Assembly (NCBI RefSeq): GCF_000004195.4
Contig: NC_030677.2
Span: forward strand, 67,852,222 to 67,916,221
DNA from: Xenopus tropicalis
Taxonomy: Eukaryota; Chordata; Amphibia; Anura; Pipidae
Direction: 5' to 3'
Length of the DNA: 64,000 bases
Below the pieces are notes generated by a model that was not told where the DNA came from, made no database searches, and saw only the letters and a program-made list of their open reading frames with translations. Below, piece after piece: positions 1 through 64,000 of this stretch. Numbering within the stretch: position 1 is the stretch's first letter; every line of letters starts with the position of its first letter. A program made the translations under genes and the position numbers.

Positions 1-1290
1 AGCAAAATGGGATTCTAGGAAGCAAACACTTTCAATATTACAATTTTCTCCATATGTGAGAGCTTTTTAAAGCTTTAAAGTTAAGCTCATTAACGTTTAA
101 GAATAGAATATTTAGTTTCTATATTAATGGTGTGAGAAAAATAATTGATAAGTTTACAACATTTAACTTATTCAGTATCAACACCATTACAAAAAAAGTT
201 AAATTTAGAAAAAGAGAGCGGACAGAAAAGAAGAGAAAATAGCATTTAGGCTATGTATTGAGTCATGGCCTTAAGACCCCATTTATATCTGTTGCCTAAG
301 AAATAGTTCTCTGCACAAGGTGGTGAGTAAAATTATTGCAGAACTGTGTAGAGTAGAGGACCTTGTCCTTTTTTTTCAGTCACCTACTTCAGCAATATTA
401 ATAATAATAATAATAATTTATAGCTTCTATACTATCATGTAAAGATTTTTCCATCTGGATCAGTAGATTTCCTATTATTCCTACCATAACTGGTATATCT
501 TGTAGCTATAAAGAAGTCTATTTGGTTTACCTGCTTCACTGATATATTTGTTTTGATTAGAGGAATAGGCTCCATCTTACATAGCTGGTTTAGTTTTGCT
601 TGATGTGAGTGAAACAGCTGCTTGTGCTGCCTTTTTAGGGGATTTGGCAGGCATCTCTAGTTCCAGCTGTTCTGCAGCTAGAGTTTGATAGATTCTTCCA
701 CTTTGGAAGGTCTCAGAGCTCAGTTCTAGGCCTCTGTCATCATTGCTGACTAAACTCCCCCATTACCATGTATTCTTTTACATGATATCATCTTTGGTCC
801 ATATGTTTTAGTAAAACTAATAAGTTGATTTTCTCCAACCCCATTGGTGTTGACATCTGTTATAATGCTGCCCTTCATCTAATGGAGCTCCAAATCCATG
901 CCTAATGGGATTAACACCCACCAGTTTTAATTCAGACAATTCAGACACCATTTCCAATCTGTTTTGTTCAAAATGTTACAGTCTATCCATCCAAATCACC
1001 ATTGCTTATTTGTCTGTACTCACAGACAGAATCAACCTCTGTACTTAATTTTATTGTGCCAACACACAGGAGCAAGGCAAATGGCATTCCATATGCATCC
1101 ATTAGACTGTTAATATGTATACTGTCTTCACTGACTTTAATTGCTGTAGTAAACTTGGATTGTCTCTATTTAACTAATATAGATCACTTAACTCTGACCA
1201 GAGATCCAAGCTAAAAGTGTGCTTCTCTTGCATTTTATACATTTCCTGATGTCTAAAAACTAACCCCCCAGACAATACCCTTCATCTGCT
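1..1290. other. Unassigned non-coding sequence
   Basis: No gene or repeat boundary could be supported here. It is AT-rich with no long open frame. A short (TAA)n microsatellite lies at about 398-419. Confidence 0.5.
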
Positions 1291-1291
1291 G

Positions 1292-1382
1292 TATGTCTGC
1301 AGTATGTAACTGTGCATTGTGCATATGTCTGCAGTATGTAACTGTGCATTGTGCATATGTCTGCAGTATGTAACTGTGCATT
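1292..1382. repeat. 32-bp tandem repeat, three units
   Basis: Three near-identical copies of a 32-bp unit containing TATGTCTGCAGTATGTAACT start at 1292, 1324 and 1356. The near identity points to a recent tandem duplication. Confidence 0.9.
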
Positions 1383-1619
1383 TGCTTGCCATGTAGTTAT
1401 TCAGAAAGCATTGCATAGGTTGTTACAATTCCTATGGGCAGTATTTCTGTAACTCAGGAACGATTCAGACTCAAATCAGACAAACTGTTCTCCATTGTAA
1501 TCACATGTGTATACTGAGTATATAAAAATATATCATTAAGAAGTGAAATACATATAAATGTATTAGTGAAATGAAGGGTTATAAGAACATATCATATAAG
1601 GTGACAGCTACTATATCCA

Positions 1620-1935
1620 TAAGCACTCACCCAGCACCTGACCAGGGAACTGGCACTTATATTGTAGTGTCACCCACTGTGACCTGCAACACTTATATTT
1701 GTGTCTGTAAGTTACCCTCCCATATAGATTGTAAGCTCTACGGGGCAGGAACCTCCATCCTCTTGTGTCCTCGACTCTTAACATTGCAGCTGTATTTATC
1801 TGTATTTATTGTTATACTTTGTATTTATCTAATATTATCTTATTAACACCCTGTTTGTATTAATGTATTCTACTGTACAGCGCTGCGTACATAAGTAGCG
1901 CTTTATAAATAAAGATATACATACATACATACAAG
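1620..1935 (+). mobile_element. L2-type LINE 3' tail
   Basis: The stretch has the vertebrate L2-like tail signature: AGATTGTAAGCTCTACGGGG near 1728, a CAGCGCTGCG motif near 1879, then GCTTTATAAATAAAG and a (CATA)n microsatellite tail at 1917-1933. The same signature, inverted, is in the 8626-9249 element next to a reverse transcriptase C-terminus, which supports the family call. The 5' limit is uncertain; no coding part remains. Confidence 0.7.
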
Positions 1936-2259
1936 TGTTTGTAATTGCACCGTAACTAACAACGTACATTTTTTCAAGATAAATAAAACTACAAATAAAT
2001 GACAACTTTAAAAATCAATATAATAAAACTTTATTGGCACCAGCAAACTAAACCTGATGCAATATTTATATAGACAAAAAATTTATGTGAATTGCCAGAT
2101 AGCCTCTTATGAGATGCAAAATGCATGTATGTGTCTTCACAATTAGTCAATTGTAAAATACTATTTGTAACAAATGGGATCTAAACTGTACTCCATTGCC
2201 TTAGGTTACCTTTCCAGCTGAAGACTGTTTAGTGATATGTACTTACTGTAATTTACTGT

Positions 2260-2752
2260 TTAAAGAGAAGAAAAGTCATTTTGGCATTTTACTGCCAATA
2301 GATTCGCCACATTAGTGCCACCTAGAACACTATATTTATTCAGCAGAAAGCTTTACTATACCTGAGTAAAGAGCCCTAGAAGCTCCCTCTTAAAGCAGCT
2401 GCTATTTTAGCTTGGTCTTGGTAGCTTCCTGCTGCAGTTTTAGCTGTTGGAAGCTCAGATCACACATTCCTAAGGGTGGGGGAAGTGAGTTCTTATGCAT
2501 TCTAATGGGAGGGGGGAGCAGGAGAAGGGAGGGCAGAGGGAGAGAGGAGAGAACTGAGTAGACTCAACCCCAAACCTGAAGGAGCCCTAAAAGAGAGAAA
2601 GTTTGATACTGAAGAACATGTTACCAAAAAAGGGGAAACAAAATCCTTTTGATAGAGGACTCAGTGAAGCATTTCTGTGAGTGCTTATGGCTGGATATAC
2701 ATAGACCTTTCTGATAAATCTTACCTAGTTTTTACCTTTCCTTCTCATTCAA
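2260..2752. mobile_element. T2-like TTAA MITE
   Basis: The left end reads TTAAAGAGAAGAAAAG and the right end is its degraded inverse (CCTTTCCTTCTCATTCAAGG). T2-family MITEs use TTAAAGG termini and TTAA targets; the right TTAA is mutated here. The left half is homologous, inverted, to 31730-31997, and the right end, inverted, matches the start of the 34457-34897 element. It is non-coding. Confidence 0.65.
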
Positions 2753-3063
2753 GGTTATAGCAAATGGGCAGTCCACATCAATAGAAATATCTCCCATGCT
2801 GAATAGTGAAAAATTGCTGTCTGATGGGGTGGGATATATGTGGCATTAGATTTGACATGGCTCTTACAAGTAACAAAAGCTTGAATACTACTATATAATA
2901 ATATCTAGAAAATCTACTCCATAGAGTTTGGCCATTTTCTTTTGCAAGATTTCTCTTACCTGTTCTCGTATTGGCTATGTGGGATATGCTTGTTTAAATT
3001 CAGCAGCTGTAACTGAAGGTAAGAGGGTATCAGTAAATGGACAGTTCTGGCCATTTGCTAAGC

Positions 3064-3349
3064 CATTGATCCCCAACCAGTGGATCACCAACCCCTCTGA
3101 TGTTGCTTCCAGTGGCTTCAGAGGTTTTCATTTTTTAATTTACGACTTGAAGACAAGATTTGGAGGCATAAAGACCATGTGTACTGTCAAGCAGAGCCTC
3201 CTGTTGTCTGCCAGTCCTCACTGGGCTATCAAATAACCAATCACAGCCCTTATTGGTCATCCCCTAGGAATTTTTTTCATGCTGGCATGCTCCTCAACAT
3301 TTTTTACATTTAAAAGTTGCTCACGTGTTAAAAAGGGTGGGGACCTCTG
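3064..3349 (-). mobile_element. hAT MITE, old copy (36001-36279 family)
   Basis: On the minus strand it begins CAGAGGTCCCCACCC and ends with CCAACCAGTGGATC inverted, matching the intact copy at 36001-36279, including the TTCCTAGGGGATGACCAAT core. Flanking octamers TGCTAAGC and CCCTAAGC match at 6 of 8 positions, consistent with a decayed 8-bp hAT TSD. Confidence 0.65.
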
Positions 3350-4189
3350 CCCTAAGCAACCAAGGCGATGTTCCAGTCACACAGTCCTCCCATGTTGGAA
3401 TCTGCAAACTGGGAAGTCCTACAAAATAAACTTGGGGATATACTATAGACTTTCCTGTCTCTATTAGGATTTTGTGTTATGGTGTTATCCTGTCAGAACA
3501 GTCAGAATTTAAATGTTACCCACTAACAGCGACAAGCTTTCAACTTCATGGGTAAGTGCAAGGCACTAAAATAATACAAAGTAGAGTGTACATTGATATT
3601 ATTCAGAAAGGTTTAGCGTCTGGCACTAAAGAGGCCCTTGTGCCTGCTCTGATTAATTATAAAGAATGTATGAATATAAAGATGCATGAAGGACACTGAT
3701 TTACTCAGTGAGGACCTGGTGGTAATTGACTTGAGCCAAGTAAATTGAAAGCTACTGGTCTTATTAAAGCCATGTACTGAAAGTTAGACTCTTTAAAGTC
3801 AAATCCAGGGATTAAAAAATTGTACCACAACTTAATTGAACATGATTTACCAAAATGTATACTAATTCTTGGTGTGCTGTCCCAGCAGTTAATATTTGTG
3901 TATTATGTTTAAAATTAAGGGTTTATATGCATATACATTGTTACACTGCTACCTAGTGACCAAGGTCATATTGCAAGGTGTTTGTTTCTAAGTCTGTAAA
4001 CCCTCCCATACCCTTTCCTTATATGTGATATCAGTTCCTCCCATCATTCCATTACTGTTCATACTTTCCATGTGTGAGGAGCTGCTCCAGAGGTTAGGAA
4101 AGCAATATTCTTTTACCTCCGGCATTTGTTTATCCGCTCCAGCATTTGTTTATCCACCCCAAATAAAGAACCTACCCCAACCTTGACAG

Positions 4190-5335
4190 TTTAAGCTCAT
4201 AGCTTAAATCGTCCATCCCCTTTAACAGTTTAGTTTCATGTCTCTGCACTCTCTCCAGCTCATTATTATCCTTCTTAAAGGACTGGAGCCCAAAACTGCA
4301 CCGCATACTCAAGGCGAGGCCTTACCAGGGACCTATAAAGGGACAAAATTATGTTTTTATCCCTTGAGTCAATGCCCTTTTTTATACAAGACAGCACTTT
4401 ATTTACTTTAGTAGCCACCGAATGACATTGCCTGGAATTAGACAACTTGTTATCTACAAAAAAAACCCAGATCCTCCTCCATTAAGGATCCCCCCAACAA
4501 ACTACCGTTTAGTAGATAGCTCACATTTATATTATTTCTACCAAAGTGCATAACTTTGCACTTGTTCACACTGAACCTCATTTTCCAGTTTGCTGCCCAG
4601 TTTTCTAATTTTGTCAAATCGCTCTGCAAAGTGGCAGCATCCTGCATGGAACTTATAGTTTTGCACAATTTAGTGCCGTCAGCAAAAATAGAAACAGTAC
4701 TGTCTATGCCCACCTCCAGGTCATTAATAAACAAGTTAAAAAGCAAAGGACCAAGGACTGACCCCTGCGGTACTTCACTAACAACTCTGGTCCAATTAGA
4801 AAATGTTCCATTTACCACCAATTTTTGTAATCTATCCTTCAGCCAGTTCTCTATCCAATAACAAATATTATATTCTAGGCCAATATTCCTCATTTTATCA
4901 TTAACCTTCTGTGAGGTACGCTTTAGCAAAGTCCAAGTAGATGACATCAACTGCCATTCCAGCATTGAGGTTCCTGCTCACCTCCTCATAAAAGGCGACT
5001 AAATTAGTCTGGCAAGATCTGTTACACATAAAACCATGCTGGCACAAACTAATAGTATTTTGAACTGCAATGTATTCAAGTACCATATCCCTTATTACCC
5101 CTTTCAAAAGCTTTCCTACTACTGATGTCAGACTAACAGGCCTATAGTTTTCAGGCTAAGAACGGGATCCCTTTTTAAATAACGGCACCACATTAGCAAT
5201 CCGCCAGTCTCTCAGCACCATGCCAGACCTCAATGAATCCTGAAAGATTAAGTGAAAAGGTTTGGCAGTCACAGCGCTAAGCTCATTTAATACCCTGGGA
5301 TGAATCCCATCTGGTCTTGGACCTTTGTTTTAAGT
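4190..5335 (-). pseudogene. CR1-like LINE reverse transcriptase, broken
   Basis: A degenerate CR1/L2-clade reverse transcriptase read on the minus strand. In order it shows the ENYRPVSLTS fingers motif near 5140, HGF...C.TNL, a VIYLDFAKA palm strand near 4935, VPQGSVLGPLLFNLFINDL near 4740, and the catalytic box at about 4695. The box reads FADGTKL, so one of the two catalytic aspartates (FADD) is glycine. After the RT come LVRPRLEYAVQFWAP and ELERVQR motifs near 4290. Frameshifts and in-frame stops (for example between the LDFAKA and ENWLKDRL frames near 4910) break it. No endonuclease domain or 3' tail is joined to it. It cannot encode an active enzyme. Confidence 0.85.
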
Positions 5336-6257
5336 GTCTGGTGAGTTCTGCTATCTGGCCATACAGGCCTAGGGAGAGGGGTCTCAAGGGAAACTTAGCC
5401 ATTATCACAGCAATTGGAGTCAAAATAGGTGGATTGTGAGCAACTGGATGCAAATGAGTGTGTGCCCACATTTATACTGGAATTATTCTTGAAATTTTTA
5501 ATTGAAAAACATGGTAATTGGCTTCCAAACTCTACACCTTACACATTCCACTGTATTTGAAAATTAGCTCTTATTTGTGATTTTTTTTTGTTATATGAAA
5601 CGGTTCATTTTGCACAAGTTCATTTTCTAAATAGTTTATAGTACATGTATAATAAAAGAAACAGCCTACATATTTATGATGACATACATAAATGAGATTA
5701 AAATCCCTGGAAACCAAATGTATGTGATACACATTTTAAACATAAATTTGTTGTAAACCTGCTCCTCATATTTCACTGGAATTCTAATTATTCTTTTTTT
5801 ATTAGCTGGCTACTTGAAACTAAACAGAACATGAGAGTACAAAATAGCATGTCCACTGCATAAGTTGAACAAGTGATTGCAGTAATACAGAAAGAACATT
5901 GAAATTACAGTGAAAGCCCCATGAAACCACAGTACCTATGTTCTAAATGGAGAAATGCAATTTCGTACAGCTGGCGCAGGTTAATGCAAACCATACAAAC
6001 TTCTACTTAATTGGGTCACAGTGTCACCATGGGTAACTATGCCCTCTGACCCTTGCATAATGCACGAGTGGTTCTGGCTAACATCTGATATACTAATGTT
6101 CTTATACCCAAGCTCTATGAAAACAAATTCCTAGTCCTCTAACCTTGTACTTACAAGGTTGCCAGCTTAGTCACTGAACCCTCAAATCGGTAGTGACCAC
6201 CAACCAGCATGCCGCCAGCTTATTTTGAACTACAGCTCCTTAACAACAGCTGAAGAG
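5336..6257. other. Unassigned non-coding sequence
   Basis: AT-rich sequence without a supported gene or repeat boundary. Confidence 0.4.
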
Positions 6258-6268
6258 ATGCAAGTTGG

Positions 6269-6474
6269 CAGCCCTGGGCCAAGCCCCCCGGGTGCCCTAG
6301 GCAACCTGGCTGTCAACCCACCGCCCCCCCCTCCACCATGTTTGTTTGAGCAGAAGAATGCATAGTCACAAGGGCCCGGACTAGTGGTAGCCGACAGTGG
6401 TAGTGGTAGTACCCCCTCCCCCCTCACTGAGCCCTTGACACATGCCTCTCCTGCCTACTTCTAGTTCCAGCCCC
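6269..6474. mobile_element. GC-rich insertion with 11-bp TSD
   Basis: A 206-bp GC-rich block is flanked by identical 11-bp direct repeats ATGCAAGTTGG at 6258-6268 and 6475-6485. The minus strand starts GGGGCTGGAACTAGAAGTAG. The perfect duplication implies a recent insertion. I cannot place it in a family: 11 bp is longer than the usual hAT TSD, and its ends are not clear inverted repeats. Confidence 0.6.
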
Positions 6475-6499
6475 ATGCAAGTTGGACATTAATGGCATA

Positions 6500-7870
6500 A
6501 AATGTAACATAAATCTAATAGTTCTTTCACAGAGGATCCAGGTAATGCTGGGTCCCCTATAGAAAATGCCTTGTAAATTTTAACAACAGCTGAGAAATGG
6601 TGGAAGAATGATATGCCAATTCAAGTAAAACTTGCTTCCTTGTCTTCTGCAGTCAAATGTGAAATCTATTTTGTTTAAAAAAAAACTAAATATTGTAATT
6701 GTAAAACCGCCATTGTTGGGGAATGGTCCTCTCCATATGAGAGTAGTATTTCTCAGCAATATAATTCACTCAATATTGTATGCCAATATTTTTTTCTATT
6801 AAAACATAAACATCTGGTTTCTTTCATGTTATTAAATATATAGCAAAGGGGTTCCCTTTGATGTGCAATTTCACATGCCTATTGAATTCATACATATAAA
6901 TATAATGCTGTCATATAGCCTGCAAGCTCAGACAAATGTGCAGCTCGAATATCATTTTTTGTGTGTGATAACATATTTTCCGATTTTGTTTTCAGACTCT
7001 TGTTGATATACAATGTAAAAGGGATTAGTAGCAGCTTGAGATGCACTCAGCAAAACGCTAACACTAATCCTCACAGCTTAATATATTGTACTAAAATGTT
7101 CAAATAGTAGTTATTTTAGGAGACTATACCCTGATCAGTCTGGAATTGTTGTAATAAATAATAAGTACCTCCGGCAGAAACAGATGGCACTTGTACTTAA
7201 TTCTCTTTAAATCAATAATTTTTTTAAAAATATTGTTTATATTTGATATTGCAGACAAAAAAATATGTACAGTGAAAGTATTTTTGTATTTGTTTTTGCC
7301 AAATACTTTGTGTATTTTGTGCTAACCAAGGTTTTTAGGTATTAACATTAAGAAGGGTGAAGAAGATGAAGAGAGAATTTGCTCAGAAGTGCCCCAGGCC
7401 AGTGCAGTAATCACTATAATAATTAGCACCCGCCCAGTGATTTTAGCTTTCCTTCTCTTTTAATACCTACCATTGGTAGATTGTGAGAACAAGGCTCTTC
7501 AGCACCTTTTGGCCCCTGGCACACCCTGGCCTGCTTGTTTAAATAAAGAACAAACTAGGGTACACCCACATGCCAACTCCTGCACATTCCGGATGAAGTG
7601 CTGTCTTCAAAGTGAGGTGAATCTATTTGTGCTCCATTTCAGGGGATAAATAATCAACATCTCTCTGATGCACACTATTTATAGTGGTGCTGAATGTAAG
7701 CAAAGCTTAAACTCTTCCTGTCCCTGAAGACTCAAGACATTAAGGAATCCACAAGGAGTGTGACTATGTAACCTATAACAGCAATGTGTCCTTTTCAAGA
7801 TTCTATTAAAAAATGTATACAAAAGTGGAGAGCTCTAACCACACTGTTAGCCTTTTTTGGCTTCAAAAAT
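6500..7870. other. Unique-looking sequence
   Basis: Mostly non-repetitive with ordinary base composition and no supportable gene. The part at about 6850-7100 lacks repeat hallmarks and could be a conserved non-coding element; that needs alignment to other vertebrates. Confidence 0.3.
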
Positions 7871-7879
7871 TCCCATATC

Positions 7880-8000
7880 AGCACAAAGTACTGCTACAGT
7901 GAAGTTTTGTAGAGTGCAAAAAGTTTATTAACCCAAGGACCACACAATAGAAGCCAATGTTTTGGGCCATCCTGGACTCTTTGTCAAGCCTTCTATTTGT
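7880..8000 (-). mobile_element. Degenerate PLE-type tail, hammerhead-like
   Basis: On the minus strand the order is CTTGACAAAGAGTCC, GGATGGCCC, AAAACATTGG, then AATAAACTTTTTGC. This is the same layout (TGA.AAG, hairpin, AAAAC) as the better-preserved hammerhead-like inserts at 34044-34075 and 60332-60359. No TSD was found. The family call is by analogy. Confidence 0.4.
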
Positions 8001-8625
8001 AGTCCCTTAGCCAATCTTCACTTTTTAAACTTTACAACTTAAGTGTGCGGCAAAAAGCATTTTGCTTCTTATTGTGTTTCCATTGTAAATCTTGCATTTT
8101 TATGTAACTCCCATTGGTCACTGTGAAAGGAGGCAAAGGGGAATTTCAGGCTGCAGATAATGAGTAAGAATGGTCTCTGTAGACCTATCTATAGATGTGT
8201 AAGCACATGCATTTTTTTGTAAGTAGAGGTGATAAGTAATTATTATTTCAAGTTTTATTAAGGAGTTTAATGATCTGGTATGCTGGATTATATCTTCGTA
8301 GTGGTAATGGGGTCTAGGGTAACTTCTTTACACTTATACATTATAATTTAATTTTATTTTCAAGGAGGAATATAACAGGAAGATAACATTTATAATCCGT
8401 TTATGACTAAAAGTGCAAGTGTGGATGCGATAAAATAATGGCAAATATTGAGCGTAATGACCCTATTCAAGGCAAAGGTGGATCTGTTGTCCAAATGATT
8501 GTGATCATGGGGTTTTTTATATAAGAAATCTTTTTGTAATTTGGATCACCATACTTTGTTAAAAATAATTTAAATTGAAATAATCCAGTTAGGATTGTTT
8601 TGCCACCAAAATTCATGCAAAATTC
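8000..8625. other. Unassigned non-coding sequence
   Basis: No gene or repeat boundary seen. Confidence 0.4.
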
Positions 8626-9249
8626 ATGTATAACTTTATTTATAAAGCGCCACAAGGGTATGCAGCGCTGTACAATTACACACAGGGAGGACAAGTGTTA
8701 TAATAAATACAATAAATACGTATAAATACACAGGGAATAAGTGCCATGTGGTAAGAGACACAGTGGGAAGGAGGTCCCTGCCCCGTAGAGCTTACAATCT
8801 AAGTGGTTGGGTAACATACAGGCACAAATTGGAAGGTAAGAGCGCACCAGGTATGGGCATTTGCCCTTAAGCGCAGGACTGAGCAAAATAATTTTTTAGT
8901 GCTCCAGAAGGTAACAGCTAAGCTTTTTCTTAAAGAGAGTGACTGTGTGTTCCCTACGGAGGGATTCAGGGATAGAGTTCCAGAGGTAAGGCGCAGCGAG
9001 ATAGAAAGGCTTAAGACGAGAGAGCGCAGTGGGTGTGGATGGTGTACAAAGACGGAGGCTCTGAGAGGAGCGGAGGAGATGACCAGGAATATGCAGGGAG
9101 ACCAGTGAAGAAATGTAGTGAGGAGCAGAGGAGTGAAGGGCTTTGAATGTTAGCAGAAGGATTTTGTAAGCTATCCTTTGCTTAACAGGTAGCCATGCTA
9201 GTGAGCTTAATTGAGGCTGAGCAGGTTCCCTACTTAGGGTTAGGTACAA
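8626..9249 (-). pseudogene. L2-like LINE, 5'-truncated (RT C-terminus and tail)
   Basis: On the minus strand an open stretch of about 117 residues (9249-8896) carries the conserved C-terminal region of L2-type non-LTR reverse transcriptases: LAWLPVKQRIAYKILLLTFK, then APHYI, LRSS, and AAPYLWNSIPESLR. It is followed by the family 3' tail (8895-8626) with TTAGATTGTAAGCTCTACGG and GCTTTATAAATAAAG. The catalytic domain and everything 5' are missing, as is usual for 5'-truncated LINE insertions. The C-terminal frame is intact, so the copy is not very old. Confidence 0.8.
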
Positions 9250-9893
9250 GTTTTATTATTACAGAGAAAAAGTATAAAAACATTCAAAAGCAGTTGTGTG
9301 CAGTTTAGCAAATTGGTTGAAATTACACTGGAAGTATAAAACCCTGCATTGTGGGTAAAAAAACACGGCAATTTGTGTCTGAATAGTATTTTACACACTG
9401 CACCTGCATTTGTTAATGGCCCATATCGTCCTGCAAAATATGTACTCTAGTAATAAAAAAAAAATCTAAACATTAATAATAAATAAATTATAATATATTG
9501 CTGATATAATTGTGTAGCTATGCTTCTGACCATAATGTAAATGTACACTAAAAAATGTGACCATAAAGCAATGTTATCCTAACAGATTTAAAGGATAATA
9601 ATGTTTATAATTAAAGTTGATACCTTACATTTGTTATTGCTCTGGTATGTTGGTCCTGTATATCATACATTTATAAGACTTTTAGAGTTATTTTAGCCAG
9701 GCCTCCTCTGTATTTTCATAAATGTAAAATATGATAAGCAAGATTAGAACTAATAAGCCACATGGAATAGTTTTGATGATTCTTTATGAGAATGAAATGA
9801 AAGATCCTGATCTGTAGATTCCAAGAACAATATGTATTAATGGGAGAGTCCTTTATTTATAATGGTCAGTGCTCCTAAATGGCTATATTAATA
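9250..9893. other. AT-rich unassigned sequence
   Basis: No gene or repeat boundary seen. Confidence 0.4.
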
Positions 9894-10210
9894 CTCTACA
9901 GCAGTGCTGTCCAACTGGTGGCTCGCAGGCCGGATGTGGCCCGCGGCCCACGCTGTGTGGACCACATCTGTCTCGCTGCTGTGACTGCTTACCTTTGTAT
10001 AAACTTTAAATGGTATCAGTATTGAGATTATCTGGCTATCTTGCATTGTTCACACCTTGGATTTGGGCTGTAATTCAGGCTGTACCGTTCACACATCTAA
10101 GGCCCTGCATTGTTCACACCTGTATGTCATTACATCGTTCACACTTCAGATCTTTTACTTGCATAGTTATGATTGGTTTCCTTTTCCCTGTCCCTTTCCC
10201 TACTCGAACC

Positions 10211-10325
10211 CTGCCTGTGTGTGCCATACTCTGCCTGTCATATGCTGCATGTGTGTGCCATACTCTGCCTGCCCTGTGCTGCCTGTGTGTGCCATACTTT
10301 CTTTACCTGCCCTATTCTGCCTGTG
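10211..10325. repeat. Minisatellite in hAT
   Basis: About three imperfect units of roughly 34-36 bp built on GTGTGTGCCATACTCTGCCT followed by GTCATATGCTGCAT or GCCCTGTGCTGCCT. It lies wholly within the hAT at 9902-10953. Confidence 0.8.
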
Positions 10326-10469
10326 GGAGGTAACCTGGTGGGGATTTGTTCTGGGAGTTTATCACTTGTAAATAGTTGTTAGGGGTCCCTAAGGTGTATA
10401 ATTATCTGCTGGGGCTTGCTGTGCTATCCACAGGGGAGGAGGCATATGGATTTAAGGGCAAGTCTTAAT

Positions 10470-10715
10470 CAGGGGAACTGCTGCCATGAGGTGAGTTGAG
10501 ACACTCGCCTCAGGCAGTAGCACTGGATAATTACCAGGGGTGGTAAAAAGCCACTCCTGGTAACTTAAAGAGCCAAAATTCCTATTTTTAAATTGGAATT
10601 TTCAACTCTTCTATTGCACGCTCTGCACTAACGATGCGGCCCCCCTCATCCCCATCTTACATGAAAAAAGCTACGCGAGGGGGGCAGCATAGACAGGACC
10701 CCTTAGGCAGCGCTG
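10470..10715. mobile_element. Nested hAT, 246 bp
   Basis: Identical octamers GTCTTAAT at 10462-10469 and 10716-10723 flank a 246-bp block starting CAGGGGAACTGCTGCC and ending GGCAGCGCTG, imperfect inverted repeats of hAT type. It inserted into the larger hAT, so it is the younger of the two. Confidence 0.8.
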
Positions 10716-10961
10716 GTCTTAATATTTCATAATAAATGTCTTTCACACATGAGTGATGGTTGTATTCTCTGCAGTGAGCACCAACCATTTGTCTTTTTGG
10801 TGTGCTACCACCATTGGTGTGGATATGGTTTTAAAAATGTTGTGTTAACTTGGGTGTTGTTTAAAAAGGGGAGTGGTCAAAACTGCTTCAGCCCTCCGCC
10901 ATGTAGGCCAGAAGAATTCTGACCCATGGTACTACAGAAGTTGGACAGCACTGCTCTACAG

Positions 10962-11925
10962 ATATAAACAGAAATGCAGATTTTTGCTCAGCCTCACACA
11001 GGTCTTTCAACTAGATATAGTAAAAACTAAGTGTGCCCAACGAACCTGCTGTTGTCTTTGAAGTTGATATTCATGGGCATTTCTAGCCTGCCCATAGGAT
11101 AATGATGGACGGTGATAACTAACAGTGGCAGTTTAAGCAAGGCTAAAACTTCTAGTACAGCATTACCTTTGCATGCAGGGTGCTTGCCACCGTAAAAATG
11201 GTAACCCTGGGACTATTCCCAAGCCTGCCTGTGTATTCAAATGACTTCATTGAATGATATTTTTTTATATTTAACAAAGTTCAGCTGCTAAATTTTGATT
11301 CACTTTTCCAGGCAAAATGCATTTCGTTGTTAAGTGCAGATAAGTGTTTCAGTTCTTCCCTATCTCATATTAGGTTCTCCATATCTTTTTATTCCTGGGG
11401 GTTTATCCCCATTTCTTTAGCCTACACATGCGGTGCAGAATGTAACTGAGCTTTGCCCTGGGAGTAGTAGCACAAATAAAACTCAAGATTACCTGATGAC
11501 TAGAGTACTGTTGAAGTGGGCTGAGAAATAGGACCCCAAACTAGCATCCTCTGAGGTATAGTTCCCCTTACCACCCTTTAGTTGCCCCCCTTCTGTTGCT
11601 TGGCTGATCAGCAAGAATATAGATGATCTTGCTGTTTGAATAAAGTGGCATGGGAGGCGCCCCCTTATTCTATCAGCTAGAGCATCTATGTATTGTTTTC
11701 TTATATTAAAAAATGAGTCTATAGATTTTAGAGACTGTGAAGGTGGGGGTGGGGGGGTTAGTCCCCTTCATACGCTAATAAATAATTTAACAGGAGTTAG
11801 CCAAACCCATAATTAATCAGTTGTAATTTTGCATTTTTACAGGAAGGGCATAAAACAGGACAGTGTCACATTTTTTTGAATACTTAGTGGAAAAACAGGA
11901 TATGTGGGAGCCTAGTCAAGACAAA
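10962..11925. other. Unassigned non-coding sequence
   Basis: No gene or repeat boundary seen. Confidence 0.4.
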
Positions 11926-12814
11926 GGGGCACATTTACTAATCCACGAACGTCCGAAAAGCGTCTGAATGCGTTTTTTTCGTAATGATCGGTATTTTGCA
12001 ATTTTTTCGTAAATTGTCGCGACTTTTTCGTAGCCGTTACGACTTTTTCGTAAATTGTCGTGACTTTTTCACAGCGTTACGACTTTTTCGTAGTTGCTGC
12101 GCCGAGTACAAAAGTTTCATATTCATTCAAGCTTCAGTATCGTGACTTTCCTTGGGCCAGGCTGGAGATGCAGAGTCCTATGGGAGGCTTCCAAAATCAT
12201 GCAAAGTCTGAAAGTTTTGCCCGCCGTTTACGAGCGCTCAATACACCAGAGGTCACCCCTATAGATTAGAGGAACAGAGCTTCCATTTGAAGCAGCGTAG
12301 GTGGTTTTTCACGGTGAGGGCAGTGAGGCTGTGGAATGCCCTTCCTAGTGATGTGGTAATGGCAGACTCTGTTAATGCCTTTAAGAGGGGCCTGGATGAG
12401 TTTTTGAACAATCAGAATATCCAAGGCTATTGTGATACTAATATCTACAGTTAGTATTACTGGTTGTATATATATAGTTTATGTATGTGAGTGTATAGAT
12501 TGGTTAGTATAGGTTGTGTGCTGGGTTTACTCGGATGGGTTGAACTTGATGGACAATGGTCTTTTTTCAACCCTATGTAACTATGTAACTATGTAACTAT
12601 GTAATACGAAAAAGTCGCGACAATATACGAGCAAATCGTAACGGCTACGAAAAAGTTGCGAAAATTCGCGCAAGTCGTAACGGCTACAAAAAAGTCACGA
12701 CAATTTACGAAAAAGTCGTAACGCCGACGAAATAAACGCAAAAAATACGAAAAAGTCGCAAAATGTTTGTTTCCAATCAGAATTTTTCCCATTCGGATTC
12801 AGTAAATGTGCCCC
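11926..12814. mobile_element. Foldback MITE split by a CR1
   Basis: Ends GGGGCACATTTACTAA and TTCAGTAAATGTGCCCC are inverted repeats. Both arms are built from short units such as CGACTTTTTCGTAGCCGTTACG. The middle block (about 12100-12240) contains CCCGCCGTTTACGAGCGCTC, which occurs inverted in the related element at 17795-18167. A CR1 fragment separates the arms. Flanks share AAA; the true TSD is unclear. Confidence 0.8.
12245..12602 (+). pseudogene. CR1 LINE 3' end, nested
   Basis: The plus strand reads EEQSFHLKQRRWFFTVRAVR then LWNALPSDVV and AFKRGLDEFL, the last residues of a CR1-type ORF2. The frog CR1 3'UTR follows, with GGTTGAACTTGATGGAC, TCTTTTTTCAACCC and an (ACTATGTA)n tail. A short AATAC repeat flanks it (12240-12244 and 12603-12607), placing it inside the foldback MITE. 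It is a 5'-truncated copy with no catalytic part. Confidence 0.85.
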
Positions 12815-13965
12815 AAAGTATTAAAATCAGGGACACCAAATATAATTTTCCATAGAAATACTGGTGATGGTAATTGTCATGCATAACTGCACACAGTAAT
12901 TACCTTATAGTACAGCTCACATTACTGTGTTGTAGATCTTTGGAGAAGTAGTCAGAACATCAAAAACATATTTAAAGAAATACATCACACAACAGAATAC
13001 ATAAACATACTACAATAAAGAAGAAATTCTCTGTGCAGCATAAATAGTTGCATTTATTACAAATCACACCAAGGATGAAAAGTACTTCTACAGTGGACTT
13101 TCTACACTGACCATACACATTATATAATCCATTGTAATGGCAACTGATTTACAGTTTGCTTACTTTGTCATAAAAAAATGCCACTGCAAATTGTAACATT
13201 CACACCATGGATACAGCTGGGGTAGCATTAAGATTAACCTGCTTATGCTTCTTGCCACTGTTTAATGGACAGTATATACCTATGCTCAACAGAAGCACAA
13301 TAAAAGAGGCTTATATTGAAAATGTATTCTGTCTGCTTTTCATCAAATGGTAAAAATGGAGCATGGTTTTGCTGTACATGATAGTGGCCGTGTTTAGCGG
13401 AAGCACCATAAAATTAAGACATACAAAGCAAGCTAGGAAAAAAAGTGGTGGACTTGGATAACTTGAGAAAAGACAGCCTTCCCCATACAAACTTGTGAGC
13501 AAATTGTGATTTGGTAGTTAGTAAGAACCCTCCCCTCCCCTATACAATAGTCAACACATCAAAGTAATCTTTCAACACAAAGCATACAGTATTAAATATG
13601 AACGTTGGAATGGTAGGCTGAATAGAACTGAATGTACTGTATTGAACAAAAAATTATGGTTTGTGGATAATGTATATTTAGTTTCACATAAAATTACAGA
13701 TACAGGCATATTTGCAAATGAGTACTTGTATGTGAATTGTGAAAATAATGAACTGAAATGGTGGACAGATAGACTTAAGTCCATCTGCTGCCTGACAGCT
13801 AGATGAATTGCAGCCATGACGGGCTAACAAGGATGCTTTTGTTTATGAAATTATGAAACCATTACAAAGCAGAACTATATTTCATGGTGAGATATGAGTG
13901 CAGCAACAATCCTGGAAATGGCTACAGAACAAATCTATTTACAGTATGCAGATAATAGAGGTATA
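12815..13965. other. AT-rich unassigned sequence
   Basis: No gene supported; open frames are short and lack recognisable motifs. Confidence 0.4.
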
Positions 13966-13969
13966 TAAC

Positions 13970-13972
13970 AAT

Positions 13973-14003
<31 letters not shown>

Positions 14004-14170
14004 ATATACACACAGATATATATCAGGATTCATAAATGAGTTATACATAAAATACATAAAGAGCAGACACTGTAAAGCAGTACTGTGCTTACAATATTAT
14101 ATCAAATGGTCACTATCCACAGAAAACGTAACATTTCACCTCCTGTCTATAGTATTAATAATTTTAGATA

Positions 14171-14205
<35 letters not shown>
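13970..14205. repeat. Two TA microsatellites
   Basis: Runs of (TA)n at about 13974-14007 and 14173-14203, separated by ordinary sequence. Confidence 0.85.
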
Positions 14206-14208
<3 letters not shown>

Positions 14209-14254
14209 ATTTATTAATGTAATGACCTCTGTTCTATTAATTTCTTTCTTATTG

Positions 14255-14395
14255 TACAGTTATGGGATATGTTATCCAAAAAGCTGGATTCTGTTTTTTT
14301 CTTGATAATTAAAGGGTACCGTGTACTTGTTCCCAACTAATATATTATTAATGAATATTGGGTAATTAAAGTTATTAAATTATTTTTTAGCAGAC
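14255..14395. mobile_element. Fragment of CAGGTATGGGATC repeat
   Basis: Begins TACAGTTATGGGATATGTTATCCA and later carries the diagnostic TTCCCAACTAATATATTATT block of the frog inverted-repeat family seen intact at 49002-49315. The copy is truncated and mutated. Confidence 0.5.
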
Positions 14396-14841
14396 TTAAA
14401 GATGAAGATCCAAATGACTTATGCAGGACACCCCATGTCCCAAGCATTCTGTTTAACAGGTCCCATACTGTTATATCTAAAATAATGCTGTCCTGATTAA
14501 TATCGTGACCTGAATAGCTTTGGTCAGGCCATGGAGAAAGTTCAGTGCCAGGCTCAATTTGAGGAAATGTATTTATTTAAATCCAAAAGTGAAGTGAAGT
14601 AAGGATTAGAATCATATATTCCTAGTGTATATTATTAAGCACAATACAACATTTTGGGAACTCAGCCTTCACTAATTTAGCTCAATCATATGTCACAATA
14701 GAAGGTCAAATAAAAAGTCTGGTTAGACTATTTAATAACAGTTTTGTGAATCATTTCTGCAAATTTGGAGAACAAATCAGCACATTTTTTATTCACAATG
14801 TAGAAAGTGTCCCAGACTTCCAGCACCATTGTGGCCCTGCT

Positions 14842-15039
14842 TCAAATTATGTCTGCTGCAACTGCATGTGATGCATCAGAACTCAAGCTATTGTGCAGAC
14901 TTGCTATTGCAGTTGGGAACAATTGATAGCTAACATTTTCATTTCTGGTGGATACGTTATAAACAGCATTATGCTTGTTGGTGAGAGCATAATGGATATC
15001 TATGGAAATGACAGAGTTTCTTTGTTCAACCGGCCGCAC
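14842..15039 (-). pseudogene. Possible LINE C-terminal remnant
   Basis: A minus-strand open stretch includes YNVSTRNENVSYQLFPTAIA and SLHNSLSSD, which resembles the Y..R..R....FFP.AI..LN tail seen after some non-LTR reverse transcriptases. No other LINE motif is nearby, so this is a weak, pattern-level call. Confidence 0.3.
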
Positions 15040-15063
15040 TGCCCAGACTAACTTGTGTGCAAA

Positions 15064-15228
15064 TCAAAAATAGGGGCTGCACACACCAATTATTTTTGCG
15101 GGTGCTTAACCCATTTATTGAGCCATAATCAATTCAACTTTTCAGGGGTCCTCCCAAAATATTGAATTTGCTATGACTCAATAAATGGGTTTAGCACCTG
15201 CAAAGATAATTGGTTTGTGCAGCTCTTA
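15064..15228. mobile_element. Foldback MITE
   Basis: Left arm GGGGCTGCACACACCAATTA...CCCATTTATTGAG pairs with the right arm CTCAATAAATGGG...TAATTGGTTTGTGCAGCTC, about 57 bp each. TA on either side suggests a TA target. Its right end abuts the next MITE. Confidence 0.75.
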
Positions 15229-15423
15229 GGCTAATGTCGCACATATCGTATGGAAAATATGAAGTCTCGCGTTTTTTGGCTGATATCGGCTACATGTGCC
15301 TGCAGCCGAGCGTATTCCATTCATTCGGGTGCAGGCACAAAGTAGGCTGGATTTACAGTAGCGGGGTGTATTCTCTGCAATTGTTTTTTGGATTTCCGAG
15401 ATTATGCCCGTGTGGCATTAGCC
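15229..15423. mobile_element. Harbinger-like MITE, TTA TSD
   Basis: Ends GGCTAATGTCGCACA and TGTGGCATTAGCC are inverted repeats, flanked by TTA at 15226-15228 and 15424-15426. A 3-bp TWA duplication is typical of PIF/Harbinger elements. The interior is non-coding. Confidence 0.75.
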
Positions 15424-15429
15424 TTAGTT

Positions 15430-15521
15430 TTAATTTATGATTATCTATGGGAGATGGGCTTAATTTGGAGCTTTCTGGATTACGGGTTTCCAGAAAAACG
15501 GATCCCATACCTGTACCTTTA
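15430..15521 (-). mobile_element. Fragment of CAGGTATGGGATC repeat
   Basis: Right-end portion: ATCTATGGGAGATGGGCTTAA, GGAGCTTTCTGGATTACGGG and GGATCCCATACCTGTAC. It follows the preceding MITE directly. Confidence 0.7.
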
Positions 15522-15529
15522 ATAAATAA

Positions 15530-16780
15530 CAGAAGTGCGTGCACAAACATACATCTATTGTAGAGGGCTCACACTTGCACTTGGGGTCATAAATGATGAT
15601 TATATGTATATCTACAGTTGTTTATTGATTTTCTCTTTGGTAAAACCTTTTTTTAAACCAAAATGTTCACAGTTCATTGCCTTAAAGCTGACAATTCAGG
15701 GACGTATATTGCCTCCCTAACAGATCTATGCTTGGTCAGAAATCAGTTAGGAAGACAGGAAAATACAACATTCAAAAAATAAAAATTGTTGGTGAACGTT
15801 GTATAAAATACTTGTGAAAAACAAAAAGCTTTAGCTCCTAGTTGTTGATATGTGCTGCAACCAAATACAATTGTAGAAATCCAAAAAATAGGAAAAAAGC
15901 TTCAGCAGGTTTGCTGCAAGACATTTATTTTGGAAAATACAACATAGTCACTGGCAGAATACATTGATTTTTTGGGAAACATGTCAAACACAAAAACAAA
16001 ATATGGTAAAATAAAACAACAAGGTACCCATAAGATTGCTAATCATTTTTTTCTGGCACACAAAGGTTTAAAGCATATGTTTTTATTAATGCTGAAAATA
16101 ATGTTGTTGCTAAGTTACTATAACAGGTCATCTTTGTTTGAAATGAATTACAATGATTGTTGTGTCGCTCTACAACTTACTGTTGGACTGCAGTGACATT
16201 TCTGTTTGAGCGCTCATTCTCCATTAGGACCTGTGTTGATTGCTTGCACCTAACTTAGCTCTGCCTGTAAAACAAATTCACTTTGATTAAGCAGAAATAA
16301 TCTTAATCATAATTTCTTAATCATAATTTCTCTCCTCCAGCCCTTCAACCCTTTCTTTAATGTTCTGTATACATGCTTGTCATAAGAGGGTACGACTCTC
16401 TAGCTGAAGGTCATGTTGTTTTCTAATTTTAAGATATTAAATGTCGTCCGTCACAGTCACGGGGAGCCTTTCATTATTCACAGAATGTTGCCCATGTATT
16501 AGGTGTCCCGCTTTTATGTTATGAATAGCAATCCTATACCTCTTGTGTGATAAACAATATGGAATGACAGAACTTTCCTTTTAATTATCTTAGCCCAAGA
16601 AGTCAAGAGCCTTGTCTACATAGAAAATTAATTAAAAATAGAGCATATGAACACGACGCTCAGTTTCTCCCCATTAAGTGATATTGCCTTTTTTTTTTTT
16701 TTTTGCTCATTCGTGGAATAAAGCTCCTATGCACAATATATTGGTATCTGCAGGGGAGCTGCAACCTGTTACTTCAGACA
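15530..16780. other. Unique-looking sequence, possible CNE
   Basis: No gene supported. The part at 16250-16660 is non-repetitive, has AT-rich homeodomain-like TAATCATAATTTC duplicated at about 16306-16330, and no decay hallmarks; it is a reasonable candidate conserved non-coding element. This is impression only. Confidence 0.3.
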
Positions 16781-16787
16781 CAAATGC

Positions 16788-17096
16788 TGTACAGGTATGG
16801 GATCTGTTACCCAGAATGCTTGGGACCTTGGGTTTTCCGGATAAGGAGTCTTATTGTAATTTGCATCTTTGTACTTCTACTATCTACCAAGAAATAATTT
16901 AAATGTTAATTAAACCCCATAGGGTTGTTATATTTTAATAAGGATTAATAATATTTTAGTTAGGAACAAAAAAGGAAAATATGGTTTAAAAAGGAAATGT
17001 GGTTTACATTTTTGTATTATTTGATTAAAATAGGTCTGGGGAAGATGTCCAGTTTGTAATTCTGAGCTTTCTGGATAATAGGTCTCTGTATAACTG
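16788..17096 (+). mobile_element. CAGGTATGGGATC inverted-repeat MITE
   Basis: Starts ACAGGTATGGGATCTGTTAC and GGTTTTCCGGATAAGGAG; ends with GAGCTTTCTGGATAATAGG and a mutated terminus. It is a near full-length copy of the abundant frog MITE family, about 310 bp. Confidence 0.75.
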
Positions 17097-17744
17097 ATCG
17101 CAGACCTCTATAATGCCCTTCTGTTGAATGGTATTCTTTTCAACAGCCGTAACTCATTGACCATTACTCACGTCACGTAATGATGCAACGTGCCCAGTGT
17201 TGTTCGTAGTTCAAAGGTGTAAATTAATATATTTATAAAAGGTTTCCATAACCTCCCTAATATGTTTGCAAGTTTAGATTAGAAATTGTTTAGATTTTGA
17301 AATTATAGTTGGCATAGGCAAAGGCTTTGTACCTGTAAGCATTTTTGAATTATGCTCTATGTATTGCATTGTATGGCGACCTCTCTGTTTACTAAACTCT
17401 TGCTTATTTTGTGATCTGTAAACACAGGGACAGACACCAGTGCTGGATAAAGGAAAAAGTAATTTTGATCTAAATTAACAATGTTGGTCTCTATCTCATG
17501 AACAAAACAATAGTAAAAAAATTGTGTTGTATTAGTAAATGGATTGCAAATCTTTCTAGGGTTTGCAGTCAGTAGTGCTAAAGCCACAATCAGCCTCTTT
17601 TATACCTCCCAAATGTCCCGATTTTTGTGGGACAGACCCTCTTTTGACAGATCAGCCCACAGTCCGCAATTCTTACTGAAAAGTCCCTCATTTCTCTTCG
17701 ATCTCCTGCACTGAAGCTAAAAAAGATACAAATTTAATTAAAAA

Positions 17745-18300
17745 GTAGCTTTTGGCAGAGAGCCCAGAAATCTTAACAAGCTTCAGCTACATTTAGGGGC
17801 TGATTTACTAATCCACGAATCCGAATCCCGAATGGGAAAAAATCGGATTGGAAACGAACATTTTGCAACTTTTTCGTATTTTTTTTTAGATTTTTTCGTA
17901 TTTTTTTCCGATTTTTTTCCTCGCCGTTGTGACTTTTTCGTAGCCATTACGACTTGCGCGAATTGTCACGACTTTTTCTTATTGAACGCTAGTAAACGGC
18001 GGGCAAACTTTTCCGATTTTTTTCGCGACGGCTACGAAAAAGTCGCGACAATTAGCGCAAGTCGTAACTGCTACGAAAAAGTCGCGACAACGACGAAAAA
18101 AAATCGCAAAATACAGATCATTACGAAAATAACGCATTCGGCCGCTTTCGATCCGTTTGTGGATTAGAAACATTGTTTCTCACATTTTATTAAAAGTAGC
18201 TTTTGGCAAAGAGACCATAAATCTTAACAAGCGTCACCTGCACATAGAAACATTGTTTCTCACATTTAATTAAATAAGTGGGCTTTTGGCAGAGAGCCTA
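17745..18300. repeat. Tandem array of three ~85-bp units
   Basis: Units share AGTAGCTTTTGGCAGAGAG, ATCTTAACAAGC and AGAAACATTGTTTCTCACAT. Unit 1 is interrupted by the foldback MITE at 17795-18167; units 2 and 3 follow in tandem. The MITE inserted after the array formed. Confidence 0.8.
17795..18167. mobile_element. Foldback MITE, right end trimmed
   Basis: Left end AGGGGCTGATTTACTAATCC; the right end stops at GTGGATTAG, lacking the outer 12-13 bases. Arms are built from CGACTTTTTCGTAGC-type units and share the CCCGCC/GTTTAC core with 11926-12814. Confidence 0.8.
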
Positions 18301-18597
18301 GAAAGTTAACAATTGTAACTAACTAACTAATTGTAACTAATAAGCTAAACAGGTCTCTTGATAAAATGGCCTCTAATAGTGAAGTACTGTCATTCACTTA
18401 ACTCCACAGAAGGGAAATTCTCATTCTTGCACAAAGGATAACTGTTTTCCCATTCAGCTCTTGCGGTTGTGATTTTTGCTCAGCTTCTCTCTCCTTCTTT
18501 CTTGTTCCTGCTCCAGGCTTTGCCCTTCTCTCAATGCTTGTAGTATTACCAATGTCTCCTCTCTCTGTAGCTAATTCACTGGTTACTACAGGTGCTG

Positions 18598-18748
18598 TTA
18601 AAGGGCCAGTAAAGTCTTTCCTAACTCCCATTCCCATACAAATAATATACCTCAGTAAGGTCAATAAATGGTGATGCATGGTGAATAATTAGATTTGGGG
18701 AACAGAGGGAGAGGTTGGTGCTTGGTTCTTGTGTTACTGTTCCTTTAA
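18598..18748. mobile_element. Short T2-like MITE, 151 bp
   Basis: TTAA at both ends (18598-18601, 18745-18748) with inverted termini TTAAAGGGCCAGTAA and, inverted, TTAAAGGAACAGTAA. Non-coding. Confidence 0.75.
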
Positions 18749-18749
18749 G

Positions 18750-19970
18750 GGGGTTTCAAGTTGCTTTTTTTCCATTGGAATTTTAAACAGGACCTTTGCA
18801 TAGGCCTAAAATCATAGCTTTACAATTATGCTGGATTTTATGCAGCAATCCTGAGTGTCGATATGGCAATGGTGTTTTACATTTGATAAATAGGCCAATT
18901 GTATGTATATTTTTAGGATACTTAGCTTTACTGATTTTAAAGATTCAAGGTTTGGTTTTTTTTGCATTTTGCACAGTGTTCAGTTGTGTACAAATAGCCA
19001 CAGTCATCTACACTTTGTTATGGGGCAGAGGATCTGTGGCTCCCCTTCCAGCATTGTTTTGGTGAGGGACAGGTGGGGGGAGACACATATATGCGGTCTT
19101 GTGCCTCAGTGTTCTTGCAGTTGAATCCTGGGGCTTTGCAAATGAGGCCAATCAACTGAGATGGCTAATTGATAAAAAAATATTTGAGAAATGAGCCTTG
19201 TATTGTGACTGTGTATAAAAATGTCACCACTAGGAGTCACTGTTGCACCATGTTGAGGAAGAATTAGGCATTGTGGCAAGATGAATAAATGAACAGCAGA
19301 GCAAATTAGAAAGTGTACTGTTTATAACAGAAGAGGCATAAAGCCACTAAATGCAATACATAACAGTAAGGTTAATATACTGCTGTAAAAGCATATCATT
19401 ATATGCTAACATTGTTGCTCTGTTAGTATACCTGTATAAAGGCGTTTAGCTAATTAGTGTAATAAATTGCCCCTATGGAATGAAACGCTCATGTGTTGGC
19501 TGCGACATTGCTTAGATTGTCTGTTCAATATATCACCTGTAAAATCAAAAAACAGGGCAACAATGACACATTCAAGACATGATTTGAGAATGTGAAAAAG
19601 TTTTCTGGGACTCATGCAGTAAAGGGAAAGTGTCATAGTTCTGCAGCAATACAATTACCAAAGATTGCTGGGGCTACGTAAAGTCAACTTGTGAGGAATC
19701 ATTCCCCTGTTTGTGCCACTGCTGGTTTTGAATCAGATTCCTCTTCCCTATTCAAACAGAGCTATAGGCTTACCTTGTTCTGAGGTTCCTATGCATACCC
19801 CTAGTGCTGTTAATTACCCCTGACCAATGAACTGGGTCCTTCTATGGAAATTTTAGACATATTCCTAGCAATCTGCTCCAAACCCCACTAACATTTTAAA
19901 GTAACGCAATAATTCCACAAATAATTCCACCTTAACAGGGACACTAGTGAGGTATGCAGAAATCCATATT
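18750..19970. other. Unassigned non-coding sequence
   Basis: No gene or repeat boundary supported. Confidence 0.4.
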
Positions 19971-19974
19971 GGTG

Positions 19975-20113
19975 GCACAACAATCCTATTGGGTTTATTT
20001 AATGTTTAATTAATTTTTATTAGACAAAGTATGGTGATCCAGCTTATGGAATGATCCCTTATATGGAAATCCCCTGGTCCCGAGCATTCTGGGTAATAGG
20101 TCTCATACTCAGT
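19975..20113 (-). mobile_element. Fragment of CAGGTATGGGATC repeat
   Basis: Inverted partial copy: AACAATCCTATTGGGTTTAT, then TGGTCCCGAGCATTCTGGGT and AGGTCTCATAC. Confidence 0.65.
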
Positions 20114-20685
20114 TTCGGTTTATTATCCAAAAAACAAAACTAGTTACATCCATGCACACTTGTGTTCACAATAAAAGAAAGAGTTTTAGTTCAGTGTTTG
20201 TTAGCAAAGACAATATACTCATAGTCTCTATTAAATCTGTAATTTTCAACCAGCTTCCTAATGCATTTCCTTTTGAGTAGGTGTTATAACAATATCTGTC
20301 ACATAAAACAATGTATTTGGAGGAAAGCCCTCAAGTACTCCATAAGCAGCTGTTTTCTCCATGTACAACAAACATCTGTGACTACTTTAACTGAAAGATG
20401 AGAGTATGGTAGGCAACTGCATTTTAATTAGGATGGGAGGAATGCAAATTAAATTTGCATCACTAAGCTACTTACACAAGGACACCCTATTCATAAAACA
20501 AAGAAATGCAAATGAATTGTGTATTGGTGGGCTTCAAGTCACTTTGGTGCCTGCATAAGGATATTTAATGAGATTAAATTTAATGAGACTAAATTCCTGG
20601 ATTCCATGGATTTTGCGTAGAAGGTATACAAATGAAAGAACCAGAGCGTATGAGGGGGTATACAAGTGAAAGAACAGGGTGAGGA

Positions 20686-21006
20686 GAGGGTTGTCACCCA
20701 GCTAATATTTTAAAGGCCTAGGCTGTAAAACACTAGTCAAGGCCAGGACCAATATTACAAATTTACAGGCAATGTAGTTGCTGGTAAATTTGTAATTCCC
20801 TTAAAATAAGCCCCTGGCCTGCCTTTAATCTGTCCCCAATCTAGCCCAAACTTCTTTTCTTCCCAGATCCTTTCCTCTGGTTGTTGCGCATCATAGCCTG
20901 CCCCTTTTATGTCATCAACCCACCCCTTTTATGGCATTGCCCCGCCCCTTTTGTTCCCACCTCCCAACCAGCTGATAACAGTTATTTAGAAAGGTGGCAA
21001 CCCTAG
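20686..21006. mobile_element. hAT-like element, GGTTGCCACC ends
   Basis: Inverted ends AGGGTTGTCACCC and AGGTGGCAACCCT surround a C-rich non-coding interior (TGCCCCTTTTATGTCATC repeated with variation). Flanks GTGAGGAG and GTGAGAAG match 7 of 8, suggesting a decayed hAT TSD. Confidence 0.55.
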
Positions 21007-21716
21007 GTGAGAAGGACTGACAGGACACAAAAGGCCCTATCACTTTGCAATAAATTCAGGGAAATATAAAGTATTTTCATACCTTATCTTACACACATAG
21101 CATCAGAGTTCTCAATTCTTGCTCAAGGAATGATGGAATGAATTATCCAAATAACTCCTTTATATCCCCGGGCCAACAAAGCATCCATGTTTTACTAGCA
21201 CAGATAATGCTTTAAGAGGCAGTAAAGCAAAATATTGTTTGTTCTCATTCAAAATTATAGGTAAGTTGCAGGTTGTTCCATTGCATTATTATTATTTGAT
21301 TTAGTATTATTGCCTATTAACTATTAAACATGCATGCAAGATAACCATCACAATCTGGGATTAACCAATGACAATCTGCATCCAATGAAACTACTCCCCT
21401 TTTATGGACCGTCGGTCCTCTGCTCACAATTCACTGCTTTAATACCTTGTGTGGAGCCACAAGCAAACTCTGTGACTTTCCTTCAAACGTGTGTAATGAG
21501 CGCAAGTTCTACATTTTTGTGATCTCCTCTTCCCATGTTATCCTTAATCCAGTTGTACATTAAATAAATACAAGGAGAGTAACTGACATAAAAGAGCAGC
21601 CTGTAAAGTATTGAATAGGACTTACATTTTTGGTTTTAAGGGAATGCCAGGTACCCATTTACTACATACTACCAATATCTGACAGGACCCCTACCATCAT
21701 ACAGATGATCCCTACC

Positions 21717-22110
21717 TTAAAGGGGTGGTTCACGTTTCAGTTCATTTTTAGTATGTTATAGAATGTACTATTCCTAGCAATTGGTCTTCGTTATTTATTT
21801 TTAATATATAATAATTATTCACTTTTCACTTTTACATCTTTCCAGCTTTCAAGTGGGGGTAACTGACCCAAAGATCAAAAAACAATTGCTCTGTGAGGCT
21901 ACAATTATATTATTATTATTGTTACTTGTGATCTTTTTATATAATCCTTCTCCTATTTCAGTCTCTCATTTAAACCCCTGTCTGGTAGCTAAGATAAACA
22001 AGACCCTAGCAACCACATAGCTGCTGAAATTCCAAACCAGAGAGCTACTGTCCAAAAAGTCATTGTTTGGATGTATAATTGTCACTGTTTGGATGTATAG
22101 ATTCTTATCT
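21717..22110 (+). mobile_element. T2-type MITE, right end lost
   Basis: Begins TTAAAGGGGTGGTTCACGTT and contains family blocks TTTTAGTATGTTATAGAATG, GCTTTCAAGTGGGGGTAACT and ACCCTAGCAACCA. No closing TTAA terminus was found. Confidence 0.75.
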
Positions 22111-23112
22111 ATAATCTCTAATATCTTATATCTCACGTTTGTATTCCTCTACTCTGTAACTCCTTTCATCTTCCATATGAAGGTACCCACAACCAAAAAC
22201 CAAGTATTTTATCTTCAGTTTATGGTGTAAAGTAAAAAACAACTTTCCATAACTGTGTTGAACTTGTGTTAATCTCAATATCAAAACCATGCCATTCAAA
22301 GTTATAAAGCATACAGAGCCCAATGTATTATTTATATTATGCAGCAAAGCAATACAAGCTTGTGTCTGTGCATCTTATGTCCAAGAGCAAACATCATTTC
22401 ACAACAAAGTGCTTAATTAACATGAGGGGGGGGAGGCTGCAGGTTTTCCTGAGAGCACGTTTTTAATTCAATTTATAGAAGTGTGCATTATTATTTATGT
22501 ATGTGATATTTAACTGTCTAATTTACTTGGCTACATGTCAAAAGTTTCAAGACAATACCGGATAACCTAAAAGCCTTTCTTGGGGATGCATCAAGGATTG
22601 GTTTGGTCTCTGAGGAGTTAAGGACTGACATTTATAAAACCTTTCTGACGCAAACATGTTTTGCTATTTATAACATTTGCATTGATTGTCCCATACAGCA
22701 ACAGTGCTTTGGCAACAGATCCTAAACAAAACAAGAGATAGAGAGATATTGGGCCAAGGAAAATCCATCTCCTCTCCATGAAGTTGGAGCAGCTGTAATT
22801 CTTCTTGAAAACTTTATTCCATGTTTCAGCAAATATGCATTACAGTTATTACTTTTAAGGATAATAGGTATCAGTATAGCATAAATAATTACTGAGGGGC
22901 GTAGCAAACTCATCATTACATCACACCTTTATCCACATGGCTGAGGAGGACTGCTTGATTCTACTTTCTATTATTATTTTTACTGACATTCCCTGGATAT
23001 TTTTCTAGAAGGAACAGTGTGGAGGCAACAAAGAATATGATCTTATTTGCACAATTCTAGAGCTTCCTTTAACTAACTCAGTCTATAAGCAGATGTTAAA
23101 TATATTTTCTTA

Positions 23113-23535
23113 AATGGGGTTGTTAACCTTTCATTTAACATTTAGTATGTCATAGAATTCTAAGCAACATTTTTAATTGATCATCATTTTTTTCTTCTAA
23201 CCCTTTGCAACTTTTAATTTGGGGATACCGACCCCAGCAACCAAAAAAACTAATGCTCTGTGAGGCTTCAGTTTTATTGTTATTGTTACTTTGTATTGCT
23301 TGTTCTTCTAATTAGGTCCTTTCCTTAATCATATACCACGCCCTGATTGCTAAGATATTATGGACCCTAGCAACCAGCTGCTGAAACTCCAATTGGAGAG
23401 CTGCTTAACAAAAACTGAAGTAATTAAAAAAACTACAAATAAAAAATTCTGACCAATTGCAAATTATCTAAGATATCTATATTACTCTCTACATCCTAAT
23501 AAAGTTAACTCAAAGGTGAACAACCCATAAAATGT
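23113..23535 (+). mobile_element. T2-type MITE, diverged
   Basis: Inverted ends AATGGGGTTGTTAACCTTTC and GTTAACTCAAAGGTGAACAA enclose the blocks CTCTGTGAGGCTTC and GGACCCTAGCAACC shared with 21717-22110 and 51079-51430. Confidence 0.75.
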
Positions 23536-23601
23536 TAGGGAAAATCTTTAAAACTAATTTTCTCATTTCTAATTATGCAGCATGAAAAAGGTTCCTGGGG
23601 G

Positions 23602-24508
23602 CAGGGCCGCCATCAGGGGGGCACAGGGGGCACAGTTGTCCCGGGCCCGGACGATCGGCGCTTTAAAGGGGGCCCGGCCATGATACAGCTTTTTAGCCCC
23701 CTTTAAAGAACTCCGGGCCCCATTGGTTCATTGGTGGCCAGCGGGAAATTTTATTGGTTGCGCCCCGTGCGTGCGTCCCTACGCACGGGCGCAACCTTTT
23801 AAAATGTTAAGATGCAGCGGGGAGGATGCAGAAGAAGAAAGTTGCCAGTGGGAGAGCTGGAGGATGCCAGAGGAAGCCGCAGGGGAGCGGGAGTAAGTAG
23901 CTGGGGTGGAGAGCGGGAGTAAGTAGCTGGGGTGGAGGGCGGGAGTAAGTAGCTGGGGTGGAGGGCGGGAGTAAGTAGCTGGGGTGGAGGGCGGGAGTAA
24001 GTAGCTGGGGTGGAGGGCGGGAGTAAGTAGCTGGGGTGGAGGGCGGGAGTAAGTAGCTGGGGTGGAGGGCGGGAGTAAGTAGCTGGGGTGGAGGGCGGGA
24101 GTAAGTAGCTGGGGCGGGGAGCCAGAGGAAGTCACTGGGGGTTGAGCTGGGGGAAGCCACAGGCGGACTCTGGGGGGGGAACTGGGGGGAAGCTGGAGGA
24201 TGCTTGGGGGGTTTGGGAGCTGGACGATGCTGGGAAGGACTCTGGTGGGGGAGCTGGAGGTTTCTGGGGGGGAGCCGGAGGATGCTTGGGGGGGTGGGAG
24301 CTGGAGAATGCTGGAGCTGGAGGACCGGGGAGGGGGTTAACTGGAGGATGCTGGGGGGCCCTGGCTACCAATGTTTTAGGGGGGCCCTGGCTACCAATGT
24401 TTTAGGAGGCCCTGGCTACCAATGTCTGTGTGGAGGGGCCATTGGGGGGCAGGGCGTGGGAGGAGGGGGGCCCAGAAAATTGTGTTGTGATTTCTGATGG
24501 CGGCCCTG
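23602..24508. mobile_element. GC-rich hAT with exact TSD, 907 bp
   Basis: Ends CAGGGCCGCCATCAG and CTGATGGCGGCCCTG are exact inverted repeats, flanked by identical octamers CCTGGGGG (23594-23601, 24509-24516). No transposase. The interior has a GC-rich palindrome (TGCGCCCCGTGCGTG / TACGCACGGGCGCAACC, 23757-23796), a 26-bp minisatellite and G-rich purine tracts. GC content is far above the flanks. Confidence 0.92.
23887..24120. repeat. 26-bp minisatellite, nine units
   Basis: Nine tandem 26-bp units of form GCGGGAGTAAGTAGCTGGGG plus TGGAGG; units 2-8 are identical. Because 26 is not a multiple of three, the same peptide repeat appears shifted in all frames, producing spurious proline-rich frames on the minus strand. 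Confidence 0.95.
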
Positions 24509-24650
24509 CCTGGGGGTGACCAATAAGGGCTTGCCTCCATGTAAGAAGTTCAAAAAACGAGCACCTACTTTTAAGCCACTGGGAGCAACATCAAGGGGCT
24601 AGTGAGCAACATGTTGCTTTGTGAGCCGCTGGTTGGGGAATTCAGTGAAA

Positions 24651-25850
24651 TAGCAATTTTTGGAGGTCAAAAAGATACAGTAATCACTCCGGATAATGTA
24701 ACCTTTTGTTTGTACTAGTATTCCTTTCACCCTACAAGCAAAAACCATGATAAATCCTGCATCTGGGGTGGCTGTGTTACATCAAACCATAGCACCAATG
24801 TGATAGGGTTGGCTAGAAATTAATGAATTATGGTGGAGTAACACTGATGTGAATAAAGATCTTAAAAAGCTTGGTATATCCACTACATTGATATAAAAAA
24901 TAGATGTAAATTAAAGCATTTAAGAACAATCCTTCTGCGCAGACATGGTGATAAAAGAAATGGAGGCTCTGATGGGATATGATTGTAGCCAAAACATGAC
25001 AGTTGCCTACCCCTCTGCTCAGCTTTGCATTAGGCCCCAAGGTAAAAGGGAATGGCGGTTTGGGTGACACAGTTGTGGAGAGGGGCCTGTTATGTGCATA
25101 CATAACAATTGCACAGTGTGTTCCTTAGACTAAATCTGCTAAAACTGTTTTTGGAACAAAATAAATAAATGTATATTTTAGAGGCTGTGATGCCAAAGAA
25201 GCAGAGTAATACATTCTGATATCTCAGGTTGGATTAGGACAGCCTTTTATGTTTTAAAGTAACGTGAAATGTTTTCATGAACTTGGCTCTGTGCAAACAT
25301 TCAAACCCTTCGCACAAAACCACCACTCATAGTTTGGCAAAATATGGTACAATTAGTAAGAAAAGCTGAAGCCAAGAGGGAGATTGAGTTACTAAAGGTT
25401 TTTTTACGCATCATTTTAATTTATTGTGCTGCTAAACTAGAAAGGAGAAGTATAGGACTTATTAGCAGATGTCCTCTTCATCTGGGAAAAATATGAAAAT
25501 ATGTGCCTTGGAATTATTTGTTGCTACTGTCACAGTAATTTAAAGAATATCTGCAAAATTCCACTCATATTATCCACCTAGTAAAGAACAGTGGAACCAG
25601 TCCATTAACGTGCCATTGATTTACTGCTGTTATCAAGCTGTTGTAAAATGTGCCCAGATGTGCAAGTCAGAGTGCAGTGAAGCAAGTCAAATTTTATATG
25701 CATTGGAAGTGTGTAAATAACAGAGACTTGGACACACATTATATATATTAATATCCAGACACACAAACTTAAGCTTCTGTTGTAAGGCTATGAGCATTGT
25801 GAACCCACAGTATAAAGGAGACCAATTGTTATTGCTTCAGCACATTCTAA
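24651..25850. other. Unassigned non-coding sequence
   Basis: No gene or repeat boundary supported. Confidence 0.4.
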
Positions 25851-25856
25851 CACATG

Positions 25857-26075
25857 TATACAGACATGGGGTCTATTATCTGGAACCCCTGGGGCCTGGT
25901 GTTTTCTGGAGAAAGAACTTTCTGTAATATGGAGCATGATACCCAAAATCTACTAAAGCTTTTAAAAGTAAGGTTATTTTTGCTTTCATTATCAATTAAT
26001 GTTGGGATAGTTAACATTTATTATGGCATTGTAGGAGCAAATCAGTTCCATTCTATTACTGGATTACGGATTTTC
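25857..26075 (+). mobile_element. Diverged CAGGTATGGGATC copy
   Basis: ACAGACATGGGGTCTATTATC and GGCCTGGTGTTTTCTGGAGA follow the family order but with many substitutions; the right half has mostly decayed. Confidence 0.55.
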
Positions 26076-26079
26076 ATCT

Positions 26080-27660
26080 TATTTGTATGTATATTTACTA
26101 ATTAATGTTATTTAGCTCAGTTTCACTTTTAAAACTTTTAAATATGTGTTTTGGGGGGAGGGGTAAAAGGCACTTTCCCAAATCTGTACAGTCTTCCAGC
26201 TATATTTTAGGAAGTCTGGCTTGGCACCGATTGCCAGCATCAATAGGCAGTAGGCAGTGGGAGTGATCTAGCTGGCCAGGTTGTTGAGCAAAAGTTCAGA
26301 GAATGCTGGGTAGGAGCACCGGGAGACTCCTGATAGGACTCTTGATTTGATGGGCAACAAGAGCGAGGCACCCGCAGTCACTCTCCAGAGAGACAGTTTG
26401 GGGAAGCAGGTTGGAAGGTTTCACTGGTGAGCTTAGCCAGGAGTATAGGCCTGAAACTTCTCATGCAGGAAATTATTTGCTGCCCGCCAAGCTGCAAATG
26501 CCCAACAGGTCACCAGCACTGTTGATGAAAGCTGGAACTGCTGTGATCTTCAGTAGTTGCACATCATTCATCAGAATACTGCCTGAATGGACACATTGGT
26601 AACTAAGTCCATGGGCATGTTAAGACTCAAGTACCTTAATGAATTATGTCAGTATGTGCTCTCCATTGGGTCCATTTTAAAGCACTTGCAGGTGCATTCA
26701 TAAATAAAAATTATTTTATGCCCACTCGCATGTAGCGCTGGTGAAATATAGTTAGAACATATCCAATTCAAATTGAGAAAGCAATTGGTTGGCACACTCA
26801 CATGAACAATGCTTAGTGGTGCTAGGAGTTTTTTTTTAATGTTTTAGGTTTAAAGTTTTATAAAAGAGTGTGACCTGTATAATTCTAAAATGCTATGGTA
26901 AAGATCCTGCTGATCATGGATAGCACAGTAGAAAAGTAGAAAAATAAACACAATTAATTGTAGTCAAGCAAAATAAAATCAGTATTATTTGAGAAAATAA
27001 TAAAAGCATGTAACTTTAGTTTTTAACATGACTAAGATGTAAAGCTAAATAAAACTTGTTTTCACAAATAAAAAAGGCTTTACCTTATATTTATCCCCCA
27101 AATCCCTCTTTGAGGTGTCAGGTTCTTAAAGGCTTAAACTACTGTGTATGTGAATTATTTGTTTATTCCTGTATAGTCAGAAAAATGAGCACCTTTACAA
27201 GCAACTGCTTTAGTACTGGTCATGGTTTCCAAAACTTGAATGTTCAATATTTAATAAGCACAAAAAACCCAAAGACTTGAATGTAGAACTTTAGCATCTA
27301 GAAGTTTGCAAGTTCAATGGGAGTTGTTCTAGGCAAAATGTATGCATTTTTTCAATTCAAATTTTTTGGAGAGTTTGTGGACCAATTGAAAATCATGCTT
27401 AGAATACAAATTTGATTCATTCGATTTTTTTCCATAGTTTGATTATATAAAGTATTTTTATATTGAACATTTTTAATAATAAAGCAAACATTTTTAGTTT
27501 ATTCAAAAAAAAGTTTATTAAAATTCAAGAAAACTAATTCATTAAAGGCCGATTGTGCCCGAAAAAAAATAAATTCGTATTTTTTCAAAGTCTTAGAACT
27601 GGTCATATTTTCTGCAATTTTTCCGGTAAATTCCGCAACCTGTGTTAACTGTAAGAGACA
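26080..27660. other. Unassigned non-coding sequence
   Basis: No supportable gene. The 26200-26600 part is less AT-rich than its surroundings but shows no recognisable protein motif or clear exon boundary. Confidence 0.4.
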
Positions 27661-27662
27661 TA

Positions 27663-28208
27663 CCGTATTTTTCACCCTATAAGACACACACAATTTTAAA
27701 GGAGGAAAATCTAGAAAAAAAAGATTCTGAAGCAAATACTACAGTAAAATATTTTATATCAACTGTATAAAGTTAATTGTCTCTGGGCACATAATGAGGC
27801 TTCCCCCAGGGCCCCCCCCAAGTATCCTTCAGCTTCCCCCTGGGCCCCCCCCAAGTATCCTTCAGCGTCCCCCAGGGCCTCCAAGCATCCTCCAGCTCCC
27901 CCACGGCACCCACAGCATACTTCAGCTTCCCCCCCGGGCCCCCAAGCACTTTCCATTTCCCCCCAGCGGCCTCCGGCTCCCGTGATGTCTTCCTCTCTGT
28001 GCCGCGGCTCCCAGCTGCTTCTGTGCTTTTATAAGATTGCGCCCTGTGCGTGTGATGTCAGTACGCACGGGCGCAACCTTATAAAAGTGAGTATGCGGCA
28101 GAGGGCCGCGGCACATAGAGGAAGACGCATTCGCCGTATAAGACGCACAAACTTTTCCCCCCTAGTTTTGGGGAAGAAAAAGTGCGTCTTATACGGCGAA
28201 AAATACGG
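27663..28208. mobile_element. TA-flanked element, CCGTATTTTTC ends
   Basis: Ends CCGTATTTTTCACCCTATAAG and, inverted, CCGTATTTTTCGCCGTATAAG are flanked by TA on both sides. The 546-bp interior holds a C-rich minisatellite (27797-27965) and a palindromic block (TTGCGCCC...GTACGCACGGGCGCAAC, 28036-28076) shared with the unrelated hAT at 23602-24508. No transposase. Confidence 0.75.
27797..27965. repeat. C-rich minisatellite
   Basis: About five imperfect units of 26-34 bp with CTTCCCCCAGGGCCCCCC and CAAGTATCCTTCAG. It lies within the 27663-28208 element. Confidence 0.75.
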
Positions 28209-28209
28209 T

Positions 28210-30250
28210 AACCTGACAACATGGTAAAAGAACTTGGCTGCATCTGTAGGCATCTCCCACCTACCAACTAAGTTAGAGAGTGGCAGAAAATGCAGGTTAC
28301 AACAGGACCCTGTCCTTGCTGCCTTAGAGCAGTTAGTAAGGATAGGGCTGGCCTGAGTTCCCTGATGCTGGGATGTGCACCGTACACTGGATTTTTGTAT
28401 CTGTCACAAAGTGCATGGCACAGGCATTTCCCTGGGCAGAATTGGATCCTTTAGGAGCACTAAGGGCATGCTCTTTTGTTGATTAATACTCTTGCACTTT
28501 TGTCCCAAGAAATCCTAAATGACCCCTCATTCTTGTTACATTAAAGTATATAATCTATATAATAATAATAATAAATTCAGTAAATAAAGTAGAAATACAG
28601 ATCACATAATTGGCTTACAGATTGTCATAAAATTATTACACAATTGCAGTTATGTGGCGGTAGTCGAAAAACAAACCACCCAAAAAAACCCAACACTACA
28701 TTATACGTCCATGAAACATACTGTAGGTCAAACTGAGTCAGAAAGGATTAAAGTTTTGGTTGGCTATCAGCTCTCTGTATCATGCATTTATGAACTTTTA
28801 CCCCACTAATGTGTGAGATTCTGTATAAACCTGGTATATTGTTCTTTGTGGCTTGTATTTATAATGTTACTCATTGTGTTTTCTTTCTAAATAGGCTTCT
28901 TTTGCAGATTTCGCATTAGCTCATCATCACAAAAGAGGATTGAGCAAAAGCAAATCCATAATTGAACTGACTACTACATTATGCTTAATCTATGAATATG
29001 AAACCACAGGGAGGATACATTTTCCACTACTTGCATAATCCTGCCTTGCTTTATAGAGAAATAAAAAATATTTTTAATGTAGTGTTGTGTTGACTGTGCT
29101 ATGGTGATGACCTTATATTTAAGTTTTTGATGTGCGGGAACATAATAGAAATAATAGACCATATTCACTAATGATTGTCATTCATAACAGAGGGCATACA
29201 CATTACAATGACCATCTTTCCTATGTCCATTGGTTACAGGAAAGATCGTTCATTTTCTCTACTTACGTTAAGAGCTGAATCATCAGATACGCAGGTAGAA
29301 ACAAAAGAATTCTACCCCTATCTGACAGTTCAGCATTAATGCTTTGCCAATGTTCGTCATTTAATGATTATGACCAAATTACATATATTTAGAACAAAGG
29401 TTTTTTGCTGGGTTGGGAATGGAGTAGTAATTGTAGTAATGCATCAAAACCAAAATGGGTTTTTATGATAGGGATTTAGAAAGAATAGGAATAAGTAGAA
29501 AAATGTGACCAGATTCAGTAGTTCATAAACATCTCTCTTTATATTGTAAAGGATTTAAATGAGCTTTTTTTGCAAACTTGGTGATTCATACAGGAAACAA
29601 AGAATATGTGTCTCATTCTGTGTCTGGATGCCTCTTTACATTTTCAGTAGAGGATTAAATGGTGAAAACATACATCCCCAAAGGGCACCACAATACACCA
29701 ACACAATAAAGTAAAAGCTTGCTTTAAACAAACATGTCAGGCAGAAAACCAGTTGACTTCTTGTTGGATCATATCTTAGATGGCGTTAACATTGTTGAGA
29801 CTCGCTTTTTAATTTTGAACATAACAATGTGTAAAATAAGGATGTATTCCTATAGTGGCCATACTGTTGCTACTGACTCTTCGGTGTGGACAAAAATTAT
29901 GGAACTGACAACAGATTATTGAGGTGATAAATACATTTGAATTATGTTAAACATCTGCTTTATTCATCTGCATAATTTAGAGTTAGTGCTGTATTGTTTA
30001 CTATGACAGTTTTGTAAATCATGGGCAAACAAGGAATGCATACCTCTGGGAGATATGTGGTATGTATTTAGGATGAATGAACAAGAATTGCCTTGATAGG
30101 ATTGGTAAACTGAATTACTCTTGGACTATATAATATTACTATAACTAATTTTTTTCTAAATCATGTTAAGGAAAAAATATACCCCCATTTGAGCCCTTTC
30201 AGTTGAGCTTATATATAAAAGATGCATAAATGCTTAGCTTCCAAAAATAT
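28210..30250. other. Unassigned, partly unique-looking
   Basis: No gene supported. A frame at about 28889-29035 follows a good pyrimidine tract and AG but has no matching donor and no recognisable motif. The 29170-29400 stretch looks non-repetitive. Confidence 0.35.
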
Positions 30251-30253
30251 TTT

Positions 30254-30671
30254 TTTACACAGACATACCTGATTCCACAGAATGAAACAAAACCCTGATA
30301 GTCTGTCTCGGCACACAGGGACTAGTTTCCCATCATTCCTTAGGCTCACAGTATAATGCAGTTATGTCGTGCTCTTTGTTTTGATTTTAAAGATCCAAAT
30401 AAAGAAGTGTTTTTATTGAGAGACAACCTGGTGCTCCGCTTCCATTTCTACCTATATCTTAGGCTCACAGTATAATGCAGCCAATCCCTTCCATTGTTCC
30501 TTTGGGAAGGGATGGATTCTGGAACGTGTTCCCTCTGCTCAAGTCCATTGATTAACAATGGAAGAAGGCATTGGAGGGGTTGCATTACACTGTGAGCCTA
30601 GGGGGTTAAGGAAATTGGATCCTGCAAACACAGACTATGGTTTGCTTTTTAAACATGTCTGTGTAAAAACA
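30254..30671. mobile_element. Foldback MITE with small insertion
   Basis: Arms of roughly 100 bp pair across the element: outer TTTTTTACACAGACAT with ATGTCTGTGTAAAAAC, inner TTAGGCTCACAGTATAATGC with GCATTACACTGTGAGCCTA. The left arm is interrupted by the insert at 30362-30457, which duplicated part of the arm. Confidence 0.75.
30362..30457 (+). mobile_element. Small PLE-like retroposon, 23-bp TSD
   Basis: A 96-bp insert is flanked by identical 23-bp direct repeats at 30339-30361 and 30458-30480 (starting CTTAGGCTCACAG). It carries CCAAATAAAGAAGTG, then CTGGTGCTCCGCTTCC near its 3' end. The same GGTGCTCCGC motif ends the 60221-60365 insert. Long variable TSDs fit target-primed retroposition. 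This copy lacks the 5' hammerhead-like part. Confidence 0.7.
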
Positions 30672-31045
30672 CATTTCTATTTATTTGTGGAAGGTAAGAT
30701 AGCATTTATGCAACTGTAAATGAGTTGGGGTGTATTTTCTCCAAAATTAAACAAATATTTGCTAATATCTCAAGTTATTTGACTTCACATTCCATACAAC
30801 TCTTTGAGGGCTTCATATGTACACTATATTTATGTGTTATATACATATAGTACATTGCAGGGCTATATATCTATCAGAGTATAATGAAGGGCAATATGCC
30901 ATATTGTATGTACAAGGCTACCTTTTTCTTTTATAAAGAATAATGGCCTCACAGTATCTGTTATCTTTTTTTCTATATAACTATCTTGGCATCAAGCTTT
31001 ATTGGTGCAACGCGGACTACAAATGAATGTATTGCAGCAAGTACA

Positions 31046-31101
<56 letters not shown>
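31046..31101. repeat. TA microsatellite
   Basis: An uninterrupted (TA)n run of about 27 units; the open frames across it on both strands are artefacts. Confidence 0.95.
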
Positions 31102-31103
<2 letters not shown>

Positions 31104-31729
31104 TAAATACACTATGCACTTTACTTGAAATAGAATATAAAACAAAGAAATATATAATAAATATTGTTTCTTTGCTGTGTGAGCACACATCTCTCTAAAA
31201 TAAAGTTTCCCCTACATAATTTTAAACTTGGATTTAATTTTATTAATTCACAGTCAGGCCTCTTATCCTTTTCTTCAAGTTATGCAATTAATAGACATAG
31301 AGAACATTGCGGGGATTTTCCTAAATCCTTACTGATTTAGGAACCAGGATGGAAAATTAGCACGTCAGCTTTTGATGATGAGAATAAATTCTGGGTAGCC
31401 AGAGAAAGTGAATGGCAGGGAGGGCTTACCGTTATTTACAGGTATTAGGGGCACATCACATATTTAACAAGTTAGTTTTTATATAAACTTGCTAAAAGGT
31501 TTGGGGATTAAAGCTAAACTGAATCATTAGCAAGCTCAAGCAAGCACTGAAATGACAATGAAATTATTTCTACCCTGCCTGTTTGCTAATTAATCCAAAT
31601 TCACAAGGTGGTGCTACAGTATGGTACAACTGATTTTGGAGAAGTCTTTAACAAAGGTCCATATTAATACTGGTTACTGTTTCATATAGGCTACCATTTT
31701 ATTACTTCATAAGTTCCTGCCTGACAAGA

Positions 31730-31997
31730 CATCATGGTGTTCCCCCTCCCATAAGAATTCACTCCCCCTCCCATCAGAATGTGTGATCTGAGCTACCAAC
31801 AGCTAGAGCTGCAGCGGGAAGCTACGGAGGCCAAGCTAAAGTGGCAGCTGCTATCTTAAATAAACAGAGGGGGCTTCTAGGACTGTTTACTCAGGTATGG
31901 TAATGCTTTCTGCAGAATAAATATAGCTTTCTAGGTGGCACTAATGAGGCAAATCTATAAGCAGTAAAATGCCAAAATGACTTTCCTTCACCTTTAA
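31730..31997 (-). mobile_element. T2-like MITE, partial
   Basis: Ends TGACTTTCCTTCACCTTTAA with TTAA at 31994-31997. On the minus strand it matches 2260-2530 (TTTACTGC, GCCACCTAG, AAGCAGCTGC blocks). The other end is not resolved. Confidence 0.65.
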
Positions 31998-32506
31998 CTG
32001 TTTTTACAGTGATGCAAAATAAATCATTCAACTATTCATATATATACACTGTATCTAAGTGTAATAATAGGGTCAGTAGACTCTGATTTTGCTCCATACC
32101 CTCGCATTATATTAGGTATGACTGGGGGTCCTGACTGATCCTCAAGTTTAGTAAATGATAGGGGTCCTTAAAAAGTCAAATTTTAATAAATCTTACCCTT
32201 AAACTACTGTACTGAAGAGCTTATTATAGGTTTAAATTTTGGCAAAAATGTTCTGCCAAAACTCTTTTCATGTGTTTTACTCCTAACAACTCCAAATGAT
32301 ATGGGAAAGCATCATTGCACTACTGACTAGTTTGTGGTCTGTGATGTGCTGTATGTCTTTTTCAAAGTCTCCCTTAAAACACAGTATCTAGTAGAAATAA
32401 CTCTAAAGCAACAGAACTTTCTAAGTATTTGTGAAACGTTTCACTACTTATAGAAGTTGTGATTTCTTGCTCTAAACATGTTAAAATTTGAAAATTAAAC
32501 TAAAGT

Positions 32507-32680
32507 CACATTCTACTTCCTGATTGTAATGAGTCAAATAAATTAGCAGTCCGCTGGAAAAACCTTCTGTATAAATAAACCCCTCCCTTCCTCCAGCTAC
32601 AGGCTAGTTCATTATACAGAAGCTTCTCAGTGGACTATTCATTTGTTAGACTTTTTGGGACCAGGAAGTAGAATGCAGAC
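32507..32680. repeat. Imperfect foldback
   Basis: Outer CACATTCTACTTCCTG pairs with CAGGAAGTAGAATG; inner AGTCCGCTGG...CTTCTGTATAA pairs with TTATACAGAAG...CAGTGGACT. The loop contains TATAAATAAA. Probably a MITE; no TSD was seen. Confidence 0.6.
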
Positions 32681-32834
32681 CTTTGAATTTTACTGTTTAG
32701 TGCCAGAAATAACAATTATTATTGAGTGCACTGATGTTAAAAAAGGGGTGTATACTGTCACGTTAAGGTAAAAACATATTAAATGTTACAATGGGAGCTT
32801 GGCCAATCCAAATCATGCACAATATTTGAAACAA

Positions 32835-32900
32835 CATTTTTATTTATTTTTCAGTTATTTATATAGCGCCGACATTTCTACAGTGCTTTACAGAGAATAG
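32835..32900 (-). mobile_element. Short L2-type tail fragment
   Basis: TTATTTATATAGCGCCGACATTTCTACAGTGC-type tail in minus orientation. Only the terminal piece is present. Confidence 0.45.
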
Positions 32901-33985
32901 AAAGTAAACAAAATGTATAATTTACTAAGCAAATCTTTATTTGAATGTAACATGTAATTTCCTGCCATACAAAGTGATAATTCTTAGATCTTGAGATAAA
33001 AAATGAGAGCTTTTGCTGCTTATTCATGTATACAGCTACAACTACTAGATCTCCACTGCAGAAGCGATGAGCAGCAGTGCAATATATTCCCAGTGCATAA
33101 TAATTCCCTATTGCACAGCTGTAGTGTAACATTTTTCAATAATTCCAGTACAAAACCAAATCATTATAATTAGCATGAAGAAAATGATCATTTATGGTTC
33201 TCGATCATTCATTTCAGTAATAAGTGTAATTTTACAACAATGATACAGCTACAACTGCTCAACCTCTAGATACAGTGTGGCTGCCATATTTGTAATCTCT
33301 CCAGCAATAATAATCTTTAAGATAAGTTATATTGCTTTTCTGTATGTGAGCCTCATTTTTAATGCTGCTTTGGAATGTTCTTACTTACACATTCACTATA
33401 AGTAATAATAAAGATGTTAGAATCTTAATCGGTCAAGAGCTCTGCAAACTGTCAAAGCCCTTCAACAAATTCCAGGCAATATCTCAACACTCAAAGATAT
33501 TTAACTGTGCACTCCCAAGTGTAAAAACCGATTCCTGTGATAAAGGCAAAGGTGAGGTCTGCTACTGTAATCAATTTATACTTTTCTTTTTAAATATTGT
33601 ATTCTGCCAAATGCCAATTGTTTGCACTAACTGAAAAATATGCAGCTCAATCATTAGGAATGAAGACTTGTGCCACAGCAGCCTGTCAGTAGGAAGATGG
33701 GTCCAGCGTTTATGATTCTAAAGCATGTGTCTAAATCTTTACATGAGCACAGCTTAATATGGAAACATATTGCAGGCAGTGACATGTTGTGATGGGATGC
33801 CATAGAAACCACTGGAGCAAAATAAACAAACTAAGCCTTTCCACGGACTGTTATGAAGAAGAAGCAATGACCTTCCGCACATATAATTCAATATTTTAGC
33901 GATGTTTGTAGCATATTTTTGGAATTTTAGTTATGATTTACATAAGTAAAACATTGCTGACCTGGGTGCTTGTTAATCATTTCTC
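32901..33985. other. Unassigned sequence
   Basis: No gene or repeat boundary supported; several stretches look unique. Confidence 0.4.
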
Positions 33986-34043
33986 AGTTTCCAGTAGAAT
34001 TAAGTCTAAAACAACTGGACTTTTCTGAGCTTTTTCTTGAAAA

Positions 34044-34075
34044 CTTTTCACCACTCATCCGAGTGGCTTCTTCAG
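34044..34075 (-). ncRNA. Hammerhead-like ribozyme motif
   Basis: Minus strand: CTGAAGA, then AG, CCACTC-GGAT-GAGTGG hairpin, T, and GAAAA. This matches the CUGANGA / stem II / GAAA core layout, with extra nucleotides at the stem II base. Flanking stems I and III are not established, so activity is unproven. Confidence 0.4.
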
Positions 34076-34295
34076 TGTAAATGACTGGTGGGGAATTCCC
34101 CGGCATTTAAACCCTTGAGGGTAGTACAGTCACAGGCATCCAATCATAATGGTTCCATTGAACTTATTCAGTTAGGTGTGAAACTGACAGGTGTAAGAAG
34201 GTATGATACAATCACAATGGTACCATGATTCTCATCGATGCAGGTGTTAATCCTTCAAAGTACATGACTGGAAGTGTGAACTGTTGTGAAACTGT

Positions 34296-34440
34296 TCACA
34301 GGCCCCTTCCTCGGTTCAGGGATGGTTTTTCCAGGCTGGCATAAATGGCCTCTTTCACACCTCCTTCAAACCATCTGTCCCCTCGGTCCAAAATATGCAC
34401 GTTACTGTACTCAAAAGAGTGTTCTTGAGGTGTAAATAGA
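34296..34440 (-). pseudogene. PLE endonuclease C-terminus fragment
   Basis: The frame reads EHSFEYSNVHILDRGDRWFE then GGVKEAIYASLEKPSLNRGRG and stops. The V.IL.R..RWFE.GVKEAIY...E.PSLNRG pattern is the conserved region I associate with the C-terminus of PLE-type endonuclease ORFs. No RT or GIY-YIG core remains; upstream residues of the frame lie in the adjoining MITE. Confidence 0.6.
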
Positions 34441-34456
34441 CTGAGCAGTGGAATAA

Positions 34457-34897
34457 TTAAAGGAGAAGTAAAGATAAAAACTAAGTAAGCTTTATCAGAA
34501 AGGTCTATGTAAATACAGCCATAAGCACTCACAGAAATGCTGCACTGACTTCTCTGTCAAAAGATTTGTTGTGTTTGTAATTCCTGTGCCAGACACACAG
34601 ATCTCTCCTCTCCTGCTCCCCCCTCCCTCAAGAATGCTAAGAACTCACTCCCCCCCTTAGGAATGTGGATCTAAGCAAATCAGCAGGAAGCTGACTCATA
34701 GTCTTACTAACTGAGCATGTACACTTGGTCTGGGTCTCGGTGCAGAAGTGAGGCATTATGGGAACTTTCTTTACACAGCTGTTTGGCTTCTGATCATCTG
34801 AAAAGTGAAATATGGGGAGACTTAAGGGCACAATTGAGACAACTGAAGGTATGCCTGCATCTTGAGGTTAACTCTTTATTAGCCTTTCCTTCTTTAA
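34457..34897. mobile_element. T2-like MITE
   Basis: Inverted ends TTAAAGGAGAAGTAAAG and CTTTCCTTCTTTAA, with TTAA at 34457-34460 and 34894-34897. Its left part is homologous to the right end of 2260-2752. The right TTAA is shared with the next element. Confidence 0.8.
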
Positions 34898-35270
34898 AGG
34901 AAAACATGTATTTTTATAATGCATAATTAATGTTCTTAATTTCCCAGGTTGCCACAGCCATGTGGCTTGTGCTCTGATAAACTTCAGTCACACTTTACTG
35001 CTGAGCTGCAAGTTGGAGTCATATCACCCCCCCTCCCTTCCCTCCCAGCAGCCGATCAGCAGAACAATGGGAGGGTAGCAAGATAGCAGCTCCCAGTAGA
35101 TATCAGAATAGAACTCAACAGTAAGAAATCCAAGTCTGGCTTGGGACTCCTCTTGTTACATGGGAGTAGGAGAAACAATAGGTTATCTAAAAGTAGTTCT
35201 AATGTGTAGCGCTGGCTCCCTCTGAAAGCTCAGATATGGCTGCCTACACCAATATTACAACAAAAACAAA
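34894..35270 (+). mobile_element. TTAA element, internally deleted copy
   Basis: Starts TTAAAGGAAAACATG, a shortened form of the TTAAAGGAATACTGTCATGG end of 46339-46873 and 63357-64000. It shares the blocks GGTTGCCACAGCCATG, CACTTTACTGCTGAGCTGCA and AACAATAGGTTATCT. The right terminus is missing. Confidence 0.7.
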
Positions 35271-35990
35271 TTAGCCTGTGATCTAACTGTGAGTAGACAA
35301 CTGTTAATGGTGATACAGAAGGGAAAAAAAGGCATTACATTTACTCTTTTGCATAATTCTGTCAAAAATAGGCTAATTGTGAGCTTTTTAAAAATTGGTG
35401 TTTTATTCCTGAAAAAAATGTTCAAAATCTGTTTATCTGATGAACTACTTTACAATACAGCGTTAGGAGAAAGTTGTCATCGGTCAGGTCTCAGTGGAAT
35501 GAGCGAGTTAGCATGATGCACAATGGAATGTCTGTAAGTAGATTTCATTACAGAAGTTTAACTTAAAGGGAATACATGTAATCCTCTTGCAAACAATGTC
35601 TATTGCTTCAAGTTCTTCTGTAATAAAAATATTTTAGTAACACAAGAATCCAAGAAGACAGGAAATGAAAAAGGGGGGGCAGAACATCTTCTATTTTTCA
35701 GGCAAAGGCAAAATTATCTTGTAACGTAGGAAAACATGACATTCGTATTATTCCAGCAAAGTAATCTTTTGAAAACACTGCTAAATCTGACTTGCGGTGG
35801 TTAAATAAATGTCACATTTTTTCCTGATTTTCCATTTGCTAGTGGCGTATTGGCCAACATATTAAATTAGAATTTCCCTTCCCCACAGCTTTGGGTGATG
35901 CTCAGACAATTTTAAAGTTTCCATTGGGCATTATAAGGGCTAAATTTACTATTTGCACTATTAAAAACAACATTGTGTGCAAATTAAGGT
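35271..35990. other. Unassigned non-coding sequence
   Basis: No gene or repeat boundary supported. Confidence 0.4.
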
Positions 35991-36000
35991 CACCATACAG

Positions 36001-36279
36001 CAGGGATCTCCAACCTTTTTCACCCGTGAGCCACATTCAAATGTTAAAAGACTTGGGGAGCAACACAAGAATAATATATGTTCCTGGGGGTGCCAAATAA
36101 GGACTGTTTGGAAACTTACGGGATGTTCTGTTTGGCAGTACCTCTGGTTTTGATGCAACCAAAACATGCTTCCAAGCCAATAATTGAAAAATAAGCACCT
36201 GTTTTAAGGTCACTGGGAGCAACATCCAAGGGATTGGAGAGCAACATGTTGCTCACGAACCTATGGTTGGGGACCACTG
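36001..36279 (+). mobile_element. hAT MITE with exact 8-bp TSD
   Basis: Ends CAGGGATCTCCAACCTTTTT and GGTTGGGGACCACTG, flanked by identical CCATACAG (35993-36000, 36280-36287). At 279 bp it is the reference copy for 3064-3349 and 23575-24650. Confidence 0.92.
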
Positions 36280-36289
36280 CCATACAGTA

Positions 36290-37670
36290 TATAAAAAGGT
36301 GTCTGTACCAAGGCTACACCTAGGAATATTAACTTTGGTGTGCCTATTATCAGTAACATAAAGCACAAGGTGCTAACTATAGGAGCAAGGGACCAGAACA
36401 ACAGTGTTACATTCACACTCTGTGCTTTTAAAATGCTAATTAAACTGCATGCATTTATTGGGCATGTAAAATAAAATTCATGCCCATCCCATGTGACATT
36501 CATTATGACACAGATGCAATTTGTATTGCCTTTACAAATGCTGCAGGTTTTCCACCTGTAGCATAGGATCACTTGCAGCTAGAACTAATGGCAGGTTTTG
36601 TGAGAACCTGCTGCAAGCACATCAATACTGGGAATCTGAGAGAAAAAGCTTTTCACTCATTGTATTAATAAGTATGGCTTGTACTATTTTAATGTGGCAT
36701 ATTGAGCCTGTCTTGGACAGGGTACCTCAGTAAAGGGCCAACCACCCAGCCACCTCCACGTTGAAATCATGGTTTCTCGGGGGGCAATAATCAAGTGCAA
36801 TAAGCTAGTGGTGGGATGAAATTATTTGAAATTATATCTTTATATACCAAGGGCCTCAATTATGGGTATATTTGTTGATAATTTTTTTGCTTCCCATCTG
36901 TTCATCAAGTCAAAATCATTGGTAACTGTATATACTAAACCTGCACCTTCATCAGATTTTTAATTTTCATTCTAGAGCAGAGGGGCTGCAGCTTTATGCA
37001 GCTGCAGCTATTAAATACACAATTCTGTGTGTCTGCCTATTCGGCAAATGTTCAGGGGCTGCACTCCTGTAAACAGTAGCATACAGTCTAACTGTCTGTG
37101 TGGTGCAGTCAATGTTAATTTTGTATTTTCTTACATTGTGGGATAAAATATGATTAATTGACAAATATACCATTATATACATATATATACAAATATACCA
37201 TTATGCTGTAATGATTTTTTCTAATTAATTACAATTAAAATGCATATAAATAGTTGCATATATATATGTAGTATTCCCCCTTCTTTTAATGTATATCTTG
37301 GTGTAATTAGTCTCCATAGATCAAACAATTGCTTTTCTGAGTATATAACCCCTGATGATGAGGTAGAGGGGGAAGGAAAATAATGCAGAGGGGGCATGCT
37401 AATGATATCTGGAGGCAGTGGAACAATGACGATAAGAGTTAGGGTGATGATGTTAGCACAACTCAATTTGGCAAAACAAAGATTCCCACCAGCGGCGTTT
37501 TGTCTGGGTTTCAGAACTGGGCAAATGCAGTTTAGAAACACATAGCCCTAGGTTTACAGTACAGTACAGGTGTCAATCCTATTCCCTGTCCCAGAAGCAA
37601 CCTAGTCCCTGCCCAAGTAGAACTTACAGATTAAATTCCAAATCACATTCATTTGGGTCAGTTTTTTAAC
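36290..37670. other. Unassigned non-coding sequence
   Basis: No gene or repeat boundary supported. Confidence 0.4.
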
Positions 37671-37673
37671 CTA

Positions 37674-38731
37674 CCATATATACTCAAGTATAAGCCGAAT
37701 TTTCCAGCACCCAAAATGTGCTGAAAAAGAAACCCTTGGCTTATACTCGAGTCAAGAGCAGCATTGGATTACTTGTCGTGTCCGGCCCCATGCGCATGTG
37801 CGCTCTTCAGATTCGCGATGCCTTTTCCTCCTCTGACACATGCAGGGCTCAGACACAGCTAACACATTTGCAATCCTGTAGAGCTATTCTGAATGTCCCT
37901 GCCACCAAACAGTGTACTGCACAGCACAAAGGTAATGGATTTCAAAGATAAAGAGATATATTGTATGAAAGTAGATATATTTCTGGGGCGTTATTTGTTG
38001 CTGCAGAGAAAATACATTGATCTTTTTGCTTTTTTGGGGAATCCCAAGTGCCTATTTAATCACACTTTTTTTTAGGGCTATCCTATTTTAAACATCTCAC
38101 AGGCTGATTAAAAAACTCTGTTTCCAGTTTATCTCTTTGCCAGTACCACTCTGGATGTCTCATTGCTCTGTTTTGGGGATTACAAATGATTATAGCAGTG
38201 TACATGGTATGGGACCTGTTATCCAGAATGCTCGAGACCTGGTATTTTTTAGATAAGGGATCCTTCTGTAATTTGGATCTCCATTTCTTAAATCTACTAA
38301 AAAATCATTTAAATATTGTTCACTTACTCGTCTAGCTAGGGCTACATCAGTCTGGGAGTAAAATAAGCTAGTGCAGGGGTATTTCTACTACATGTAACTC
38401 CATTCAGCCTGGATATTTTCAAGCAGCTAGTAATTGTGATTAGAAAGGTTAGCGCTCATTGCCTTCTCATTTTCATGTAACATTCATAGAAATATATTTG
38501 TTAATACATATGTGTTCTGGAGATATATATTTTATATATATACATTATATATTTATGTAGTGTTCACAGGGGGTCACGCTGAGTGTCCTTTTATTAATTA
38601 TTTGATTATTGAAACTTAGCAGTAGCTAAGCCCTAGGCTTATACTTGAGTCAATAAGTTTTTCCAGTTTTCTTGGGTAAAATTAGGTACCTCGGCTTAAA
38701 TTCAGATCGGCTTATACTCGAGTATATACGG
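37674..38731. mobile_element. TA-flanked element, CCGTATATACTCG ends
   Basis: Left end CCATATATACTCAAGTATAA and right end, inverted, CCGTATATACTCGAGTATAA, with TA on both sides. A second inverted block (GGCTTATACTCGAGTCA near 37739; CTTATACTTGAGTCAA near 38638) lies inside. The 1058-bp interior is non-coding and includes a partial CAGGTATGGGATC MITE (38203-38325). Confidence 0.75.
38203..38325 (+). mobile_element. Fragment of CAGGTATGGGATC repeat
   Basis: GGTATGGGACCTGTTATCCA and GATAAGGGATCCTTCTGTAA are the left third of the family, nested in the TA-flanked element. Confidence 0.75.
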
Positions 38732-38734
38732 TAC

Positions 38735-40340
38735 CTATATCTTTATGGAGTGGAAGTTTGGGGGCAAGGAGCACCACCGCAAAGAAACAAAGAGAACCCT
38801 GTTTTCCCAGCACTGCGCAAGAGCTAAACACTGAGACACCAAGCTATTGTTAAGTTATAAGCTTTAATAAGTAACTTCTTTTGAAACTAATAATAAGGAT
38901 ACCGATACAATTTCAAAAATAATTTTTATCTCATTTCCAGGGCATAATTTTAATTGGGAACATAAGTTCAAGGGAATCTGCCAAAATCCTTTGTATTGAA
39001 AAGCAAGGTAATTCATAAGAAATTTGCGCAGTGTCACTTCCAAATTACCAATTTTCAATTACATATAGCTGGTACTTTATTTTATATCCCTGACATGGCC
39101 TAGTACAGTTTTGTTAATGAATGTTGTTCTTTAACAAATACTTACAAAGACGCTAAACAATTCAACAATTTTACGTAGCAGAGAAAGATAGAGTAACTAG
39201 AAATTCTAAATCGTTTACCTACTAAAATAAACTAATATACTGCATTTCCTGAGCTGTGGTTAGACGTTAACCCTTTTACTGCTTGAGAAATGGAAACATT
39301 TTTGAAATTCTTGAGTTAATGACTGAGAAAATTTCCCTTTCTGAGTGGGGTTTAGATGTAAATCTAAACATTTGCACTATAGTCAAAACTGTAACATTGT
39401 GTGCTGCTTAGTTTAACCTCAGCCCTCATCAACACAAAATAATTATTGCTAATAAATCTTGCTCTTAGATTTTGCTTTATACTTCAGTTAGAAAGGAAGT
39501 GACCAAACATATTGGACATCTAGTTATTTCCCACCAGAGAAAAAACAAAAATCCTTATAGGAGACCCAAGTCCATCTTAACTAAGCCATCAGTCTTCCTG
39601 ACATGATATACATATTTAGTGACAAGACCGAAAATTACAAGCTGGTTTGGATATACAGTATCTTTAAAGCCATAAATACAAGGATTTAGCTGTCCGCAGC
39701 TCTGCACCCTATGCACAAGCACTATCTTATCTAATCTTATCCGTTTACCTATAAACTGCCTATCTCTTGAAAATATGTTAGTCTATCAAACTAAACAATT
39801 TGAACAATTTAGTAAATGAAACCACTGGCCTACTTAAACAGAAGTGTGTATATATATATACCGGTACTGAGGAAATTTGATTGACTGCATTCAAATGTTT
39901 CATGGCCAGGGAGATTTTTGTGGTTTGAGAGATTGTTATTTTAAGCTGCTGCTGAGTTTCCTTTTGTCACTTTTATAAGTAAATTTCCATCAAAACAGTG
40001 CTTAGGTATGGATCTTGAGAAAATAGATTTGAACTGGAGAATATGGCCTGTTTTTCAACATATTTTAACTTGGCTATCTTTGCTGGCCATTGGATCACAT
40101 GGTTGTCCTATGAAAACCCATCAAGGTAGGACTCCTTCCTATGTGGTCCTTGGCCAAAGAATTTTTATGGCAGACTGAAGAATATCTGGTTGAATCATGG
40201 AAAGGCTACCATTTTAAGACCATACACAGACCAATAGTATGATACTCTGGCATGCAAAACACTGCATGAGAGGGCCAGCCTGGAAAACAAATAGGGTTAC
40301 ATTTGGTGTAATACTAAATTGCAGTTTTGGAACACTCAAA
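38735..40340. other. AT-rich unassigned sequence
   Basis: No gene or repeat boundary supported. Confidence 0.4.
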
Positions 40341-40349
40341 ACTTTATGT

Positions 40350-40680
40350 GATAACTTTTATGTGATAGTCATTTTGTTATTTAGTAGTGTTATATAGTTA
40401 GTCAAAAGCAATTCGTTTTCTACAGTAATCCTAAATGGTAAAGAATTCCCTGTCATTTTAATGACCATGATAATCCAATCACAATGGTACAAGCACGCTT
40501 TTTCAGGAAGAGGTTGTGAAGTGTGAATCACTGTAAAAACCACCAGACCTCTGTTTTGGTCTGGTTGTTTCAGTTTGATATACGTTAGCTACTCTTCTTC
40601 ATGTCTCTTGTCTTCTTGGTTCAAAATATATACCCTGCTGTCTCTAAAGAAGTGTCCCTTTGCTTTTAGATTGTAATATT
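40350..40680 (-). pseudogene. Second, older PLE 3' remnant
   Basis: Minus-strand translation near 40680-40560 gives KAKGHFFRDSRVYILNQEDK, then, after a stop, LTYIKLKQPDQNR. It aligns with the V.IL...R..E..V..AIY..LE.PSLNR region at 34296-34440. Downstream, GTACCATTGTGATTGGAT matches the 3' sequence of that copy. Stops and substitutions show it is old. Confidence 0.5.
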
Positions 40681-40689
40681 GTTATGTAA

Positions 40690-42105
40690 TAAGCTAGCTG
40701 AGACCAAATTTTGGAACCCACATGGGGTTTAAAATAAAAAAAAAGAAAACGTCACATTATATATTTTTTACCACACCGGAGGCATTAAGGAAAGGACCCC
40801 TTTGTGGGCTGCGCCTCTTGCTGCTCCCTAACTTGCACATCTGAATGATGCTTAAGTTAGGGGACAGTTAGAAGGCAGAAGGGGTTTAGCCTTTGTGTCT
40901 CCCCTGCCTGCCCTTTAGCAATATAGTGCAGGCCAAGAATCAGCCCTGTATGGCATCATCCTAATGCAGTTATTGCTGTATTCTTGCAGGCAGTCAAAAT
41001 GGCGACACAGAGACCTCTAACAATTTGCACAGTGCTTAATACAGTGTGCAAAGTCCAAAATAATGTCTGATTACAGCCTTTCAGCCAAAAACGAGAAAAA
41101 ACCATTGCTCCTCACCAGAGTTAGCAGCTTTTAACTGTTATTCACTGATCAGATAAAATAACCAATGTGAGACCAAACTTATCTTCTTCTGTCCAAAGAG
41201 TTATAATCAGTAACTTTGTAAAGGCTACTCTTGGATAGACCCTTGATTTTACATGCATCCTTGTATTCTCTGTTGTTATGAGATGATTGGTTGACTGATG
41301 ATTGATAGATGTTATAGTGTTTTTTCACCATGGTACTGGAAAATATAACTGAACTTCCCAGTGGAACTTTTTCTTGACTGATTTTTGGACAGGGAGCAAC
41401 TTTTATCTTTTACAATGTATAATGACGAATGGAAGGAGCATATATTGCAATTTAAAAAGCATGTGACAACTTCCCGAAGGTTTGAAAAGTGATTTTTTTT
41501 TTTCAAAAGTAAAAGCTATAATTTACCATATTTCTATAATGGTTTAATCATTTAAGTCTACTTGTATTGATGTAATTCTCTCACTGCCTTAGGTGGAGAA
41601 TAATAAACATTTAGAGACCAAGTCATATGCAATATACAATTATAAGCTCTCCTATCTATTGATAGCCACCCCAAACACACATTTCACTCTTCTCCCCTGT
41701 TTGCTACACAGTGATTGGCTATTAGATGATGTATTGAATAAACATGTTTTCATACTAGATAACGACTCTTTATTTTACTATAAATTCCTGACATTGTTGA
41801 TACTATTATTAATAGTGTTTAACTGCAAAATATTTACACAGCTGCATGATAGACTGAACCTGTTTTTTATATTTTCCAGAAGGAAAAATAATGTATTCTG
41901 AATCATAATATACATATATTAAAATGTATAAAGATATTAGAAGTTCCTTCAGTCCTTCATACCATGTGTAAAAGCATTCAGTTTACTGCTTTATACCTTT
42001 ATACTGCATCTTGTGATAGTAACTAAACACTAGGGATACACAGAATCACCCATGCTTTGGGTGTTTGTTAAAACTTTTGTTTTTTGCATGTGGAAAATGG
42101 ATGCA
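40690..42105. other. Unassigned non-coding sequence
   Basis: No gene or repeat boundary supported. Confidence 0.4.
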
Positions 42106-42112
42106 TTTCCGA

Positions 42113-42391
42113 AAAGGGCTCATTTACTAATGCAAGGGTAAAGGTCAACATTGCACAGATTTAAACACTCCTTTACTAATGTACTGGAGTCTATACATGC
42201 TCCTTCCAACCAGTGCTATTGTGCTGATTCAGTTTTCTTGCATGCAGTACAGAATGATAATTACCATCTCAAACAACTGATCCTAGCTACCTGCAGTCTC
42301 CCGTTCAATCGGAAGATACAACCAGATCTGTATTTCTTGTGTTCCTTGGTGCTCTTGCATTTTTGCTTGGGGTCTTCATAAATGGTCCCTT
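42113..42391. mobile_element. Probable MITE, ~279 bp
   Basis: Imperfect inverted ends AAAGGGCTCATTTACTAATG and CTTCATAAATGGTCCCTT. No TSD established. Confidence 0.45.
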
Positions 42392-42394
42392 ATG

Positions 42395-43700
42395 ACTTTT
42401 AAAAACTTTTAAAAAGTTTTCACATGTTGTACACATAAGTAATTTAACTAACACTTAATAAATATTTAACCAAGTAATACAGTGGATATCTCCAGCAGTT
42501 TAATTTTTCACAAGAGTCAGGAAAATATTTTCTTGCTTTGATAAATGTGTCAGATTATGTGTGTATATTTAAACAATTCATCGCTTTTGGGTGTTTCAGG
42601 GCTGTCTGCCATATAGGCTAAATCTGATGGCACAAGTGAGGGGCAGGGTTGGTATGCATTTCTTCACTGAATGGCATGTATACAGACTGTACTGCACACG
42701 CTCCAATTGGTAGCCCTGATTCAGCCCAGTGTGGCATTACCATGAAGCTCCAAAACTAAGGAATTGTGGTAAAATTGTGTCAACAGAAGTCAATGAGATT
42801 GTAATGATGCAGATAAGCTCTTATCTGTGCTGTAGGTGTTCTGTAGCATTATAGCACATAAAAGGACTGTAAAGGTATTTTCAAGGTATTGACATTTTTC
42901 ATTGTTAATAAATCACTCTCATTACTTTTTAGAAATGTACACAATGTTAGTCAAAGAAAGAGATCAGATATAAAGGAGTCATGTTGAGGTAATAGATTTG
43001 TTATATTTGCCTTGGTTTGCTATTTCAAATATTTAATATCATATCTAAATTATATATATGTTAGAATTATAAAGAAGGAAAGGAAACCTACACCACCATC
43101 CATGCAATATTCAGGAATGATTCTTGCTATAAGGCTGCAGAGATAACTTAAATGCCAGCACTGAAATATGCAATTTTTTTGTAAGTTTTATCTTATAAAC
43201 CAAAAAACACACTTTCTTATTTAGTTTATATGGATTAACCTTAATAATAATCTAGTAGTTTTGGAAGCAAAAATAGTTGAAGTGAGTCCAATTTCTAACA
43301 TGGAACATCCATACTTTGACCAAAGGAGTTTTGCAAAACTATTAGGAGTATCGGAAATAGCCAATGTTTAGCCAGGCTTATGAACTGACAGGAGCACAGA
43401 ATGTGCTCCTTTGAAGCCATAAATAATGTATATTATTCTTTTGACTTTTAATAAGTCAGTAGAGTTCATCGCACAGTCTCCAAACACACGTATTTTATTA
43501 TGGCCCTCTGCAGTTTACTTTAATTAGTGTGTCTGAGTGCTTTGGGAGATTTAGCCCCACTGAAAACAAACAAAATCTTACCATCTATAAAACATTAGCT
43601 CCCTCAGGTTTATCCTCATGCAGCAGAGTCTTGCTGGGAAACACATGGTGTAAGTAAACATTCATAATTGCATTAGAAGCCTCTGGTGTATTGGTAATTC
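42395..43700. other. Unassigned non-coding sequence
   Basis: No gene or repeat boundary supported. Confidence 0.4.
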
Positions 43701-43704
43701 AAGC

Positions 43705-43930
43705 TTTATTTTATAAAACTGCCACAACGATGAGAATGGGTTTACCGATCTTTCATCCATCTGGGACTTCTAGTTTGAGAGAACATCTTTTTTTTCTGCT
43801 TCAGCCACCTGCTATCTAAAGAAATGATGCCCGGGAGTGGCACAGTGGGGTCATCCACAAAATCAGAAATAGACAAAATCAGGTCAGTAGAGCTTAACCA
43901 ATTCGGTCTGAGCTTAAAATAAGTATAATG
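43705..43930 (-). other. Possible terminal exon
   Basis: On the minus strand a TTATTTTCACAG acceptor-like site at about 43930 is followed by an open frame including LILSISDFVDDPTVPLPGII and SRWLKQKKKMFSQTRSPRWM. It stops at 43742 and is followed by AATAAA at 43710-43705. The compact order acceptor, frame, stop, polyA signal is exon-like, but I do not recognise the protein and see no partner exon. It could be chance. Confidence 0.25.
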
Positions 43931-44339
43931 CTGTGAAAATAACATGACTTTCCTTTGTTTACATAGCAGTTATGTAATGAGATATAAGTTTACAAGAATC
44001 TGGCGGTAGGGGGTAGGTTGGATTTATGGATTTCCTGTTTTATGCATTCACTATGACTGAATGAATGCATTTTAATAAAACAAACCAGCAGCAGCACCTA
44101 TTTTGTCAAGCCTACTGGAGCTACTGTGAGCAGCCTACAGCTCAAATGCGAATGGAATATCATGTGAAGCTGAAAATGAATGGCGAAACTAAAAAAAAAT
44201 GCCTGACTTCAAGTCCATTTTAGGGAAATAAAAATTTAAAAGTAAATTAAGGCAGTTTATAAACTTACATTTTTGGGAGGGGGATTTAACAGTATTGAAT
44301 TTCAAAAGGCATACAGCTGGATTTGTGAAGTAAGAATAA

Positions 44340-44601
44340 TAATAAAAAAACAACAAAACACAAATACAAGAGTATTGTAGAAATTGATACCTATATTGGC
44401 TAACAATAAAAATACATCGCAAGCTTTCGGAGCTCTAAGGCCCCTTCATCAGGCTGAAGGGGCCTTAGAGCTCCGAAAGCTTGCAATGTATTTTTATTGT
44501 TAGCCAATATAGATATCATTTCTACAATACTCTTGTATTTGTGTTTTGTTTGTTTGTATTATTATTTTTGACACTGGCTAACACGGTACTACAGTTTTTG
44601 T
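44340..44601. mobile_element. Inverted-pair PLE-like insert, 18-bp TSD
   Basis: A 262-bp insert is flanked by identical 18-bp repeats (TTTGTGAAGTAAGAATAA) at 44322-44339 and 44602-44619. It consists of two head-to-head copies of a ~110-bp sequence. The minus-strand copy reads CTGATGAAGGGGCC...CTCCGAAAGCTTGC (hammerhead-like core, 44452-44425), and both arms continue to CAATACTCTTGTATTTGTG. The plus copy lacks the ATG of CTGATGA, and adds a CTGGCTAACACGGTAC tail. The long exact TSD indicates one recent retroposition event. The PLE label is by analogy. Confidence 0.7.
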
Positions 44602-45439
44602 TTTGTGAAGTAAGAATAAAATCATAGTTTTAGTTGCTTACAATGGTACTGTTTACAAAGTTATCTTACTGCAAGAATGTTAATGTTTGCAAGTGGAAAC
44701 AAAATAGTGCCAGAAAGGACAGGTACTGGTGTGAGAGTGAGTCTGTATATCAAAAGGGGTTTTCCATTTAGAGTTGTAGTTGCCATGCAGTTTAGTGGTA
44801 TGGAAACATCATGGGTAAAAATAGATCTCGCTAATGTTTATGGGTGTATACCCACAGAAAAAAACTTCTGAACATAAAATGAGAGGAATTTAAAAAAAAC
44901 ACCATTGAAGGGGAGGTGTTACTTTCTACAGGCATATGTTTTCACAAAACTACTGATCAGTTTTTAAATCCCTCACACCTTTGTTATGACCCACAATAGC
45001 AAAAAATACAAAAGCAGCCAACACAGTCACTGACATGATCATATGTTCATCTTAGTCCAACTGGAGTGTTAGTTTAGCTGTTGTAATTATGGTCTTGTAA
45101 TTAGTTTCCAGAGGTCAGACAGTACTTTGGTGCCCTGGTTATGGTCATGTTACTTTTGTTTTCTTTTTAGAGACTCACAGGTGCCACTTCTCATGGGAGC
45201 GGGGCTTTATACCATATTAAATATAGGGATATACACAGAATAGTCTAAAAATTAGTTAGAACAAATATATAAAGCCAGGGTGCTTTTGCTGGTCCTGAAT
45301 TTTGCATCCAAAGTAACACTTACGGTATGCTTATGGTCAAAGTGTTTTACTAAATGCATCCAAAACTGTTAATAAAAAAAGCTTATTATAGCTGCTTAAA
45401 ACCCCCCAGCACCATCACTAGCTCTGTTGGGAAATTACA

Positions 45440-46182
45440 CAATGGCTCATTTAGGAATGCAGTGCAAAAACATTTAAATGCAAATGCAGTTTGAAAATGA
45501 ATGGTATCCATTTTGGAAAAATCACAGGCAAGTTGTGATTCAATGTCAATAACGGCATTTGTGTCTGATTTACTTGCTTAGATACACAAAAGGGGGTTGT
45601 GGGAGAACTCCAAGGCTAAATAGAGTATACAAATACAATGGAAGTGTGACTGATCTGGCCAAATTAACTACATGCATACAAAAAATAGAGGGAGATTGAT
45701 CGATGCACGTTCTCTGGTCCCCTGTTTCATAAGTAAATTGTCTATGCTAGTGCATGTATTGACAAAAAACAGGGGTTTTTAGTTACAAAATTATGATAAT
45801 TTCAAATCAAGATTGGTAAGCCACCATACCACGTCAAGGTAAACCCCATATGGTGGGCCTATCTATTTACCTCTGGTCATATTTTTCAAAGGCTGGCACT
45901 CCCGTGCACTGTTACCATTCTTGACCTGGGGCTGGTTTGAGTCAGAGGGCTTAGTCACCCCCATGCCTTCAGCTTTTATAGAGAGAGATTGCCAGGACCA
46001 CAGCTTGGTTCTACAGGCTTAATCCTCCCCTGCTTGCGGCTTGTAAAGGAGAAGACTGCCCATTAACCAACACCCATTTTTTTTACTTGCTTAGGCACTA
46101 AGTATCTTTGTGAATATTATCAATGCACACTCAGCTTGGTGTCTGTTTGAGTGCTTTTCAAATGGAGCTTGGAAATGAGCCC
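45440..46182. mobile_element. Tentative larger MITE
   Basis: Ends ATGGCTCATTTAGGAATGC and, inverted, AGGGCTCATTTCCAAGC resemble the 42113-42391 family. No TSD and no coding content. Confidence 0.25.
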
Positions 46183-46338
46183 TACAATATACTAATACAC
46201 CTCATATTTTAAATATAAAACACTTAAGATCTATTTGGACTGCTGACTTGTTACTGCTTTTAAATTTTAACTGTGCACATAAATTATTAATAACTTATTC
46301 CTGCTCTTATTCCCACCCTTGTGGGTGGAATTCAGATA

Positions 46339-46873
46339 TTAAAGGAATACTGTCATGGGAAAACATTTTTTTTCACAAGGCGTCAGTTAATAGAACTTCT
46401 CCAGCAGAATCCTACATTGAAATATGTTTTTTAAAAGCACAAACAGATTTTTTAATGTTTAATTTTGAAATGTCACATGTGGCTAACCATATTCTTCATT
46501 TCCCAGGGTGCCACAGCCATGTGACCGGTGCTTTGATAAACTTCAGTCACACTTTACTGCTGAGCTGCAAGTTGGAGTGATATCACCCCCCTCCCAGCAA
46601 AACAATGGGAAGGTAGCAAGATAGCAGATCCCATTAGATATCAGAATAGCACTCAATAGTAAGAAATCCAAGCCCAGCTTGGGACTTGGGAGTAGGAGAA
46701 ACAATAGGTTATCTGTAAGCAATTCTAATTTAAGATGGCTGCTTATGCACCAATATTACAACTAAAAAAATTCAAGAATAAAATTTTAAATGGTGGAGTA
46801 AATTATTTGCAATGTAAATAGTGTTATTTAGAAAAAAGAAGTACACCATAAAATTCATTACAGTATCCCTTAA
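46339..46873 (+). mobile_element. TTAA element, full length
   Basis: Inverted ends TTAAAGGAATACTGTCATGG and CATTACAGTATCCCTTAA bounded by TTAA at 46339-46342 and 46870-46873. Non-coding, 535 bp. Related copies are at 34894-35270 and 63357-64000. Superfamily (Kolobok/T2 or piggyBac) cannot be settled from TTAA alone. Confidence 0.85.
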
Positions 46874-47285
46874 AGGAGAAGGAAAGGCTAAGTCACTTTG
46901 GGGTGCCAAAATGTTAGGCACCCCCAAGTGACTTTAGTCACTTACCTTGTACCCCTGGCTGGTGCCCTTGTTAGGAGAAAACCGCACCAGCCCGGGGTAC
47001 CTGTAGCAATGCGCTTCCTCCTTCCGCATTTCTTCTGTCAGCAAAATCCCTGGGCCGGCGCATGCACATTAGAGTGAAAAGCCGACTTTGTTGTTAAAGT
47101 TCTGCTAATGTGCATGCGCAAGCGCGCCAACGTGGAAGAAGGAAGCGCTGGCAGCTACCCCGGGCTGGTGCTGTTTTCTCCTAACAGGGGCACCAGCCTG
47201 GGGTACAAGGTAAGCGATTAATGTCACTTGGGGGTGCCTAACATTTTGGCACCCCCAAGTGACTTAGGCTTTCCTTCTCCTTTAA
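46870..47285. mobile_element. T2-like MITE, near-perfect ends
   Basis: Ends TTAAAGGAGAAGGAAAGGCT and AGCC-type inverse TTTCCTTCTCCTTTAA, extended by an inverted GTCACTT.GGGGTGCC block and an inner CCAGCC/GGCTGG pair. The left TTAA is shared with the preceding element. Confidence 0.88.
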
Positions 47286-47526
47286 AGGTAAAATCATCAG
47301 AACATAGTAAGTTAGCAATAAAAGCAATAGAACAATAGACCAGCTAACACTTTTTAGTGCACTCCTTCATGTTTCACAGCATTTATGGGGCTTTTGCAGA
47401 GGTCTTGATTTTTAGCCTGAGCCTCAGAAGGGTCATATGGACCAGGCAGGACATTTTACTTTTTCCATAAAACACTCCAACATGCAAAGATGTGCACTTT
47501 AATTAATTAAAGTAGTTGGTGGTTAA

Positions 47527-47611
47527 GGGCTCTGGCACACGGGGGAGATTAGTCGCCCGCGATAAAACTCCCTGTTCGCGGGCGACTAATCTCCCCCGTG
47601 TGCCAGAGCCC
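47527..47611. mobile_element. Harbinger-like hairpin MITE, 85 bp
   Basis: An almost perfect palindrome: GGGCTCTGGCACACGGGGGA and its inverse, inner AGTCGCCCGCGA / TCGCGGGCGACT. It is flanked by TAA on both sides (47524-47526, 47612-47614), a PIF/Harbinger-type TSD. Confidence 0.85.
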
Positions 47612-47759
47612 TAAACTTCCAGAAGCTGAGTTTTGCAAAGGGCAGTATTCATTTAGACATTTTCTACAGTGCAAGCTTATCACAATATGCAACAATAAAA
47701 GGATCCATAATAGGTGAACCAATACCAGGCCTTTGCAACCTTTGTGTCTTCACTTCAAC

Positions 47760-48095
47760 AGCATTGCCAGAGACCGCCCCTTTAGAGGAACAGAACTTTT
47801 ATTTGAAGCAGCGTAAGTGTTTTTTTCATGGTGAGGGCAGTGAGGTTGGGGAATTGCTGTCAGAGTTATATTGTCATGGCAGATTTTGTTAATATTTTTA
47901 AAAGGGGCTTGGATGATTTCTTGAACAAGTAAAATATCCAAGGCTATTAGGATACAAAAATCTACAATTAGTTTTGATGTTGGTATATATATAGTTTATG
48001 TATGTGAGTGTATAGATAGGTTGGCATGGGTCTGTGTGTGTATTGGGGGTGTGTTCACTTGGAGGGTTTGAACTTGGTAGACTTTTGGTCTATGT
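47760..48095 (+). pseudogene. CR1 LINE 3' end, decayed
   Basis: GAGGAACAGAAC, TTTGAAGCAGCG, CATGGTGAGGGCAGTGAGG and AAGGGGCTTGGATGATTTCT parallel the CR1 C-terminus at 12245-12602. The TATATATAGTTTATGTATGT and TTTGAACTTGGTAGAC 3'UTR motifs follow. Frame broken. Confidence 0.75.
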
Positions 48096-48099
48096 AACA

Positions 48100-49000
48100 A
48101 TAGTTGGCAGATCACATGTATCTGAACATCGCAAATAATTCCCAGAGGGGCACTTCTTGATAAAAGTATAATAACACTCATCTGACTAAAGACTGTTTGG
48201 CACTAAGTAAACTGAAGAAAACAATGAGTATGTGTAAGATGACACCCAGAGTAAGGAGAAGAGAGATCCTATTGTGGTTGAGACTATGATGAATTAAGGC
48301 TTCCCAATTGCACACTATTTGTATACAGCTGCCAAGTCACTGACGTGTCTAACAAACTGAGACACTGGTTTAAAGTGGGTGCCTTGCAGACTAGAGGAAT
48401 TAAATCAGTGCTCCAGCTAAATCCTCCTTTTAACAACACAATAGGAAACTGAATAATTGCCATTTGCAAAGTCACAATTTTAATGAATATGTATCTTTCA
48501 TCTTCTTGCCCGGAGGATTATAGACAGAGCCAAATCATACAATGTTTTAACAGGTATGCTACCCTTCTAGCGAGAAACAATTTGTGCCTTTCGACCACCT
48601 AGAATGAGCTATGCAGGAAGAAAGTTAGAAGTTACAGGGTGGCAGCATCAAGCTAATTGTGTTGGGGATCCTGTGTGTAGAGTTGTATAGTCACTTGTGG
48701 GTGGCATGGGGTCTGTTATTATAACACTGATAAACAGCTAGTTTTTGTCTTGCTTTGTTCCACATGAGAAAATTTTGTAGAGCTTGGCTGAAAGAGGATT
48801 GTGGGACCTGCCCCAGTTTTATCAAACTCACTGCTCTGGATCTTTGTACTGCTTTTTGGATAAGCACTGAAATAAAATCATTAAAATATCAAGAGAGTTA
48901 AGTATTAGGGATATATCCAATGAAATTATTCCTTATGGTTATACTATATCCCAAATTTTGTACTGTAAACAGCTGCTATTAAACAACAGATTGTCCCTTG
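48100..49000. other. Unassigned non-coding sequence
   Basis: No gene or repeat boundary supported. Confidence 0.4.
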
Positions 49001-49001
49001 C

Positions 49002-49315
49002 TACTACAGGTATGGGATCAATTACCCAGAAACCCATTATCCAGAAAGCTCAGAATTACTGGAAACCCATCTCCCACAGACTTCATTATAACCAAATAAT
49101 AAAAATTTTTACAAATTATTCCCTTTTTCTCTATAATAATAAGACAGTTTATTGTACTCGATCCCAACTAAGATATAATTATTGGTTATTGGAGGCAAAA
49201 CAATCCTATTGGGTTCATTTAATATTTAAATAATTTTTTGGCAGACAATTGGTATGGATCCCTGGAAAACTCCAGGTCCCGAGTATTCTGAATAGTAGGT
49301 CCCATACCTGTACAG
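49002..49315. mobile_element. CAGGTATGGGATC MITE, full length
   Basis: Ends CTACAGGTATGGGATCAATT and GGTCCCATACCTGTA, with inner AGAAAGCTCAGAATTAC and TCGATCCCAACTAAGATA. About 314 bp, best copy in the window. A partial second copy (CAGGTATCTGTTATCCA) follows at 49312. Confidence 0.85.
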
Positions 49316-49403
49316 GTATCTGTTATCCAAACCCCTTATCCAAAAAACTTGAAATCTTGCAATGCCATTTTCCAGAGTGACTTATTTGATATTATATTGG
49401 GTA

Positions 49404-49467
49404 ATACTTTGGCACACATTCTTAAGGCAGAGCATATACTTTGGCACACATTCTTAAGGCAGAGCAT
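49404..49467. repeat. 32-bp tandem duplication
   Basis: Two identical 32-bp units beginning ATACTTTGGCACACATTC. Confidence 0.9.
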
Positions 49468-50099
49468 AAGAACAGATACCTTTGCAACCTTTATGAAACC
49501 TGGCAGCAGCAGCATCTCCAACACCTACTATGCGAGCTGAGAGCAGATACAGATCTTACACTGCCATTAAAATAGGTTACACCATCATGATATATAATAC
49601 AAGGTTTTTGCTTCAAGCACCACAGACATGCTAGAAGTTTGCCTTCAGCTACAGACTTACCTGTATATGTGGCTATCTAGCATGGGCCACTGTGCTTGTC
49701 TCATGACCAAGAAAGTATCCACTTCCTATAGAATCCAAAATACATGGAAAGGATTAACAATTATAGATGCTCCCTAGAGGCAAGTTGATTGATTACTGAA
49801 TGTGTGCCCCATGAGGTGGGGGGGGATTTGGATTTGGAACCTCATCTTTGAATAAAGATGAGTTACTATGGATAAGTTAGACTTGGAACTGCTGTGGAAT
49901 GTAAGAGTTGTATTTTTTTTTTTTTTTTTGCAGATTATCAAAAGCACCTTGGAAACCATAGCATCAATATGAACTCAGAACTTAATGTTTCATAGTGGAG
50001 TTGTCCTATCTGCTTTCAGCAAAGGAGATTCTAGGTATAATACTTAGTTCCAAAAGACTATTTTTTCAATAAAAATCTATAACTGGAAAAAAACTGGAG

Positions 50100-50155
50100 A
50101 TTTCATAGTGTTACTGCGTCTGCTTTGCATGCAGGAGGCCCTGGTTTATGTTCCC
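50100..50155 (+). mobile_element. tRNA-derived SINE head
   Basis: CTGCTTTGCATGCAGGAGG followed by CCTGGTTTATGTTCC resembles the anticodon and T arms of an alanine (TGC) tRNA with a mutated B box. The 5' half is not tRNA-like, so it is not a functional tRNA gene. Confidence 0.5.
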
Positions 50156-50984
50156 TTAAACAAATGACAATTTAAACCAACAACAGGGAAGAGCTAGTAC
50201 AGTGAAAAAATGGGGAAGGTACTATACCTCTATAACTATGTTTTAATTGAGGAGATGACTGATTGGGATATGAAGTTCTGGGGATCCGTAACATATCTAT
50301 GAAAATCACTGGGAGAAAAATGTTTCCTTTAGCTAATGGTTGAAACTATAGGGCCAAGATTTACTTTTTTTAGCATGCTTCTGGCCAAACCGAATCCAGA
50401 TCCTTAAAATCACGTGACTTTTGTCAGATAAACACATTTTTCAGTGCATGTGTTGCACGCAGTTCTCTTTATCGTTTGCTTTTCCTAATTTACATATGCA
50501 AATTAGGGTTTGGATTCTGTTCGGAATCTTTCACAAAGGATTCCAAAAATTGTGGATTCGGTGCATCCCTAGTTGAAATTGTCAAAATGTTTTTAGAAAT
50601 ACTAGATTATTTGGGCATTGGCCACAAAATTGAAGGAAACATCACAGAAGTTGAACATTTTGAATGCACACAGAAGCACAGTTCTTTATTTTAACATATG
50701 GCTTATAATGCAAGGTTTTAATCTCGGCAGTACCATGACTTCTTATAGTCTTTTATAAACCATTCACAACTAACTTCTTTACACCAATAAGTGAAGAAAC
50801 ATTACCACGTAAAATAAAGCAGGAATTCAACCATTAACTGGATAAATAGGGTAAAAAACATATACATCTTTTTAAGAGGCAAAATATCAGCGAATAGTAA
50901 CTGAATTTTAAAATTGATATACCACTGACATTTCATTGTAGATGAGTGAATGCCACCTAATATAATTAGAGGAATGTTCCATAG

Positions 50985-51045
50985 TGTAGCAGTTATCCTA
51001 TTGCTTTATATGTAGTAAGCCCTAGGTTAAATCATTAAACCAAAT
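50985..51045 (+). mobile_element. tRNA-derived SINE head, diverged
   Basis: CATAGTGTAGCAGTTATCC (A-box-like), ATTGCTTTATATGTAGTAAG and CCTAGGTTAAATCATT (B-box-like). Same layout as 50100-50155, more decayed. Confidence 0.4.
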
Positions 51046-51078
51046 TCAACAAACCATTACATAAGTTCTCAAAAAGCT

Positions 51079-51430
51079 GTAATTAAAGAGGTTGTTCATC
51101 TTTAAAAAATAAGTTAACTTTTAGTAAGTTATAGATTGTCCTATTCAAAGCAGATTGGATTCATTTTGTATTTTTTTATAGCTTTGAATTATTTTTCCTT
51201 ATTTTATTCCCCTTTCTGCTGTCAGATGGGGGTGACTGACCCCCGCAGCCAAAAAAAAACTATTGCTCTGTGAGGCTACAGTGTTGTTACTGTTACTTTT
51301 GATTACTTATCTTTCTATTCAGAACATCTCCTATTCATATTCCAGTCTCTAATTTACACCCCTGTTAAACGGGACCCTAGCAAACAGATAGTTGCTGAAA
51401 TTCCACACTGGAAAGATCAGTTAGCCATAA
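51079..51430 (+). mobile_element. T2-type MITE, partial
   Basis: Starts TTAAAGAGGTTGTTCATCTT with TTTTAGTAAGTTATAGATTG, CAGATGGGGGTGACTGAC and CTCTGTGAGGCTAC blocks; right terminus lost. Confidence 0.75.
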
Positions 51431-52084
51431 GATATTGTGCAATTTAATGGAATGTAACAGAGGGTAGACAGATTTTTTTTTTTCACAGGTAAATGAACAT
51501 TTAGAATACAAAAAATACATATTTTTGTCCATGTGAATGTCAAGATATCACTAATTGAGTTCTAGATTTTGATTTAATGCTAAACTGTGAGTGCAAACTT
51601 TGGAATGCTTTATGGAGTAGGGTTACCATATCCCTTTTACAATACAGTTCCCTGTAAAACCAGGCTTTCTAAGGCCCTTTTTGACCAATCATTAATGATT
51701 AGTCATTTAATAATTTCACTCATTAAACCAAACTATATAAAAAAACACATAATATGGGCCTGGTATAAAACAGAAGTCAAGTAATAAAAAACTGAATGGG
51801 AAACAGTCTCTTATTTATAGGGGCATATGAACAAATATATCATTCCTTGTAGAGTGGAATTATCAAAAATGTAGAATGCAATATTATAAATATTATATAT
51901 TTAAAGATGCCCCGAATCCAGGATTCAGTTCGGGATTTGGCGAAAATTCTGCTTTTTTTTTGGCCTAATCCACTTGCCTGGCCACTTGCCTGGCAGTTGA
52001 ATATTTTTACCACGTGCAGAAGACCAAAGCCAATAAAAAATATGATGGTTTAATTTAGTGTTTGGTATTTTTGCTAATCCTGTC

Positions 52085-52284
52085 CTGGGCACTATCTGCA
52101 AGGAGTTTATATGTTCCCCTCATGTCTATGTGGCTTTCCTTGGGGTACTTTGCTTCCACACTTTTGGTCCCATACTTAAATAAATAATTCATGATAGGGA
52201 CCTTAGAGTGCAAGGTCTACTGGGGCAGAGACTGGTGTGAATGATAAGCTGTGTAAATGCATTGGTGCTATATAAATACAGTAG
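52085..52284 (+). mobile_element. SINE/L2-type 3' tail
   Basis: CTGCAAGGAGTTTATATGTT, TGGCTTTCCTTGGGGTACTT, GATAGGGACCTTAGAGTGCA, CTACTGGGGCAGAGACTG and GGTGCTATATAAATACAG are the ordered blocks of a common frog SINE/L2 tail. Confidence 0.65.
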
Positions 52285-52925
52285 AACCCCCATTTTATGT
52301 TTTTCAGGAGACCAGAAAAAAATAGGGTAAAATGTAAAATCAGGGAGATGTGGTAAAGCAAATTATTCCTCAGCTACTCAAATCATATAAGCACAGGAGT
52401 CAGTTTTACTCTGAAATACTATATTCATAACAATGGTTAGGCATTCCGGCATTGATGTTACACTATGGATGGGTATGTGCAAGACCTCTCAGACAATAAG
52501 ATGCACAACCTAAAGTGATAACTGATTTGTTCATGGCTGTATGAGGTGCAGACTCATTGTTAATTAATTATTTACAGACATAACCTAATATCACTAATAA
52601 CAACATTCACAGAGGACAGACATTTTTGGGAAAAATCAGGACAAAATTTTGGCATAATATCCAAGAAAACATGGTGTAAAATATGGAAAAATCACCCATT
52701 AAAATGTATTATGAATTGATGGGGCCACAAACAAATGGTGTAAAATGTGTGTACAAGTTCAATGTGGATAGATAAGGAAGAGGTAAACACAGTTACAGGG
52801 TTGGGTGACTACTTAGTATACAGGTACTGTGTCCCTGGGCATAGCAAGAACCCAATGATATTGTTTAAAGCTGTGGGTGCATGTTTATAATTTCTTATTT
52901 CATATTCATATGAAAAGTCCCTCTA

Positions 52926-53344
52926 AGGGGCTGATTTACTAACCCACTACGATTTTTGCGTAAAAACGCGAGTTTTTCGTAGCCATTACGAAAGTTGCGT
53001 AAAAAGTTGCGCTTTTTTCGTAGCGTTAAAACTTACGCAAAAAGTTGCGCATTTTTCGTAGCGTTAAAACTTACGCGAAACCTTTTAAGTTTTAACGCTA
53101 CGAAAAATGCGCAACTTTTTGCGTAAGTTTTAACGCTACGAAAAAAGCGCAACTTTTTACGCAACTTTCGTAATGGCTACGAAAAACTCGCGTTTTTACG
53201 CAAAAATCGTATTGGTAACGAAAAATTCGTAAAGAAGCCGAAAAAATCGCAAAAAATACGAAAAAATCGCAAAATACCGATCATTACGAAAAAAACGCAA
53301 TCGGACTCATTTCGACCCGTTCGTGGGTAAGTAAATCAGCCCCT
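52926..53344. mobile_element. Foldback MITE with perfect 125-bp arms
   Basis: Ends AGGGGCTGATTTACTAACCC and GTAAATCAGCCCCT, flanked by TA on both sides. 52948-53072 and 53087-53211 are exact reverse complements (125 bp each, 14-bp spacer). The right side has about 115 bp more between arm and terminus than the left. Family as 11926-12814 and 17795-18167. Confidence 0.92.
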
Positions 53345-53477
53345 TAGTGTGGGCTCACACAGTCAACCTGCTATAAGCTTCAGACATTTTGGGCCAAGGG
53401 CTATCTGCTTTAAAATCAGCTTTTAATAGGATGGAGACATAAGCAGAGGTCTGCATATAAAATGTGATCTAGGTCTG

Positions 53478-53640
53478 TGATGCAGCCACAAAGCAGCTAA
53501 AATATTATTGTTATTATTATTATATTTATTACTTATTTTTTCTTAAACCTGCTCCAATTCCTTGTCCAGTTTGCCATTCAAACCACTGCCTGGTTGTTAT
53601 GTTTAGTGGACCCTGGCAACCAGATAACAGAAACAGAGAC
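53478..53640. mobile_element. T2-type MITE fragment
   Basis: TATTATTGTTATTATTATTA, CCAGTTTGCCATTCAAACC and GGACCCTGGCAACCAGATA follow the T2 internal order. No termini. Confidence 0.45.
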
Positions 53641-54003
53641 AGGAAAAGAAAAGGAGTAGCAAAAGGGCAGGGACAGAGCAACAGTCAGGTAAAAAGCACA
53701 GGTGCTTTAATGCTGATGAATCAGATGTTGATTCATATTTTGCCACAGATACTTGGGAAATGTTGTATTGCCTAACAGAGAAACCCCAGTTTACTCATTT
53801 ATCTGACAGGGAAGCATTCATTAAGAAAGTAAACTAAGTAATGTTAATCTGTAAGAATTCCATGAACTTATTTATGCTAGTACTTTTCACTCCTGTTCCT
53901 TTAGTATTGTTACAAAATCCAAAAATATCAGACATGCCTGAAAATAATGAAAGTGGGAAATTAATACAAAGTGGTATAAGGCAACACTCCCCCTGGTTAA
54001 AAT

Positions 54004-54276
54004 ACTAAATACAATAATTAAAGCTCAAAGACCACTTGTAAATGAGTAAACAAAATTTTTTTACATTTATTTCAATCCAAACAAAAAAAGCAAAGCAATG
54101 CATTTCATGCTTACCCATCACTTATTGGAGTGTATAATTAAGTGCTGGGTAAGCATGAAAGGTGTTAGGCATTGCATGTAAGGGGTTGCGTTGCTGTTTT
54201 TATTGATTGAAATAAATGTAAACATTTTTTGTACTCATTTACAAGTGGTCTTTGAGCTTTAATTATTGTATTTAGT
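54004..54276. mobile_element. Inverted-pair element, possible PLE type
   Basis: Arms of about 110-120 bp (ACTAAATACAATAATTAAAG ... and inverse) with few mismatches. Near the junction each arm has GGTAAGCATGAAA in outward orientation, reminiscent of the GAAA half of the hammerhead-like inserts. Flanks TTAAAAT and TTAGAAT are a weak TSD candidate. Confidence 0.55.
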
Positions 54277-54287
54277 CCTTTAGAATT

Positions 54288-54436
54288 GTTAACTCTTTTG
54301 GGCAGGGCCCTCTTCACCTCTTGTATTGGTTATGGGTTGCTTTGTATGTGATTCTGTATGTCCAATGTATAAATCCACTTATTGTACAGCGCTGCAGAAT
54401 ATGTTGGTGCTTTATAAATACACGTTAATAATAATA
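54288..54436 (+). mobile_element. L2-type LINE 3' tail
   Basis: TTGGGCAGGGCCCTCTTCAC, TTGTACAGCGCTGCAGAATA and GGTGCTTTATAAATACACGT. Abuts the inverted-pair element. Confidence 0.7.
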
Positions 54437-54809
54437 AATTATAATGATATGAGTTGATTACTACAAAATCAATTGCTGATACCCACCTAGAATTATCTGT
54501 TAAAACATGGCTGGCTTGCTCTTGCCGAAGCTGCATTCTCTCTGCTATACAGAAGTGCTTCCTAAATGGTGCAATGTGTTCTAGACAAATTAAAGTACAC
54601 AATGGAGGTGTGTAATAATAAAAAAGGGAAAGTTGTGCTCACCACTATATTTTAAGCCACTGGGGGGATGCAATGAGGCCGTGACCACTAAATTCATATA
54701 GATAAAAACAAGATGTCCTCTGCACTTACATGTTAACATTAACAACTCAACATGGAAGTCCCTGTTTTACTTAAATGGAAGGGCATTTTTTAGTAGCATA
54801 ATGCACAAG

Positions 54810-55497
54810 AGGGCTGATTCACTAAAGTGCGTTCATTTTTATCGCACGCTTTTTTGTGTTAAAATAGATGCGAAAATTAATGCGCGATTTACTACAGTAT
54901 TACCGCTTGCGTTAATTTGCCCACAAACACATGTGTGCATTTTAACGCCAAAATAACACTAACGCATGATTCACAAACACTTAGACGCGCTAAATATCAC
55001 ATTAGTCTATGCGAAAATTAACACCTACTTGAGGCAGGCGGTAATTATAGAAAAGTACAGTTAATGAGCTTTTGGCAACACAATATGGACTTTGCAGTCT
55101 GTGTTGGCCCTAGAGTGATGCAGCCTCCAGTTTGCAGGGAAATGGTCATTTTCAGTACAGTAATTTTCCGCAAGTATTGGCATGTATGGCTAACATGGCG
55201 TGCGTTTATTCGCATGACTATTTATATGCGGCTTCTATTTATATGCAGCTACTATTTGTAAGCGGCTACTATTTATACACGGCGACTATTTATACGCGGC
55301 GACTATTAGCGCATGTACCGTCAAATACCGCACGAAAATAGTCTTCGCAAATAAAATAACGCATGCAGTATTGCGTGTAAATTAACGCAAGTATGCTTTT
55401 AGTGAATCGTGCGTTAAGTTGCGAAAAATTAGACGCGCTAAAAATTTTGCATGCTATAAATAGCGCACGTTTTAACGCACTTTAGTGAATCAGCCCT
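54810..55497. mobile_element. Long foldback MITE, 688 bp
   Basis: Ends AGGGCTGATTCACTAAAGTG and CACTTTAGTGAATCAGCCCT, about 24 bp perfect, then imperfect pairing built from GCGTTAA and TAACGC units. The centre has tandem TTATATGCGGCTTCTA-like units (55200-55310). No transposase, no clear TSD. Confidence 0.85.
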
Positions 55498-55499
55498 AT

Positions 55500-56030
55500 G
55501 ATGTCTTAATATCCTATATATATTAGTAGGAGAGTGCAGAGGATCTCTTGATGTTTGTCTCAGAAGACCCGTTGCAAAAAATGCCTAAGAAAGGTTAGAC
55601 AAATATTGATAACTGTTGTCAGTCTTCATAGAACTGCAATGACATTCCATCATGTTGCTGAAAATGTCTGTGTGTCACTGCCTGTCCTGTGCTTATGATC
55701 CTTGCCTATGCACCTCATATCCATAGCATGTGCAAAAATCTCTTCATCAGTTTAACACTAGAGGTCCCCATTGTCAGTAAATTGTTGTAATCACCGTGAG
55801 TAAATTGTCTCTTGGTAAACTGTGTTACATTTTAAAATATTCTGGATTATTACTATTTATGTGACAGGATCCCACTGGCTCTAATTCATTTGGTGTGAGA
55901 AAAAACTTGAGGAAAAAAACACCCATTGATTCAGTGCAATTGGCACAAGAAAAAAAGCGATAAAAAACACCCCCTGACTCTGGAAAACACCCACTGACAT
56001 GGAAAAAACACACATTGACTTCTATGCATT
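55500..56030. other. Unassigned non-coding sequence
   Basis: No gene supported. 55885-56025 holds imperfect repeats of AAAAACACCCATTGA type. Confidence 0.4.
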
Positions 56031-56033
56031 TGG

Positions 56034-56225
56034 TACAGGTATGGGATTTGTTATCCAGAAACCCAATATCCAGAAAGCTCAGAATTATGGAAAGCCTGTC
56101 TCCCATAGACTCAATTTTAATTATATAATTCAGATTTTTAAAATCGATTTCCTTTTTCTCTGTAAAAATAAAACAGTGCTTTGTATTTGATCCCAACTAA
56201 GATATAAATAATCCTATTGATTGCA
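56034..56225 (-). mobile_element. CAGGTATGGGATC MITE, truncated
   Basis: GTACAGGTATGGGATTTGTT, CAGAAAGCTCAGAATTATGG and TTGATCCCAACTAAGATATA; broken after AATAATCCTATTGA. Confidence 0.75.
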
Positions 56226-56499
56226 TGGAGCTTGCATGGGTAGATCTAATTTTAATTGTGGCTTTTCCAACTCTTGTGGTTTTCCAGTAAGTATAAGATG
56301 AACCCTTTATGAAATGTACCTTATTATAAAATTAATAAGAAGCTCTCCATAAATCTTTCTCACTTGTGTAAAGCGCCAGACAATGAAAAGTGCTTTCCTT
56401 GACCCACCTGTTTATCTTATTCCCCCTCCCCAATTATACATCAGAAAAAAAGGATGTGATAGGCCAGGAAAATGAGTGACACACATGCATTTCTATAGT

Positions 56500-57000
56500 C
56501 TGAGTTCACCAATCCTGTAGGCATTTCTCTACTCATGAAAGCTTTGGCTTTCTAGTTTTGCCTTAGCTCTAACCTTTGCTGTTAATCACGGTGATAAGAC
56601 ATGAGGAATGAGGTTTCCTTATGATAGTTGTAACTAATTGCACCCTTCCAAACCTAAATTCATTACAAGCATTCATTGAAGTATTCACTATTCAACTATA
56701 GGAGATAGAGCTGGTTATTTTGTCTCGATAATTCAAACAAGAGTGAACAGCAAAGAATGGATAAAGGGGTCAAATACTACAGAAGAAATGGCCGTGTTTG
56801 AAAGCCTAAATCTCCTCATGTTTGGATTCTGGGTCATTGCTCTCTTCTAGGATATTTCCATGAGCTGCTAGAGCCCATCCACAGCAATAACAACACTTAC
56901 CAAATCTGTTCAGTATGGATCCAGTAAGGAGAGAAAACTCTGCTATTTGTATAAAGATAGAATAGATTTTTTTTCCTTTCCAGGCAAGATAGGTTCACAT
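56500..57000 (+). other. Unique sequence, possible small exon
   Basis: Non-repetitive stretch. At 56851-56923 a 73-bp segment lies between TCTCTTCTAG and a GTAAGG donor; its only open frame reads YFHELLEPIHSNNNTYQICS and continues VWI. It looks protein-like but I do not recognise it, and a segment this short can arise by chance. Confidence 0.25.
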
Positions 57001-57354
57001 TCAGCACAGCTGTAATTCAGACTCATGTTTCTACAGATCAAAGGTTAGTGCATTAATCTACTCTGTGTATTTCATACTGCTCCATTTGGAAAATAAATCC
57101 CCCAAAAATTTAACATGTTCAGTGCTGGAGAGTAAGGTTGTATTAGATACAGATATAATAATACCAGTATAATACATTTAAATATATGTGTTTTTTTTGC
57201 AGATTCATATTTGTCAAATATATTGACAAAATCCATTAGAACGGATTTGTTAAAAAAAACATTGTTTCAAATTTACATCTTTCCCATGCTGGAATAATTT
57301 TTTTATTATTATTATTAATCCCTACTTGCAATTTCCATTCACGATTAAGGATTT

Positions 57355-57540
57355 GGAGGGGTGTTATAGATCAGCGCCGCTGATGAGTTCTAACACCCCA
57401 TAGAGCAGAATGGTGTCTGACTGCTTAAAGCAACTGGACACATTCTGATGAACTGTCACAAGTAGTTGCACTGATAAATGTGTCAGTTTATTAAACACTT
57501 TCCTGACTGTCAGGAGAGTGTTTAGTAAATGTGCTAAAAT
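57355..57540. repeat. Two short palindromes
   Basis: GGGGTGTTATAGATCAGCG pairs with CGCTGATGAGTTCTAACACC (57358-57401); TTTATTAAACACTTTCCTGA pairs with TCAGGAGAGTGTTTAGTAAA (57487-57530). Probably pieces of one MITE. Confidence 0.6.
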
Positions 57541-57631
57541 TAAAACCCGCTGGGAAGCCCACAGGGTTCCTCAGGTTGTATTTTATTAAATCTACCCCAT
57601 AGTTGTCTGTAGGTGTAGGAACAGAAGACTA

Positions 57632-57652
57632 CCCCCCCCCCCCACACACACA
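57632..57652. repeat. C-tract and AC microsatellite
   Basis: An uninterrupted run of about 12 C followed by (AC)n. Confidence 0.85.
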
Positions 57653-57724
57653 CTGCATAACAAACACAGACATACATATATACAACTATAAAACAAAACA
57701 TCTCCCAGACTGGAAAGACCCCTG

Positions 57725-58515
57725 CTTTTATCAAAGAAGAAGAACTCTATAACATAATATTTTCCTTAACCCTTTTAGTGATACTGTCAAATTCTACAGC
57801 ATTATCTGGCACACACAGGGTTAACCTACAATAAAACGTATGCAAACTGTACTAGTTTTACTATATAAAGCTGTGCTGCTTTATACATATATGCCATTAG
57901 ATATTTGCACAAGGGCTAATGTTATGCAGTTTGTCACCAAAATTGATTAGAAAGATGTTGGTTGTGTGGATGTCTGTATGGCCAGTATATGTGTTGCATA
58001 CTAAAAACTGCTTACTATAAACAACTGTGACTTGAAGAGAAGTGGCTGTGAAATAACATCACAAATGCAGTACAGAGTACAGTCAGGCACCAGGTGAATT
58101 TAATCCTTAGATTCATTTTCACAGTCATCAGCATTTTTGGATGCTTATAATTGAGATTTTTTTTACAATATAAAATAATCAGTGATTATAATGTTGATGA
58201 TGATGACTCTATTTATGACCCTATTCTGGAAGATTTACTTGACTTGAACTTCAGTAGAAACCTTCCTACCACAGGTTCTTTACACATATTAACTATCTAC
58301 TAGGATGTTTTTGTTTAAGGCCCCATGTAAGGTCCAGTGTAACTTAGGTATAGGAAAATATTGATGTGTCCACTATTTAGCCAAGAATATTTATGGCTAC
58401 CAATGCATTTTCACAACTAACCTCATTCTAATAAATCAAGCTAGTCTTTCAGTTGTATCAAGAAAAGAAAATCAGACTTCTCCAACTGGTCAAGCATTAC
58501 AGAACTGGATTGCCT
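57725..58515. other. Unassigned non-coding sequence
   Basis: No gene or repeat boundary supported. Confidence 0.4.
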
Positions 58516-58525
58516 GGTGGGTGAC

Positions 58526-58756
58526 CAGGGTCGGACTGGAACACCGGGAAAAATCCCGGCGGCCCAGACCTGACCCTTGCTGGTGCTCCCCCTGCCCAAC
58601 CGCTCCTCCCCTGACGCGTTAAATTTACACTTGCTCGAAGAGGATGACGGGTTGGGGGCCCTTGGGGGGGGGTTAGTGGACGCAGCCGGCAGGGGCACCT
58701 GTAGGGCCCCTTGGGCGGGAGCCCCGGTGGGCCCTTCACCCCCCAGTCTGACCCTC
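58526..58756. mobile_element. GC-rich hAT MITE with exact TSD
   Basis: Ends CAGGGTCGGACTGG and, inverted, GAGGGTCAGACTGG, flanked by identical TGGGTGAC (58518-58525, 58757-58764). 231 bp. The GC-rich open frames on both strands are artefacts of composition. Confidence 0.85.
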
Positions 58757-58764
58757 TGGGTGAC

Positions 58765-60200
58765 TACAAATAACTTTACCAACACAAGATATTTCTCAGA
58801 CACATCTAATAAAACTTCATGTGTACTCTATCCTATGTATTAATAAGAAAAATTGTGCTTGAATACCTTGAATTCAAGTTTTTTAACTAAAAGAAAAATC
58901 AAAAATTAAACTTGAACGTTAATAAATCTCCCCCTTAGTGTACCACGGTATTGCTAGGAGTATATAGGCTGTGTTGTGTTTCACTGATTTTTGAAGTTGC
59001 TATTTTCAGCAAATCAGTTTTCATCTTATGTGCACATTACAAATAGCAAATGTACTATATACTATCCTGTCATTTTTATTTTAAAATCACCTAAAGGGCT
59101 TTCTTTCCCCACAATAGTCTGTGTAAGCTAGGGCCCAGCAGACTACACGCTCCTCTTTCAGTACTGCTCCATGGTTTTTTTTTTAATAAAGGATCACTGA
59201 CAGTCTGACTGATACTTCTTGGTTGACATCTATACAAATACTGTACAAATTGCTGTCTGTGGGAGTTAACAGGGGAAAACCTGGTAAAATGAAAGGTAAT
59301 CTGAGCTCTTTTCATGAAAATATTGCAGACACATAGAAAAACAATGGTTTCCTAATTTGGAGAAATTTAATCCAGTGACAGAACTGTAGATGTATTTATT
59401 ACATGCTATGGTACTTATCTATTGCAGTTTCATTTGGGACATAACCTTCATAGACTTTTCAACCCATTCTCTAGAGCTTTCACATGTGTAGGCAGCAGTG
59501 GGCTTTGTTCACAGTGTGCTCTACAGTTGTCTTTAAGGGTTGCAAATCAGTGGTATTTATAGGTGAAGGAAAGGATAGGCTTTGTATCTTGACATGTGGC
59601 TGCACAAAATTAATTTTGGTAAAAGGAAATATTCAATAATGCATACAGATCACTAAGTTACCAAACTATTGTGGTTATTTTGATTATGGGAATATGTCAG
59701 ATATGAAATGACATAAGAAAACATTTCCCCTGAAAATCAGATACTGGATGCTGTGGGGATCCTTGTGTTCAGTAGCACACTTCTCTATATTTGCTTTGAC
59801 ATAAAGCCAATGGTAAAAAAGTAAATAGTCCTTAGTTTTTTATTGGCTAATATTTAGTTTAACTATTTATTATTATTAATTATTACCTAAATGTTATTCA
59901 AATTTATACCCAGGAATGTACATATTTCTATTCATGTCAAGTTAGTCAATATGTCACTGTTTGTAATTTAATTTGTATAGCAGAAATAGAATTCTGATGT
60001 TAAAAAAATAGTATGTTACTGAGAAAAACAGGGCATTATAAAAAAGGTTGAGTTATAAATAGGGGGTTTCTTAGATTCTGAAAAAATGGAGGATATTACA
60101 TGGCATTTGTGTTACTAGCTTACAGTCACCTCATACTTTTGTTAAACTAAAGCCCATACCAAGCAGAGTTGAGTACAGTGTATAGATGATCACATTTCCC
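58765..60200. other. AT-rich unassigned sequence
   Basis: No gene or repeat boundary supported. Confidence 0.4.
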
Positions 60201-60220
60201 CCTACATGTCACATGATCAC

Positions 60221-60365
60221 TTAATAGAACAACAAAAATGCGGAGCACCACTAAAAATAAAACCAGTCTTTTATTTCATATTTCTTAAAAGGTACACGTA
60301 CATTTCTTAACAGGACTTTGGCGCTTGACGCGTTTCGTGGCGTCCAGCCACTTCCTCAGAAGCAT
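60221..60365 (-). mobile_element. Retrozyme-like PLE derivative, 16-bp TSD
   Basis: A 145-bp insert flanked by identical 16-bp repeats CATGTCACATGATCAC (60205-60220, 60366-60381). On the minus strand it starts six bases before CTGAGGA, runs through a GTGGC-TGGAC-GCCAC hairpin, GAAACGCGTC, an A-rich middle with AATAAAAG, and ends after GTGGTGCTCCGC. Start next to the hammerhead-like core and a long exact TSD suggest a processed RNA was retroposed. Non-coding. Confidence 0.75.
60332..60359 (-). ncRNA. Hammerhead-like ribozyme motif
   Basis: CTGAGGA, extra A, 5-bp stem GTGGC/GCCAC with a 5-nt loop, then GAAAC. This satisfies the conserved CUGANGA and GAAA boxes. The added A at the stem II base and the lack of a clear UH cleavage site mean self-cleavage cannot be asserted. 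Confidence 0.45.
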
Positions 60366-60649
60366 CATGTCACATGATCACGCCAATTAGAAATGGGTGG
60401 GTGCTGTTGCTTGGTTATAACAAGACATGCGACTTAAGAAAGCAGTAGAAAGACTGGTAGAAGACCCTACAAACATTATTAGCTGAATTTTCATTCAAGA
60501 GGGACAACAAAGATCAATGCAGTGGTATTAATCAGCCAGTAATCTTTGCATATATTTTTATGTGTGCCTTACACTGCTGAAGTATGTTTTACCATTCCAG
60601 ATGACTCTATTGGCATAAACTAAGCATTGTCTGCTATAGTGAAACTATA

Positions 60650-61253
60650 CAATTGAGACTCGCGCTTATAAACTGCCCAGTTTTGCAAAACCTGCATTCT
60701 ATATATGCTTTCTTATATGCTGGTAAAATATGGTGGCACCAACCCTTAAGGGTGGCCTGTAGGGGAATTCCCCTCAGGAACCAACATAAGGAACTGCAGT
60801 AGCTCTTTGGCCTAAGGACATCAACAAAACCTACCCTAAACCCCAAATAGGTATAAAGTAGAATAAAGCAGTAAACAATGTATAAACAACAGCAGCTTAT
60901 ATTGGGATGATAAAGTCAAATCATACCCGGTAAATAATGGAGGCTCAGGTGTATAAACCCCGAGCCTGTTTCCAATAAGTATCGAATCCCAAAGCAATTA
61001 AAGAAGATCAAACCAAGCAAATAGCTCACCAAAGTCCAGAGGTGGTCCGGGTGCTCGAGGCCCTGAACCCGTAGCTGAAGGGGAAAAACGTAAACAGACG
61101 AAGGAACTCCAAGCGCACCAGACAACGGAGTTTGCTAAAAGTCGGTCTTTATTATTCCATTTAAAACCAGCGCCTAAGGAAATCAGCAGACAGCATCATA
61201 GGCCTCTGAACCAGAGCAGGGGAGAAGCTATACCCTGTTAGGACTAGAAGGTG
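60650..61253 (-). mobile_element. Possible PLE-like sequence
   Basis: On the minus strand AATAATAAAGACCGAC is followed by TTGTCTGGTGCGCTTGGAG (61140-61100), similar to the AATAAA...CTGGTGCTCCGC end of the smaller inserts. Boundaries and the rest of the stretch are unresolved. Confidence 0.35.
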
Positions 61254-61355
61254 CATTAGGACAGTGTTTTTCAACCTTTTTTGGGCAAAGGCACACTTGT
61301 TTCATGAAAAAAATCACGAGGCACACCACCATTAGAAAATGTTAAAAAATTTAAC

Positions 61356-61510
61356 TCTGTGCCCAGCAGCAGTGCCCCCCTAGTACACTGGTGCCCAGCA
61401 GCAGTGCCTCCCTAGTACATTGGTGCCAAGAGCAGTGCCCCCCTAGTACATTGGTGCCCAGCAGCAGTGCCCCCCTAGTACATTGGTGCCAATAGCAGTG
61501 CCCCCCTAAG
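61356..61510. repeat. 32-bp minisatellite, about five units
   Basis: Units of form GTGCCCAGCAGCAGTGCCCC plus CCTAGTACATTG, two of them shortened by one base. Within the Pack-type hAT. Confidence 0.9.
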
Positions 61511-61799
61511 CAATGAGTGCTTGAATGAACTGCACCATCCCATTCTACATCTATTGGGGAATCAGGCCATCTAGGAAGCAAACCTTAAATGTAGAAATTC
61601 ACATCATTTTATTGTAGGCAAATGAACTGAAATATATTGGCTGCCCTCACTGACTATTTTATCCAATTGCTCTACCTACACGCTACCTGGGTTCTCTACA
61701 CATTCCTCCACTCAACACTGTTAGTTGGGCAAGTTAGATGTGATTCGCATGGGGTACGAGGGTGGGCTCCTGTCCCTCTCATCTGTGGGCCGCACTTAC

Positions 61800-61935
61800 T
61801 CTGTACTGCAGCCCGGGTGTCCCGGCTCTGGCTATCAACTACATCCCCGGAGCGCACATCTAGCAGCACGGCTTTCACAGAACTGGTGCCTACATCAATC
61901 CCCAGCACCAAGCGGGAGCCGCCGTCAGCCTCCAT
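61800..61935 (-). pseudogene. shpk: Captured first exon of FGGY sugar kinase
   Basis: ATG at 61935 opens 45 codons containing LVLGIDVGTSSVKAVLLDV, the N-terminal phosphate-binding motif (G-I-D-x-G-T-[ST]-S-[VA]-K) of FGGY carbohydrate kinases. The spacing and following RAAVQS best resemble sedoheptulokinase, which phosphorylates sedoheptulose in the cytosol; the assignment among FGGY kinases is from memory. The frame is intact to an excellent splice donor (AGA/GTAAGT at 61799-61794), phase 1. Downstream codons are intron-like. Since it lies inside a hAT with exact TSD, it is a captured copy rather than the gene itself. Alone it cannot encode a kinase. Confidence 0.6.
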
Positions 61936-61982
61936 GTGTCACTGTCAAAGTCCACAAACAGGGAGGCGGGACTTGAAAAGAA

Positions 61983-62040
61983 CCCCGCCCCCCCGCTACG
62001 GAGACAGAGATAAACTTACTTCCGGATAGCGTGACGTGAG
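61983..62040 (-). promoter_or_regulatory. Captured promoter-like segment
   Basis: Upstream of the captured ATG: a GC box (CCCCGCCCCCCCG, 61984-61996), an ETS site CCGGAAGT (minus, 62025-62018) and a CRE-like GTGACGTGAG (62031-62040), in CpG-rich sequence. These are typical of TATA-less housekeeping promoters. Activity is inferred. Confidence 0.5.
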
Positions 62041-62189
62041 GGAGGCGGCAAGGCAAGTGTGGGCAGAAGCACGGAAATGAGAGGCTGGCAAAGTGTGGAG
62101 GGGCGGACCAGGGGCGGCACACCAGGCAACATCTCGCGGCACACTAGTGTGCCGCGGAACAGCGGTTGAAAAACGCTGCATTAGGAGAT

Positions 62190-63350
62190 TGGTATTAGCT
62201 TACTTTAGGAGTGAAAGATAGCCAGGTTAGCCAGCAAGGACAGTCTGTTGTCCTAACAAGGACCAAGTGTCTTGGGGTAGAGTCCTTGGGTGATTGTGTG
62301 CCTAGGTGTTGGAGCATTCAGGAGTAGGGTAGTGGGAACCTACTGGAGTTGTTCTGGTCTGGCTGTGGTTTACGCTTCACAGCGGATAAAAATATTGGGC
62401 ATGTTTGAAATGTAATGCATTGTAATTTATAGTTCAGTGTAATTTATATCATTTTATGCGATATTGCCCTAAAATTAACAATGGAATGGTCTAGAAATAT
62501 ATCTCTCAAATTTCTTTTTAACTAAATTTCATCTATCTTCTTCTTTTGCCCTACTAGGAATTCTTGAGGATTCTGAATACGTTCTGAAGGAGTTTAGCCA
62601 AGAATTTTTCACGAAAATCAGAAACTTTCTTGTAATCTAAAGCAATTTACCTCTATTGGTTAAATAATAATCAACTTTAAAATGACCAACTTTAAAAGTA
62701 ATATTAGATTACTTACTGTACATAATTTACTGTATGTTTCCAAGAAGCAATTAGATTTCATGGTCTTAACATAAAAAATAGACTATCATTTCTTGATACT
62801 TGGAGTATCTTAATTGCTAACATGGACTAAAAAAAAAAAAGAACAAAAATCAGAAATCTATAGAATCCTCTATAATAAACCTTCTGAAAGACAGTTTGAT
62901 GAGATCTTCTCTGCTCAATAATCATCAGAATTCCTTTCCTTCATTTCCGATTAACTAATTTAGAATTTTCTTGTTCCCACTGAGTACATTATTTATGTTC
63001 TTTATGTTAGTTACTTTCTATAACACTTGTATTGTATGTAATGCTTTCATTTACATGAATACTTTGGAAACTTCTCATCTATTATCTTCTAAGCGTATGC
63101 AAGGTAACTGGAAATTATATTACTGACTGATATCACATGGTTTCATATGTTTTCATCATTTCTCTGTGGAAAATTCAATAAACATTGTTAAAAACAAATA
63201 TTTTGAGGCATTAGGTGCAGCCCACAGCGTCAAGGGGTAATGTAACCCACATCCTTACTGTATTCGACAGGGCCCTGTTGCAAATATCAATTTGCTATGC
63301 ATAGAACATTTCCACTAGTATGTTAGAAACTGGCCTCCAAATTTGACAGG
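62190..63350. other. AT-rich unassigned sequence
   Basis: No gene or repeat boundary supported. Confidence 0.4.
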
Positions 63351-63356
63351 TACTTC

Positions 63357-64000
63357 TTAAAGGAATACTGTCATGGGAAAACATTTTTTTTTCAAAACAC
63401 ATCAGTTAATAGAGCTTTTCCAGCAGAATCCTGCTTTGCAATCTGTTTTTCAAAAACACAAAGAGATTTTTTTATATTTAATTTTGAGATTTCACATAGG
63501 GCCATATTATTCATTTCCCAAGGTGCCACAGCCATGGGACCTGTGCTCTGATGAACTTTAGTAACACTTTACTGCTGCGCTGCAAGTTGGAGTGGTATCA
63601 CTCCCCTCCAAGCAACGATGAACAATAGGAAGGTAGCAAGATCGCAGCTCCCAGTAGATATAGCGAGAATAGCACTCAAGAGTAAGAAATCCAAGTTCGC
63701 TTGGGACTCCTTCAGTTACATGGGAGTAAGAGAAACAATAGGTTACCTGAAAGCAGTTCTAATGTGTAGCTTTGACTCTTTCTGAAAGCTCAGACTAAGG
63801 CAAAATGAACTGAGATGGCTGCCTACACACCAATATTACAGCTAAATAAATATATTTTAAAAATAAAATAAAAGTTAAAAAAAGTATATTGATATATTAA
63901 TTTTAAAATATAATTATTCTTACCTACTGTGCGGGCAATATGTATTCAATAAAGAAGTATCTGATTTGTGTTTTACTTTCCAGGAAATGCATTTTGGCAT
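63357..64000 (+). mobile_element. TTAA element, runs off the window
   Basis: Starts TTAAAGGAATACTGTCATGG at a TTAA and follows 46339-46873 through CAGCAGAATCCTGCTTTGC, GGTGCCACAGCCATGG and AACAATAGGTTACCT. The homologous part ends near 63850; no closing TTAA terminus is seen before the window ends. Confidence 0.75.

Follow-up and report, generated by a model that had tools for sequence, protein, structure and literature searches.

A young hAT transposon of Xenopus tropicalis that appears to have captured and spread the first coding exon and 5' flank of SHPK

A non-autonomous hAT transposon of the western clawed frog almost certainly took up about 0.6 kb of the sedoheptulokinase gene SHPK on a single occasion, and then spread the resulting chimera to at least ten further sites some 2 million years ago. 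The copy described here, as read from the sequence, is an element of 917 bp at positions 61262-62178 of a 64,000-nucleotide stretch of Xenopus tropicalis DNA (C1:67852222-67916221; hereafter the window), and the genome searched for its relatives comprised 1,451,301,209 bases in 167 contigs. With positions 61640-62110 as the query and all 12 of 12 candidates scored, the captured block was found at 12 genomic places: 11 hAT copies with 95-100% identity to the query, and one parental locus with 90%. This recurrence is far beyond chance. The parts of the window copy are as follows, with the strand given where one applies.

61254-61261: left target-site duplication CATTAGGA, exact 8 bp, identical to the right one
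61262-61276: left terminal inverted repeat CAGTGTTTTTCAACC, the same end as in siblings
61262-61507: 5' hAT part, common to siblings without the capture
61355-61507: minisatellite within the hAT part, units of ~31-32 bp, from sequence reading and repeat matches
61503-61507: CCCTA microhomology at the left junction, between minisatellite and SHPK intron 1
~61503-62107, minus strand: SHPK-derived captured block, comprising the start of intron 1, the exon 1 coding part and 5' flank
61603-61608, minus strand: AATAAA from SHPK intron 1, shared by the parent and 9 of 11 copies
61696-61935, minus strand: unspliced open frame, 79 codons and stop
61781-61782, minus strand: position of the parental donor, with AT in place of GT in the window copy and L013
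61783-61935, minus strand: SHPK exon 1 coding part, 51 codons
61794-61799, minus strand: GTAAGT, out of phase and possibly a cryptic donor; the parent and 9 of 11 copies have GTGAGT here
61936-62107, minus strand: captured SHPK 5' flank by alignment to the parent, presumed promoter region
61985-61990, minus strand: GC box at -55 from the ATG, at the same distance in the parent
62018-62025, minus strand: ETS site CCGGAAGT at about -90, one base nearer the ATG in the parent
62032-62039, minus strand: CRE-like site TCACGTCA, absent from the parent
62108-62114: 7 bases at the right junction, absent from the present parent and from siblings
62115-62178: 3' hAT part, 64 bp, common to siblings
62164-62178: right terminal inverted repeat GGTTGAAAAACGCTG, 15 bp
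62179-62186: right target-site duplication CATTAGGA, exact 8 bp

The ends of the element have the two features by which hAT transposons are recognised, namely short terminal inverted repeats (15 bp long, a single position being mismatched) and 8-bp target duplications, and a sequence-only reading that had preceded this analysis was correct in reporting both. Thirteen sibling elements that share the 5' end and lack the captured block were fetched. Both ends could be read for 12 of these, the thirteenth (L029), whose 3' end was not found, being left out of the counts of ends and duplications. Exact 8-bp duplications surround all 12 siblings, as they do 8 of the 11 copies with the capture, and TA stands at the centre of every one of these 20 duplications, which therefore have the form nnnTAnnn. 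A duplication consensus of this form is described for Buster-group hATs (PMC3517528), and by its duplications the family may be placed in that group. Three siblings (L027, L025 and L030, of 395, 460 and 552 bp) possess neither the captured block nor another CpG-rich body. Nine others, including L026 (C2:66717708-66717966), carry a different CpG-rich body with the strings TTTATAAC, TGACGTCA and CCAATGACA. We rejected the idea that this body is a second rare capture, since it has 1944 first-look candidates genome-wide, a number that argues for an abundant hAT family. An expanded array of the family minisatellite is also apparent at C8:114784280-114788767 (G000), where matches extend over ~4.5 kb.

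The duplications around the 8 capture-bearing copies differ from one another, and the remaining three copies each lack one end: L013 and L017 have no recognisable 3' end, and L018 has no 5' end. The left junction string occurs in 10 of 11 copies, the exception being the truncated L018, and the right junction is alignable in 10 of 11, having been lost in L017. Its exact string is retained in 8 of 11, with an adjacent deletion in L015 and one substitution in L018. Because both junctions are common to the copies wherever they survive, and the duplications are separate, these copies are most simply explained by a single capture and subsequent transposition. Host DNA enclosed by the two ends of a single TIR transposon, a parent elsewhere without those ends and multiplication by transposition are the properties of a Pack-TIR, and all of them are found here. 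The element was thus rightly called a Pack-type hAT in the sequence-only reading, which had also named as possible the dispersed copies with their own duplications that the genome search returned.

The parental match consists of C2:30636896-30636993 and C2:30637104-30637549, with SHPK on the minus strand, and the ends of this hAT family are absent from the 10 kb searched around parental exon 1, allowing up to 3 mismatches. Six further coding regions, SHPK exons 2-7, follow in order on the minus strand, the last open frame ending at C2:30624076; they contain what we take to be the sedoheptulokinase motifs known from human SHPK. In the parent, model positions 2-38 of Pfam FGGY_N are matched by exon 1 and 41-89 by exon 2, each with a score a little short of the curated cut-off. 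No Pfam match came from exons 3-7 searched singly, whose identity rests on these motifs, on a protein search with the last exon and on agreement by eye with frog proteins. The last-exon search returned 51 proteins, four of them named Sedoheptulokinase (from bird and mammals) and most unnamed. A search with exon 1, which could return only proteins of ~260-820 residues, gave 14 matches, all labelled PF00370: 11 sedoheptulokinases of frogs and toads, two hypothetical proteins of Ascaphus and one unnamed protein. NCBIfam found no match in three of four SHPK exons and a chance-level match to another family in the fourth. The exon 1 peptide, the exon 1/2 junction and the downstream kinase exons all identify SHPK as the source. 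The sequence-only reading had foreseen a sedoheptulokinase-like parent elsewhere, with kinase exons downstream and without this family's ends, and had named as adverse outcomes a parental gene in the window itself or a mere repeat with no kinase parent; the gene proves to lie on C2, with exons 2-7, and the repeat to have SHPK as its parent.

On the plus strand of the parental locus lie four coding regions, each of which matches the NCBIfam model for the lysosomal cystine transporter, in the right order and below the whole-protein cut-off; Pfam places a PQ-loop in two of the four, in one case above cut-off. By these sequence matches, the plus-strand regions are CTNS. With CTNS on the plus strand and SHPK on the minus strand, the two genes are divergent; the nearest recognised CTNS exon begins ~6.9 kb from the SHPK ATG, and since CTNS lies divergently beyond SHPK, the captured block may hold part of a divergent SHPK/CTNS promoter. 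Another hAT-like element of ~2.5 kb, with ends CAGGGATCCCCAACC and GGTTGGGGATCCCTG, resides in SHPK intron 1 (positions 2412-4880 of L019; C2:30634411-30636879) and abuts the parental segment exactly at the left capture boundary, with an imperfect duplication of CCCTAAGC. The pipeline of Tan et al. demands that no transposable element lie within 100 bp of the parental copy, and here this other element adjoins it; that filter is a guard against segmental duplication and stands outside the definition of a Pack-TIR.

The extent of the captured exon follows from the parental gene. Exon 2 starts at TTTTAG|GGGAAAGAACAG, and the reading frame continues into it only with an exon 1 that ends in CAG|GTGAGA, so that the captured coding exon occupies 61783-61935. 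In all ten other proteins of the alignment, those of other frogs included, the junction ...SECG.Q|GKEQDV is identical or almost identical, and the sequences of two short, frog-like read-through proteins depart from it exactly at this exon 1/2 boundary. Exon 1 of the parent has 50 codons, and the extra glycine of the element is unmatched in all ten aligned proteins. An earlier count of 45 intact codons was therefore right that an intact coding exon had been captured and too low for its length, which is 51. The FGGY kinase motif read in it earlier is supported: the 51-residue peptide matches Pfam FGGY_N (PF00370) at E 7e-6 with a score of 26.2 bits, a little short of the 28.8 set as curated cut-off for this 245-position model. 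A PDB search with 45 residues was weak, with a best E of 0.008 to a ParM fusion and 0.13 to xylulose kinase.

The splice donor turned out differently from the sequence-only reading, in which GTAAGT was taken as a captured consensus donor. That hexamer is 17 nt upstream of the true donor and is present only in the window copy and L015, and we rejected it as the captured donor because it is out of phase with exon 2. The true donor, CAG|GTGAGA, survives in nine of the 11 copies; a +1 G>A change has turned it into CAG|ATGAGA in the window copy and L013. The window copy probably cannot splice normally through the SHPK donor, and with this donor dead its transcript would either remain unspliced or be spliced at the GTAAGT upstream. 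All 11 copies retain the ATG and the 51 codons as an open frame. The unspliced frame has 79 codons in 10 of 11 and 80 in one, and a protein search with the 79-residue frame matched the two short read-through proteins.

Positions 61750-62130 have a GC content of 0.61 and a CpG observed/expected ratio of 0.60, compared with 0.31 for the whole window, in keeping with the CpG-rich block noticed earlier. The GC box, ETS and CRE-like sites, ATG and AATAAA that had been read along with it are likewise all found in the window copy. Among the 11 copies, the exact ETS string is missing in three (L009, L010, L014), the -55 GC box in two (L014, L015), the CRE-like string in three (L011, L015, L017) and AATAAA in two (L017, L018). 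In the captured block, C>T changes affect 9 of 480 CpG sites, against 12 of 2932 for other C/G transitions, a 4.6-fold difference per site. Comparable CpG counts in siblings are 6 of 760 in a set of 20 picked by similarity, which is biased, and 11 of 324 in nine picked by their 5' end; the block is not significantly different from either set (Fisher p 0.11 and 0.25), in tests of low power. Within the limits of that low power, a block that mutates like methylated DNA speaks against a promoter constantly active in the germline.

For the origin of the element, the copies, their duplications, the common junctions and the low divergence are observed directly, and the steps that follow are our reconstruction. 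A short hAT would have acquired from SHPK the 5' flank, the 5' UTR, the exon 1 coding part in full and the beginning of intron 1, the pieces presumably being joined by microhomology-guided repair or template switching. At the left, the junction falls in CCCTA, common to the minisatellite and SHPK intron 1 (TTACCCTAAGC); at the right, CGG is held in common and is accompanied by the 7 bases that match neither the present parent nor the siblings. Microhomology of this kind on both sides fits repair or template switching, which has been proposed for multicopy animal Pack-TIRs (PMC8277862). The left capture boundary is CCCTAAGC, where the other hAT-like element of intron 1 now sits. This coincidence was noticed after the fact; it may be due to chance, or the boundary may have been fixed where a hAT cut into the parent. 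The chimera would then have moved to at least ten further sites, making 8-bp nnnTAnnn duplications, with hAT transposase probably supplied in trans.

The timing of these steps can be estimated from divergence, the ages being rough and the substitution rate that of a 2016 source as quoted in PMC9250109. Copies differ from their consensus by 31 non-CpG substitutions in 5959 sites (0.52%) and show a mean pairwise difference of 1.3%, which suggests that amplification took place about 1.6-2.2 million years ago. The non-coding consensus differs from the parent at 23 of 406 sites, corresponding to a split at about 9-10 million years. Across the whole block, the parent is only 90% identical, with several indels and ~110 bp of intron found in the parent only, so that the capture has to be placed long before amplification or attributed to a diverged allele; if the captured allele was already diverged, the capture itself can be younger than the split.

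As for what the captured DNA does at its new sites, we lean modestly towards a reading in which the Pack-type hAT is correctly identified and its cargo is an inert passenger, the flank starting no transcription there and the exon never being spliced. Seven coding substitutions at 5 sites are found among the copies, 6 of which change an amino acid, giving no sign of constraint on the peptide; this agrees with passive carriage, as do the CpG decay expected of methylated DNA, the loss of promoter-site strings or of the donor from some copies, and the absence of a fusion protein among the 14 matches to exon 1. The last of these is a weak test, because the search reached only proteins of ~260-820 residues and returned no X. 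tropicalis entry. The universal retention of the start codon and open exon, and of the donor in most copies, would speak for function, although at so young an age it is expected without selection too. It is improbable that the element is instead a self-contained mini-gene, in which the captured promoter, the unspliced 79-codon frame and the intronic AATAAA together yield a short polyadenylated message with no need of a host exon. The near-constant length of that frame and the presence of AATAAA in 9 of 11 copies would suit such a message, as would the two short frog-like database proteins that read SHPK exon 1 into the intron; yet both are predicted read-throughs from short contigs, and so no proof of expression, and the peptide is unconstrained.

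That the window simply contains SHPK was considered and rejected, and the related view that it holds the gene or a pseudogene invaded by hAT pieces has next to no chance of being correct. The coding exon is indeed 98% identical to SHPK (3 of 150 sites differ from the parent), but SHPK with its downstream exons is on another contig, the other copies have these junctions too, and separate duplications enclose 8 of the 11.

Each copy brings to its new surroundings, on its minus strand, the SHPK 5' flank, the start codon and 51 codons. If the cargo is not passive, transcripts may begin in some copies and be spliced through GTGAGA to exons of the host, the exon of the 9 donor-intact copies being the one that could be joined to a downstream host exon; a transcript of the window copy would read through the 79-codon frame to the captured AATAAA or use GTAAGT. 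The most far-reaching form of this idea, which we consider unlikely, is that of a self-spreading vertebrate gene-trap cassette consisting of a divergent SHPK/CTNS-type promoter, a start codon, exon 1 and a working donor, which would have brought new transcription starts and an N-terminal exon to up to ten sites within ~2 million years. At least one host gene would then possess an SHPK-headed transcript, and hAT cutting may have set the left boundary.

Pack-MULEs of plants similarly capture gene parts and spread them by transposition; they resemble the SHPK element in both respects, and belong to another superfamily and another kingdom. In animals, Tan et al. 2021 (PMC8277862) describe 370 Pack-TIRs in 100 genomes, of which 208 have hAT ends and 25 belong to the western clawed frog; they report only four as multicopy, three from the frog and one from alligator. 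Their Pack-hAT-N8_XT shares with the SHPK element its western clawed frog host, the combination of hAT with a 5' piece of a host gene, a parent that occurs once elsewhere, and multiple copies whose duplications differ. As described there, it contains 291 bp of CAPSL 5' UTR and occurs on three chromosomes, whereas the SHPK element carries ~600 bp of SHPK, with the exon 1 coding part, flank and donor, and occurs at 11 places. The main text of that paper does not mention SHPK, and the literature searched names no capture of SHPK by a transposon. Tan et al. required a unique best match and a parental copy with no transposable element within 100 bp, and the SHPK element may have been lost to these filters, or it could be one of the other two multicopy frog cases in their report.

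Mar of Drosophila is also a short non-autonomous hAT MITE with 8-bp nnnTAnnn duplications; in the account given of it (PMC3517528) host-gene cargo is not described, unlike the SHPK element with its piece of a host gene. The joining of hAT DNA and a host gene in a frog has a counterpart in dm-W exon 4 of Xenopus laevis, which derives from hAT-10 (PMC9250109). There, according to that source, transposon DNA became a host exon, whereas in the SHPK element an exon of the host was turned into cargo of a transposon. Pack-type hATs have been published before, multicopy ones of the frog among them, and the SHPK element belongs with these, its cargo including a coding first exon with flank and donor. 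Set against the four multicopy cases described for 100 animal genomes (PMC8277862), the SHPK element is young, has 11 copies and has a clear parent. Since it carries the pieces with which a transcript begins (5' flank, ATG, first coding exon and donor) and exists in both donor-intact and donor-dead copies, it allows one to test directly whether functional promoters and first exons are spread by DNA transposons in animals.

Elsewhere in the window, positions 58500-58760 form a GC-rich patch (~0.61-0.65 in 200-base windows) in AT-rich surroundings. Overlapping long open frames with proline-rich tandem repeats, apparently a minisatellite, occupy 23779-24364, and an open frame of 175 amino acids on the minus strand at 4450-4977 resembles, by eye, a reverse-transcriptase fragment.
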